The position numbers were made by a program, and so were the translations under genes. The notes under the pieces were generated by a model that was given only the letters and a program-made list of their open reading frames with translations, did not search any database and had not been told where the DNA came from. From NCBI GenBank assembly GCA_032622095.1, contig CP136063.1:37484106-37548105 (forward strand): 64,000 bases of DNA. Reading direction: 5' to 3'. Source of the DNA: Siphonodentalium dalli. Taxonomy: Eukaryota > Mollusca > Scaphopoda > Gadilida > Siphonodentaliidae. Shown in pieces: positions 1 through 64,000 of the stretch (positions are counted from its first letter, which is position 1; every line of letters starts with the position of its first letter).

Positions 1-610
1 AAGATTATTCTTTTGTCATGTAGATGCTGGGTGGGGGGAGATATCCTGACCTGGACATCCCCCCCACCCAAACCCTGATTCAAAAAACTTGTTCCCAGTA
101 GAAGTTAATTTCTCGCTGTTTCATGACTATATAAAGCAAAACAAGCGATAAAACCATAAGATTGTTTTTTTTGTCACGTAGGTGCTGGGTGGGGGGGGGG
201 GGGAAATATCCTGACCTGGACATCTTCCCCCACCCTAAACCCTGACTCAAAAAACTTGTGCCCAGAAGTTAATTTCTCGCTGTTTCATGACTATATAAAG
301 CAAAACAAGCAATAAATCCATACAATGATTTATTTGTCATGTAGGTGCTGGGTGGGGGGAGATATCCTGACCTGGACATCTCCCCCCACCCCAAACCCTG
401 ACTCAAACAACTTTCTCTTGGAGAAGCTAATTTCTCGCTGTCTCATGAATATATAAAGCAAAATAAGCGATAAAACCATAAGATGATTTTTTTGTCATGT
501 AGGTGGTGGAATATTCAAGCCTGGACATTTGAAAGAAAAGAAAAAAATTGAATTAAGGGGGGGGGAAGATATCCACGGTGGGGGGGAGATATCCAGGGGG
601 AAATATCCTA
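1..610. repeat. Tandem repeat, ~160-bp unit, about four copies
   Basis: Units start near 1, 158, 322 and 478. Each has the order TTTGTCATGTAGGTGCTGGG, a run of G, 'atatcctgacctggacat', a run of C, then 'tttctcgctgtttcatgac' and 'tatataaagcaaaa'. The G-run grows from 6 to 14 bases between units, and the C-run opposite it could pair with it. The last unit decays into G-rich sequence. No reading frame is shared between units, so I read it as satellite-like non-coding DNA. Confidence 0.9.
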
Positions 611-3179
611 TTACACCGGCTTGTATTCCACTAGAGGCATACAATAATAGGTATTCAATGGTGAGATTTGGTTGAATACAATAGGTGTGGAATAAAGCTT
701 TAGTTTATTTTATTTCACTCCTAATTACACAGCTGCGATATTTTGGTCTATTTCGTAAATTCAGTTACATTGTTGGTATAATTTTTCAACTTGTCCACGA
801 TAGTGCAATCCTGATGTCATTGAGACTCGCAACATATTTGACATCATGCATGACAGCCTATCCAGTACCAGAGGTTTAATTTAATTTCTTGCCATGTTCA
901 ATATATAACTAACTTGCCTAGATAGTGGACAAATATTATTATTTGATTGAATATTGGTGTGTAGTAAATACAAAACCAAACCACACCTGCACTTGGAGTA
1001 GGCAAACAATTGTGCACTTATCTGTTATGTTAAAGTGTTATGCTGCAAGATGCAACTTGACCAGGGCCTGGAACCTACGTCACCGGAAGGGTAACCCTAC
1101 ATCAAAATAACTGTAAATAAAGTTCGACTCGCCACTTCGACATCGTTTTTTAAATAAATACAATCGATTTATAGTAGTATTATAAGCAAAGGAGCTATGC
1201 GACCTGCAAATCTCAACAAATACAGAAACCGAAAATCGGAAAGAATTGCTTATAATGAGAATTTCGCGTTCGCAATTCAAAATCGCGTCCGATTTCCTAT
1301 TTTCGTGCAGGTGTTAACGCCAACATTTCATGTTCTCCGCGCCCTAAACTCATTTTAAAACCGTATACATTGAGTTTCGGGATATTATAAATGCTAAAAT
1401 TTGAATCAATAATAAAAAATTAACTTCTCCGTGGTTTGTTTGTAAATTTCGTAAGACACAAAGAATTTTTATGAATTTGTCTATTAATGGTAACGCCCAC
1501 ATCGCGTTGACGCTCACATAATATTGGCCTGTTTGCACTAACAATTGAGTCACCATCCGTATAATCCGATAGATGAACTATTAACGATCGTGTTCACATA
1601 TACACACTCTGTTAAATGCGTTACAATACACAAATGGCTGTTATAGAGATGCCAATATACTATTTGATAATACTATATATAAAGACGAACATAAATTCAT
1701 GGCATAATCAGGGATAATCATTGTTTTTATGTTCTCGTTGTATATTCGGTAGTTTAATTAAGTGTATGTCATGTCATTCGTTCTCTTATTCCATATTCAT
1801 TGTAGTATTACTTTTTATTCCAGTCTATTTCCGTTGGTTGAATCCATGTTAATTTGTTCATAAATCCAGTTTCGTCTGATAGTTGTGGTTAAAACATTAT
1901 CATGCAATAAAGATTTCTTTAATTATATTCTATTACTAACAATACATTGTTTACCCATGTTTATTGATAATGAATTGAATGTGTTATTCGGTCCAGGAAC
2001 CTTCGCTGTCAAACAATTAATCTGGTCACGCATCAATTATATTCGCAATCCAAAACCAAAACATCGGGATATATGTAACGGATAAATACATTTTCAAACA
2101 CCCTGACCCATCATCAGTCAATAATCATAAAGTATGTTTAGGTACGCAAGTCCCAAAAACTAATTGGTCACATATATATTAACTATAGCAGGTTATATAG
2201 TGAATTGTGAACATAATATATGGTTCCTGTGGCTGGATATTCATTTAGTTTGGTTATGTTTAACATTATATATTACCAAATTTTATATAAACTGGATATT
2301 CCGTTTATTGAATACTTTTGCATACAAAAATGATATATATAGTATATTATTATATAGTATATATATTATATACAAGGAAAAAAATTAACTTAAAGTTGAA
2401 TAGAAGAAAAAATTACAACAAAAAGAGGCTTGTTGTGTCGTCTAAGAGGGGGGGGTCTAAAAAAGAAATCGGTATATAGGACCGGGGTGGGTGGGTGATC
2501 CAGAGGCGGAAAAAATCGTGCTTGTAATTTTTTTCTATATAGCTATTATAGCAGCCATAGTGACTCTTTAGCCTCAGATTTAGCAACATTCTGGATTTCA
2601 CAGGATCCCGGACCACTTCACAGTGAACCACCGTAATAGGGTTCAGGAAACTTATTATCAGCGGAAGAAATATTTAGTAACACAATTAATATATTACCCA
2701 GTTGTATTACTTGAATAAAAGTAATAAAACATAAAAACTATCACAAATTGGATACTACATGGTGAATACTCAATGATGACTATATATCATTAACATGATT
2801 GTTGCATAACATGAAATTGAAAAGGGTATCTCATAAATTTCTAATGTCTGAAATACTGTCTTGTCCTGGCATGTAATCAAATTCATTCCTTCTGGTTATT
2901 TCTCATCTTGAATGATTGCAAGTAATGTTAATTTGCAACAATTATCCAAATAAAACTGAATTGGTCATGATGAATGACCGTTAACTGTTTACTGCTCAGA
3001 CAATCCCAACTGAAGGTGACGCTATTCTCATTGAATTTCCGAACTTCATCTTGGAGCTTTACTGCTCAACAAGACTAAACTAAATACTAATTGTATACTG
3101 TTTATATCACTTACAAATAGATGAACTGAAATAAAGTGATGCATTCAGATGCATTAAGAAATGACATTCAATTCTTCAT
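611..3179. other. AT-rich stretch without recognised genes
   Basis: Only short reading frames that resemble nothing I know. There is a TA-rich microsatellite at about 2335-2375 and a short G-rich patch at 2448-2457. I see no domain, TIR or LTR. Confidence 0.5.
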
Positions 3180-3472
3180 TCTGGTCTATCACCATACCAA
3201 ACCACATCAAAATTCGACAACCGACACTTAACTTATATTGCAAAAGCTTTGTACGGACTGAATTTCATGAAGTCGAACAGGGCCCATAACTCTGGTAGGC
3301 ATTAATAGTCGCAACCCGTGATATTATGCATATTCGTTCCCCATTTCTGGTCCGTCACCATGCCATAGGGCATAACAATATGACAACCGACTCTTGAGTT
3401 ATAATGCAAAATGATTGTACAGACGGACGGATCGAGACGTCAGCTATATACCCGCCGACTAATATTGGGCGG
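3180..3472. repeat. Two-copy dispersed repeat ending in a hairpin
   Basis: Two related segments about 166 bp apart (around 3181-3260 and 3347-3428) share 'ctggtc.atcaccat.cca', 'gacaaccgac' and 'gtac(g/a)ga(c)'. Between them is the phrase 'gggcccataactctggta', found in other minisatellites of this window. The right edge is a perfect-stem hairpin at 3451-3472, CCCGCC...GGGCGG. The layout (internal repeats plus a terminal hairpin) resembles non-autonomous Helitron relatives, but no CTAG end is visible. Confidence 0.5.
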
Positions 3473-4305
3473 TATAATAACCATATATCTATGTGTATAC
3501 CTAACCAAAAACAATTCCCCTCCCCACCCCACCCCACCCCGGTGGAGAAGACTTAAAAGAGTTCTTTGGTCATCTACAAATAATTGTGGAACCCCTGACC
3601 TGTAGAGCCCGAAGCCGCCATCGCACTCCGCCGCCGCCAGTCATATTGGCCACAAGCCGCCGCCAGCCATATTATCTCTAACGCCAGCCACATGAAAAAA
3701 TCTCCGCCGCCGGAATTGTCAAATGGCTGAGCCGCGTGCATGGGCTTATATGTCAAGCACAACTTTACTGTGAATCGCAAAGAACTAAACCGCATTGCCC
3801 AATATTGGTATATGCACATGGAGACGGCATGGCTGTTATATTATCAGAATACCTGGACCTCTCAATGTGGAATGCATGGAGTTCAATGGACTAATACAAT
3901 GCATGCATGCTTTCATATAACTGAATGGGAGAATCCATTCAGTATTGAAAGGATTAAAATATAAATTGTTTATTTAGACACGACTCATTCTCATACATCG
4001 CTGGTATTTGTCAATATATATATGCAGATAATTAACCTGTAGAAGAGAATAGAAAATAGTTTGAAATATTATATTATTACTATCGGATTCATCATTCAGT
4101 GATGCACGCATATATCGCCAGATACCAGTGATGATAGCAGTCGGAAGTCTACATATATACGTCCCAAATGTAACTTATACCAATTACATGGGAAACTATA
4201 CATAGTACATCCATGTCAGTCCTTCGTGTATTTTGAACTATTTTCGCCATAATGGAAAAGCCCAACACCAAAAGAGCACATACAACTGTGCTCTGTGATT
4301 CTATA
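3473..4305. other. Gene-free stretch with a CCG-rich patch
   Basis: A GC-rich patch at 3600-3735 repeats 'gccgccgccag' and 'ccatatt'. It shares the GCCATATT/GCCAGCC vocabulary of the foldback element that follows. No coding signal is recognised. Confidence 0.4.
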
Positions 4306-5103
4306 GGGCTCACCACAAATGCTAAAACAAACAGGGTCTATAACCGGGGATTAGGAACATTTCGGAAACGAAAATACACTGAATTAATGGTAACGTCTAA
4401 GCCGGCTGAGCCGCCATATTTCGTCAGCCACGAAAGTCGCGACTGAGCCGGCTTAGCCAGCACACCAGCCACGAAATTGGTTGAGCCAGCCGCGAAAACT
4501 AGTTGTCGTGGCTTCGGGGTCTACTGACCTGTTTACCACTATTTACACTGGTCAGTGTTCTCTGTCAGACACAACGCACTCGATTTATTAAGGCTATAAT
4601 GGGGTCTATGGCGATTTGTGACATAGTGTACCTACACAATGCTTTATTATTGTTGTTAGATACTGAAAACACCAGGAAACGTCTGGAAATACAGTTTATT
4701 TTTCGTTTTTTTCTGAGCTGTGTTTACCAATTAGTAAGACAGTTAACAGTTATTGAAAAACGGCTAAAAAAAACTCTGAAAGTTTGATAAAAACATGAGA
4801 AAGAGGGGATGGGTCCCCAAAGTTTTGGAGGAAAACAATAATTTTTGGGGTGGTGGGTCCCTCTGGTCGGAAAAAACCCTTTTTGCTGTGTAATTTTTTT
4901 CCAGACCCCACCCCCCCCCTGGCTGGCTCAACCAATTTTCGTAGCTGGTTATCTAGCTAAGCCGGCTTAGTCACGACGTTCGTGGCTGACGAAATATGGC
5001 GGCTCAGTCGGCTGAGACGTTATCATTCGGAGTATTTCGTTTCCGAAATTTTCCTAAAACCCGGTTATAGACACCCGCTGGTTTTAGCGTTTGTTGTGAA
5101 CCC
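4306..5103. mobile_element. Foldback element with ~200-bp terminal inverted repeats
   Basis: The first ~200 bases from 4306 (GGGCTCACCACAAATGC...) match the reverse complement of the last ~190 bases, ending GTGAACCC at 5103. Shared blocks include 'atttcggaaacgaaa', 'gagccgccatatttcgtcag' and 'aagccggctta'. The ~400-bp centre (4503-4790) has only short frames without known domains, so the element is non-autonomous. Long TIRs starting GGG suggest a Mutator-like origin. I could not find matching 8-9-bp target duplications, so the family is uncertain. Confidence 0.7.
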
Positions 5104-5400
5104 GAAGAATTCACCCCCCGGGGGTGATGGGTGGGGGTCGGGTGTTTCTAGGTGGTATTTGGGGCGGGCCACCCACCCCCCATGAAGTCAAATCGGTCGA
5201 AATCCTTACCGTTCTCGAAAATGGTCCATACCCCATATTCACCCCCTCGGGGTGGCACCCTCCGGGGTGATGGGTGGGGGGTGGGGGTGTTTCTATGTGG
5301 TATTTGGGGCGGGCCACCCACCCATGCCGTCAAATCGGTCGAAATCCTTACCGTTCTCGAAAATGGTCCATACCCCATTTTCACCCATATATTGACAAAT
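5095..5400. repeat. Two-copy GC-rich tandem repeat
   Basis: Two copies about 165 bp apart contain 'ggtggtatttggggcgggcc', 'gtcaaatcggtcgaaatcct' and 'ctcgaaaatggtccatacc'. The 'gtcaaatcgg' phrase also appears in the Helitron-like minisatellite near 54 kb. It abuts the right end of the foldback element. Confidence 0.8.
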
Positions 5401-6489
5401 GTAAGCGAAATGAGACTGAGTCGTGTCGAAATAAACGATTTCGCCATCGGCAGTCACTGCATTTAATTAGTATATAAGAATGACGGTGTGTGTTGTCAAT
5501 TTAGATATAACATTTGTAAAAATAACTACTTTGAACAAGATTATTCTACACTTCTATTCGATCACCTTACCGGAGTGTTTCACATCACTTTAACAGTTTT
5601 TTCTTTTATTAATTTCCGAAACATTTGAACTTGAAACAAAAATTTAATAATACAACTTAAAGCTTCTTCCTGGTTCAACTCAAGCAGTGGCGATATTGCG
5701 TTTATTCATTTATCAAAGTTTGGTTTATTTTAGCCTATAATTATACATGTATATGATGCATCAACCAGAATGACCCTTTTTCTTATTCCCTATAATAATA
5801 TTGATATATAAAGGTCATATAATTACTTATTATTTTATTCATTTGTCTTGTGATAGTTATTCCGTGAAAAACGTATTAATTAGCCTGCCACAAGTGAAGT
5901 AGTCATCGGCAATATTCGGGGATCTTATAGCGAGGGGTGAATTATACTCTTGCGCTTCCATAAGTTCCATTAACTGTGAAGGCATACACTACTCACTAGT
6001 CCTAAAACTAATTGTGATATTCGGCAAGTGAAAGAAAGAATTCAGCCAAATTTCCGATTTTGGAATCAAATGTTGACTATATGTAGGCGTTACCATTTAT
6101 GTCACAATTCCAGTTTTAAAAGTCAATGTAGGCGTTACCATTTCAAAACTCTGAAACATGCCTCGAAAATTGGTGACGGAAACCACCTGAATGCGATAAT
6201 CTTTACAACCGTTACATATATATCTCGGTATAGATGACTGTGAGCTAGCAAACAATGTTTTACAGCTCATAAGCAATGATTTTTTTAGTGGTTTATGAAC
6301 ATAGTTTGCAAAAACGATAAATACTCACTTCGAGTCGCACCGAGCAGCCGCCATTTTTCGGTGAAAAACTTTGTTTTATGACGTAGGTTCCAGGCCACTC
6401 ATGTAATATTTCACGGAACTTGAGCCCCAACAAATTGGTGCAATAACGTTCGCCGCATTGACAGTCTGTATACTAACTATACTTACATG
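5401..6489. other. Gene-free stretch
   Basis: AT-rich. Two nearby copies of 'tgtaggcgttaccattt' lie at about 6082 and 6125. No recognised domain or element end. Confidence 0.4.
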
Positions 6490-9262
6490 TTTTTTAGCTC
6501 ACCTGAGACGAAGTCTCCGGTGGAGCTATAGTCATCACTCCTCGTCTGTCCTGCGTCCATCCTGCGTCCGTCTGTCCATCTGTCTAGCCGTCCGTCTGTC
6601 CGTCCGTCCGTCAACTTTTTAAAAAACATCTTCTCCTCTGAAACCATCATACCGAATTGGTTCATATTTGGTGTGGATGTTCCCTAGGTGACTCTCATTC
6701 AGATTTGTTCAAATGAGGTCACTGGGTCAAAAAGTTGTGAAACCAGGGCCATAACTCTATTCCTCCACAGTAATTCTTACAACGACTTCTTGTCCATAAC
6801 CATTGTGCCGATTTAGCTAATATTTGGTATGGAGGGTCCTTGGGTGACTGGTGTTCAGATTTGTTCAAATGAGGTCACCCGGTCAATTAGTTGAGAAACC
6901 AGGGCCATAACTCATAGTAATTCTTACAATGACTTCTTCTAAAAAAATATTTGGCCGATTTAGCTTATATTTGGTACAGAGAGACCTTGGGTGACTGGTT
7001 CAGATTTGTTCAAATTGGGTCACTGGGTCAATTAGGGGCAGAGCCAGGGACATAACTCTAAAAACCAAAAAATTACATTTTTGCATTTTGATCATATTTG
7101 GTGTGGATGTTCCCTAGGTGACTGTCATTCAGATTTCTTCAAATGAGGTCACTGTCAAACAGTTGCGAAACCAGGGCCATAACTATATTCCTCATTGGTA
7201 ATTCTTATCACGACTTCTTGTGCTCCATTATGCCGATTTAGTTTATATTTGGTATGTGGGGTCATTGAATGACTGGGGTTCAGATTTGTTCAAATGGGGT
7301 CACTGGGTCAAATAGGGGTGGAGCCAAAAAATAATAAAAAATTCAGGAACTCCTTGATCAATTTAACATACAAAAAAAAAATATCACCCCCCCCCCCACA
7401 TGACACAGAACCCCACTGCCCCCCAACCAACAGCATTCCACCCTATCTCACCTCCTAACTCACAGGTAAATAAAGTATTCTGTAGCTATAGGCAGAGTCC
7501 CCAGGGAGTGTATTCATGTCATTCATAATTTAAATGAGATTAATGGTGTTATCAATGAAGCACCCTTGTTTATTACATTATCACTCAGTGGTCATTAAAA
7601 TCAGATTAATTTCATTTTCTCCAAGAGTGTCTGGCATTTGTAGAATTCATGTTGCTCCACACAGCAGGCTAGCATAACCAAATACACCCTCTGAGAACCT
7701 TATTATGCTTAGGCCTCATCTTCTGGGAAGTATCTATAGTATCAAATTTACATTGTTAGTTAAATTTCCCTTCTAGGAAGTTTCTGTATCCCTTAATTTG
7801 CAGAAGATAAAATTCATGATTGAGGTGCCCAATGGGTGAACATCACCAATTTCAACTGGGGAACTTCAGTCTTATTCTAGGTCTTCCATAGCAGTTGAGG
7901 GCCTTATCAGAATGAGGTCCCCATCAGAATGAGGTCCCCAGAGGGTGAATTTAGTGATACTAGCCCGCTGTGCAGGATAGCGTCACTAAATTCACCCTCT
8001 GGGGACCTCATTCTGCAAATGACAGACAGACTATCTCAAGGCTTGATTGTATAATACAGTGTGTTGCTTGAGGCCAGACATGCACAATGTAGGAACAGAC
8101 ATGCTTTAGTGATGCTATCCCACACAGCGGGCTAGCATCACCAAATTCACCTTTGGAGACCTCATTCTGCTTAGGCCTCATCTTCTGGGAAGTATCTATA
8201 GTATCAAATTTTCATTGTTAGTTAAATTTCCCTTCTAGGAAGTTTCTATATCCCCTAATTTGCAGAAGATAAAATTCATAATTGAGGGGCCCAATGGGTG
8301 AACATCACCAACTTCAACTGGGGAAATTCAATTTTATTCTAGGTCTTCCATAGCAGTTGAGGGCCTTGTCAGAATTAGGTCCCCAGAGGGTGAATTTAGC
8401 GTCGCTAAATTCACCCTCTGGGGACCTCATTCTGCAAATGACAGACACACTATCACACTATTTCAAGGCTTGTTGTATAATACATTGTGTTGCTTGAGGC
8501 CAGGCATGCACAATGTAGGAACATACATGCTTTTTGTGATGCTATCCCGCACAGCAGGCTAGCATCACCAAATTCACCCTCTGGCGACCTCATTCTGCTT
8601 AGGCCTCATCTTCTGGGAAGTATCTATAGTATCAAATTTACATTGTTGTTAGTTAAATTTCCCTTCTAGGAAGTTTCTATATCCCCTAATTTGCAGAAGA
8701 TAAAATTCATAAATGAGGTGCCCAATGGGTGAATATCACCAACTTCAACTGGGGAACTTAATTTTAATCCTTATCAGATTTGTGAAAATGGGATCACAAA
8801 GTCAAATAAGGGCGGAGCAAGAGACTTAACTATTTCACTACATAGTAATTCTTAAAATATGTTTGCAAGAACTAGTTGGCTTATATAGAATGGAATGTTC
8901 TTCCTTGACTGCAATTCAGATTTTTTTAATGGGGTCACCTGGTCAAATAGGGGCCAAGCGAAGGACAGTTTCCCTCTTAATATGATTCCTTCACAAGGAC
9001 CATCAGGTCTATTTGACTGATATTTATGATATGTATGAAGGGGTCTTTGGTGTCTGGGATTCAAATTTATTCAGATGGGGTCACCAGGTTAAATAGGGTG
9101 GGACCAGGGACATAACTATATGTCTCTATAGTAATTCTTAAAATGTCTTCTCAAGAGAGTTTGGACTATTTATCTTACATATAGTATGGAGGAATCAGGA
9201 GGATCCTTTAGTGACTGAGATTCAGATTTGTTAAAATGAGGTCAACCTGTCAAGAAATGGCA
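6490..9262. repeat. Degenerate ~200-bp minisatellite element, split by a second repeat
   Basis: The left edge is 'tagctcacctgagacgaag' followed by a short hairpin (GAGACGAAGTCTC) and a pyrimidine-rich 'gtccgtc' run. Then come diverged ~200-bp units, each with 'gttcagatttgttcaaatg', 'ggtcactgggtca' and 'agccagggacataact' or 'gggccataactct'. Units are seen at 6650-7330 and resume at 8780-9260. The interruption is the 7.6-8.8 kb repeat. I know this head-plus-unit layout from mollusc genomes; it is non-coding. Confidence 0.7.
7560..8770. repeat. Tandem ~430-460-bp units with internal palindromes
   Basis: The landmark 'cttaggcctcatcttctggg' occurs at 7708, 8169 and 8598, giving periods of 461 and 429. 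Each unit contains an inverted pair built from 'gaggtccccagagggtgaat' and its complement around 'tagcccgctgtg' (7920-8015 and 8380-8430). A degraded relative lies at 61440-61560. No coding potential is shared between units. Confidence 0.85.
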
Positions 9263-9940
9263 GGCTATGGGGAGTTAACACTTTTGTGTCTAATAAAATC
9301 ATCGAAATACCAAATTCATAAAACATCTACCTTGGAACCACCTGACTGATTGGTCTGACATACATGTATTGTGTGTTGGGTCCATGGATAATTGGGCTTC
9401 AAACATGTTTAAATGGTTTTAGAAAAAGGCGCTTGTGAGATTGGAAATTTCCAACAATTGAGAAAGTTTGAGGTGTCGGTTGTGAAATTCCAACCTAAGA
9501 GTTGGGAGTCTGGATCCCGGTCGGGAGGGGACTTGTTGAGCTGGAGAAGGGGGTGATCAGTAGTGTACAGTTAGCAATTTCAAGGTGGATTTTTACCAAG
9601 CTACATACTTGAAGTCTCTCTAGCCACATATCCTGTTTAAATCTACTGCTTTTAAAGTGAGTATGAAAAGTGCTGACTGTTTTGGTCTCCAGAGTCCCAG
9701 TCTTATCAGTCTTTGCAGTCTGGTGAGCGACCCCACAGTCACGACTGTCTTGTTTAATCTTTGGAGTGATTATTTATTTTACTTCATTGTATAATAATTA
9801 TATAAAGCATTTCATGTATAATTTAGCGTGCAAGTTCTCAATTTGATTCAATGTACCCCATATATTCAGGTTCCAACAACATATTTTGAAATGCTGCTTC
9901 AGTTATCAGAATCGATTAATTGCTAAAAAATAATGCCCAT
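9263..9940. other. Gene-free stretch
   Basis: No recognised element ends, domains or periodicity. Confidence 0.4.
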
Positions 9941-10812
9941 TATAGTATAAAATTGCTCAAAATGTGTTATTTATCAACATGTTGTTCAATGAAAATTTTG
10001 CCTCATTATCAACACAAAGCTACTTGATTTTAGAGTTATCATCTTTATCCGCAATTTGGTCCAAGACCATTGTCCCGCTGACTTTTTCCCAGGCCGCTAT
10101 TAAGTCTCGATGGTGAAAAATAATAGATTTAAAAACTGAATATGTAATAACTCTTAGCTTTGGTGGGTGGGTTCATCGACTCAAATCAAATATGCTACCA
10201 CCCGAATCCAAATATATAGTAACTAGCCGATGAGCCCGACGTTGTCCGGGCTATTCAAAAACCAAATTTCAAGTCGGTAGCTCTACCCAGCCCGACATTG
10301 TCCGGGCTATTCAAAAACCAAATTTCAAGTCGATAGCTCTACCCGTTTCCGAGATCTCGTCTGCGCATGCGCGAAGCGGGTGCCGCACAGGCTCGGCAAC
10401 CCGATAATATTCGTATCCGGGGCAAGATACATTCACATACCAAATTTCAAGTCGATAGCTCCACCCGTTTCCGAGATCTCGTCTGCGCATGCGCGAAGCT
10501 TGCGTCGCACGGGCTCGGCGACCCGATAAAATTCGTATCCGGGGCAAGATACATTCACATAGCAAATTTCAAGTCGATGGCTCCACCTGTTTCCGAGATC
10601 TCGTCTGCGCATGCGCGAAGCGGGCGCCGCACGGGCTCGCCAATACGACAAGGACGACCGCCTGGTCAAACTACACACACGTACCAAGTTTCGTCCCGAT
10701 CGGTCGAGAATCGTAGATTTGTATAAATGACATACAGACAGACAGAGGTCTTCAAAATATATAGGAGATTGAGCTTTATTGAGGGGCATCTAATCGGATG
10801 ATGCATACTTAA
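9941..10812. mobile_element. Kolobok-like MITE copy interrupted by a Helitron
   Basis: The sequence at 10010-10222 and 10769-10812 aligns with the right part of the intact MITE at 11185-11589. Shared blocks are 'ttttagagttatc', 'gggtgggttcatcgactcaa', 'atatagtaa' and '(t/c)taatcggat'. The two halves are separated only by the Helitron 10223-10768. The right end TTAA is at 10809-10812. The left TIR is not clear, so the left boundary is a guess. Confidence 0.6.
10223..10768 (-). mobile_element. Non-autonomous Helitron, 546 bp
   Basis: Read on the minus strand it starts TCTCCTATATATTTTGAAG at 10768. It ends with a hairpin (AGCCCG...CGGGCT), a 6-base spacer and CTAG at 10223, followed by T. A 5' TC, a 3' CTRR and a subterminal hairpin with insertion between A and T define Helitrons. 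Inside are three copies of a ~120-bp unit containing 'gagatctcgtctgcgcatgc' and 'cggggcaagatacattcaca'. No Rep/helicase is encoded, so it must move in trans. Sister copies are at 25968-26347 and 26349-26858. Confidence 0.88.
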
Positions 10813-11184
10813 TATTGATTATATTTAAACAGTTTACAGCTCGTGTTTGTTCTGAGCAATAACTATTTCTAAAAAATAGTGACAAATATATGTCCCACAG
10901 AGCAACTTGATAGTCACATTATATAAGGAAATCAATATTAATTGATAGTAGTGTTCCCAGGTAGGTGTTTTTGATTAATTTCTCTTATGTTATACCGAGG
11001 AAACTATATACTTTTTGTGGGAACAGATAATTCATCTTTAAATTGAAGCCTGGAAATCATAGAGTGTCATTTCATGTTTGGAAAATATGATTAAAATTGG
11101 TACAAGTGACCTAGGTAGTTGGAACCTGATTTGTGGATTTTCATCAACAAGTGGGGAGTGTGTCTGAAAATGGTTGGTTAAATG

Positions 11185-11589
11185 TTAAAGGTACTCGATC
11201 CGATTAGACCCTCATAAATTACTATTTCTTTGGCTTCTGAGGTAAACAAATAATTGATTCGAGTCGAGTAAGCTACCCATCAACCCTCAGAGTGATCAGA
11301 TATCAATTTGTGAAGTTTTGTTATCTCTTGCTTCTGGCTCAGAACGTGCCGTCAAAAGGAAGTTCTCAGTGCTTCATTTTAGAGTTATCCATCTTCGTCC
11401 GTTTGAATGAATGTTTCTGTTGCAATTATTAGTACACATCTCGGGTAAATTACAAATTAAAAAAAAAATCAATATCTGATCATTCTGAGCTTTGATGGAT
11501 GGGTTCCTCGACTCAAATTAATTATTTTTTACCCCTGAAGCCGAAGAAATAGTAATTTAGGGATGCTTAATCGGATTGAGTACCTTTAA
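11185..11589. mobile_element. Kolobok-like MITE, 405 bp
   Basis: The left end TTAAAGGTACTCGATCCGAT and the right end, whose complement reads TTAAAGGTACTCAATCCGAT, match. The inverted repeat extends about 120 bp inward. Termini of the form TTAA followed by AGG fit the Kolobok superfamily (TTAA target site, RGG ends). The centre has no reading frame of note. The two outer TTAA are consistent with a target duplication. Confidence 0.75.
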
Positions 11590-12540
11590 GATCCATGCTA
11601 TAATAGATTTTTTTCGGTTCAAACCATGACATACATAAAAAATAATTTAAAATTCTGACTTCATATATTTATTTTTTCAGGAGGACTACAGAATCAGATA
11701 TAAAATGTGCTATATCAGGAAGTAGAGGTCTACCATACAGTAATGATATGTTACTACATGTAGCTCCAAAATGCCATGAGTTGAATTTCCCATTCAAGGT
11801 GGATAACAAACAGTATTTATGGACCAGTTCTCAAATGTGTGACAATCTTCAGCCGTGTAATATCATACACATGCATTGTAAATTACCATGCAATATTTTA
11901 TTGTGAAGGAGGATGGATGACAAGTCACATTATTGTAATTGATGATCTGACAATCTTCAACTGGGGAATTTTCTGTTCTCTGTTCATTAAAATCATGGTA
12001 AAAGAAGCCTTGATTTTGGCTAACTACAGGATTGGAGCAGTGGTCATACTATTATTCCTCTAATTTATTAACTGACTGAAACGGCTGAAGTGGACTATCT
12101 AATAACATTTCTCCAGTGAACATGTCTGCTTGTGCCTCAACTGTTACTGCAGTGTCAACCAGAGTTTGAAGGCTCCTGCAGCACATGAAATATGAATTCT
12201 CAGCTTCATTTGTTGGATATATAGTTATATACCATTAAAATAAAGTTCATGTAAAATAATTATACTCTTTGAGAATAAACTTTCCTCTATCAAAGTAATG
12301 GTGGTAACATTGTATTGAAAAATGATGTCAGTTTAATATAATATGGGTTTATTTATCTACTGAAAATAGGATAAGTCAGTGGGGTGTACAATTAAATAAC
12401 ATCAAATAGACCATATATAATCTTGGTGTTTTGTGTGATGACACCTTATCAGTGTTCTGTGTATTCTGCTTCTGAATTGTAATGTAAGCATTGATACTGA
12501 ATCTTAATTGCCATGATACACCATGAAAGTAATAGAGAAG
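11590..12540. other. Gene-free stretch
   Basis: AT-rich, with only short frames. The frame at 11839-12063 has hydrophobic runs but no recognisable family and may be chance. Confidence 0.35.
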
Positions 12541-12654
12541 TGATTCCTGTTCAATGACTGGTGGTATCCGAACTACAGTATATGTAACGCAACAGAAATT
12601 GCTGGTCCCACTTTTACTTGTAACTCCTTTCGTAAATTTTAACAGTACTTATCT

Positions 12655-14040
12655 GACAGTGCTGTCTCGTCAAAAGTTCAAAACAGATAAAAACGATAAA
12701 TTTAATATATGCTCAGTTTTCGAAAAATCCTCATGTCATTGATGTGGGAGATGTGGCTTGGAATCATTCCAAAGATCCTCATGCCCTGTCAATTGAGAGG
12801 TGAATTCGATGCTGACTCCAGAATGAAAGCAATTATTAAAATGCATGTAACTCTATTCATAATAGCATTGTTTGTATTGTCATTGCCATTTTATTGTACC
12901 GGTATATATGAATTTCAATGCCAACTTTCTCTGAAGTTAGTTCCATTCCACAAATCCGATATACATGTATATGATAACTAATGGGTTGATACTTTTTGAA
13001 GAGTGTTGTGTCCTCTTGTCAAAACTGATCAAAATGATATTTTCATGCTCACTCAGTTTTTGAAAAATCCTCTTGTCATTGACAAGAGAGAGGTAACTTG
13101 GAGTCATTCCAAAGATCCTCATACCCTGTCAATTGCAGAGGTGACTTCGATGCCTTATCCTGGATGCAAGCAATTAAAATATAAACTTGAGTCAAGTTGA
13201 GTGCATCTAACTTTTCCGATTCAATATAATTGTTTAATTGTCAATTTATTTTACAGGCAAATGACAATGCCAACTATGGCTGATGTTCGATCAATTAAAG
13301 GCACGTGCGGCCTTAATTGTCGAAAATATTCATATTTGTTCCAAACACCGCAAACAGTAAAACGCATACAGTTCCGTTCATATATACCATGACCATCGCG
13401 TAAACAGCATGTTATCATAAAGACCTACTATATTTTACCTAAGCATGAGCCTGATTGTGTTACAGAAGACAGCACAATGCTACTGGCTAATCACACACAA
13501 ATGGCATAAACGCTCTTTATTAGTTCCATATCAGGTATTCACAAACGAAGAACGCTCTTTATGTTTACCATCATAATATAAACAAACACCAGAAAAGTAA
13601 CTTTTTACGCCTTTGTTTACATAACAATGGTCAAACATATGACCATAACATACTGTTTATGCTGATATTTCTTATTTGTATACGGACAAAGTCTATCTAC
13701 ATTTTGATGTTCTTTCTGTTTATGGCGGTTTTTGACTGGTGGAGATATTTTCACAGGATACCCACCGCCAAGGCCAACCGTGTCTTTAAGCATACTGGAT
13801 GTATATCTAATAGCACATTCCTCGGGATTTTATTCTGGGCAACATTTTTCTGACAATGCTGTGTTTTCTCAACAAAATTTATCAATATGATACTTTCATT
13901 CTCAGTTTTTGAAAGATCTTCATGTCATTGACACGGGAGAGGTGGCTTGGAGTCAATCCAAAGATCCTCGTGCCCCGTCAATTGGAGAAGTGGCTTCAAT
14001 GCTGGCTTAAAGCAATTATTAATTTAAAAAATAGTGAGTT
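12655..14040 (+). repeat. Three spaced copies of a coding-like ~170-bp segment
   Basis: Copies at about 12655-12840, 13000-13180 and 13850-14020 share 'attccaaagatcct', 'tgtcattga' and 'ctgtcaatt'. In all three, one plus-strand frame reads the same pattern: VID followed by a GEVAWSHSKDP-like run (copy 2 reads VTWSHSKDPHTLSI). Copy 1 loses the frame through a one-base deletion. The conserved frame suggests descent from a coding exon or repeat domain. I do not recognise the protein. Confidence 0.55.
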
Positions 14041-14119
14041 AAACTTTTCTTGCTCATTTCATTGCAAATTTATTATACCAGTACATGTAAATGCCAATGT
14101 AATATGAGGTCCATTCAGC

Positions 14120-14566
14120 ATATATAACATATGATAACATGTTTTTCATGATTTGTTTTGGCTAATAAATATCGCTTTCAATATCGAACATTCTTACTGT
14201 GATGGCTTAAATTCAGTGGCGTCAACCATGTGATTCTGATTCAAGATTACAGTTGCTACAACACCCAAAAATGTCCAATATTTGCAAAAAGAATGCATGT
14301 AAATGTATTGCACATAAAGTGTATAGATTAGTTGGTACAGTGTGTGTACCAAATATGCACAATATTGGGTACTATATACTACAAAATTGTGTGGGTTGTT
14401 ACACAGATGTGTATAAAGTACACACTACCGTGTACTATGTACACAAATGTGTATGAAAAAAGTACACACTAACTGTGTATTATCTGTGTAGTAACTGTCT
14501 ACCAACTTTTTACTGGCTACACATATATGTGTGTATAGAGCTACACATATTGTGTGTACCAAAAAT
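14120..14566. repeat. Imperfect TACACA/TGTGTA-rich low-complexity DNA
   Basis: Repeated short runs such as 'gtgtgtaccaa', 'tacacaaatgtgta' and 'ctacacata' suggest decayed microsatellite DNA. No gene is recognised. Confidence 0.5.
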
Positions 14567-14638
14567 TGTAATCTCATCTTCCCTGTCACTGTCAATTTCA
14601 TCAAATGTGATTGTATCGGTCAATAGAATTTCTGTGCA
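14567..14638 (-). repeat. 72-bp inverted duplicate of the 16243-16314 pseudogene end
   Basis: The reverse complement of these 72 bases matches 16243-16314 with one mismatch that I can see. It comes from the acidic C-terminal part of the PIN/CXC-like pseudogene (frame reading FDEIDSDRED). It forms the outer edge of the minisatellite that follows. Confidence 0.9.
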
Positions 14639-15790
14639 CACTAGGTATACTCATATACTTGACCCATGACCATATAGTCACCCCCTGTGTACCTATATTC
14701 AACACATTCATCATCATACAGTCATTCATTGTATACAAATTCACCTCACCATTGGTCATACGTCACTCACTGTATACATGTTCACCAAACTCATGGCAAA
14801 ATAGCCATGCAAGATATACATATACATGTACCCCCAACCATGACCATATAATCACTCCAGGTAAACATATGCACCTCACTAATGGCGATTTAGCCACTCG
14901 CTTTATAGACATATCTCTCCATAACCATACAGCCACTCTTGTACAACCTACACATGACCATACAACCATGCAGGCACACCAGGTATACTCCTAAACCTTT
15001 CCCATGACCATATAGTCACTCCCTGTATACCTATTCACCACATTAATGATCATACGTATAGTCACTCCTTGTATACCTGTTCACCTCACTATTGGCCATA
15101 CAGTCACTCCCTGAAAACATATTCACCTCACTATTGGCCATAGAGTCACTCACTGTATATATATTTGCCACGTCAATAGTCATATAACCACTCGATATAT
15201 GCATATATATCCACACATGACCATCCACACACTCGTCAATGACAATTCAGCATACATCAGGTACACATATACACATTATGATTACTGCCATTCCATGTAC
15301 ACCTATACGCATTACACATAGCTGCACATCTATTTATCCATTCAACCCACCAATGATCATACAGACAACACATGTATACATAAGTATACACCTATCTATG
15401 ACAATACAGCCACACAAGGTACATATGTACATCTCACCAATGAACATACAGTCCCTCCATATATACATAAACACACATATGACCATGTATGTACTCTCGT
15501 TATTTACATACATGTAAACCACAGCAATGCCCATTGAGCCACATTGTGTACACATGTACTCGGTAATCATAACCATACAGTCACTCTCTGTATATATATA
15601 GTCACCTCACACATGACCATACTTACACTCCTTGCATACATATACATCTCACCATAGCCACGCCATTCATGACCATATAGCTAATAATGTACACCTACTA
15701 GTATTCACATCATTCATGACCATAAAATAACTCCCTTTATACATATTCACCTCACCTATGGCCACACGGTAACTCCCTGGGTGCCATATT
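14639..15790. repeat. Degenerate ~40-45-bp minisatellite
   Basis: Roughly 25 diverged units follow the pattern 'atgaccatacagtcactc', 'cctgtatac' and 'atattcacctcac'. Short open frames on both strands come from the repeat and are not genes. The array lies between the 72-bp duplicate and the pseudogene at 15.8 kb. Confidence 0.8.
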
Positions 15791-15815
15791 GACCTCCAGT
15801 CTGTATCACAAGTAA

Positions 15816-16314
15816 TAATTACTTTTCAGCGTTGTTCCAAAAAGGTAAAAAAACACTACTGGAAGTTGCTGGAAAGACCATCAAGATATATGGATGTCAT
15901 GGCTTATTTAGGAATGAATTGGGTTTTGGACAGTGACACGCTTAATACAATCAAGGAGTTAACATGTGCCTTATACATGTATGGTCCACATTCGAGAAAA
16001 GTGAATTAAGCTAGGTGGGTAAAGTTCCAGATGAAGTTCGAGAATCAGCAACAGGTAGTTGATCTTTCTGCAATTCCACCATGTGAGGAATCTTTAATTC
16101 TACACTCAAAATGAGCCAACATGATAGCAAAACAGTGGATACTAACAACCGTTGTCAAATCAACCACTCCCGGTGCAGCACTTCATGGATGGACGGCCGA
16201 TAGGCAGCCTGAGTTGTTGGAACCAATCTTCTCGTAAGATGTTGCACAGAAATTCTATTGACTGATACAATCACATTTGATGAAATTGACAGTGACAGGG
16301 AAGATGAGATTACA
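15816..16314 (+). pseudogene. PIN/CXC-type multicopy gene fragment, broken
   Basis: The plus-strand frame from about 15860 resembles the C-terminal half of a large uncharacterised family I know from coral, mollusc and fish genomes, the same family as 44163-46095. Visible pieces are a GKGKK-like start (read as FQKGKK), then DSDTLNTIKELTCALY, VVDLSAIPPCEESLILHS, MIAKQW, and GAALHGWTAD. There is a frameshift near 15860 and three in-frame stops (about 16008, 16116 and 16234). The end is acidic (FDEIDSDRED). The N-terminal nuclease-like half and the cysteine-rich CXC tail are missing. Family assignment is from memory of sequence patterns. Confidence 0.6.
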
Positions 16315-17711
16315 TAATCCGTGGGCAGAACTATTGCAATTTATTATATGAATTATATCAACTAATATGAGCGACCTTTCGAGTTTAGTATAGCATAAAA
16401 TTGAAAGCATTGAGAACACTATCTTGGGGTAGGGTTAAGTTTTACTTTATTTCTCAATTCTGGTCTGGTACATGATTATAGCATTTCATGTCTGATATTG
16501 GGGAAGAATTCATGCTTATTGTGGTGCATGTTGTGCAGCTGTATCCATAAAACTGACAAAGTCATGGGAATTTTGCCGAAAATTTTCACTGAAAAATAAT
16601 CAAAATTTAGATAATTTACCCCAAAAAAATCAAAATTTAAACAAAAATAGACTCTACCATAACAGAAACCTCCTCAGATACATGCTAATTCCATGATATA
16701 TAATAAGACTCTGAATTGGTTAACAAAACGGAACGAAAACGGGCTATTCTGACTTGACAGGTATTTTCAGATAGAAAATCAGTTTTAGGGGGGGTGGGTT
16801 AAGTTTTTGGAAATATCTCAGCTTTTTGGAAATCATTCCTTGTGATGTTGATATCATTAAATCAGGTATATAATGCTGAAAAATTTGATGCACCACTGAG
16901 AGCTTTATACCGAAAAATGAAAAATTTATAGGAAATCTTCTGGAAAACTTTTTTGAAAAAGCACTGCAATTTATGCATTTTTTTTTTAATTTTCGTGAAT
17001 TTTTCACAAAATTTGTTGGATAATATAACTTTTTGCACATCATATATGTTAAGCAACCCAGATAGAATAAATATCTGATATTCAAGTATATTTTATTCAA
17101 CATTTGTCTTATTTTATTGGTTTTCCTGATTATACTGAAATTTGCAGGTCAAAAACACCAAAAAGGTCCAAAAAATATATTTTCCACATGTTCCGCCCTG
17201 GATACCTCAGTGTTTTGGAACCCCCATGGGACAAGGATAATTGGAGATAGCGTCAAAATTTCTACCTTTTCGTGTGACACCACCCTCATCTGGGGGCCGG
17301 TCTAGTTGTAATCCGAGCCCGGTGTTGTTGGATATTAAAATTGTGTTGATTGTCCTTACGCCAACGGGTGTGGAATAATAACACGTTTCCAATGCTTCGT
17401 TTAATCACAGATTGATTCCAATGAGAACTGGTTACACCACTTACTGCTAACTGGACTTTCCATGTACACAATTAACATAATTGTCATAACGCAGAATCGC
17501 CAAATGTAGTCCCAATTTCTCAAAGTGTAGTCCTGTAGAACTTTTCTCAATACGTTTATCATCAATTCACGATAATCAAACATGCACATATAAATAATTA
17601 GTTTGAACACATTTAGTTTTCAATTCCAAAGTTCGCTTAAATAACATATAATTATGATGAGTATAACAAGACTCCACAGTTAATTCAACAGGACCAACAA
17701 TGTCATAATTA
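16315..17711. other. Gene-free stretch
   Basis: AT-rich, with only short low-complexity frames (for example 16744-17103 on the minus strand, rich in Lys, Phe and Ile). A G-run is at 16789-16794. No family is recognised. Confidence 0.4.
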
Positions 17712-18161
17712 TTAGGACCGGACTGTGCGATTACGTAGTACGTAAATAACATTTGACTCGTGATTATCCTCATGATTAGCCTCACGATTAGCGTCATGAT
17801 TAGCTTCACCATCCTCACGATTAGACTCATGATTAGCCTCATCGTCCTCACAATTAGCCTCATGGTTCGCCTCATCATCCTCACGATTAGCCTCATGGTT
17901 CGCCTCATGGTTCGCCTCATCATCCTCACGATTAGCCTCATGATTAACCTCACGATTAGCCTCATGGTTAGCCTCACCGTCCTCACAATTAGCATTATGA
18001 TTATCCTCACGATTAGCCTCATGATTAGCCTCAGCATCCTCACGATTAGCCTCATGATTGGCCTCACCATCTTCACGATTAGCCTCATGGTTCGCCTCAT
18101 CATCTTCACGATTATCCTCATCAGACTCAGACTCCTTTAAACAAAATGAGATTGGTATCAT
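17712..18161 (-). CDS. Possible acidic repeat protein, or minisatellite ORF
   Basis: A 149-residue minus-strand frame starts MIPISFCLKESESDED and then consists of repeats such as NREDDEANHEA. The DNA at 17756-18130 is a minisatellite with 12- and 9-base sub-units ('cacgattagcctcatg', 'gttcgcctcatcatc'). All units keep multiples of three, and this frame stays open throughout. The opposite strand and one other frame are also open, as expected for a stop-poor repeat. Many substitutions are GAC/GAT or AAC/AAT-type silent changes. I know no family, see no splice context, and a non-coding origin is more likely. Confidence 0.3.
   Translation of the reverse strand: MIPISFCLKESESDEDNREDDEANHEANREDGEANHEANREDAEANHEANREDNHNANCEDGEANHEANREVNHEANREDDEANHEANHEANREDDEANHEANCEDDEANHESNREDGEANHDANREANHEDNHESNVIYVLRNRTVRS
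17756..18130. repeat. Minisatellite with 12/9-bp sub-units
   Basis: About 30 sub-units based on 'acgattagcctcatg' and 'gttcgcctcatcatcctc'. Array length stays in frame with the minus-strand ORF described for 17712-18161. Confidence 0.9.
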
Positions 18162-18525
18162 GTTGCCAGAAACTTAGTAACTCAGTAACTTCCGAAAAAT
18201 AGAAAATAAAATGACATTGCTAGTCCGTAAGCCAATCCTGAAAAAATCAAGTTTCTTCGCACCCCTCGCATTTTTCATTTCTATATATCACATAAACGGG
18301 CGTCATCTGTCGGTCATGATGATGTTAATCTGCCGTTATAAAATATATAGAAATAAATGAAGACTACGTTGAGCCTCTATATCACTGAACATTTCCTTCA
18401 TCCGTAGGTATATAATAGATCACTGCAAACGTTGCTGGATGAAGCGTGTGCCAGCAAGATCAAACAACAACAACAACCGGTGGTGTGTTTCCGTCCATGT
18501 TCACATATTTGTTTTTAAATCTCCT

Positions 18526-18841
18526 AAGCCGCTTTCACACATGTCCGTTTCTCCGATGCGTTTCCTTGCGTTTCTAATATTTTAACGCATCCGGAAAACG
18601 CATCGGTTAAAACAGTGATAATATCACTGGGTCTTTCACACATGTGCGTTTGCCGGATGCGTTTCTTTTTTTTTCATGTCTCGGACTTGAAATGCTGCGT
18701 TTCGCCTGCGTTTCTAAAAAAACATACACAAGCATGTGTGGCAAGCTTCACTATTTTGACCGATGCGTTTTCCGGATGCGTTAAAATATTAGAAACGCAA
18801 GGAAACGCATCGGAGAAACGGACATGTGTGAAAGCAGCTTT
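18526..18841. mobile_element. MITE-like hairpin element, ~316 bp
   Basis: The left 85 bases (GCCGCTTTCACACATGTCCG...) reappear inverted at the right end, ending 'catgtgtgaaagcagc'. Arms contain 'tctccgatgcgtttccttgc' and 'catccggaaaacgcatcgg'. The centre repeats the motif 'cacacatgtgcgtttgccgg'. Flanks carry TAA on the left and TTA/TTAA on the right, so a 3-4-bp AT-rich target duplication is possible. No protein is encoded. Confidence 0.8.
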
Positions 18842-19091
18842 AATATATTCAAAACTTTGCAAACTGATTACGCCCGTCTTGGTATCGTCAATAAGAAAAA
18901 TTTGTTTGGATCAGCAATTTAATAGAATCAAAACATTGACTGACATGTAGAATCTCAGCCGCTGCCAACGGAGCAAACATAAAGCAACCTGGCGTTAAAA
19001 ACTAACCATACCCCCTAAAATTATTTTCTATATATAATATATATATTTTACGAAAATGATAAAATCAAGCGAAAGTGAGTGTTTGCCACCA

Positions 19092-19619
19092 TTAAAGGTG
19101 AAGTATCTCTTTGTAAACATGTATTATATAGTTACCGGGGTATAATATATTGGATTTGAATCGAAGACTCCTGTCCGGAAATGCTTCTATCGATTAATAT
19201 TAATTTTATTTTGAATATTTTCTGGTCCAAAAAGGTGTGTTTGTTCAGCTAACGAACAATAGTAGTTACTGTTCACATAGACCAGAAATTATATTGTTAA
19301 ATTTTGTCACAAATAAACGTTAATTATACTCATTATCGCTTATATCTGTGGAACAAAACAATACAAACAATCAATGTGGGACATTTGATCTTCGGTGCGT
19401 AGTCATAGGAACAGCCCAGTGCTCTATGTCGCAATATATGGTATCATCCGAATGGTCTGTTCTAAAAATACACATAAACGGTCCCGATTTAATATTCGAA
19501 ATAAAATCAATATTAATTGATGGAAGCTTTTCCGGACAGGGGTCTTCAGTTCATATATATTATTTTATACCCACGCAACTATTTAAAATTTGTTATTTAA
19601 AGGGATAAACCATCTTTAA
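19092..19619. mobile_element. Kolobok-like MITE, 528 bp
   Basis: The ends are TTAAAGGTGAAG and, inverted, TTAAAGATGGTT. Long inverted arms share 'gaagac(t/c)cctgtccggaaa' and 'attaatatt(a/g)attttattt'. It has the same TTAA + AGR end type as 11185-11589 and 40875-41465, with otherwise different sequence. No coding content. Confidence 0.72.
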
Positions 19620-21454
19620 ATCAAAAGATTTGATGAACCCACAACGCGTATCCATCATCGAATATCAATTAGCTTGAAATGAAACAAGACATGGCAAATT
19701 ACTCCGAATTAACTTTTTTTTAGGTCGATTTTGAGAAAACAAAAATAGAAAAATGTGACAAAACTCTACACATGTAGATTTTCTCTGTAAAATCTTGTTC
19801 TTATAATCGCAAGAAAGTCAAAATAAACGTCAAAGTTTATTTGAGCAGAAAAATGTTTAAAAGTTTACGTGGGGTCAGTAAATTGAGCCTAAAATTCCAT
19901 CGTTTCCTCGAGATTGCAGGGATCGCATGTGGATCACATTTTCCTGGACATTCCACGAGTGTCTTCCAATCACCCAAATACCAATAAACTTACTCAGGAC
20001 TGTGTTGACAAAAAATTTGCACTAGGCAAATACTGTAATAGTCTGGTCGATAAGCTGAACTTTTAGGGTCAACCTAGAACAAATTTGTACTAATTTGTTC
20101 TTTATACCGCTTTGATGAGGAAGATATCCTCTATTACATATCCAAAAACCGTTAAAATCCGCTTTGAAGTTTTTTTTTTGCAATTTAAGATGGCGTCCAA
20201 GATGGCTGCCATTTTCCGTTAAGTCAGTTTGATTCAATTATAGCGAGAAAGTCTTTTCATATGCATACATTTTTGTGAAGCTAAGACATAACGGCACCTT
20301 TTTGTGCCAAAATTGGAACTCCTGCTTAAGATGGCGGCCAAAATTTTGACCGGAAGTGGAAAATGTTACGTGTTTTACTTATATATTTAAGATACGTATC
20401 CGATGTTTGGAACTAGTTGAGAATTTTGACTTTATTTTTAGTTCAGCATGGTAATTGACAATTGGAGCAATGGAATATGCCATTCGCCGGGTCCCCACCC
20501 CGTCCGATCACTCAAAAAATCGATATATTCATGCGTATATTCATAGCGAATTCGCAGCAACCTTTTGGCATCTTTTTCGGAACAGCACAGCATAATATTT
20601 GGAATATATGTGACAAACGAACATGTTACAAAATTTTTGGTTACCATTTTGCTAACTATCTTGAGTGCATTTTTCTAACAATAGTTTCATTTTACTTAAT
20701 AATGATTCAAACCTGAATAGTGATTTTTTGGCGATTTTGATGTCTAGTTTGTGACAGAAACATTTGAATAATTCTGTCAATTTCAGTGGTTAAAATAGTA
20801 ATAACCGATGTGCATCAGAAATATTAATATTCAATGTATATAAGACAGACTAGTCAATATTTACCATTTCCTTATTTTGGCCGCCTTAGCTTCACAAGAA
20901 TGTATACCTGACCAGATTTTGTTCTTATAATTGCATCACATTGAATTGAAAGAAATAACAGCCATCTGGAATGTCATCTTGAATTACAAAAATATATCCG
21001 CGGGGTTTGTATATGTTATAGGGAAGGGTATATTCCTCTTCAAAATGGTATACAAATCAACTTAGTCCAAATTTATTCTTGGTCAAAGATGTTATTGACC
21101 AGACCATAACCCCACACTTGATTCTCTTGTTGATTGTATAACTTAATTTGATAGATGGTAACAAAAAGATGGAGTCATGCTATATTTGAACTATAATGTA
21201 TAGTATTAACAAGGTTTTGTTCTATTATAGAACAATCTATTTGAATGTAAATGTACGCATATATTGGGAATCAAACTACATCATATTCGATGCGCAAATT
21301 GTGTTGCAATTGTCCACATATCTGCCATCATTCCTTGCACCTATGCCGTAAATATGCTGACATGAGTAAAATTAGCAACTCAGTGCAACTTGTACATCTT
21401 TCATAATTCATACCAAGCATGAGGTGGATTACGAAACTGGCATTATATTGATGA
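19620..21454. other. Gene-free stretch with YY1-like sites
   Basis: No gene recognised. 'caagatggctgccatttt' at about 20198 and 'taagatggcggccaaaattt' at about 20327 match the vertebrate YY1 consensus (AAnATGGCGGC) and resemble the units of the 27.2-28.3 kb array. TA-rich low-complexity patches occur elsewhere. Confidence 0.4.
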
Positions 21455-21790
21455 CTAGCAGGTGTACCCGGCATTATGCGGGTGAAGAATGTGTAATTTA
21501 TTAGTGACCTTCCAAGTCATTTTAAATACGAATTAGTCATCTGGGGCAAACGGTGCCTATAGCATGACTATCCGGATAAAGTTAGATCTACATTTTAAGT
21601 TTATAATAAACGCTCTTTGTTGCTAATTATTAGTGCCTCACACGAGATCAACATCACATATCCCGTGACATTCCACCCACTGTGTAGGAACTGTTACATC
21701 GGAAATAGTTCTATCGCCGATTTGTGATGGTTCTTGACTGATTTGTGACGGTTCCTGATGATCGAAATTATACATTTTCACGACTTTTTG
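21455..21790 (-). mobile_element. Helitron 3' end and associated dispersed repeat
   Basis: On the minus strand the sequence ends with the hairpin ACCCGC...GCCGGGT, a short spacer and CTAG at 21455, then T: a Helitron 3' end of a different subfamily from that at 10 kb. Adjacent sequence at 21530-21790 ('gtaggaactgttacatcgga', 'ctgatttgtgacggttcctg') is found inverted at 25610-25870. The TC end was not located. Confidence 0.6.
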
Positions 21791-22336
21791 ACAGTTAAAA
21801 CGCAATTTTGTGGCATCTAGGTGATAATTCGATTAGGTATTTTCAATCCCATCACAATCTGTGGCACCAATGAGCGTGTTAATAACGAAACTTTCATTGT
21901 GCGAGTCATAACATCGACAAAAACCGCGAATTTTGATAATTGTTTGTGTTCTCTCCTGATCGAGTCGGTTCTCTCCCCATTTAATCATTATATACGGGTA
22001 AAACTATGGCTAATATTTACCATGGTACATGGTTCAAACTGCCAATTTTGTGAAAGTATACAAAGATAAACACAACAAACTATGCATTAAGTTCAAATTT
22101 GCACCACTTGTCATTAATTTCGATGAATTACACTGCCTTTCTATGCTTATCCAATAAGCTGTGTTACGCCTTTCAAAATTCACAAATTCGCCAGCTAGTT
22201 TGAAAAATAACGCTTTTTGCAGGCCCAATATTTCCATGAGTCAATAGCCGGTTAACAATAGTGAAATTTCATAGCGCTGGACTTCAGAAAGCGTGAGCGC
22301 AGACGGGATATATAGAGTTATCTGTCTTGTATTTTA
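21791..22336. other. Gene-free stretch between Helitron-related repeats
   Basis: No gene or element end recognised. It may include the unlocated 5' part of the minus-strand Helitron at 21455. Confidence 0.35.
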
Positions 22337-22896
22337 TCTATTATATATTTTGGAACTTCTGTCTGTATGTATGTATTTGTGTTATACACTCGAAAAACTT
22401 CTCGACCGATCCGACTCAAATTTGGTGTGTAGGCCTACTTTGATCCGGGGAAATTTGGTGTGTAGGCCTACTTTGATCCGGGGAAGAATATGGGCGGGTC
22501 CAATTTCACGTGCGACCGTGTCCTTGACCTCGCTCAAATACGCTCATATAGGCATGATTCTGGACTTCGACCGATCCCACTCAAATGTGGTAGCTGGTTC
22601 TACTTTGATCACGGGAACAATATGGGCGGGTCCAATTTCACTTGCGATCGTGTCCTTGACCTTGACCTCGCTCATATACGCTCATATAGGCATGTTTCTA
22701 GACCTCGACCGATCCGACTCAAATTTTGTGTAATTTAGGCCTACTTTGATCCCGGGAACAATATGGGTGGGTCCAATTTCACGTGCGACCATGTCCTTGA
22801 CCTTGACCATATTCGCTCATATAGGCATGTTTCCGGCGGAGACGATCACAAATAAATCCCTAAATAGCCCGGACGAAGAGGGGGGACATCTGCTAG
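22337..22896 (+). mobile_element. Helitron-like element with internal tandem repeats
   Basis: It starts TCTATTATATATTTTGG and 'cttctgtctgtatg', matching the 5' end type of the Helitrons at 10 and 26 kb. It ends with an eroded hairpin (AGCCCGGACGAAG...), then 'acatctg' and CTAG at 22893-22896, followed by T. Inside, three ~140-165-bp units carry 'cgaccgatc(c)gactcaaatt', 'gggcgggtccaatttcac' and 'ctcatataggcatg'. No Rep/helicase. Confidence 0.75.
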
Positions 22897-23129
22897 TGTT
22901 GTCTATTTTTGTAGACGTATTTTACTCAACAAAAAGCCAAAAATAAGATGTTAAAAGTTTGTTGACACCCATACAATGTTCTGATTACGCAGTTTATGAA
23001 GTTTATGTCGGGCATCCGCTTGTTGGATGCTGATTATCTAGGTTAAATTCTAGAATTCTAGAATATGCAGCTATTAAAGCATTTTCAAGCACGATAACCT
23101 TTCATTCAATCATATTTTAGAATTTTAGA

Positions 23130-23415
23130 ATCCTACAGTTACACATATTATTATATGGATGTTAAACCTTTGGTTACTAAATGCGCTGTAATGAGAACTG
23201 ACTTGAATCCTATTGGTTAATTTGCAGGAATGCTTGGTTATTAAGTTCAACAAGCAGTAACATATAAAAAAAGAGAACAAAATCATGCAGTTACACATAT
23301 TATTATATGGATGTTAATCCTTTGGTGACTAAATGTGCTGTAATGAGCAGCGACTTGAATCCTATTGATTCATTTGTAGGAATGCTCCGCTATTAAATTC
23401 AACATGCAGTAACCG
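23130..23415. repeat. Two-copy tandem duplication, ~153-bp period
   Basis: Both copies contain 'cagttacacatattattata', 'tggatgttaa.cctttgg' and 'gacttgaatcctattg'. Copies are at about 23134-23270 and 23287-23415. Non-coding. Confidence 0.85.
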
Positions 23416-24934
23416 ATTGTTTGAATTATTAGCTAAACATTCATACAAATGAATCATTAGAAATCGGTGTTATGGGTGTCTGAACCTGGCTATTATAAGG
23501 CACATTATTATTCCTCGATGATAACGTGTCAAGTGAGCAGGGACGTGAGCTGGAGGGTCTCCAATGTTGAGGCGTCCACCTTGGAATTTCCAACCGCATC
23601 ATCCCCTTGAAACAGACCAAACTCAAGGCATGGGCTTTGGTTTTCCCCAACTGCAGGACATATTATAGTTCTAGATTGTATGCCATTCTGAAGTGAATTG
23701 ATTAATAGCCTTTGATTGGCCACCATGAAAACCGGGGGGAGAAACTCAAGATACATGGCCCCAGTGAGAAAATGTGGATATCTGAACCTGAAAATTGCAA
23801 AAATCATCTAAACTGGCTTCAAGATTCCCAAGTGTTGGAAGTTTCCAACCTTGCGGCCCCCATGCACCCCCACAAGATTGGAAATGTTCCAAACAGATGG
23901 AGAGAGAGAGAGAGCTTTATTTATTTTGCAAAAGAGCATACATTATTTAATACAAAGCATATTAATTAAATGGAATTAGATTATTTGTCTATTAACCAGT
24001 TTCTTGCCAATTTCGGGGGGGGGGGGGGGGGTAAATGTGATATAGAAAACTAGACCACCCCTGCTCCCTACCTCCTGCCCATCCATCCATCATGAATTTT
24101 GGATCAACTCAAAAGAAGAGGTGTCCATTTGTATATGCCAAATATGGTTGATTACATGTTTAAAGTGTAGGAAAGTATGCAAATGTTGGTCTAAAAACGA
24201 CAAATTCCCCACTATTAAATTGTTATCAAACTAAGAGAACAATTTCAACATATTGTTGGTGTTAAATTTCAAACCAATCTATTGTAAGACAAGAAATTTG
24301 TAACTGTTGGAACATTTTTGACCAAAGTTGGGGATAGACACCAATTAATCACCCCCTCCCCCAAGTCCCACACCACCCAAAATCACGTCATAACCTATCA
24401 ATGATTCAATTGAACGTGATTTCATAAGTTATATTCATGTCTGGGCGACAAACATGTGTAAATGTCCCTCAGGCGGACTTCAGAGGAGGAAACATTATGG
24501 CGCTGGCATTGAAATATTGTCACACCTGGATCTTTCAATAATGCCCAGATTAAGTAAATGAATATAACATCTCATATTCTCCTGAGAGTAGATTTATATT
24601 ACCATTGGTCATTTATATAGGCGGGCATGATTATAATACTATACTCATCGGGACTTTCAATATTTTATTTCTGCCTATTAATGTCACTTAATCTCCCGTA
24701 TTAGGTATTTATTGTGTTATTTCTTAATTTACCTCTTCTATTATGCAAATCACATAAGCTACAGTCATTATCTGGTTTAAAATGTCAGATACACAAGACG
24801 ATTTTCGGACCAAAGTGCAGAAATCGTTCGAATAAATCTCATGTACAGAACCGTCACAGCCGTGATTGGTTTGAAATAGAGCCGCAACACAACACGCACC
24901 CGTGTTGATTACGAGGCCACAGCTCCCAATTATT
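23416..24934. other. Gene-free stretch with an 18-base G-run
   Basis: G-run at about 24015-24032 and an AG-rich microsatellite at 23901-23913. Small frames at 23529-23807 (minus) and 23712-23969 (plus) overlap on opposite strands and match nothing I know. Confidence 0.4.
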
Positions 24935-25301
24935 CAGGGGCGCCGGAAGCATTCAAGGGCAGGGGGGGGGGGGAGCCTACAAAAAGGGCACTTTTCCATA
25001 AAAAAGGGCATTTTCTCCGCAAACTCGGGAAAATAACTATAAATTCAATGTGGCAAAAATCCCTATTTTAATGGTATTTGTCGGTTTTTATGGCCGTTTT
25101 GTGATAAAATTAACAAAAAATTAATATTCCTTGTGAAATTGGTGGTATTTGGACCAAAAAAGTCACATTTTGCTATTAAAACACGAGATTAAACACACAA
25201 AAAGCATTTTCTGTCTCCAGAAAAAGGGCAAGTCCTGCCCCCGCTCGCCCCCCTTGGTCAAGGGCAGGGGGGTCAGCTGCCCCCCTCTTCCGGTGCCCCT
25301 G
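24935..25301. mobile_element. hAT-type MITE with 8-bp target duplication, 367 bp
   Basis: The termini are inverted: CAGGGGCGCCGGAAG at the left and, complemented, CAGGGGCACCGGAAG at the right. Flanking 8-mers are CAATTATT (24927-24934) and CAATTATC (25302-25309), one mismatch apart. CAGGGG termini and 8-bp target duplications are diagnostic of hAT transposons. G-rich and C-rich tracts next to each end deepen the hairpin. No transposase, so it moves in trans. Confidence 0.9.
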
Positions 25302-25967
25302 CAATTATCAACCCCTATCGGGATACGTTCTCAGCTATTTTACAGAAGAATAACACGGGTATACTTTATAGTCAGTGTTTGTATTCAGAATGCGTTTCAT
25401 ATAATACGCCACGAAAAACAAAGAAATTGCGTCCACGTGGCTTGATTTTCAGTGATAACATGTTGATATTTACGCGTTAACTCGCTAATACCGAGTTAAT
25501 TGTGGTCTATAGTTCAGGTTTCGATAACACGGCACTTCTGCAGCCTATGTTCATTCAGGAAAGCATAATATATTCAAGATATCTATAATTATGCGTGATT
25601 TTGTCACAAAAATGATTATTTTCAATCATCAGGAACCGTAACAAATCAGACAAGAACCATCACAACACCGGCGATAGAACGACTTCCGATGTAACAGTTC
25701 CTACACAGTGATTCCACCAGTCATTTTACTTTTGTGCAAAAATTATATCACATAGCGTCTGGGCTAATAATACAGGTCAAATGTGCCTATCACATCCAAA
25801 TGGTCAGATGACCCATCTGTAACATTGTTCCTACCTAGATCATATATTCGCCCTTAAGACATCTGGGGAAACGGCATCTATCTAAATTTATCCCCGTGTT
25901 TAAGATTCACCGACCAGAGTGCAACCATTTTGGGTATATAGTTAATTTTTTAGTTAAATCATGACCA
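25302..25967. repeat. Inverted relative of the 21.5-21.8 kb repeat
   Basis: 25610-25870 matches the complement of 21530-21790 in patches: 'atcaggaaccgtaacaaatc', 'gtaacagttcctacacag' and 'gacatctgggg.aaacgg'. The rest of the interval is gene-free. Confidence 0.6.
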
Positions 25968-26347
25968 TCTCATATATATTTTGAAGACCTCTGTCTGTCT
26001 GTCTGTCTGTCTGTCTGTCATTAATACAAATCTACGATTCTCGACCGATCGGGACGAAACTTGGTACGTGTGTGTAGTTTGACCAGGCGGTGAACGTTGT
26101 CGTATTGGCGAGCCCGTGCGGCGCCCGCTTCGCGCATGCGCAGACGAGATCTCGGAAACGGGTGGAGCTATCGACTTGAAATTTGCTATGTGAATGTATC
26201 TTGCCCCGGATACGAATTTTATCGGGTCGCCGAGTCCGTGCGACGCCAGCTTCGCGCATGCGCAGACCAGATCTCGGAAACGGGTAGAGCTATCGACTTG
26301 AAATTTTGTTTTTGAATAGCCCGGACAACGTCGGGCTCATCGGCTAG
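25968..26347 (+). mobile_element. Non-autonomous Helitron, 380 bp
   Basis: 5' end TCTCATATATATTTTGAAG, a (TGTC)n run, body units with 'gcgcatgcgcagacgagatc' and 'tcttgccccggatacgaatt', then the 3' hairpin AGCCCG...CGGGCT, spacer and CTAG at 26344-26347 followed by T. Preceded by A (A|T insertion). Two body units, against three in the two sister copies. Confidence 0.9.
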
Positions 26348-26348
26348 T

Positions 26349-26370
26349 TCTCATATATATTTGGAAGACC

Positions 26371-26408
<38 letters not shown>

Positions 26409-26858
26409 ATTTATACAAATCTACGATTCTCGACCGATCGGGACGAAACTTGGTACGTGTGTGTAGTTTGACCAGGCGGTCGTCGTTGTCGTATTGGCGA
26501 GTCCGTGCGACGCCCGTGCAGCGCATGCGCAAACGAGATCTCGGAAACGGGTGGAGCTATCGACTTGAAATTTGCTATGTGAATGTATCTTGCCCCGGAT
26601 ACGAATTTTATCGGGTCGCCGAGCCCGTGCGACGCCAGCTTCGCGAATGCGCAGACGAGATCTCGGAAACGGGTGGAGCTATCGACTTGAAATTTGCTAT
26701 GTGAATGTATCTTGCCCCGGATACGAATTTTATCGGGTCGCTGAGGCTGTGCGACGCCAGCTTCGCGCATGCGCAGACCAGATCTCGGAAACGGGTGGAG
26801 CTATCGACTTGAAATTTGGTTTTTGAATAGCCCGGACAACGTCGGGCTCATCGGCTAG
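26349..26858 (+). mobile_element. Non-autonomous Helitron, 510 bp, tandem to the previous one
   Basis: Begins TCTCATATATATTTGGAAG two bases after the CTAG of 26344-26347 and ends with the same hairpin and CTAG at 26855-26858. Three ~125-bp body units. Head-to-tail with one T between the copies; same family as the minus-strand element at 10 kb. Confidence 0.9.
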
Positions 26859-27195
26859 TTGTTATATATTCTATTCAAGAACAGCATGTACCGAACAGGA
26901 AGGAGAGGACAAATTTGATGTCACCATTCCAAATGTTCATTTGATTCAAACTTCTATTCAATCCAGTAAATTATTATAATTGTTCTCAGTGTGACCCAGT
27001 TTTGATTAGCATATACAATATACTTGCTCTCGCCAGTGTAATTTAGCATCAAACAGTCTTGAGTTTTGTAGCATATAGTCCAGGAGATATTGGTCGACCT
27101 CTGCACCCCCCCCCCCCAGGACTCAACTTCACCCCACTAATTTTCTTCCTTAAGGTCTCCTCTAATTTTTTTCACTTGTTAACAAGAAAAATAAG
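26859..27195. other. Gene-free stretch with a C-run
   Basis: C-run at 27107-27117. No domain or element end recognised. Confidence 0.4.
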
Positions 27196-28290
27196 TGGCC
27201 GCAGAGACTCCAGACAAGATGGCGTCCATCAGGGCGGCCATTTTTTTTATATGCACCAGGTCTCTTTGATCGCATTATATTAAAGATGATAGCACATGCG
27301 GTCTTGTTTTCCGCTCGATTCGTTATGCTAATATACAATCCTTACAAATTAGCCAAAAATCCGACACCAGAATCCAATATGGCGGCCAAGATAGCCGCCG
27401 AAATATGAAAATATGCTATTTTTCGGACATGTTATCACCTTTCGTTTGTCTCTGTGGGAAAATGTTGGCATATTTGCGTCATGTTATACATTTATTGTAT
27501 AGAGGAGTCATTGGCGAACACATGGGAACCATAATATACATTCATTGGGGGATATTTTTGTCAGATATCACGTTTTCCCAAATGCCGGTATAATAGGTCA
27601 AAGCCGAATCTACGTTAATAACGCGATGTAATGTTTCGAATCTATGAATGTTATTGCTATTATAACACCCATGCATATATATGTGCAGGAGATATTCGAG
27701 CTAGGATTCCTCTTATACCTGAGTTGAGGAATATTTACCAAATCCATGATGGCGGCCAAAATGGCCACCAGAAATAGAAAAATCGCTGATTTTAACATCG
27801 GTGAGCATTATTGTTATGACAACTCCACACCTGCCTACTATTGTAAGTTGGGAACACTTAGGCGAAGAACTTTCCTTGTACCATATCCAAATAAAAGTCC
27901 ACCAAATCCAAAATGGCGCCCACAATGGCGGACAGATTTTGAAAAATTACCGAAATTCCCTCATATTCACATCATTGGGCATTATTGTCGAGACAACTCC
28001 ATCCATGCGTACAGTTGAGTTGGAAATACCGAGTTGAAGTAATTACCTTACATCTCATGCAAGAAATGGTTTTCCAAATCGAAGATGGCGGCCAAAATGG
28101 CGACCGAAATTTGAAACCACATCTACATTCCTTTACTTTCTTAGGATGGGCGTTATTGTTTCGCGATTTCTACCCACCATTACATGTTGATATGTATGAA
28201 TTATTCATCAGGGTTTGGCAAGTGATACTCACAGTCAATATGGCGGCCAAACTGGCGGCCAGAAATTGAAAAGAAGCCGATATTATCACA
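27196..28290. repeat. ~160-bp tandem array with GATGGCGGCC cores
   Basis: Cores at about 27219, 27377, 27747, 27906, 28083 and 28238 read like 'aagatggcggccaaaatgg' followed by 'cgaccagaaat.gaaaa'. Spacing is 158-177 bp, with one double gap. Between cores, units share 'ggcattattgt..gacaactcca' and a 'tacaattg.agttggaaata' type phrase. Each core resembles the vertebrate YY1 site AAnATGGCGGC. No conserved reading frame. Confidence 0.75.
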
Positions 28291-29049
28291 TACTAATTTC
28301 AACTTTTTGTCATAATATCGATTTGTATAGACGAAACGGTACATAATATAAGCCATCTATTAGTTCCAATGTAAGTCGTAGCCTTTTGGAAGGATGAAAA
28401 CCCACAATCGCGATGTGGCATTTCAAAATCCATTCTCCACTAAGGGCTCATACTAGCCGTAACCGTATATAGGTGCGCCGAATAGTCATATTATGACTTC
28501 CAAGAATCAAAACAACAGTACCCGAGCTTATTCTGAATTGCCACATTCAGCATTATCTAGACCTCTTTCCGTCTCTTCGTCAGATTAATCTATCTCACTC
28601 ACAACAACAGTTTACTACACTTCTTTGTAGAAGGGTGCCAGTAATCGGAATGTTTCAAACAATACATATGCCGGTGTCCAGCTCACGTGTTTGTTTCGAA
28701 AGCTTGGAATTCTTAGCGAGCTTCATTCGTGGTATAGCTTATGGTATAATTCAGATGCTACATATGAGGTATAGGCGTCATCTTGTGCGATACACTAGAA
28801 AGGTATTCAGTCGATGCGTATACTAGCTTTCAGAAGGATCTATCTGCGTATTGTCAGCTTTGGTGACCTAATGGGGATAACAACGTGTACACCTGGTGAT
28901 CTTCCCAAACAGCCACTTCTCAATATATGATTCATCAATTCACATACTCATCTAATGCACTGACGTACCCGGACAACTTCTGTATATGGCTTCGAATGTT
29001 GAAAGCACGACATTTGACGGATGCATTTATGCTAAGGCGTAGAAGACCA
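28291..29049. other. Gene-free stretch
   Basis: Nothing recognised. It continues the unit-like sequence next to the inverted duplication. Confidence 0.35.
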
Positions 29050-29610
29050 TAAGGCATAATATACCCAAACTCCTTGAACATGATCATAAGAACAAGCTTG
29101 TTGGCGTCCAGCAATCGTCTCACCGAACAGATCCAAGCAGATGATAACAATGCACACGGTGCTAGTTTGTGGGTATGTGTCATGATAGTGGAAATGAAAT
29201 TGGACCATGACTGCATCGCCCCTTATTTTGTTATGTTTTAGATTCAGACAGGATCTCATGTGTGGCTTCGCTTTCCTTGTATGCTAAGATTGTATGTTCC
29301 CATCCGTTTGGAAGCCATCTTAAACAACTGGACCAGGCGTGTACCATTGGCTACTGCTGTATAAGCCCCACCAAGACTGGGTGTAGTCTTAAAGGCGATA
29401 CCTTTGATAGTTGGTTGATATGTCATACTCACGCTCGATGATATGGTTCAAGAAAGTACAAATGCCATCAACAAAAGGGTGAAATGTTCAACGCGAAGAA
29501 CATCCAGAGGAAAGTTACGTTGATGAGCTCTTGCATTCAGTTCAACAAACGTTGGTACACCAAGTGATTTCTTGGTAACATCACCATTGCGACCATTTTC
29601 CTGCATGAGA
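29050..29610 (-). pseudogene. Unrecognised coding-like remnant, minus-strand arm of an inverted pair
   Basis: On the minus strand, stop-containing frames carry protein-like runs: KKSLGVPTFVELNARAHQRN, then NHIIEREYDISTNY in another frame, then TTPSLGGAYTAVANGTRLVQ and a KRMGTYNL run. The 3' part (about 29050-29330) is repeated inverted at 29900-30170, where ASKRM.KYNL and PTIMAHVHKLAP correspond. Agreement between the copies at the amino-acid level suggests a decayed gene. Its position next to the Polinton-type genes makes a structural gene of that element one possibility, but I see no diagnostic motif. Confidence 0.35.
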
Positions 29611-29899
29611 CATTAACTACTATATTCTAAAGTTATATATAAAGCTATATGATCATAAAGGTCGCGTTCCCCAACGTCAACAGACATTGCCATCGAGACT
29701 GTAAATTGTTCTTTAAATACATAGTGAAATAAATGCACCACATTTCCTGACATTTTCTTGAATAATACCGCCCACATACTGACACTAACCCTGAGAGAGG
29801 ATAACAAAAAACGCATACATTCATGCTATAAAGACATTATCCTTTAGTCCATCCGACTGTTTTGAGGGAGGCTAGCATAGTATTATCCAGACAAAAATG

Positions 29900-30228
29900 T
29901 ACGTAGTTGAATCAGAAAGGCTTCGAAACGGATGTGGAAATACAATCTTATCACACCAAATAAAACCGACACGCATGACATTCTATATCTTAAACATGCA
30001 CCAGGTGTAGGCGTGGTGTATACCGTGGCCCATTTCATTCCCACTATCATGGCGCATGTCCACAAACTAGCACCACGAGCATTGTTCTTCTCTGCTGGGA
30101 GATATTCGACGAGACAACTGCGGGGCGTCACGCAGTTTGCTTCGGATCATGGTCAAGAGGTGTGGGTTGATGATAGGGGGTCTGTACGGGGTATAAGGGG
30201 GTGTGTCTTAAGCTCCGCTCATTTCTAA
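29900..30228 (+). pseudogene. Unrecognised coding-like remnant, plus-strand arm of the inverted pair
   Basis: The plus-strand frame 29932-30228 is open for 98 residues and includes LYLKHAPGVGVVYTVAHF and PTIMAHVHKLAPRALFFSAG. The DNA matches the complement of 29050-29330 in many blocks ('cacaaactagcacca/cg', 'catttc.ttcccactatcatg'). About 570 bp separates the arms. I cannot name the protein; it may be part of a multi-copy element. Confidence 0.35.
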
Positions 30229-30479
30229 AGGTTTCACACTGCGTCAATGGGTCCTTTGTCCCCCTTTGTTTCGCCCTATTGTCTTAATGGGCCAATGGTA
30301 GGGGTTTATTAGGGGTCCTTATTGTATGAAAACCCATCCTTTTACTTTTTACTTATATGATAGGTAGAATGAATTAATGAAGCCCCTCCTTTTCGTTCTT
30401 AATTATTTGATAGGTTTTAATTAATTAAAGTCGCTCATTCTTAATTATATGATAGGGTACCGAAACTCCTCCTTATTCG

Positions 30480-30860
30480 ACCCAACAATGGCCACCAGAA
30501 TTATTCTGATAACCGAGCGCCAATGATAGAAACACACGTGAATCGTGCAGCTGTTTGGACCACGCTATCCTGAAACAATGGAGTACCGCCACAATTATTT
30601 AGCGTCACGCACGCCTCGTGCACCTGCTTAGACCGCGCGTTTTCGATGCACCTGCAGAGTCACCTGGTTAGACCACGCTATCCTGAAACAATGGAATCTT
30701 GCACCTGCAGAGTCACCTGGTTAGACCACGCGCTCCTGAAACAATGGAGTCCCGCCACAATTATTTAGCGTCACGCACGCCTCGTGCACCTGCTTAGACC
30801 GCGCGTTTTCGAAAGCGTGCCCAAACCTGACTAATTTATTCACCCACACCACACGTTCCC
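30480..30860. repeat. Short tandem duplications, GC-richer patch
   Basis: Repeated phrases 'gtcacctggttagaccacgc', 'tcctgaaacaatggagtc' and 'gcctcgtgcacctgcttaga' occur two to three times with a period of about 100-180 bp. The patch is richer in GC than its surroundings. Non-coding. Confidence 0.75.
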
Positions 30861-31809
30861 CGAACAATGGAATCCAGCCCTTAAATTGGCATTATCAAAT
30901 CCGGAAATCATAAGGGAATCAATCAAAAACGACTTCCGGATATGATTGACATCTAATGGACAAACATATTTACCATATAAAAGGCTTATGTATCTCAACA
31001 ATGTTATTACAGTTCGTCATTTCGGATGCTCACAACGTATTATAAGGTATGTCTTTATTTATAAAAAGTATATTAGTAAGCCATTTATATTGGCCCTTAA
31101 ATGTCATTACAATGTTATTGTAAACAATGTTACTCACTATTCAAGCAATATTCCCCAATTTTACATAAAAAACACTTTCGAGTTTCCCCATTTGAATATT
31201 TTTCTACATTCTTTGACAATTTTATCATTTTTAATATGTGTTAAGCCAATGCATTCTCTTATATATGTGAGGCGACCTATCGCTTAATTGTATACGCTAA
31301 CTATGAATGCAGATGGCCGATCACAAACTTTTGAATAGAGAGAAGGCTATTATCGATCGCCTAATTCTACACGCAGTCAAATTTCAATGAATGAGGAATG
31401 CTGTTGTCATTGTGATGTTTATAGTATTCCGTAGTAAATGATGGATTTAAATTGTATAGTAAATAACGATCAACGCCGCTGTCATGGTAAATCTTTATGC
31501 GGTGCATATGACCTTGTATTTAAAAGGGCAAAAACTGTTTGTTAGTTGAATGCATACATATTACGCTCTCATTTTGAACTTGCCTGATGTCCATTATCTC
31601 ACCGATTAAGGGCCAGAAATGTTCTATATATGTGTTAGGTTACTTGGTATTATAATGAAATGTGTTAGAAAATATATTGCATTAAAATGTGCATTATTAG
31701 TGAACCCTTTTCGGATCAATAGTGAACTATAACATACATCCTAACTTCATGGTCACATCTTTAGGCACAAATGGGTATTACAATAATACAATAATAACAT
31801 TATACATAT
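30861..31809. other. Gene-free stretch upstream of the PC4/polymerase pair
   Basis: One 113-residue frame (30946-31287) is rich in Ile, Tyr, His and Phe, with no family resemblance; it is probably chance in AT-rich DNA. Confidence 0.4.
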
Positions 31810-32282
31810 TTATTCAGCCATAGATCCACAACATTTTGTACAAGTCATATAACTCTCCTGGTTTCCGTGCGAAAATGAGCAAGGAATAAAATCCTTAAAG
31901 TCGGGAATAGCGTTAGAAATGTCATTCTTGATAGAACGAATAATGTCAAATTCAGCCTCACTTAAATAAATCCATGCTTCGATGGTTTCATTTCAGCATC
32001 ATTTTTATAGAATCTTCTGACGTGTATTAATCCATAGTCACTCGAGTAGCATAGATACCAGTCACTCCCTATATGATATTCCACCGAACGTTTCTCTGAT
32101 ATCGCCTCTTTAATGTCATCTAAGAATGAACTCATATTGTACCATTCATCTCTGTCCAAAGCAACGCCATACTTGTCAGGAAATATTCCATCATTAAATC
32201 TTCTTATATGTATTTTGTGACCTTTGAAGTCATTGACAGTTACGAATTTCTGGTTCCCAATTTGATGTTTATATACGTCCAT
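31810..32282 (-). pseudogene. Double PC4-like (coactivator p15-type) protein, frameshifted
   Basis: The start is taken as ATG at 32282 (MDVYKHQIG), about 50 bp after a minus-strand TATA box. PC4 folds bind single-stranded or melted DNA and act in transcription, replication or repair. Two PC4-like repeats are visible: residues ~12-60 (VNDFKGHKIHIRRF...PDKYGVALDRDEW) and ~75-140 (GLIHVRRF...EMKPSKHG, then YLSEAEFDII in a shifted frame). The tail has a C-x3-H-x8-C-x2-C pattern (PCSFSH...MTCTKC), perhaps zinc-binding. A one-base loss near 31970 breaks the frame in the second repeat; without it the protein would be about 155 residues. I recall similar double-PC4 proteins in invertebrate genomes. 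Divergent from the polymerase at 32774. Confidence 0.75.
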
Positions 32283-32773
32283 GTTCACCGAATGTTATTC
32301 AATAAATGACACCCTTATTCAAACTGCCTCTTATTTATACATAATATTAGCCAATCATATCCCTTTATTGGGTCATGTCTAAAAATAGAATTTACGGGTA
32401 TGAGTCATGGCTATACTTAGCCGACCTAAGCTTATTTTCGTAACGTGTTCAGACCTGCCTTTTTCAACATTGGATGAATCACGTATGAGTCATGTCTATA
32501 CATCGTACTTGCCCAATCATATCCCGTTATTGGGTCATGTCTAAAAATAGAATTTAAGGGTATGAGTCATGGCTATACTTAGCCGACCTAAGCTTATTTT
32601 CGTAACGTGTTAAGACCTGCCTTTTTCACCATTGGATGAATCACGTATGAGTCATGTCTATACATCGTACTTACCCCATCAAATCCCTTAGGTCATGTCT
32701 ATAAATAGCATTTACTTCATATATAAGTCCTACCAACCGTCCATCATTCTTATTACTCATTTACTTCCAGAAT
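32283..32773. promoter_or_regulatory. Bidirectional promoter region with repeats, AP-1-like sites and two TATA boxes
   Basis: Nearly 490 bp between the two divergent start codons. A ~162-bp unit beginning CCAATCATATCCC occurs at 32351 and 32513, with a partial third at about 32676. The palindromic AP-1/TRE core TGAGTCA occurs four times (32401, 32486, 32563, 32648), two per full unit. TATA boxes: TATAAATAA on the minus strand at 32331-32339; TATATAAG at 32720-32727 and TATAAATAG at about 32699 on the plus strand. In the two full units the last sequence reads CTAAAAATAG. Function is inferred from arrangement. Confidence 0.65.
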
Positions 32774-34887
32774 ATGGCGGCTCAACAGATTGCTTACTCT
32801 TTGTACCAAAACGGTGTTCAGGCTGAAAACTTCGCCCTCAACTCGCTTAACAATGGACAATCTGTCAACGTTGAGGTTTATAATCAATTACTTCAACTCG
32901 AAAGGACGAATCGACAGCCTGCGATATATTTACCACAGGGATCTATGCAGCATGCACAGCAGCCTATAGTGAATTATCAACAACCTACAGCTCAACAACA
33001 GTTTCAACCAGTATATTATGCACAACCGACGCAACAACAAGTTGGCATACCCTACCCACAACCTCAGTATATGGTGCCTAGTCAACGACAACCACAGTAT
33101 ATAATGACTACTCAACAACCTCAGCATACAGTACCTAGTCAACAACTGCAGTATATGATGCCTACGCAACAAGCGGCTCAATTTATTCAGGTACCACCCA
33201 TCACCGGGACGGGACAAATGGCGACTAACGCACCAGCGTCTCAACCACCTAATGACGCCACACGTGCAACGGATGTGACTCCATCAGCGCAACCCTCGGA
33301 CGTTACTCAGGCGACTCAACCATTCGATGTCATTCAGTCGACTCAACCATTCGATGTCACGGAACAACTTAATGCAAGTGAATCGTCAACTTCTAGTCCA
33401 TCATCAACTACTCAACAATCCGCTTCTACTCAACCATCATCAACTGATACTCAACAATCAACTGCTGCTCAACAGTCAACTTCTAGTCAACCATCAACTT
33501 CTAGTCAACCAACCATTTCTACTCAACCATTGACTTCTACATCACACGGAAAGCCATATTCCATCACTTTAAGAGACATTAAAACATTCAAACACGGTGC
33601 GTTCGAAAACATCTATGACATCAAATTCGACAGCAGTCTTATGGGGAAAAAAATTGTCCTATTACACGACGAATTATTAGCTATGTTCCGGGACGTTATG
33701 GCTAGTGTTAGAGGTCATAATGATCATCTCGGCCGTGTCACAATTCGAACGGATCAACTGGACAGAGAAATCACAACAGGTTTGAAAGATTGGAAAAATT
33801 TAACACCGGAATTAATTATGGAACATATCACCAACGTTTTAACATCACACGAAAATATTAATTTAGACCATTCATTCGTCGTCACTGTCGGTGCCATAAA
33901 AGCCCCTAATGGCGGAAAAGGTGGCCGAGTTTTCGAAGGACCTTCTTCTGTATTTAAAAAAAATTCTATGGTTGCCATCAAGAATGATGATGTCACGTGT
34001 ATGGCCAGAGCGATTATCGTCGCTGTCGCTAAAATAAAAAAAGTATCAGATGAGGAATGGCCTTCAGTGAAAGAACAATATCCATCTAAATCAAGACTGG
34101 ACATATTTTTACAACATCATATCCTTTCCGATACTTACTACAGACATCTCAAAAAGACCACGTGCGACCATCAGAAGGTCGCGGCCATAGCGCTACTAAA
34201 TGAACTGGAATTACCTACCGATGAACCCGGCTCATTGATACAACTTCAACACTATGAGCACTTCTGGCATATTAATATCATCGTGTTATCTGCAGACTCT
34301 GGAAACAAAGTCATCAGGGCATCTTCCAACTATGACAACAACATATATCTATATCTACACGATCATCACTTCGACGTCATAAACAGTCCCACAGGATTTC
34401 ACAATTCGGCATATTGGTGTGAGAAATGTTTAATTCCATACAATGAGAAAGACAAACATCTATGCCAGTATATATGTTTCACGTGTAAAGATAAGGAGTG
34501 TATCGAAAATGGACCGCTATCTTGTATAAAATGCCATCAAAAGTGCAATTCAATGGACTGTTTCGAAAAACACAAGACCGGTAACAAACCACTATGTGAC
34601 CGCTATTGGAAGTGTACCTCCTGTTTTAAAGTTGTGGCTGTGGGAAATAGGGATATGGATAAAGACCCGCATAGGTGTTATGAATGGAAATGCAACCAAT
34701 GTAAGGTCTGGATCGTCGGTAGTCACGACTGTTATATCAGAGTGGCATCCAAGAAGGAAAAAGTGCAGAAGTTTATGTTTTATGACTTTGAAACCTGCCA
34801 GGACAAGACGTACCGATGTCCAAATTATCAACCGGCTGGCCAGTGTCCTTCATGCACCGACGAGCAATCGTGCAACACTTGTAAAAG

Positions 34888-35041
34888 GTACGTTTTATTA
34901 ACAATGCTTTGACAGAATATATTGTTATACTCTATCTTGACTAATTCTATTTTTTAGATGCAAGCATACTACATCGCCATATATGTATCAATAAACGAAA
35001 TATTTACCTATCATTGTATATCTTGACTAATTCTATTTTAG
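34888..35041 (+). other. Intron 1 of the polymerase gene, with a doubled acceptor
   Basis: Donor AAAAG|GTACGT at 34888 and acceptor 'ctaattctattttag' at 35041 join AAA AG to A TGT, keeping a C-x2-C pair (CNTCKRCVSC). A near copy of the acceptor ('ctaattctattttttag') lies at 34957, also followed by ATG; using it leads to a stop after a dozen codons. Confidence 0.8.
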
Positions 35042-35351
35042 ATGTGTATCCTGTAAGCTCCCATATTGTGGATTAAACCGACATTTGCCCTGTTACGTCG
35101 TCGCTCAATCAGCGTGTGAAATACCAGCATGGATTTACCAGTAAACACACAGTCAAAATGCGACAGCTGCGGGAGTCGATGTGAAATATGTGGGAAACGT
35201 GACAAAAAGAAGCAGTTCATGACCAGGCCTTGCGAGGAATGTGGACAACGACAATTCGAAGCTAAAGGGCCATCCACACTCCAACAGTTCGGAGATTGGC
35301 TGTTTAATGATGCTCACAAAGATTTCGTCATTATAGCACACAACAGTAAAG

Positions 35352-35596
35352 GTAATTACACATTTTCTAGGTTATCATTTATTACACACCATCCACAAAT
35401 TACTAAGTCATTTATTACACACAACATACATTATTAAATTTCTATGTTATTACACACACCACCCACATTATTAAATTGCTATGTTATTACACACACAACC
35501 CACATTATTAAATTTTTATGTTATTTATTACACACCACCCACACACAGCCCACATTATTAAATTTCTAGATTATTAATTTTGCTATTTTTTCCTAG
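35352..35596 (+). other. Intron 2 of the polymerase gene, with an internal repeat
   Basis: Donor AAAG|GTAATT, acceptor TTTTTCCTAG|GG; splicing restores HNSKGYD (Exo II). Inside are four copies of a ~40-bp unit with 'ttattacacacacc(a)cccac' and 'attattaaatt'. Confidence 0.85.
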
Positions 35597-35788
35597 GGTA
35601 TGACGCTGTATTTCTATTGGAATATTTAATGGACCGTGGCACACATCCATCTCACCTAGTCTATTCTGGCACAAAAATTATGCTGATGAAAACCAAACAC
35701 AATCAACGTGTGATAGATTCACTCAATTTCATAGCTATGAGACTGGCGGCTTTGCCTCGGGCGTTTGGTTTGACAGAATTAAAGAAAG

Positions 35789-35902
35789 GTGAGTGACAAT
35801 TATATGGACATTATTATTTATATGGGCCGAAACTAATCTTATTTTTCAGCCAAAAATTAGTGGCCTATTTAATAATATTCGTTTTTATTTTGGTCTTTCT
35901 AG
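35789..35902 (+). other. Intron 3 of the polymerase gene
   Basis: Donor AAAG|GTGAGT and acceptor TCTTTCTAG|GT; splicing gives ELKKGHFPHFYN, a phrase typical of this polymerase family. Length 114 bp. Confidence 0.88.
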
Positions 35903-36510
35903 GTCATTTTCCACATTTCTACAATACAGAAGCCAATGAAAAATACAAAGGTCCCTACCCACTACCTGAATACTTCGGCGTCGACACTATGTCTGTAGCA
36001 GGGAGAGAAGAATTCATGAAGTGGTATACTAGTAAGAGTGGCGAAACATTCTGCATGGAAACAGAATTAAAGGGATATTGCAGGTCGGATGTAGATATAT
36101 TGCGCCGTGCGTGTATCTCCTTCAGGAAAATGTTCTTGGATGTCACGGAGGGAAAAGTAGACCCTTTCAACTTCACCACTATTTCAGGGGCCTGTATGTT
36201 CGCGTACAAAACATTGTTTCTAGAAGAGACTTATACAGTGACTGTTGATGCCGAGGAAAATGTCCCTATGATCAAGGCGAATGATGAATGTCGCCTTCTG
36301 CTAAATGGTGAATGGGTAGATGCTGCTGATTATGATGTAACTGATGAAAAATTTATCAGCACACCCCTCGCCAAAGTCACACCGTCATCCGGTGATAAGC
36401 ATTCCCTGGCCTCCATACAGTGGCTCGAAACATAAAAATCTCGTATATCAGATGGGAGAACTAGGAATGTAAATAAAAATAACCAAATAAAATCTCAAAA
36501 GGGGCCACCA

Positions 36511-39500
36511 TTGTATTCTGGAATAAAATCAGGTAAAAATGATTTTAAGAGAGGGAAAATTGAACAGAAGAAGTTGCCTAGTGTACCAGGAAAAATTAAA
36601 CTCGATAAAACAAATCCAAATGCAATAATCGAGCAAAAGAAACAAACTATCACTCATAAGCAAGAAGTGAACACTAAAAGTAGGGATTTTATGAAACACA
36701 AAAACATTGATATGAAGTGTGTAACAAAGACACCTGAATTTAAAATTAGTAGCACAAATTATAATTATCCCGGAGAAACTGGGAAATTGTTAGATGAACA
36801 TGTACCATGTTCCATTGTAATAATGATTAGAAAACAAAGGTTAAGAGCTTTGATGGATAGTGGAGTTGATTGTTCACTAATTAATATAAACTTGTATGAG
36901 AAATTACAAGAATGACCCAAACTTATTAAGAAACAAGCAACTGTTACGTCAGCGAGCAATGACACATTAGAAATAATAGGGTATATAAACCTCGATTTTA
37001 AAATAAACCAACTAAAGGTTATTCATAGGTTATATGTAACTAAGAATTTAAACTGGTCACTTATACTTGGACGAGATTTTTTAAGAGACAATGGAGTAAG
37101 AATGTATTTTGATTTGGGAGCCATGAAAATTAAAAATCAGTTAGTGGGTCTCGTACCAGATATCCATATCGCATCTTTAATACGCCTGAAGGCTAATTGT
37201 AAATTAAAGCCTAGGAAAGGTGCCATTTGTTCTGCTAAAATCGTTGGAGGAGCTAAGATGTTTAAATCTCCATTCATAATGGCGACTTGTACAGATCAGG
37301 GATTTCTCAGTGAACATCCCGGACTCATGTTGGAAGAGTCAATAGCGACAACTAAAAGCGATTGTATTCCCGTTAAAATCATTAATCAAACTGACAGGCA
37401 TTATAATTTGAAACGTGGCTGTGTTGTGGGGAAAATATGTCCTATGCAAGAAGCAGAAATAAATCAAATTTCTAATTCTTTTGAAATGGGGGAGGTGCGT
37501 GTCGATGAGAAAGAAATTAATGCCCCACAAGAACATTTAAAGGTGGTCACTGAATTGGTATTGAAAAATCAGGATATTTTTGCTGCAAACGATAGACAAT
37601 TGGGGGAAACACCAACATATAAAATGAATATAGACACTGGAAATCATGAAACGATCTCACAAAAACCTTATAGAGTACCTTTGCACAGGAGACAGCTATA
37701 TAGAGATGCTATTGATTCAATAGAAAACGCAGGAATAATAACCAAATCTAAGAGTCCTTGGTCAAATGCTTGTTTTATGATTCCTAAAAGTGATGGTACA
37801 TGGAGATTTGTTTGTGATTTTTAATCTTTAAATAAGATAACAAAGACAATTTGTTATCCTTTGCCTATAATTGATGATATAATTTCGGAGTTAAAGGGAT
37901 CCAAAGTGTTCAGTCTATTGGACGCAAGACAAGGCTATTTTGCCATACCTATCAATGAAAAGGACGGAGAAAAGACTACATTTACTTGTTTCTATGGTAA
38001 CTGGTTTTTTAATCGCACTGCATATGGGTTGAAGAACGCGCCGAGCGCGTACAGTGAGTTGATGGCGATTGTTTTAAAAGGGTTAACGAACGTTATCAAC
38101 TATATTGATGACATATTGATTTTCAGTGATTGTATGTCTAATCACGTGACTCATGTAAATCAGGTATTTCAAAGGCTAAGGGAACATAATATCAAACTGA
38201 AATTAAAGAAGTGTTCATTTTTTAAATCAGAGACAAAATATTTGGGTTTTATAGTAAATGAATCAGGTATAGCACCAGATCCTAACAAGATTAAGGCATT
38301 GAAAAACATGATAGCGCCTACGACAGTCAGAGGATTAAGAGGTTTTATTGGCGCGATGTCGTACTATCGACGTTTTCTCCCGAATTTTAGTGAAATAACT
38401 ATCCCTTTGATTAATTTAACTAAGCAATATGCCAAGTTCAAATGGGACAAACAGTGCCAAGAGGCTTTTGAATATTTAAAAGAAAGTTTACTTGTCATAC
38501 CTCAACTTGCTTATCCAGATTTGAATAAACCATATACATTGTATACAGACAGTAGTCAAAATGCGATTGGGCGGTGTTAGTTCAAAATTGTGATCAAACT
38601 GAGGGAATAAATATACCAAAAAGGAATGAAAAGCTAATCAATTTTCTGTCAGCAAAATTGAGTCCTACACTGTGCAAAATGTCAGTCATTGAAAAAGAAG
38701 CCTATGCAATATTTTATGCTCTTAAAAAGCTGGATCATTATTTAAATGGAGCCACCTTTACTATTAAAATGGATCATCAACTTTAAAATATTTATTAACC
38801 ACTCAATATAATAATCCGAAAATTCAGAGGTGGATGTTGTGTTTATCAGCCTATAATTGCACTATAGAATATCTGCCAGGAAGTCAGAATAGTGTAGCAG
38901 ATTTGTTGAGTAGAATTCCAGACTCAATAGAAACTGAGGCACATCTGTCTGATATCGAGATAAATGATAATAATTTACAAATAAATGTCATTAATTCAAA
39001 TGAAATTCCAAATTTCTCGAAATTTGCAGAATGTAAAGTGGAAACCAATGATCCATTACTCCAAGGCGATTTATCAAATGAAGAAGTCGCTCAATTTAAT
39101 ATGAAAACTGAACAAGGGAAAGACTCAGAAATTCAAGAGGTCATTGCATCATATAAAAGTAATAATCCTCCCCCATCAATTACTAATAAACATTTACTTA
39201 TAGAAGATGTCTTATATTACATATCAAATGCAGACGATGACCCCATGTTGAGATTATATATACCGAGTCATTTGCAAGAAAATGTACTAACTCAATATCA
39301 TGATAAACTGGGACATTTTGGAATTGAACACACATTTCAAATAATTCGTCGTAAATATTACTGGAAAAATATGTACAAGTGTATATATGCACATTGTGAG
39401 AAGTGTGTTATTTGTAAATCACGGAATCTGGTTAAACTGAGACCTCCATTACAAGACACTGACATGCCAGCTTTTACAGGCGCAAAATGGAGTATAGATA

Positions 39501-40603
39501 TATCAGGGCCATTTCCGCGGACATTAGCAAATAATAAATATTTGTTAACTTGGTTTTGTTTGTATAGTGGTTGGATAGAGTCATTTCCAAAAACTAGTAA
39601 AATCACGGATTTGATTATTCATTGTCTTTTGGAAGATATTATACCAAGATTTAGCGTTCCAATACAGATTTTGAGCGACAATGTGAAGGAGTTCACTTCA
39701 AATAATTTTAAAGAAGTATGTAAAAATCTAGGAATAAAATTGGTTTTAACAAATTATTATTCACCTCAGTCTAATAGTAGAAATGAAAGGTCTCACAAAG
39801 TTTTGAATGACATATTATCCAAAATTATGGAAGGAAATCAGCGAACATGGGATCTTGTTTTGGGACAAGCATTATTAGCACATAGATGCATGATTTCAGA
39901 TTCATCTAAAACTTCAAGTTTTGAACTAATGTATTCACATCCACCGGTTTTGCCATTGGATAACATTTTAGCTCCAGACTAAAATATATGGGAGATGAAA
40001 TGCACCAGATTACTCTTCAAGCACAACACAGAGCTTTCCGCGCGGTACATCATCACATGAAAATTGCTAAGCGAAAACAGAAGCAGCGAGATTTTAGAAA
40101 AAAAGGCCCTGTTTCATTTATTATTAAGAACTTGATAACAGGAAATATTTTCAAGTGTCACAGCAGAAATTTACGTCACTCCAATATGGAAAATACCTAA
40201 AAAGACATTAACTCGTCGAACCAGACAACAACAATTGCTTTGTCCGGATAGTGATGAAGATATTCGATCGAGCGAAGATGAATCAGAAAATCAAATGCAG
40301 ACTATAATAAATAGGCATAAAATTCAAAGACCAGCGGCAAATAGTGATTTGGAAGACGAATTGCCGTTATGTGAGCTTAGAAACCGTCTTAGAAATGCGG
40401 AACGCGAAACTTCGGACATAGACAGTGAAATTATTCCCTTGAGTGAACTTCAACGGAAGCTAAAAAGGGCTAATCGTAGAGATGGCCATAAAATTACAGT
40501 AATGTCCGACGATATGAGTGCACAAAATTATAAAGACACTGGTAACACAGAATCCATAATTGAAGTAGATACCGACGTATACATGTCAAGTGAAGAATTT
40601 TGA
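36511..40603 (+). pseudogene. pol: Gypsy pol polyprotein (PR-RT-RNase H-IN), six lesions
   Basis: Domains in order: retropepsin-like protease (ALMDSGVD; ILGRDFL near 37070); reverse transcriptase (DGTWRFVCDF, LLDARQGYF, YIDDIL at about 38099); RNase H (TLYTDSS, EKEAYAI, MDHQ); zinc-binding HHCC (HDKLGH...CEKCVIC); DDE integrase (WSIDISGPF, ILSDNVKEF, NERSHKVL). Catalytic residues in RT and IN are kept, but the usual Gly of the SDxGxEF motif is Val. Lesions: TGA at 36913, TAA at 37822, and single-base frameshifts near 38570, 38780, 39979 and 40140-40200. After the integrase comes a charged, Ser/Glu-rich tail ending VYMSSEEF at 40603. The lesions show an old, dead copy. Confidence 0.9.
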
Positions 40604-40874
40604 ATTAACCATATAACAACTCAGTCTGATCTGACAGTAAACAATCAGAGTTCCCGACGAGACGAAGTCCAATTTTATATCTGATTGTGCCCATTGTCTG
40701 ATATGCTAATTTAACAAATGTGTTTAAAGAGAACAATAGATATCGACTTTATGAATGAGCCGATTGTCAAACAAATTTGGACCCAGTTGCCGTTAACTGT
40801 CATTTCATGAGAGGTGTTAAAAATACAATTACTGATTTTCTATAGGCCTCGATCAGACTGGGGGATATAATCAC

Positions 40875-41465
40875 TTAAAGGGGTACTGTACGCCATTTTC
40901 ATTAAATTTCTGGTGACAACAACGATCTAATATCGATAATATATAGAAACATAAGTAATTTGAGTCGAAGATGTATTCTGTAAACGCTCAGGTTAATAGG
41001 CTATCTTAAAATTTAATAATTTAAAAGTTAATAATTTGATATAAATTGAATTTATGACTGGAGCCATAAAGTGGCGTCAATTAAATTACGAATTTGCGTA
41101 ATTAAATAAAGTAAATGAGGGATACTGGCTTGTTAAACCGATCGCACACACGATCGCTTAAAATATTATGATGATACGGGGAGAACACTCAAGCCACTCA
41201 CTGACTAGCGACGATACAATAACTTAAATGATTATATGGGACTAGTATGCCTATAATATAACTTTTATTTGATTCATTTGGTTGAACACTGTACAAAAAT
41301 TACTCGACAACGACAATTTGTATTTTTGCATTCCGGTAAATTTGATATCCGTAACACTACTTCGTACTCAACAGACTTTCAAATAATGAAAAAAGTGTTA
41401 CCTTATTCTCAGACTAGGAGACTATAGAAACCAACAACAACATTTGGCATACAATACCCCTTTAA
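40875..41465. mobile_element. Kolobok-like MITE, 591 bp, nested
   Basis: The left end TTAAAGGGGTACTGTACGCC and the right end, complemented TTAAAGGGGTATTGTATGCC, match. Outer TTAA on both sides fits the target-site type. It sits inside the 3' internal region of the Gypsy element, so it inserted after that region was in place. Confidence 0.8.
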
Positions 41466-41699
41466 TGACGCGTGAGCGAAATAAAGTAAGTTGTGTTAAG
41501 TAGAAAACGCTTAAAAGTTGTAATCCGTGTCACCTACAAGTGATAAAATACAGTTTGTGGAAAATAAGGTCGGCGCTTACAAGTGAAATATAGGCCACCA
41601 ATGTAATAAAGAGCGTTTTGTTAAACGTGTCGTTGTTATTCGATGCACCACACTAGCAGGATGTGATGCTGGTTTTGAGTTCAATGATCTGGTAAATTA

Positions 41700-42205
41700 A
41701 TTGAAAACTAGTGACCAGTATGCTCAATAAGAGTCACTAAAATAAAGGCATATTGAACCAAAAGTTGGTGAAAAGGTACTGTTCATTCATTTACATAATG
41801 GCTTTCGATAATACCGAAAGTTTCGATAAATTTACGAAGCCGAATAGTATAAATCACTAAAAAAAATGACAATTTCCAAGATGCAAGGTTCAAATTGCGC
41901 TAAAAACACTGCATAATTTTTGTAATATGCAGTGATAGTTGTATGGCATATATATTGTCGCATCACGATAGCAGTAGTGCTACGGGTTTTGAGGCAAATT
42001 GTCTGTTAAAACTAGTTGAAAAAAAATAATAGTGTTCCGTATGCTCAATGAAGAGACACTATAATAAACAGTCAAAGTGAAATGAAAGCTGGTGAAAAAT
42101 GCTCTTCGTTCATTTACATAATGGATTTCGATAATACCGGAAGTTTCGATAAATTTACGAAAACGAATAGTATAAGTCACGAAATAAAAATTGAAATTCA
42201 CAACA
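41700..42205. repeat. Diverged direct duplication, ~305-bp period
   Basis: Shared blocks: 'gtatgctcaat.aagag.cac', 'tcattcatttacataatgg', 'tttcgataataccg.aagtt' and 'tcgataaatttacgaa', at 41720-41870 and 42025-42200. Non-coding. Confidence 0.85.
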
Positions 42206-42879
42206 TACAACGGGAAATTGAGTTAAGAATTTACATATTGTAGGAAAATGCGGGATATTCCTATGGTGTACAAGAAATGGTGTGCAGTCCCTAGGGCTAC
42301 AGTTAAGAACAATGTGTGTGATTTAGGGGATGGAAGGTCTCCAAATCAATTCAGAGAAGCAATAAAACTAACTTATTCTATCATTCTAAACTTGGATGCT
42401 TTGGCATTCAAGTTGGAAAAAGGGAGAATTTCCCATGGCACGAAATCCGTGTATTTTATACAATGGATTGTGGAGACCCAGGAATGAGGTTAATGGAAAA
42501 ATGAATTCCGTGCCAATTCGGTAGAAAATAATTGACCTGTCCTAACGAAACGCAAAACAGGATAAATTAATGAGTTTTGGGGGATGATAAACGTTGTAAA
42601 CGCGCATTACATTGTCATAAGAAACAATTAATTGAATGAACGTCGGAGAGATATAATTGAATATTAACTTCTTATATCCAGGCCATGGTACAACAATAGT
42701 ATAAGTAAGTAATTGTAAGTAAAATTGTAAATAGGTTTGCAATGTCTATATAAATTGTTTGCGTATGGAAGTAAATTTGTCAGATAATTGAATAATATAT
42801 CGGCGTAGATAAGACATTAGAAGAGCTATGTATGACGGACATAACTGAGAGTAAGTAATTGGAAATAGCTTGACAAGTC

Positions 42880-43105
42880 TAAGTTAAGTGGTTATGGAAA
42901 TTGAACGAACATAATAACCAAATTGGAAACGAAAATAAGTTAATTGTCTTATAGCCAAGATGATAATAAGTGGAACACATAACAGATACTGAACTGTTCG
43001 AAATAGAAATTGTAACAAGTAAATTGACTTATAGCCGAGATGATAGTAAGACAAATACAGAACAGATATGGACTGTTCAACATAGAAATTGGTTTGCGAT
43101 ACCAG
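42880..43105. repeat. Short tandem repeats in the Gypsy 3' region
   Basis: Two to three units share 'cttatagcc(a/g)agatgat', 'acagatactgaactgttcga' and 'catagaaattg', with period about 75-90 bp. Confidence 0.7.
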
Positions 43106-43757
43106 AGAGAGAGGGGACGATTGCGCGATGGTCAAGTTAGAAAATATTGACAATTTGTGGTATTTTAAGCCCGCGGTGGTTTCAAAATAAGTTGGTCAAT
43201 GATCAGGGTATACCGATTAGATTTTCATGATGTGATTGGTATCTTGTTTTTGAGGGCATTGTTCCGTCTCTGAAAAAGAGTACAACATATTGAATAGTCA
43301 CGAATTAAAGTGACAACAACATGTGAAGTGGATAAGGAATTCATGAAAACGGAATGATTTGAAATGTATTGATGTTTGTATAAGATGTTGTTGATGAATA
43401 TTGATCTTGAATTGAATGTATCACCATATATGACATATTGTAGTCAAGTGCGTAAGTCCATATGTCTTTTTTCAGTATGGTACGTGTATAATTGTTTAGA
43501 ACTTAAATGAGTTATGATGAGGGTGCAATAGAACATCTTAACTGGAATAGTCAATATAATAGAATAATAATGTTATGTAAAGCAGTTTGTTTAGAAGTTG
43601 GAGTTGACCGAACATAACACTATGATATTGGAGTACTGGAAGGGAGTCACGAATCCTAACAGTGGAATGAAGATTTTTGGATATTTTCATATAACTAAAT
43701 CAACGAAACCAATTGATCACCGGTGGAGTTGTTAGTTTACTTAAGTAGTTAAACTCG

Positions 43758-43767
43758 AAAAAAAGGG
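43758..43767 (+). other. Probable polypurine tract
   Basis: AAAAAAAGGG directly before TGTGTACC, the expected place and composition for the plus-strand primer of an LTR retrotransposon. Confidence 0.6.
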
Positions 43768-44162
43768 TGTGTACCATAGTCGAATGGTGGTGGTTAATAT
43801 TTGCCTGGAAGTTTGTATAGAGTAGGTTAATAGAACCAATTACCAACTAATCAATAAGTGTGTGGGACCAGATCAATGTCACGTGGAAACTCCTTCACTG
43901 GTCTGGGAGAATAACGAATCAGGTGTGACTGGCCTGGAATTGGCTGGAAGAATATCGTATCAGAGACCAGTCATGTGACTTGGGGAGAAAGTTGCAATAA
44001 AATACTAGGTTTGCTTTAGATCGTGGCCCCGCGACAGACTTCAGGCATATTCTCAACTGCTAGCCTTTTAAAAGTTGTTGTGGTAAATATATATCCATGC
44101 ATTCTTTGATGTTACAATAAAAGATTGTGTATCTACAAAACTGTGTCTGGACCTGTTACCCA
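43768..44162 (+). mobile_element. Probable 3' LTR of the Gypsy element, 395 bp
   Basis: Starts TGTGTACC after the purine tract and ends GTTACCCA, whose complement TGGGTAAC is an imperfect inverted match (6 of 8). AATAAA lies at 44116, about 45 bp before the end. There is no second LTR to compare with because the 5' part is missing. The bases spanning the end (CCCAACGTGG) also resemble the tRNA-Lys-type primer binding site I remember from retroelements, so this could instead be a 5' LTR edge. Confidence 0.55.
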
Positions 44163-44957
44163 ACGTGGAGAGACGATCTACGGCCGATTATTGGACATTT
44201 GCGAGCTAGATTGGAGAATTGTATTGATCCCCTTGAACCAAGTCAGCACCCCGATGGTCTTATCGATATCGATTCGGGCAAGATAATAGCGACAAAACTG
44301 TGAATGTTGACAATTCTAGAGCATTGGGTTTGAAGCAAATGCAAGAGTTTGAGAAGAGTTGGCCAGACGGATTCCACAATAAAATATCCCGTGACGTGCA
44401 TACAATGGCATAGTCCCGCAAGCATATAAAGATAGACGATGGGAAAATATTTGACCCCGAAATCATATATGCCAGAGCAATGGGCCTGCATGACAGCTCC
44501 CGTAGTGTAGATATTAATGACATATTGTCTCACGAACTCGCTCCATACCCAGCTTCTATGTTCGAGCCAGATGGTCATCTAAGGGAATCTAAGTCAAAAG
44601 CCAACTTGAAGAATGCTCTTAAGAGTTGATTATACACCTGAGCGCATGCCGATTTCATTTCTGGATCGTTGCGCTATTCTCTGGGTCATCCCCTGGCCAT
44701 CACCTGGCGCTGTTCGGGATTATTTAAATCGGTTTAGATTGTACATTCGTAACCAGATGAAGACCACAGATGTCTACCTTGTATTTGATCGATACAGTTC
44801 AGGTAGCACGAAGGGTTCTACGCGAATCGGACGAGACCAAGGTGCAAGTCGAATGCACACACTGAAGACAACTACCCGACTGCCATCCCAAAAAGTTATT
44901 CTTACTGTTACACATAACAAAGCACAGCTTGTTAATCTTATCTGTAAATGGGAATAA

Positions 44958-45062
44958 AATAAAGTAACACCATTTAAGACTCATTTGAGTTTTTAAAAAA
45001 CACGAGCTTTCGGCTATCTAGTAGCCTTTATCAAGTATGATGTGAACAAATAGTGAAAAGTC
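44958..45062 (-). mobile_element. Short insert, probably a Penelope-like element remnant
   Basis: About 105 bp with no match to the surrounding gene family splits the pseudogene between the LICK and the HKL-containing portions. It holds the hammerhead-like motif below and poly(A)/T-rich edges. Exact ends are not clear. Confidence 0.45.
45001..45044 (-). ncRNA. Decayed hammerhead ribozyme motif
   Basis: On the minus strand the core reads TTGATAA AGGCTA-CTAGA-TAGCC GAAA GCTCGTG. The stem II arms GGCTA/TAGCC pair perfectly, with a 5-base loop. The conserved GAAA is intact. The CUGAUGA box reads UUGAUAA: positions 3 and 8 are both changed, C to U and G to A. Hammerheads of this layout (TGAAGGC...GCCGAAA) occur in Penelope-like elements and in bivalve retrozymes. 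Those core changes should abolish or greatly reduce cleavage. Confidence 0.6.
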
Positions 45063-46095
45063 GTTGACGTTCAAAGTGTCCCTCACGATGACGTGCATAA
45101 CAAGAGTGACGGAAAGCATCTACGTCGCGGCTTCTCCGAGTGCCGAATTCCCCGGAAATTATGCAGTACAGCGTAATGTGAGAGAAAACCATAGTCCATG
45201 TTTTCTTATCTTATCTGCCGAGACCTTCAGAAACACGTTGACGATTGGAAGGAAACTAAACACAAATTGGTCACTACATGAGACGGCGAATTGACCTCAA
45301 GTCAACACACGAAGAAGCCGACACGGTCATCATTAACCAGGTAGCAACTATTTCAACATCATGTTCACTCATCCTAGCTGACGTCACCGACATATTTATA
45401 ATGCTTCTGCATTTCGTGCACATGGGTGAGATTTCTGGACGTGTGCTGATGGCTTCTTCAGCTAAAGGGCGGGCTACGATCGACATAAACAAAACTTACC
45501 AGACGCATAGCAAAATTATCCCTGATCTGCTAGCGATGCACGGATTGACAGGGTGCGACACCATTGCATCATACTTTGGTATTGGGAAGTGTTCGGCACT
45601 AAAAACTCTGCGCAGTGGAAAGCACCCTTTCAGTATGCTCGGGAATTGTCATATAAATATAAATGATGTAGTGAACGAAGTCTTGCCTTTCATTTTGACG
45701 TGTTATGGTCTCCCAAAGTGTAAGAGCACAACAGAAGCAAGAATAAAAATGTGGTCGTCAAAAGTTGGACGGTCAATGCGTGTGCTCCAAAATTGAACTC
45801 GTTACCCCCAACCACCGAAGCTTTCATTGAAAATATAAAGCGTGTTCATCTTCAAGTTGCTACTTGGCGATATGCATCAGACGAATCTCCGCCGGATATG
45901 GAGGCAACAAATTTCGGTTGGTCTGAAGATGGCGACGAACTCGTTCCTACCACGGTTGCCGACAACATACCAAAGGCCCCGGCTATCATACTGAAGCTGA
46001 TACGGTGTTCGTGCACCAGTAATTCGCCTTGCTCGTCAAAGAGATGTGGGTGCTCTCGTGCTGGTTTGCCGTGCACGTCATTTTGTTTTGCTTAA

Positions 46096-46887
46096 CTGTT
46101 TTAACGAGTTTACAAAACACTGTGATGTTAACGAGAATAACATTGATTAGGAACATATGCTTCAGATAGAGGATGCAGTATGGTAAATTCGTATCATTTA
46201 ATAACACGCCTGTTGTTAAAATTCGCGGGACTGACAACGTATTGGTTTCTTTTGGCTTTGTATTTTCATGTATTTGGCAGACATTTTTACGGCCATCTTT
46301 ATAATCAAGCATCGAAAATAGTTCGACCACATATAATACAAGATTCCTATCATATATTGACATATTAAACCTCAATTCGAGAAAGTTATTATCTGATTGA
46401 ATAAAATACCGAAATCCGGTAGCCATCTTGGACGCCATCTTGGATTTCTCAATAACCAAATACATTGTCTTAACATATTCGGGAGGGGGGGTGTGACAAG
46501 AACATTGTCTTAACATATTCGGGGGAGGATGGGGGGGGGCTGGCTAGTAAATAACCACAGTACATATGCTCTGGTCAGCAGAATACAAATGTAATATGTC
46601 TGTTCAGACTGCTTTTTTGGCTGGGATGTTTAGTTTTAAGATATCAAAATGGCGTCTTGAGCAACAACTCGATTTTGGTGGGAGCTTATAATTAATTTTT
46701 ACGGCGAGCAACAACTCTTCTTGTGCACAAAACATTTCTAAGGTACTACCATAGACATCGAACGATCAATATATGTGGTTTGTGTGCATGTCTGAAGCTG
46801 ATTTTTAGTAATATAAATGAAAATACTGCAATGACATTAAATTTCCCAAATTCGTTGTATTGACATTTGAAAACAGAACTTTAAACT
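46096..46887. other. Gene-free stretch
   Basis: 'agccatcttggacgccatctt' near 46423 and G-runs at 46480-46540 (two copies of 'aacattgtcttaacatattc'). No domain recognised. Confidence 0.4.
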
Positions 46888-47637
46888 TTGAGAATGCCAG
46901 ATAAAAGGTCAACTACAATGAGCTCCACGTCAGATGCGGACGATAGCATCAATAAAGATCAACCAAAGTCGCAACAGAATAGAAATAGTAAGCAAACAGT
47001 CCAAAACAAGAAACAGAAAACTACGACGGTTTCATCACAGTCGACAATAAATTTCGCCTCAGATAAATCAAAATCATCTCCACAGAATGCACCTAACACT
47101 CCTATCGGAGATATTCTATCTGCAATCAATTCAAAACTTTCGAACATGGCCACAAATCAAAACTCTTGAAAGGAAGTGCTTAGAATTACAGCATAAAACA
47201 ATGATTTAGAGCAGCAAGGAAGAAAGGATAGCATAAGGGTTTATGGAGTAGAAGATGATCAGCAGAAAGAAACATCAGAGGAGAGTGAAGCAAAGGTGAT
47301 AAAAGCACTGAAAAAAAATTGGAAATGAAACTGAATGGTGAAGACATAAGTATAGCACATAGGCTTGGAAATTTCTCTGTCGATAATAACAGAGGAATCA
47401 TTGTAAAATTCATCTCAAGAAAAACAAAGGACTGTGTTGTTAAACAAAGAAAACTATTCAAAGGCACAAAAGTAGTGATAAAGGAGGACCTAACACAGAT
47501 AAATTCAAACATATTGAGGAAGTCAAAAGAGTATGCCTCAGTGGAAGATGCCTGGTCAGTTGGTGGCAAATTATATGTAAAATATTGTGACAAAACCATG
47601 AAGAATAAGAAAATTCAATCTCTTTCTGATATTTGAA
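46888..47637 (+). pseudogene. LINE ORF1p-like protein, frameshifted
   Basis: ORF1 proteins coat LINE RNA and act as chaperones. The N-terminus (from MRMPDKRSTTMSS) is Ser/Gln/Lys-rich and disordered. Coiled-coil-like pieces follow in shifted frames, then an RRM-type start (KDSIRVYGVEDD) and, after a frameshift in an A8 run near 47317, ISIAHRLGNF, GIIVKFISRK, VVIKEDLTQIN and DAWSVGGKLYVKY. The AHRLG and GTKVVIKEDLT patterns are characteristic of L1-like ORF1p. At least one stop (47167) and two frameshifts. No ORF2 follows in the next 3 kb, so it is truncated or a lone ORF1 copy. It need not belong to the LINE at 50.5 kb. Confidence 0.7.
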
Positions 47638-48415
47638 TATATAGAATAGCTGACAGCACAAAGATCATGTATACATATTATATAATATATTGATACTATA
47701 TAAAGATCCATATGACAAAGTGATTATATATATATATATATATGTATGTCTGATTTAGAAAGACCATGTTGAATATACATGCTAAGAAATGCTCAAATAA
47801 TTGCAAGTAAAATAAATACATGTACGAATTTAACAAAACTCAGAGTTAAAATAATATTCTTTACAAGGTGGTAGTTAATACAATGGGGCCTAATAATATT
47901 CTGAAAAGTCCAGTTTGCTTTGATGTGGATGTCTAATATATTGAGATGAAAGAACATTGCTTAAGAAATAAATTATGGATTTGGTTGGATAAATATATCT
48001 TATTTAGCTAATACAACATTGAAGATGGAATATATGTAAGCCATGGAATTCTTTGTCCATTTATTCCAAATATTACTGGTACCTTTAAAGGACAGTTGAC
48101 CTAAAATTACAAAGGACAATTTCTTCGTCACAAACATTAGTATACATTAAAGAAAATCAGTATGGATCACATATGCACCTTTAAATAGTATCATATGCAT
48201 CCATACAGCAGTAAATATGTCTATATAAGCATGGGTATGACCATTGTGATCTATGATTGCAATTACGAAAGTGTATATACATAGATAAGTATATATTTCT
48301 ATATTTTTCATTATGCAGGTATCATGGGTTCTGGAATATGTTCATATATTTATGCATATATATTTTTCCAAAAGTATGGGTATGACAACCCCTCGTTATA
48401 TGTTCTTTCTGTTAT
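47638..48415. other. Gene-free AT-rich stretch
   Basis: (TA)n microsatellite at about 47725-47745. No LINE ORF2 or poly(A) tail recognised. Confidence 0.4.
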
Positions 48416-49110
48416 TATTGATGAAAAGCAGCTGAATAGTAAGTTAATGTAACCAAATGCTAACACTTGAACCATTTACAAATGTCCACTCTCAATGTGA
48501 ACTTTTTTGTCACATCCTTTTGTATTAATTTGGATAAAAAAGTCTGGAACCCCTTTAATATGCATGATATGTATGCAACCCTGATCCATGAACACAAAAC
48601 CTATGTATAAATGCATGAGTGTGAACATATGCTCTATCAATAATTAATTAGGTATATATGTATATATGTGTGTATATGAATGTGTATGTATATGTGTACA
48701 TATATATGTATGTATATATATATATATATGTATATATACATAAGGATTACTGTCATGTGGACTGTTTTTATGGAGATGTAACAGTGAGGTGAGTGGACAT
48801 AATTTGTGTAAAACCCGAAGGGTTTTACATACAAGTTATGTCCACTTACCTCACCGTTACATCTCCCATAGCAGATGAGGCCATACAGCTGAATAGTAAC
48901 TTAAGGTAACCAAATGCTAACACTTGAACCCTTTTACAAATATCCACTTTCAATGTCAAACTGTAGTATAAATTTGGACATAATCAGTCTAGAACACAAT
49001 ATACCTCTTTAATATGTATGGCATGCATGCATCCCTTATCCCTCAACACAAAATATTTGTATACATGAATCAGTGTGAACATATGCTCTATCAACCATTA
49101 ACTATGTATA
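48416..49110. repeat. ~450-bp direct duplication split by a microsatellite and a hairpin
   Basis: Shared blocks 'cagctgaatagtaa', 'accaaatgctaacacttgaa', 'ctctttaatatg' or 'cctttaatatgcatg', and 'gtgtgaacatatgctctatc' occur at 48425-48650 and 48880-49110. Between them lie a (TA)n/(TATG)n microsatellite (48651-48745) and the long hairpin. Confidence 0.85.
48769..48870. repeat. Long hairpin, ~48-bp arms
   Basis: The left arm starts TATGGAGATGTAACAGTGAG; the right arm ends its complement CTCACCGTTACATCTCCCATA. The loop is GAAG-like, next to AAACCC/GGGTTTT. A few mismatches only, so the arms are recent or selected. Confidence 0.9.
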
Positions 49111-50515
49111 TATACATGAACATCACTATGCAATCACAAAATATCTAAAACTGACATCTTAACTCCTGATATCATTCTCTAAAAATTATATTATCGATAA
49201 ATATTAATATAGAACATATACTAGATGCCATATTCTAATATATCCGAGTGGATGATACTCATATTCTAAAAAATATTCTGCCATTTATTTTATACAAATT
49301 ATTGCTCTGGAAATTTGCATGGCGATTCCCATTTGAGGTTACTCAACTTACCCACTTGTCTTGATCCCTCAAGGAAACCGAATCATCAGTGTCATACTCC
49401 AGAACCATATGTTTCAAGGAAGTTATTGATAAGTCCATTACATATGTACATACATAACACCCCTAATCATAATATATACGTGACATTGTGACAGCTTCAA
49501 AACGTACACTCACGACACACCGATGTATTCTGGTAAGGTTGTGTCAACGCTGAGACAATATAACTGGCAAAGTATGCTTTGATCACAACAAACACCTCAC
49601 GACACCGATTCTGTGTCATACACTCAGCCACATAACCTCTCCTCGAATCGTGAAACATGTATTGCAAGATCAGCAATTCGATAATAATTGCATCGAATCA
49701 ACATGATTGCGTGACCCCGATTCAACTCATACTTCATGGATACACCGACACGCATGGGTAATCACGTGTATTCCTCGTAAAATATTGGCCTATAATATGT
49801 AAGCTTGCAATGACTAGTTTGTCATCCTTTTGGACCTCCCCCCCCCCCCCACAATTCAATTCCCCGACCGCGTCACCATTTCCACATAATCCCAGTCAAA
49901 ATTCCCTCCCCTGTAACAATTAACTCATTACCCAGTCCTTGCACACACTGCGATACATACGAGCAGACGATATTAATTTCACAGTCAGATCAAACTCGCC
50001 CAGATGTATGTTATAGCAGGACTAGTTTGCAATCGTTTGGACCGCCACCCACTCGACAATCTCATGACAAAGATGACTTATCTCTTCCAACACTTTCTGT
50101 ATCCAATTAACAACAATTTCTGACATCACGAAATATATCATCTTGTCGCTCCATAAAATGGGACAGGACATGTTACTAAATTTAAACACTTTCGGGTAAT
50201 TTAACAGAAATGTTGACAATTTAACATAAATGTTGTTGTAAACAGTTTTGGTGGGAAGAGAAACCCATTCTACCTACCCCCCCCCCCCCCCACATACACC
50301 ACCCTAGACAATACTGCTGACGATATCAACCTACATTCCAAACGATTGTAAACCAAATCTAATTGTATGACATACATCTGTTTTGTATCACGCTTAATCT
50401 ATAGTTCCCACCATATATTGAACTTGTTAATATTATATGCAATTTGATTATATTTGTAGGTTGTATGTTTTATATCACGGACTTGAATCAACTGTTATCT
50501 GTACATTAATCATGT
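49111..50515. other. Gene-free stretch with C-runs
   Basis: C-runs at 49838-49851 and 50277-50291. The phrase 'gactagtttg(t/c)' + 'atc.tttggacc' occurs at about 49811 and 50021. No gene recognised. Confidence 0.4.
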
Positions 50516-53148
50516 TTGGTCGGTTGGGTTTCTCGAATACACATCAACATAAATGCTCGGTTGGATTACATCAGGACAAGAAAGATAACTCCATCTTTAA
50601 AACTGATGACAGGTAGATTCTCACTGGGCGATGTTCAGGGAAGTAACTCTTTAAATCTCAAAACCTTATTGCATGGATTACCAGACGATGGTAATGAGAA
50701 CATGTGCTCACCATGTAGCTTTGCTAACCTCTCTTGTGATTATTACTCACCGTTGCAACTACAGGAAAATATAGATGTCTCATAATCTGATTTTTCAATT
50801 CTTGGTCTAAATTGCCGAAGCCTGAATGCTAACTGGGATCCACTTATAAATCTCCCAACAGATATAACTAACTCTAAACATCCTATCGATATACTAGCTC
50901 TGACGGAAATATTCAAAATACGAGAAGAATATTCTCTTCCTGGGTATCATCAATTCCAATTCATATCACGGCCAGATGACGATGATGACCTAACGATATT
51001 CATCCCACATGTTATTGAGACTATATTCATAGAAATTGACTCGTGGCACTCATCGTGTGCAGTGGCATCCATCTACAGACCAAATACGGCCCCTCATGCA
51101 GATATCGATATATTTATAGATAAAATTTCAAGTGTGGTTGAACAATTAAATGATTCAGGGACAAAAGCATATCTCATAGGAGACTTCAACATCGACTTGC
51201 TTAACTTTCAGTCGCATACGAAAACTAACAACTTCATTGAAACTATGTTTGAAAATGGATTCTTACCTGCAATTACCAAACCTACACGTGTAACCGACCA
51301 CTCGGCAACACTCATTGATAATATTTTTACTAATAACAATGTTTCCCGTGCCGAAACTGGGATAATCCTCTCAGATGTGTCAGACCATTTTGCTACATTT
51401 TATTCCGAATATCACGATCATAAGTATATAAAAGCGAGCAGTCCTACCGAGAAACGTATAATGAGTAAAGAGAACACAGACAAATTTAAATCAATACTTC
51501 AACAACAAGATTTTCGATATGTCTTCGATAGTACTTCACCAAACCAAGCTTATGATAATTTTCTTTCAATTTATATATGGGCGTTTAATGAATCATTTCC
51601 ATTGGTCCGATCTAAACCACCAACTAAATCTATAAAGAAACAACCTTGGATGACAAAAGGTCTCATTAACTCCTCCTTAGTTAAGAATAAACTTTACATA
51701 ACAAAACTAAAAGCTCCTTGTGATAACAACGCTGAGAAATATAAAATATATTGTCGAATATACAAATCCTTAATTAGGAAAAGCAAAAAACTATACTACG
51801 ACAATATTCTCCACGAAAATAGATTTGACATGCGACGTACATGGATCATCCTGAAAGACGCTCTTAAAGTAACAAATAACACTCCAAAAATACCAACTAA
51901 CATATCAAATGGAGACATTATAATTTCGCAACCAGAGAAAATAGCTCAAGAATTTAACGATTATTTTGCGAAAATAGGTAAAAAAAACTATCTAACTGAT
52001 TCCAATGCCAAAAACTTTTTCATGTTCCCAACAGATACAAATGAAGTTTTGAAACTCTCGAATGACATCACTGGAAAAGTAACCACAGATATCAATAACC
52101 TGTCATCAAAATTAATGAAACAGACCATACCCGAAACGTCACCAGCGTTAACGCATATATTCAATCTATCATTTAAACAAGGTATCTTTCCCGATAGGAT
52201 GGAAATATCAAAAGTAATTCCACTTTATAAAAGTGAATCTCCCGATAAAATAACGAACTATAGGCCAATAAGCATTCTGCCCGTTTTCTCGAAGTTGTTG
52301 GAAAAACTCATGCATAAAAGGCTTTTTTCGTTTCTCGAGAAACATGAAATCTTACATAAAAATCAATATGGCTTCCGTAAGAATCACTCTACCATACATC
52401 CTTTGATGCACCTTCTAGATCATGTAGCAACAAATAATGACAAGCCAACGAAGGATTCTACATTAGCGATTTTCATAGACTTATCAAAAGCATTCGATAC
52501 AATTAACCACGATATTTTATTGAAAAAGTTAGAATATTATGGAATTCGGAGGGTTTCCAATGAATGGTTTAAGAGTTATTTAAAGGGGAGAAAACAATAC
52601 GTTGATTGTCTTGGTCAAACGTCCGGTTTTGCGAATATAACGTGTGGTGTGCCCCAAGGATCTGTTCTTGGCCCGAATATTTTTCTTCTGTATGTTAACG
52701 ATATGCCCAAATGTACCTCGATGAACTTACTATCATTTGCCAATGATACCACGCTTTACTTTTCTGGTCATGATAGGAAACAGTTAAAAAAATCATCAAC
52801 AGCTGAACTAAAAAACATTTTTGAATGGTGTTGTTGCAATAAACTATCTATCAATGCAACTAAAAGTAAATTCATGTTAATCCACCCCAGAGGTAACGAG
52901 GACAAGTAGAGAAATTTCACACTGAAATTGAATAACATGGAACTAACTAGAGTTGGGAATCAAATGCGAGTGAAATCAATACAAAAAATTAGGCATTTTG
53001 ATCGATGAAAATTTGACTTTTAAAAACCATATATCAATGATACAACGTAAACTGTACCACACTCTCTACTTACACACTAAATATCGAGTAGCTAAATTTG
53101 GGTGGTTAAAATATTCCAACGACTTTTATAGCATTATAAGGAAATAAC
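50516..53148 (+). pseudogene. LINE ORF2 (APE-type endonuclease and reverse transcriptase), inactive
   Basis: One frame runs from 50516 to 52909 with a single TAA at 50783. N-terminal part: cysteine-containing CSPCSF and CDYYSP. Endonuclease: LGLNCRSLNANWD, ILALTE, ASIYRPN, GDFNIDL, SDHFATF; the usual Gly-Gly stretch after FISRPDD is lost. Reverse transcriptase: NYRPISILPVFSKLLEK, YGFRKNHST, IFIDLSKAFDT, GVPQGSVLGP and, in place of FADD, FAND (Asn codon at 52742). After 52909 the frame shifts and LGILIDENLTFKNHIS continues to 53148. It resembles jockey/CR1/L2-group LINEs. The missing catalytic Asp, the stop and the frameshift make it dead. No target duplication or tail identified. Confidence 0.88.
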
Positions 53149-53660
53149 TTAAAACATTAAATGTGATTTTGTTTTGTTTTCGCGGGTTTTCTTGAGTTTA
53201 ATGTCATTAAGTATGACCCTATTTCTCCTTACATATTCACACTAAGAAGCCCACACAATTGCTATGTTTCCATGGGATTTAATGTCATTACGTGTGATCT
53301 AATATCTCAATAATCTGAGGCAAGAGTACGCCTGCTAAAAGCGAATTATAACAGTGGGGCTATAACGCTCAATGCATACTGGAGGCTATAACAAACTGCG
53401 CAGCAGAATATCGCTGAATTGACGAGTATGAGATGAGCCTAACTGCAGTTGTGACTTTGTTTAAAGGCCCACTTAATTTTCGAGTCATTGATTCTTGTTA
53501 TAGTATATACGGTTTTAATAAGAATTTATGCCATGAAATTTGAATTAAATACTATAATTCATCACCATTTGAAACGCAGAATACTTCTATCTCCTATTTT
53601 GAAAAACCTTTAAAAAACCGCGACAAGTCGTGCGTCGTATATCTAGCAATTAGCAACTAA
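53149..53660. other. Gene-free stretch after the LINE
   Basis: No repeat ends or coding motifs recognised. Confidence 0.4.
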
Positions 53661-54240
53661 CATGTCCTCTTCGGCTTTCCATAGATTCAACGTAATTTGA
53701 TACTTAGGGGTATTTGTGTCCGGGAAGTGTTTTGGACAGGTCAAATCATGACCCCGACCTGATCTTGACATTTAAAACTGTCAATGCAATGTCAATTTAG
53801 GTAAAACGGACGAATTTCGGCGAAATTTGATACCTAGGGATACTTTTGTCCGGGGAGTGTTTTGAACGGGTCAAATCGGGACCTTGACCTTCAATGTGGT
53901 CAATCAAAGGTCAATTCGGGTAAACGGATGGATTTCGACGAACTTTGATACCTATGGGTACTTTTGCCGGGGGAGTGTTTTGGACGGGTCAAATCATGAC
54001 TCCGACCTTACCTTGACCTTCAAAATCGTTAATTAAAGTTCAAGTGGTGTAAAACGGACGGATTTCGACGAAATTTGATACCTAGGGGTATTTTTCTCCG
54101 GGGTGGGGGTGTTTTGAACGGGTCAAATCATGACCCTGACCTGACCTTGACTTTCGAAATAGTCAATTCAAGGTCAAATCGCGCCTTTCGCCGGAAATCA
54201 GATGGGAAACAGCCCGGACGAAGTCGGGCCCATCAGCTTG
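53661..54240 (+). mobile_element. Helitron-like element with internal ~125-bp minisatellite
   Basis: Four units (from about 53690, 53815, 53935 and 54055) share 'aatttgatacctaggg.tac', 'gtgttttg.acgggtcaaat' and 'ctgaccttgac'. The right end is a hairpin AGCCCGGACGAAGTCGGGCC, then 'catcag' and CTTG at 54240, a close variant of the CTAG ends elsewhere in the window. The 5' TC end was not found. No protein coded. Confidence 0.65.
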
Positions 54241-55560
54241 TGTAATAAAGAAGACAGTTTGAAGAATGTAATGTATAACTCGAGAAACGGGAAAACTTCA
54301 AATATGGAAGTATGCAAATTTCCCACATAAAATTTGAAAGCTAGTTTATAGTATAATTATATTATAATTTATATTTATGGCTAATAATATGATATTGGTG
54401 GCGTTACCATTTCTGACTATGGTTTTCTTGTTTTTATATAGTATGGCTTATACAGGGTATATATGCGACTCCGGTCGTGACGCTGTTTGATGGTGGACAA
54501 TTGTGTTCGTCGTGTGACAAGGTTGGCCGTGAATTATAATGTATAGTCCATTGTTCATTGGAGGTCGTTGTGCAACTCCTTCCTGTTAGGTTATCCACAA
54601 TGACAGATCGTCCATTGTTCATTCAACCTCTGTTATCACTGCTCTCATACTTGTCGGATAACTCCAGTCGTCAGGCGTTCTGTGCCACGCCATGTAGGTG
54701 TACACACGACATAACAGTGCTGTTGTGGATGTACATGTAGGGGGCGTTGTATTATCACAAAACGTCGAATTAATCAACCGAAGTAAGAGGTGTTAGGTTG
54801 GACATTTCCGACGCTGGGAAATTAAGCTCGATCCCAGTCTATATGCTTGGATTTTGCTATTTTCATATTCCAATTTCTTTATTTTCTCACACCGAGCCGA
54901 TACAGTGTATCTTGTTCGTCCCTCCCCATAGCTTTGTGAATTTATCTGGAGACAGTCTATTAGATGTTAAGATTTATTGCAATTTTCAGGTCAGATCTAG
55001 AACAATCTCATATTTGGCAGAACCATGTTTCGCCCAGTAGATTATGTTGAACTTTCCGGCTAGTGACCACAGGGTGCGTATGGACTGGTTGAAGATGTGG
55101 TGCAGTTGGAATTAGGAAGGTGTGCATCCCCACAAAGGAGAACATCTAGTCACGTCACTGATTCTTATAGTGAGTTGGACATATCCATTACAAAGTTACT
55201 GATATGTTTTCCTGGTTCATACTATTCCTCACGTCTCAATTATGTCACCAAACCCATTCTACATAACTATACACACCGCTGAGTCTCTATAAAATTATAC
55301 GCATAGTGTATACCGACATGCATACTACTTGTGGCTTGTTACTGATCGCGATTTAGGCATAATATATTGACAAATATAAATGGCAAATCTGATAGATTTG
55401 GTCAATCTCATCATGGGCAGAATGTGTCGTTAACGCGATAGTGAAGATACCTTGTGCATTCCGCCGTTACCAAATAAACTACCTGGTTTAAGATAACCCC
55501 ACTTGGTGAATACGGTCCATGGTCTCAGGCAGATATAGCACAGTCTGAATCACTAGTGTC
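54241..55560. other. Gene-free stretch with one dispersed repeat
   Basis: 54361-54430 ('atttatggctaataatatga', 'gcgttaccatttctga') recurs at 61753-61825. The remainder shows nothing recognisable. Confidence 0.45.
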
Positions 55561-56060
55561 AACCCTCATATCCTATTCTGATTAAAAAATAGACTACACC
55601 ATCATGATCCAACTGCAAATACGCTGCCTTTTTCCGTTTAAGACCCTATCAATTTAACTATCAATCGTTGCAGTAAGTGACCCGATATATTGCTATATGC
55701 GGAAAAGGATACCCGATTTTCACCCAGAAATGCGCACAGAATGAAGCGCTCGGGTCACCCTTCTGTCGTATTCTAATTCAACACAGACTACAATATCGTG
55801 ATCTAACTGCAAATACGATGCCTTTTCCGTATAAGACCATATCAATTTAACAATTGTTTGTTGTGACAAGTAACCGCATTTATCGCTATATGCGAGAAAA
55901 TGGTACCCTGTTATCTATTGCTGGCATCGAACACTCACATAATTACATTACGCCATATTATAGAGTTTTAGATCTAGCTTGCAAGTCAAATAACAGTCAC
56001 CATGAAGCGTTTTTCGTGGAGGGGCGGAGAATACTAATTTATTGCAGATAATTAAACTGT
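55561..56060. repeat. Tandem duplication, ~210-bp period
   Basis: 55575-55760 and 55785-55920 share 'gactacaatatcgtgatc' or 'gactacaccatcatgatcc', 'aactgcaaatacg.tgcc' and 'atcgctatatgcg'. The following ~95 bp (55917-56010) recurs at 56762-56856 with 'cgaacactcacataattaca' and 'ttacgccatattataga'. Confidence 0.85.
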
Positions 56061-57588
56061 ATACGAAAACTCGTCATATAATCTATTGGTGGAATCGAAT
56101 ATTCAAATAACTTTACTACAAAGAATTGATGTTCATTATATAGAGTCGTTTGAATGAAAGTATTGCTCCAATATTTTGTATCAAATTATTTGAGTGTTAG
56201 ATTCAGACAATCGGTTAGATTGAGAACCGGAAATCGGACATGTCACGGAGTTTGGAGATCAGGGTGAAAATCTGAATGGTATAATCATCACCAACTTACA
56301 CATGGTCGATCTGGCGACCAGGAGCTGGAGTGTTTTCTGCGACTCTGGATAAGACTTGAGACAGATTGAGTTACCGATACCCACCCCATCTCCACAGCAA
56401 GGAATTATTTGAAGATAGAATAAGAAGCAATGACGCGTCAACTAATACACTTCGTATCAAACTCAAATAGCAGTGCCATGTGTAGTGACTTGCCTGTTTG
56501 TATGTAGAAGCTCCCTGATTTCACGTAGTGAGTTTCCCCCTTGTTCGTGGGACTAATATGTGACAGTATTACTTTTTATGCTTACTCATCACTTGACTGG
56601 AATTTGCTAGGAACAGGCATGTCTCATTATACATAGGCCAACCGTGTGTAAAACATTCAATATGCTCCTTTGACTGACAAGGGAGAAGCTCCCCATGTGG
56701 GGTCGAACACATTCAGTTTCGTTTCCGGTTACAGCTTCTCGGCCTGACCTTGCCTGCAATCTATTGCTGAAGTCGAACACTCACATAATTACATTACGCC
56801 ATATTATAGATTTTTAGAACTAACTTGCAATTCAAATAAAAGTCAATATGAACCGCTTTGCATGATCGACCCCGATGCTGGCATGTTCATAGTGACATAA
56901 CCTGGGGGGTTGCTTCTTATTTGCCGGTGGTCGAGGTTTCGCCCATAGCTCGTCTGATCACGACTAGCTACACGCATAAAAATGTCTAGGTACCGAGGGG
57001 ATGCTAAAACGTTCCTCCCCATTAGAAGTGGCAACGTCGTAATATGGCCTCAGCCGCTGAACGCGACGTAGGACATCAATCAGTGGATCAATCAATTGTC
57101 CCTAGCATACATGATGTAACATGGTGATGCCTCGTCAGGTATCAGGCAAGAGGAGACGGTAAAGCGACTGGTTGACTTTGGATAGATTTATCTCGAGGAA
57201 ATACGACTGTTCTGTTGTGTAGCCGAATGGATGTTCATGAATGGATATGTTTATTTCAAGTAGTGAGTACACTGTTTTTCTCGTGTAGTTGGATTCCTGT
57301 TAGTATCGACTTTTCGTGTATGTAGTGATTTGAATGTGAAGTGGCACGTCAGGAATTGAGGGAACATATGTATTGTAGCAAAAGAATATAGATAGATTTA
57401 TTTGTACAATAAGCATACATACAGTTAAACTAAAGGTACAGAATTAATGATATTGTACAGGGACTGCATGGCCAATACTGACCGTCTTCCTGCAGTCCCT
57501 TAAATAAATAACAAATAATCCACTACATGGTGGTAATTGTCAAACAATAAGCATATATATATAATTTATATAATATAATATAATATTA
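56061..57588. other. Gene-free stretch containing a 95-bp dispersed copy
   Basis: Copy of 55917-56010 at 56762-56856. Minus-strand and plus-strand frames here are all short and unrecognised. TA-rich microsatellite near 57550-57586. Confidence 0.45.
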
Positions 57589-57728
57589 GTTATCTTCGGC
57601 AACATCGTGGTTACCTGGAGATTTTATACCTGGGTGTCAAATTTGAACCCGAGGCGGGGCCGAGTGGTTCAAAAAGAGACATCCAGGTATTTAATCTCCA
57701 TGTACCCCACGATGTTGCCGGAGATAAC
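57589..57728. repeat. Long hairpin, ~60-bp arms
   Basis: The left arm starts GTTATCTTCGGCAACATCGT; the right arm ends with its complement CACGATGTTGCCGGAGATAAC. The centre is CCCGAGGCGGGGCCGAGTGG between TTTGAA and TTCAAA. Confidence 0.9.
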
Positions 57729-59881
57729 GATTTGGTCCCCACAACAATAACCATGTCTCCTTAATTTAAGTGTATTTTTCATAGGTTATCCGATTAATTC
57801 ACACCAATAAGAATAATTCAGTAGCTGACCTAAGGATCCGGCGTCAGGTGACATCAAATTCGGCGTGCGAGAGCAACGTCACGATTGGTAGTTCAAGGGT
57901 CATTCATATACCCCCGATGTTTCACGTGCTCATATTCCCCCGATGTTTGGCGCACGGTCTCTTATACCCCGCTGCCAAGGGTGACGGGGAGACACGGTGA
58001 TTTAAACGTGGCGTTATAGCCAACCAGATTGCTAGTTACAACCGGATGTGGGGAACATATAATATAATATCCGCAGACCAGATTCAATTGTACATGTAGG
58101 TATCGAATGTCAACTATAGAGATTGTATGGAGATACGGACAGAAAGACAGTGAATGTTAATACTAGTTTTTGTAGCTGGTCACATCGAGTTCATTACGAT
58201 ATATTTAAATGATACGTGTGCAAATTAATTTAATTCGTTATGACCAGACAAGTGAAATATCCAGAAAGATTGACATCAATATCAATTATCAAGTAGAATT
58301 ATAATATTTAGTTATAATATTTATTTATAATATTTAGTTATAATATTTATTTCCCGGGATTCTTTTGTAATGAGCAACAGTAACAGTATTATTTTTGCAA
58401 TCGACAGTGTATTTTAATATGATTTGATGTGACAGTGTATTTGGATATGATTTGATGTGATAGAGTTTTCTTGAATGTAGCTCTAAATTTACATCCTCTT
58501 AATGTTTTATCAATTGAATTCCAAATGTCTGGGAAAGAGTGTTTTGAAAGAGATGCTGAGCATGGTGATTTCGGTGTTATTAGTCATATATTATTCACAT
58601 TTCTCGTATTTTAGCGAGATAATAAGAGTAGCACGTTTGCAACGATTTCGGTAAGTTATTTCTAGTCCAGTCATACATAAAGCAAGCTGCATTAGCTCTA
58701 AATATGTCATTGAGGTTCAAGATTCCCTCTTGTTAGAACAGAGGTTCGGTATGAGCTTTATAACTGGCATTACGATAAATACGTATTGCCTTTTTTTCTG
58801 TTTTAACACTGAATCGGAGGATGCCGATTCGCAAATGAACATAGTCTTCAAAGGGCTAGAGCCCAGTGACTGTCTAGGTCAGTATAGTGGGTTGCATGCT
58901 CGATGTCTTGTGTCGTGGGTGTCCTGCTGAAATATGTATGTGTGTGTATAACTCTGTCACGTTTTTGGCGCGTTAATAATTGTTCACCCATGCGTGCAAT
59001 GTGGCCCAAATTTGTACAACGGGCAATAATGCTATTTATTATATTTTCAGTAACTTTTTCTGCCAAAATAATAATCGTATCCCCACTCCCGGAAGTGCCA
59101 CGATGTTATCCTACTCTCAGAGGTTTATCCTACTACCAGCGACGACGGACTATTTATTCCAACCTCGCACATTCCGAATTACGTAATTCGAAGTGCACGT
59201 TTTGGGTTACTCCCCTTACACCAAAATAATTGTCTCAGTTCCAGTGCATAGTCAGATAACACAAAATACATCAAAACACAGACCACCAATGAGTTATCGA
59301 CATCAAATTCCAGCTCAGTGAATTTGCAGGATCAACACCAACTGGGAAACATTTTTGGTTACGCTACACTTCGGAATCCAAAGATCGAAATCGTGATAAA
59401 CAATTGTTCACACAAGTGCATTCGCACCAAGAAAATGAAAACAACGTTGAGATCCACTTCAAATTCCACTGACATTCGAGTGCATATTCCAAATGAAAGT
59501 GAGCAGTGATATACCATAGAACTAGGAAGGCTTATCCACACAATGACATTCCAAACAGTTACTAATTTAATCAATAAAGTTTGTTATTTGTTTGAAAAAT
59601 TCCTCGGAAAAATCCTCTTGAAGTTGGTGGCAATAGGAGAAATCAGTCAATGAAATGAGGTCACGTTCCTTGTACGGGGTAAAATACTATGGCGCGCGCG
59701 GCTATAGTAAAAAATTCATGAATGAGTGACGTAATCGATTTACCTTATTTGGGTTGTTATCTTATCATTGCGCGTAATTTAACGGAAACATTTAGGTCAA
59801 TATTCAGAATCGGAACATCTTCTCAATGCATTTTATTAGAGTTGTGTCTTGACAAACTGTTGTGGAATATATAATAAACAC
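57729..59881. other. Gene-free stretch
   Basis: A short tandem repeat 'ataatatttagttataatat' at 58300-58352. A short duplicated phrase about 'cccccgatgttt' at 57909 and 57936. No gene recognised. Confidence 0.4.
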
Positions 59882-60030
59882 AATAGTTAACTGTCATCTG
59901 CGACGAACGAAGTTTCTCCTCTCGTGAGATGCGAGGATTATTTTTCACTCGGCTAACGCCTCGTGAAAAATAATCCTGCGCATCTCACTCGAGGAGAAAC
60001 TTCGTTCGTCGCTGATGACAGTTAACTATT
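59882..60030. repeat. Long hairpin, ~65-bp arms
   Basis: The left arm starts AATAGTTAACTGTCATCTGC; the right arm ends GATGACAGTTAACTATT. The centre CTCGGCTAACGCCTCG has the same 'cgaggcg..gccgag' style as the hairpin at 57.6 kb. Confidence 0.92.
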
Positions 60031-60523
60031 GTCTATATCTGCACTCAATTATTGACACTATTTCCTATTACGTTTGTCGAAATGACGTCACATGACGTCA
60101 CACGCAAACCCACACTTGCTTTGCTATTGTAGACGAAACTTCGCGCATCAGGTGACAAAAAGAGAAGCATGACCATTTCCTTTCTGATATAGAAATGAGA
60201 ATATGGTCATGACCGCGGACACTAGAATGTAACACAGAACATTTCTGTACCCGTCATTTTGTGACGGACAACACCCTAGTATATTTAATATGACAGGATT
60301 CATTTTTCAACATAATTTCAAGAAACACAACATTCATTTTTCAAATTCACATAGCCACTTTCAGCAAGTGACTATTAATTGTGGAAAATGTACATAACAA
60401 ACATTTGCTTGTAGTTGTCAGCAGTGAAATTATTAGGATCAATTGTTGTCCCATTGTGTACCTAATTGGTCTCCATAAATATACCTAATTGGTTTCCGTA
60501 AAGTCGGTATCAAGATTACATAT
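60031..60523. other. Gene-free stretch between two hairpins
   Basis: Contains doubled 'gacgtcacatgacgtcaca' (about 60085) and doubled 'tacctaattggt(c/t)tccata' (about 60459 and 60482). TGACGTCA is the CRE core, but no gene lies nearby. Confidence 0.4.
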
Positions 60524-60727
60524 GTGTATAAATGTATATGTTTGGTATACTCACCTATAAACACAATTAGTAAACGTTGTCGCAGGGTCTCGGATTCGTA
60601 ATATTGTTAGTTACGTTTGGTCGTTTTCCTGCTCACTCTCAAACGTAACTAACAATATTACGAATCCGAGACAACGTTTACTAATTGTGTTTATAGGTGA
60701 GTATACCAAACATATACATTTATACAC
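60524..60727. repeat. Long hairpin, ~85-95-bp arms
   Basis: The left arm begins TGTGTATAAATGTATATGTT; the right arm ends AACATATACATTTATACA in complement form. Inner arms 'cggattcgtaatattgttag' and complement are also perfect. The left arm alone carries an extra ~7-8 bases ('gcagggt') near 60583. The loop is about 21 bases. Confidence 0.92.
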
Positions 60728-62725
60728 TGTGTTTTAAGTTTGTATTATTCGTTATCATGTTCGATGTCACATACCAAATCATAATGCAAAATAGTTGTTC
60801 CGACAACCAAATATACTTACATCGAGGAAATGTAGTTTGTATACCATATATCTCAATATTGACTGAAATACACACTGAGCAATCCTGGCTCGTGCACATT
60901 GTCCAATGCGCTATGATCCTCTCTGATGAGAGACAATCAGGAACTGCAAAAAATAAATCAGTACAATGTTAAGTGTATGTCTCACTAACACATTGTGCGT
61001 TACACACAAACATATAATCACCATGCCAACCATGATTCGCTCCAGTGTGAGACAAATTGTGTGATATTTACTTTCGATACCAAAAGTTAATTCTCTGTTT
61101 TGGGGGCTCAACTCCTGCTTCAAGACATATTGAAAACGATTTTACTTATGCTGAAATGTGATATAACATTACATTGAAATACAAAATTTCAGCGAAAGAA
61201 ACATAATTTTTATACTTGTTAAAGTTTTAACTTGTATTCTTATACATGAAGGCATATCATCATTTTCGGGAATATAAAGGCATGCAGATTATGAGTATCA
61301 ACCAGGGATTTTCAAAGAATATGATATTTCACGTTTTATTGAATTCATAAAATTATGAGTCCATTCAACCAAGGCTCTGGAAGTATATTTAAACAAATGT
61401 CCACAATCATTGAAATAGTGTGTCTTTCATTTGCAGACTGAGGTTGTCAGATGGGGAATTTAGTGATGCTATCCCACACGGCGGGCTAGCGTCACCAAAT
61501 TAACTCCCTGGGAACCTCATTAATCGGAAGCCCCAACTTCTAGAGAAGACCTAGAATCAGATTGGCAATGGCTGGACCATGCACTCTTGTCGGGAACACA
61601 ATACCTCCGATTTTGTATCGGCATTTAGATGCTGTCTGGTGTGTTGAATGAGAAACCTGCAGTAATAAGCCGTAGTTGTTTGTAATAATTCGAAGGATTA
61701 GTTGTTTTAACGGAATTCTGATAGGGTGAATTCATGTAACCAATATATTTTATCTTATAATTAATATTTATGGCTTATAATATGATCTTGAGGGCGTTAC
61801 CATTTCTGATTATTGTTTTCGTGTAGATACCTCCCAGATGATTAGACTCAGATGTAAGCAGAATGAGATACACATAGTGTGAATGCAGTAATTCACCATC
61901 TGGAGATCTTGTTCAGCAAATGCTAGACACTCAAATATTGGTTTGGTTACTTACCACAACAGTCCGTGGGCGCATTGCAGGTAGTCAAGTGATTCAGAAC
62001 GTTCTTCATTGTGCGACATTGTTGGGAGGCACAATTCGGCGCATCACTGTCGACATGTACCCTTCGCTGGCACATATGAGCATGTATAAGCCGGAATAGC
62101 TTAATGCGCTCCAGTTCCTCTGGTAGCTCCAGTTCCTCTGGTAGCTACGAAAACACCATCAATTCAATAATTTATATGGGATGACTACTATTCAATGGAT
62201 GATTTGCGACTAGCATAGTTATCGTCGATGACCGGTATTATCTCCCCTGACTAGTAGGTATACCAAGCTATCTTCTAAGCAAATGACCAGGTATGGTCTA
62301 CTCGAAGTAACTTCAACAAAGCGATGTTTTATCAAATACTGCAGCGTGATTTTATTGTGTTATGTGTCTAAAACGACATACATAGGAACAGTTATAAAGC
62401 CACAAATATTAAAGCCATATTTGATAATTCTTGCACTTTATATATACAGGGAATATATAGTTCCACGCCGATAAAAACGCGAATTGCTAATATCCGACTG
62501 GGACTGCCTTTATGCACCTTGCCCATGAAAACACATATTGTATACATATTGTCGTCTTAGAAAAAAAACAATTCATGAAATGAAGTGACTCTTTTTTTTT
62601 AATATACTCCACACCTCATGTAAAAGCGACAGCTGTATTTAACCCGGAACGTGCGTTCTGTTAGCATTCCTAATATTCATTCTCCGACAAATTACTACAA
62701 TGCAAATGTACCTACAACATGTGGA
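60728..62725. other. Gene-free stretch with two dispersed repeats
   Basis: 61440-61560 is a degraded relative of the 7.6-8.8 kb units ('tttagtgatgctatcccaca', 'gcgggctagcgtcacc'). 61753-61825 matches 54361-54430. 'tccagttcctctggtagct' is doubled at about 62112-62144. No gene recognised. Confidence 0.45.
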
Positions 62726-63091
62726 AATAAAGAGCGTTTACTAATACATTATATATATGGTGAAATAAAGAGCGTTTGACTCACTGTTGTGAATTCGAAA
62801 GTGCAAAAAGCTTGATCAGATGAATCGTACATTTGGTCAATAATTGTTTAGTCTTTTCAGAATTTAGGAAGAATGGGTATATATGAGCTAGTAATTGTAA
62901 TATATTTTCAGTCATCACAGTTAAATAGACTTAGCTCATTTGAACCTCAAAATAACCTTGTATGGTCGGTCGATAAATAAATAGGCTTTGCACGAAATCA
63001 ACCTTTGTGTACTACGAAAAATGTTGCCAAAGTCGTGGCTCAGATATTTAAATTTTTGTCCATGAAGAAGTGAGAGAAACGCTCTTTATTT
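62726..63091. mobile_element. Possible small MITE bounded by a perfect 15-bp inverted repeat
   Basis: AAATAAAGAGCGTTT at 62725-62739 and its exact complement AAACGCTCTTTATTT at 63077-63091. A second direct copy lies at 62763-62777. The core 13-mer also occurs at 13508, 21608 and 41606. No reading frame between the ends. Target duplication not evident. Confidence 0.45.
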
Positions 63092-64000
63092 GTACAATGT
63101 CAGGAACATACTAAGAACTAATGCTCTTCATTGTTTCATAGTACAAACAAATCATGGGACGATATACATGACTTGGAGAAGTGTGTCCACGGTGTGATTG
63201 TGCCCGTTGTACTTGTGCACGGTGTCCTTGTATGGTGAATTCAGTTTCCAAGTCTGCTTTCCATAGAGTTGACAACAATTCCGTATAGTAAAACATTTTG
63301 AAGTTCCAGGTCCGGTTCGGGATGAAATTATTGAATCAAAATTAATTCAATAGTATAATGTTGGTATGAAGAACATTAAAATTATGTTATCCTAGTTTCT
63401 GAAAATATATTCTCATTGTTTTTGCCATATTCGGCTTTTTAGTGATGCTTATGTCAATGTTGAGCCAATTTGATCTAACTTAAATGAGGCTTACAAATAA
63501 TAACAAAATATTTGGCAATTAATTATTGCTCAAGATAGAACTGTATAATGTAGACAGTTAAGAAGTTGTATGGACGATGTACCACGCTGTGGTCTATATT
63601 TGGCCCTGCATATTTGTGTTGAACACAAATTGCCTCCAACGTGCAAGTTAACTGATAGCAAGAGTTGAAATATTAGTTGAAACAAGCTCCCGAACTTTTA
63701 TCGTGCAATTAGTTTATTATTAAGTAAATTAGATAATAAATCAAATAACTTAATGCATAGGCAACCTTGGCATTCAAGTGAATAACCACACTGGTGTTGA
63801 AACTTTGTTGTCATATATATAATGTTAACTTTGGGTATTTCTGTATCAGTTTGGGAGAAAAATACACAGGAGTCAGCTCGTAAATGTTTACTAGGTAGAA
63901 GGTGCATATATCAGTTCATAGATAGTTACTTTGTTTTGCAAATATATGAGGTTAAAAAGAAAGTCGCGATTTAGTTTTCCCGACTGACCGCCGGTCTCGG
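63092..64000. other. Gene-free stretch to the window end
   Basis: Short frames only. 'cacggtgt(g/c)' repeats near 63190-63225. Nothing recognised. Confidence 0.35.

What the first reader, a model, noticed from the sequence alone, without database searches (positions are those of the whole stretch)
31810..36435. Divergent double-PC4 gene and Polinton-type polymerase sharing one repeated promoter
Seen: a minus-strand double-PC4 frame and a plus-strand family-B polymerase face away from a 490-bp region with 162-bp repeats, TATA boxes in both directions and four TGAGTCA sites. Known: PC4-type proteins bind single-stranded DNA, and Polinton replication is protein-primed with strand displacement. 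A PC4 protein is not part of the usual Polinton core set (polymerase, integrase, ATPase, protease, capsids). Inferred: the PC4 protein could be the element's own ssDNA-binding or late-transcription factor, co-expressed with its polymerase. This is my best candidate for an under-described system here.
Basis: partly seen in the sequence, partly recalled or inferred. Interest (0 to 1): 0.85.

Follow-up and report, generated by a model that had tools for sequence, protein, structure and literature searches.

The report
Polinton carrying PC4 beside its polymerase
A broken copy of a virus-like mobile element (a Polinton) in an animal genome carries a double-PC4 DNA-binding gene back to back with its DNA polymerase, and other copies in the same genome show that this pair is inherited together and that the element also carries its own TATA-binding protein and an apoptosis inhibitor.

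Summary
A double-PC4 gene (31810-32282, minus) and a protein-primed family-B polymerase (32774-36430, plus) face away from a 491-bp repeated promoter. The window copy is broken: each gene has a private frame change, and the polymerase's catalytic part is lost at a Gypsy junction. The polymerase has three GT-AG introns shared with other copies.

The window's genome holds at least 150 PC4 matches. A divergent polymerase lies beside 19 of 21 close PC4 copies and in three further families. Full-length copies are Polintons: terminal inverted repeats, 6-bp target duplications, integrase, A32-like ATPase, double jelly-roll capsid protein. They also encode a TATA-binding-protein (TBP) homologue and a BIR-RING protein. 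Two families share the integrase-capsid-TBP module (83-99% protein identity; penton-like protein 50%), while PC4 and polymerase exon 1 are both at 46%: PC4 travels with the polymerase.

Most likely PC4 coats single-stranded DNA during strand-displacement replication; a transcription role with TBP is the main rival. Function is inferred. My library searches found no paper linking PC4 or a TBP to Polintons. New variant of a known kind; published bivalve "PC4 expansions" may partly be Polinton cargo.

The parts
30168..30908 (.). left terminal inverted repeat of the element, outer end TGATGATAG...
   Evidence: Same terminal sequence as full-length copies; inner edge from the match to the right-end repeat of another copy
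31810..32282 (-). double-PC4 gene (157 codons in other copies); frame change near 31965 in this copy
   Evidence: PF02229; continuation in the second frame; open in 8 of 8 other loci examined
32283..32773 (.). divergent promoter region between PC4 and polymerase start codons
32336..32714 (.). tandem array, 162-bp unit, 2.4 copies; two full units at 32351-32674
32332..32339 (-). TATA box towards PC4
32700..32707 (+). TATA box towards polymerase
32401..32654 (.). four TGAGTCA sites (32401, 32486, 32563, 32648)
32442..32611 (+). two AACGTGTT boxes (32442, 32604), the only plus-strand copies in the window; also repeated in the intergenic regions of L025 (family 2) and L027 (family 3)
32774..34887 (+). 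polymerase exon 1: Q/S/T-rich leader, N-terminal extension, Cys-rich region, Exo I motif
34888..35041 (+). intron 1 (GT-AG), same position in families 1, 2 and 3
35042..35351 (+). polymerase exon 2, with a private frame change
   Evidence: open in 3 of 3 other copies
35352..35596 (+). intron 2 (GT-AG, holds a 37-bp tandem repeat), seen in family 1 only
35597..35788 (+). polymerase exon 3 (matches P0001 from residue 805)
35789..35902 (+). intron 3 (GT-AG), shared with family 2
35903..36430 (+). polymerase exon 4, cut off; palm domain lost
36436..40603 (+). Gypsy-type retroelement reading frames abutting the cut polymerase (not part of the element)
   Evidence: RVT_1, RNaseH, H2C2, rve in this stretch

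Best explanation
The locus is the left end of a broken Polinton. PC4 and the protein-primed polymerase are two early genes fired in opposite directions from one shared repeated TATA promoter and inherited as one replication module. The polymerase starts at the terminal repeats by protein priming and displaces one strand; the double-PC4 protein (two ssDNA-binding folds in tandem plus a conserved Cys/His tail) coats that displaced strand, protecting it and keeping it from annealing to itself. Shown: the anatomy, the recurrence and the joint inheritance. Inferred: ssDNA binding, strand coating, early timing, co-expression. The confidence given is for the replication role; that PC4 is an element gene I put at about 0.97.
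For: Pairing: 19 of 21 close PC4 copies have the divergent polymerase; also families 2 (L025, L030), 3 (L027, L032) and 4 (L034). Joint inheritance: between families 1 and 3, PC4 (112 codons compared) is 46% and polymerase exon 1 46% identical in protein (56% and 55% in DNA), while BIR-RING is 99%, TBP 93%, integrase 83% and capsid 93%, and that module is inverted. Families 2 and 3 are closer in both genes (PC4 55%, polymerase 66%). The one family-2 element read end to end keeps PC4 (in both terminal repeats) and polymerase; none of my TBP, integrase, ATPase or capsid queries matched its stretches. Selection: PC4 family 3, 8 synonymous and 0 nonsynonymous differences over 127 codons. PC4-type domains. 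That PC4 acts with RPA on ssDNA in SV40 DNA synthesis is the title of a reference seen in PMC9223095.
Against: No binding or expression data. PC4 also occurs without a neighbouring polymerase in the stretches read of families 5 (beside an IVa2/A32-like ATPase), 6 (C2H2 zinc finger) and 7 (BIR-RING), and at 2 of 21 close copies (L028, L047). Cellular PC4 is best known as a transcription coactivator, and the same element carries a TBP homologue. Within-family dN/dS of PC4 is not uniformly low (family 1 0.43, family 2 0.52; family 5 has 6 nonsynonymous and 0 synonymous differences), and the closest family-1 copies are nearly identical in PC4 DNA, which says nothing on selection. The penton-like ORF of the other module is also diverged (50%), so modules are not clean blocks. 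Co-divergence could reflect physical linkage at the element end alone.
Confidence: 0.55

Rival explanations
1. PC4 is a transcription factor: with the element's own TBP homologue it directs host RNA polymerase II to the element's TATA promoters (early-to-late switch). Polymerase introns imply transcription and splicing in the nucleus.
For: TBP homologue in 3 of 3 full family-1 copies read and in one family-3 copy, L051 (PF00352 6.3e-15; PDB TBP 1.3e-13 over residues 12-171), with dN/dS 0.31 between families (12 synonymous, 15 nonsynonymous). TATA boxes on both sides of the window's intergenic region. Introns conserved between families.
Against: TBP belongs to the module that was exchanged; PC4 belongs to the polymerase module. 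No TBP match in the family-2 element read, which keeps PC4, nor in the other family-3 piece L052, whose integrase is truncated.
Confidence: 0.3
2. Captured host PC4 that serves some host-directed purpose (DNA-damage response, chromatin), or a passenger that persists only because it lies next to the terminal repeat.
For: PC4 lies just inside the terminal repeat or within it, and is kept in the palindromic derivatives read (L010, L012-L014, L026). Other cargo (BIR-RING) looks host-directed.
Against: 20 of the 21 closest rows have an open frame of 157 aa or more, the window copy being the exception; constraint in family 3; retention across seven families at 24-78% identity.
Confidence: 0.13
3. 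Chance neighbours: a host PC4 gene beside a polymerase fragment.
For: None found.
Against: Same pair at 19 of 21 close copies and in four families; three family-1 elements with it have 6-bp target duplications.
Confidence: 0.01

Closest known systems
Vertebrate Mavericks/Polintons (PMC8097293, passages read)
   Same: 6-bp target duplications, terminal inverted repeats, size within 12.7-24.6 kb (15.9 and 17.2 kb here), trinucleotide repeat at the tip, two gene modules facing the centre (seen here in family 3)
   Different: Those intact elements have no introns; here polymerase introns are conserved between families. PC4, TBP and BIR-RING are not among the core genes named in those passages. No protease recognised here. 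The family-2 terminal repeat (about 4.1 kb) exceeds their 46-1447 bp range.
Adintoviruses (PMC11071296, passages read)
   Same: PolB with N-terminal extension (defined there as OTU-like), rve integrase, with a weak chromodomain match here
   Different: PC4 has 0 occurrences in that text; the fold of the window's N-terminal region was too uncertain to confirm OTU
Cellular PC4/Sub1 (PF02229)
   Same: domain family; the tryptophan of human PC4 is kept in all families aligned
   Different: two domains in tandem; 24-78% identity between families and 26-38% to the human domain; conserved C-terminal Cys/His tail in families 1, 2, 3, 6 and 7
Bay scallop AiPC4 genes (PMC9223095, first part of Results and of Discussion read)
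   Same: three of five have two PC4 domains, two of these have a single exon and sit in a scallop-specific clade; bivalve counts of 2-18 PC4 genes are given
   Different: treated there as a host family expansion; the words transpos* and intronless do not occur. Sequences not available here, so identity is untested.
Mirusvirus TBP (PMC10132985, passages)
   Same: virus-encoded TATA-binding protein
   Different: different virus phylum; no PC4 in that text

Membership tests
Polinton/Maverick | terminal inverted repeats | tested here: met
   478 bp aligned at 97.9% in the C8 copy; the window copy has the left one only
Polinton/Maverick | 6-bp target-site duplication | tested here: met
   3 of 3 family-1 elements with both ends read: TGCCAA, CAGATG, GCTGTT. 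Not perfect in the family-2 element; not testable in the window copy (right end missing)
Polinton/Maverick | protein-primed PolB | tested here: met
   PF03175 weak (3e-5 and 1.1e-4, both below the cut-off) but collinear with P0001 (PF03175 2.8e-21); motif A found in L015, L019, L022 and L025, motifs B and C not found by my patterns there. Protein priming itself not testable
Polinton/Maverick | retrovirus-like integrase | tested here: met
   PF00665 1.8e-11; chromodomain 0.02, below cut-off
Polinton/Maverick | packaging ATPase | tested here: inconclusive
   Pox_A32 3.2e-4 and AAA_14 1.1e-3, both below the curated cut-off
Polinton/Maverick | double jelly-roll major capsid protein | tested here: met
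   Model of homologue P0008 with 27 relatives, pLDDT 82: iridovirus, PBCV-1 and mavirus capsid proteins, E 1e-14 to 1e-13; the element's own protein was not folded and has no PDB sequence match
Polinton/Maverick | penton-like minor capsid protein | tested here: inconclusive
   132-aa ORF between integrase and capsid, similar to stretches at the same place in Solemya velum elements (E about 1e-11); no Pfam match
Polinton/Maverick | adenovirus-type protease | tested here: inconclusive
   a simple motif search of L015, L019, L020, L022, L023 gave only antisense hits inside the polymerase; weak Peptidase_C5 matches in the Solemya elements
PC4 (PF02229) | PC4 domain above cut-off | tested here: met
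PC4 (PF02229) | single-stranded DNA binding | not testable with these tools
   needs protein
TATA-binding protein (PF00352) | two TBP repeats | tested here: met
   two stretches; PDB alignment spans residues 12-171
TATA-binding protein (PF00352) | TATA DNA binding | not testable with these tools
   needs protein

The most novel reading that the evidence does not exclude
Animal Polintons of this group carry a viral pair of general RNA polymerase II factors (their own TBP and a double PC4) beside an intron-bearing polymerase, so that they control their own promoters and coat their own replicating DNA; and a good part of the PC4 and inhibitor-of-apoptosis gene expansions reported in bivalves is unrecognised Polinton cargo.
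Probability: 0.35. Interest if true: 0.85.

Novelty: new variant of a known kind. Interest (0 to 1): 0.72.

Why it matters
[quoted passage not shown] An element-encoded double PC4 locked to the polymerase, with a TBP homologue in the other module, makes both questions testable with single purified proteins. It also offers a simple alternative to a published claim, that bivalves expanded PC4 in response to stress. The conserved introns show that some Polintons with near-identical copies depend on the spliceosome, unlike the intact vertebrate ones.

Tried and rejected
Searches that led nowhere: PC4 in 5.8 billion proteins (1 candidate, none significant); PC4, polymerase and capsid queries or alignments in viral contigs (5 scans, none confirmed); polymerase alignment in bacterial and archaeal genome contigs (none). 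The capsid alignment there found two contigs of a Solemya velum symbiont assembly (L035, L036), probably host DNA; both begin inside the integrase, so they say nothing on PC4 or TBP. Fold of the polymerase N-terminus: mean pLDDT 45, not used; hence the OTU domain known from PMC11071308 (passages) is unconfirmed here. I first took the polymerase gaps for decay; the splice sites changed that. A programmed frameshift in PC4 was considered and dropped because other copies are open. Discarded results: one dN/dS pair (window vs L019, 24% identity) and the window PC4 comparison were out of register; the palm query was 2 residues long by mistake and tested nothing. No genome-wide polymerase or TBP count was obtained.
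Full report
What is in the window. The finding lies in the left part of one broken Polinton. The element starts at 30168 with the same terminal sequence as other copies. PC4 runs on the minus strand from a start codon at 32282 to a stop at 31810; its first frame covers one and a part of a second PC4 domain (PF02229 4.9e-10, two stretches) and the rest lies in another frame. The polymerase starts at 32774. Its pieces are collinear with P0001, a 1160-aa metagenome PolB protein that reads through without introns. Between the pieces lie three introns with GT-AG ends (34888-35041, 35352-35596, 35789-35902). Exact patterns for their splice sites were also found in L010, L016, L019, L022 (intron 1), L016, L019, L022 (intron 2) and L015, L019, L022 (intron 3). 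Exon 2 carries a second frame change private to the window; it is open in 3 of 3 other copies (L016, L019, L022). Homology ends at about 36430-36444, where Gypsy frames begin. No remainder of the element is found in 36.5-50 kb, in 1-30 kb or in 50-64 kb (against the pieces L019 and L020), and TBP, integrase, ATPase and capsid queries match nothing in the window at 1e-3.

The promoter. The 491 bp between the start codons hold two 162-bp repeats, TATA boxes on both sides and four TGAGTCA sites. TGAGTCA is a feature of family 1, though not of all its copies (0 to 6 per 1.5-kb piece in L037-L048); the intergenic regions of L025 (family 2) and L027 (family 3) have none but are TATA-bearing and, by eye, repetitive. 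A box AACGTGTT is common to the three: 2 in the window, 4 in L025, 2 direct plus 2 inverted in L027; the two in the window's promoter are its only plus-strand copies in 64 kb.

Recurrence. The window lies in a genome of 2,226,750,531 bases in 9 contigs. That call scored 150 of 662 candidates and listed 150 PC4 matches, a lower bound. I counted by eye 21 rows reaching over at least 104 of 105 residues at 92% identity or more (window included). The divergent polymerase start is present beside 19 of 21: the window, L001-L007, L037-L046 and L048, of which L045 and L048 only in part. It is absent at L028 (3.9 kb read on that side) and at L047 (1.5 kb read). Beyond these (family numbers are mine): family 2 (L025, L030) 2 of 2 loci, family 3 (L027, L032) 2 of 2, family 4 (L034, polymerase decayed) 1 of 1. 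In families 5 (L024, L029), 6 (L026, L031, L033) and 7 (L012-L014) no polymerase was found in the stretches read (0 of 6 loci), some of which cover only one side. Most of the 150 rows were not examined further.

Full-length copies. Read as separate pieces, the C8 copy (L018-L020) runs from terminal repeat to terminal repeat over 15,949 bp with target duplication TGCCAA, the C2 copy (L021-L023) over 17,244 bp with CAGATG (lengths by addition). Order in the C8 copy: PC4 (minus), polymerase, ATPase, BIR-RING protein, TBP, integrase, penton-like ORF, capsid protein. The integrase has PF00665 at 1.8e-11; the BIR and RING domains 1.1e-18 and 3.7e-12; the TBP 6.3e-15, and it aligns over residues 12-171 with solved TBPs at 1.3e-13. 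The ATPase matches are below Pfam's cut-offs. The capsid protein has 193 relatives at E 1e-3; of the 120 listed, 9 are animal proteins named F54H12.2-like. A model of one with 27 relatives matches double jelly-roll capsid proteins. No protease was recognised by a simple motif search. The tips read TGATGATAG; the repeated trinucleotide would suit the sliding-back start known from other protein-primed systems (recalled, not tested).

Joint inheritance. Comparing family 1 with family 3 (L032 and L051), the second module is inverted but partly shared: BIR-RING 99%, TBP 93%, capsid 93%, integrase 83% identical in protein, while polymerase exon 1 and PC4 are both at 46% (DNA 55% and 56%); the penton-like ORF is 50% and the polymerase C-terminus 67%. 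So these elements are mosaics, and PC4 belongs to the polymerase block. This favours a replication role over partnership with TBP, though linkage at the element's end could give the same pattern. The other family-3 piece read (L052) has a truncated integrase and no TBP match.

Selection. dN/dS was below 1 in the comparisons with both kinds of change. PC4: family 3 0 (8 synonymous, 0 nonsynonymous), family 1 0.43, family 2 0.52; polymerase pieces 0.16-0.71; TBP 0.31-0.51; integrase 0.17-0.19; capsid 0.31-0.57. Families 5 and 6 have 6 and 2 nonsynonymous and no synonymous changes, too few to judge. Among L001-L007, PC4 DNA is identical but for one change, which tells of recent spread or gene conversion, not of selection.

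Introns. Intron 1 occupies the same site in families 1, 2 and 3 and intron 3 in families 1 and 2; intron 2 is present in family 1 and absent in L025 and, by the adjoining matches, in L027 and L032. Intact vertebrate Mavericks are reported to lack introns (PMC8097293, passages). Conserved introns imply nuclear transcription and splicing, and copying through DNA (inference).

Terminal repeats and palindromes. PC4 lies just inside the terminal repeat in family 1 and within a terminal repeat of about 4.1 kb in the family-2 element, which then has two PC4 copies around a single polymerase. The C9 locus (L009-L010) is a palindrome of two left halves (arms of at least 3280 bp, 99.8%, 310 bp between them) with its own 6-bp target duplication GCTGTT, so the palindrome probably existed before it was inserted. 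Such products are expected from protein-primed replication when a displaced strand folds back (inference).

Known or new. Searches for Polinton with PC4 gave 0 papers and for Maverick with PC4 three unrelated ones. Polinton with TATA-binding gave three papers, in whose passages TBP belongs to mirusvirus-like elements, mirusviruses or a cited title, not to Polintons. The library lacks most subscription journals, and the adintovirus paper I asked for is not held. Bay scallop has five PC4 genes, three with two PC4 domains and two of those with one exon, and 2 to 18 PC4 genes are reported across bivalves (PMC9223095). Those double, single-exon genes look like the gene described here; whether they are Polinton genes is untested.

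Noticed in passing
L020:957-1490, L015:2636-3169, L023:662-1195, L051:7621-8154: TATA-binding-protein homologue encoded by the Polinton, an open frame in these four copies from two families.
   Followed up: partly
L020:26-649, L051:8465-9088, L013:6981-7709: BIR-RING (inhibitor-of-apoptosis-like) cargo; 99% identical between two families whose polymerases are 46% identical, and present in the palindromic family 7.
   Followed up: partly
L009:7879 to L010:8491: Palindromic element made of two left halves, with its own 6-bp target duplication.
   Followed up: partly
L012-L014 and 11 similar sites listed: Twelve PC4 pairs facing outwards 7.7-8.7 kb apart (counted by eye); the one read has palindrome arms of about 8.4 kb at 99.5-99.8%, about 1 kb apart.
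   Followed up: partly
G000:C3:53714994-53753314: Five decayed PC4 copies at 9.2-9.6 kb spacing; and six PC4 loci within about 0.8 Mb of C5 near 224 Mb: clusters of old elements.
   Followed up: no
L035, L036: Contigs filed under a Solemya velum gill symbiont carry animal-type Polinton integrase and capsid genes: probably host sequence in a bacterial assembly.
   Followed up: partly
PC4 C-termini of L019, L025, L027, L026, L013: Conserved tail PC-x(3-5)-H-x(1-2)-[N/D]Q-x5-C-x2-C after the second PC4 domain, a possible metal-binding motif, in families 1, 2, 3, 6 and 7.
   Followed up: no
L024:3279-4409, L029:496-1302: Adenovirus-IVa2/A32-like ATPase beside a family-5 PC4: another viral gene context for PC4.
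   Followed up: no
window 50786-52906: LINE-type endonuclease and reverse transcriptase frame.
   Followed up: no
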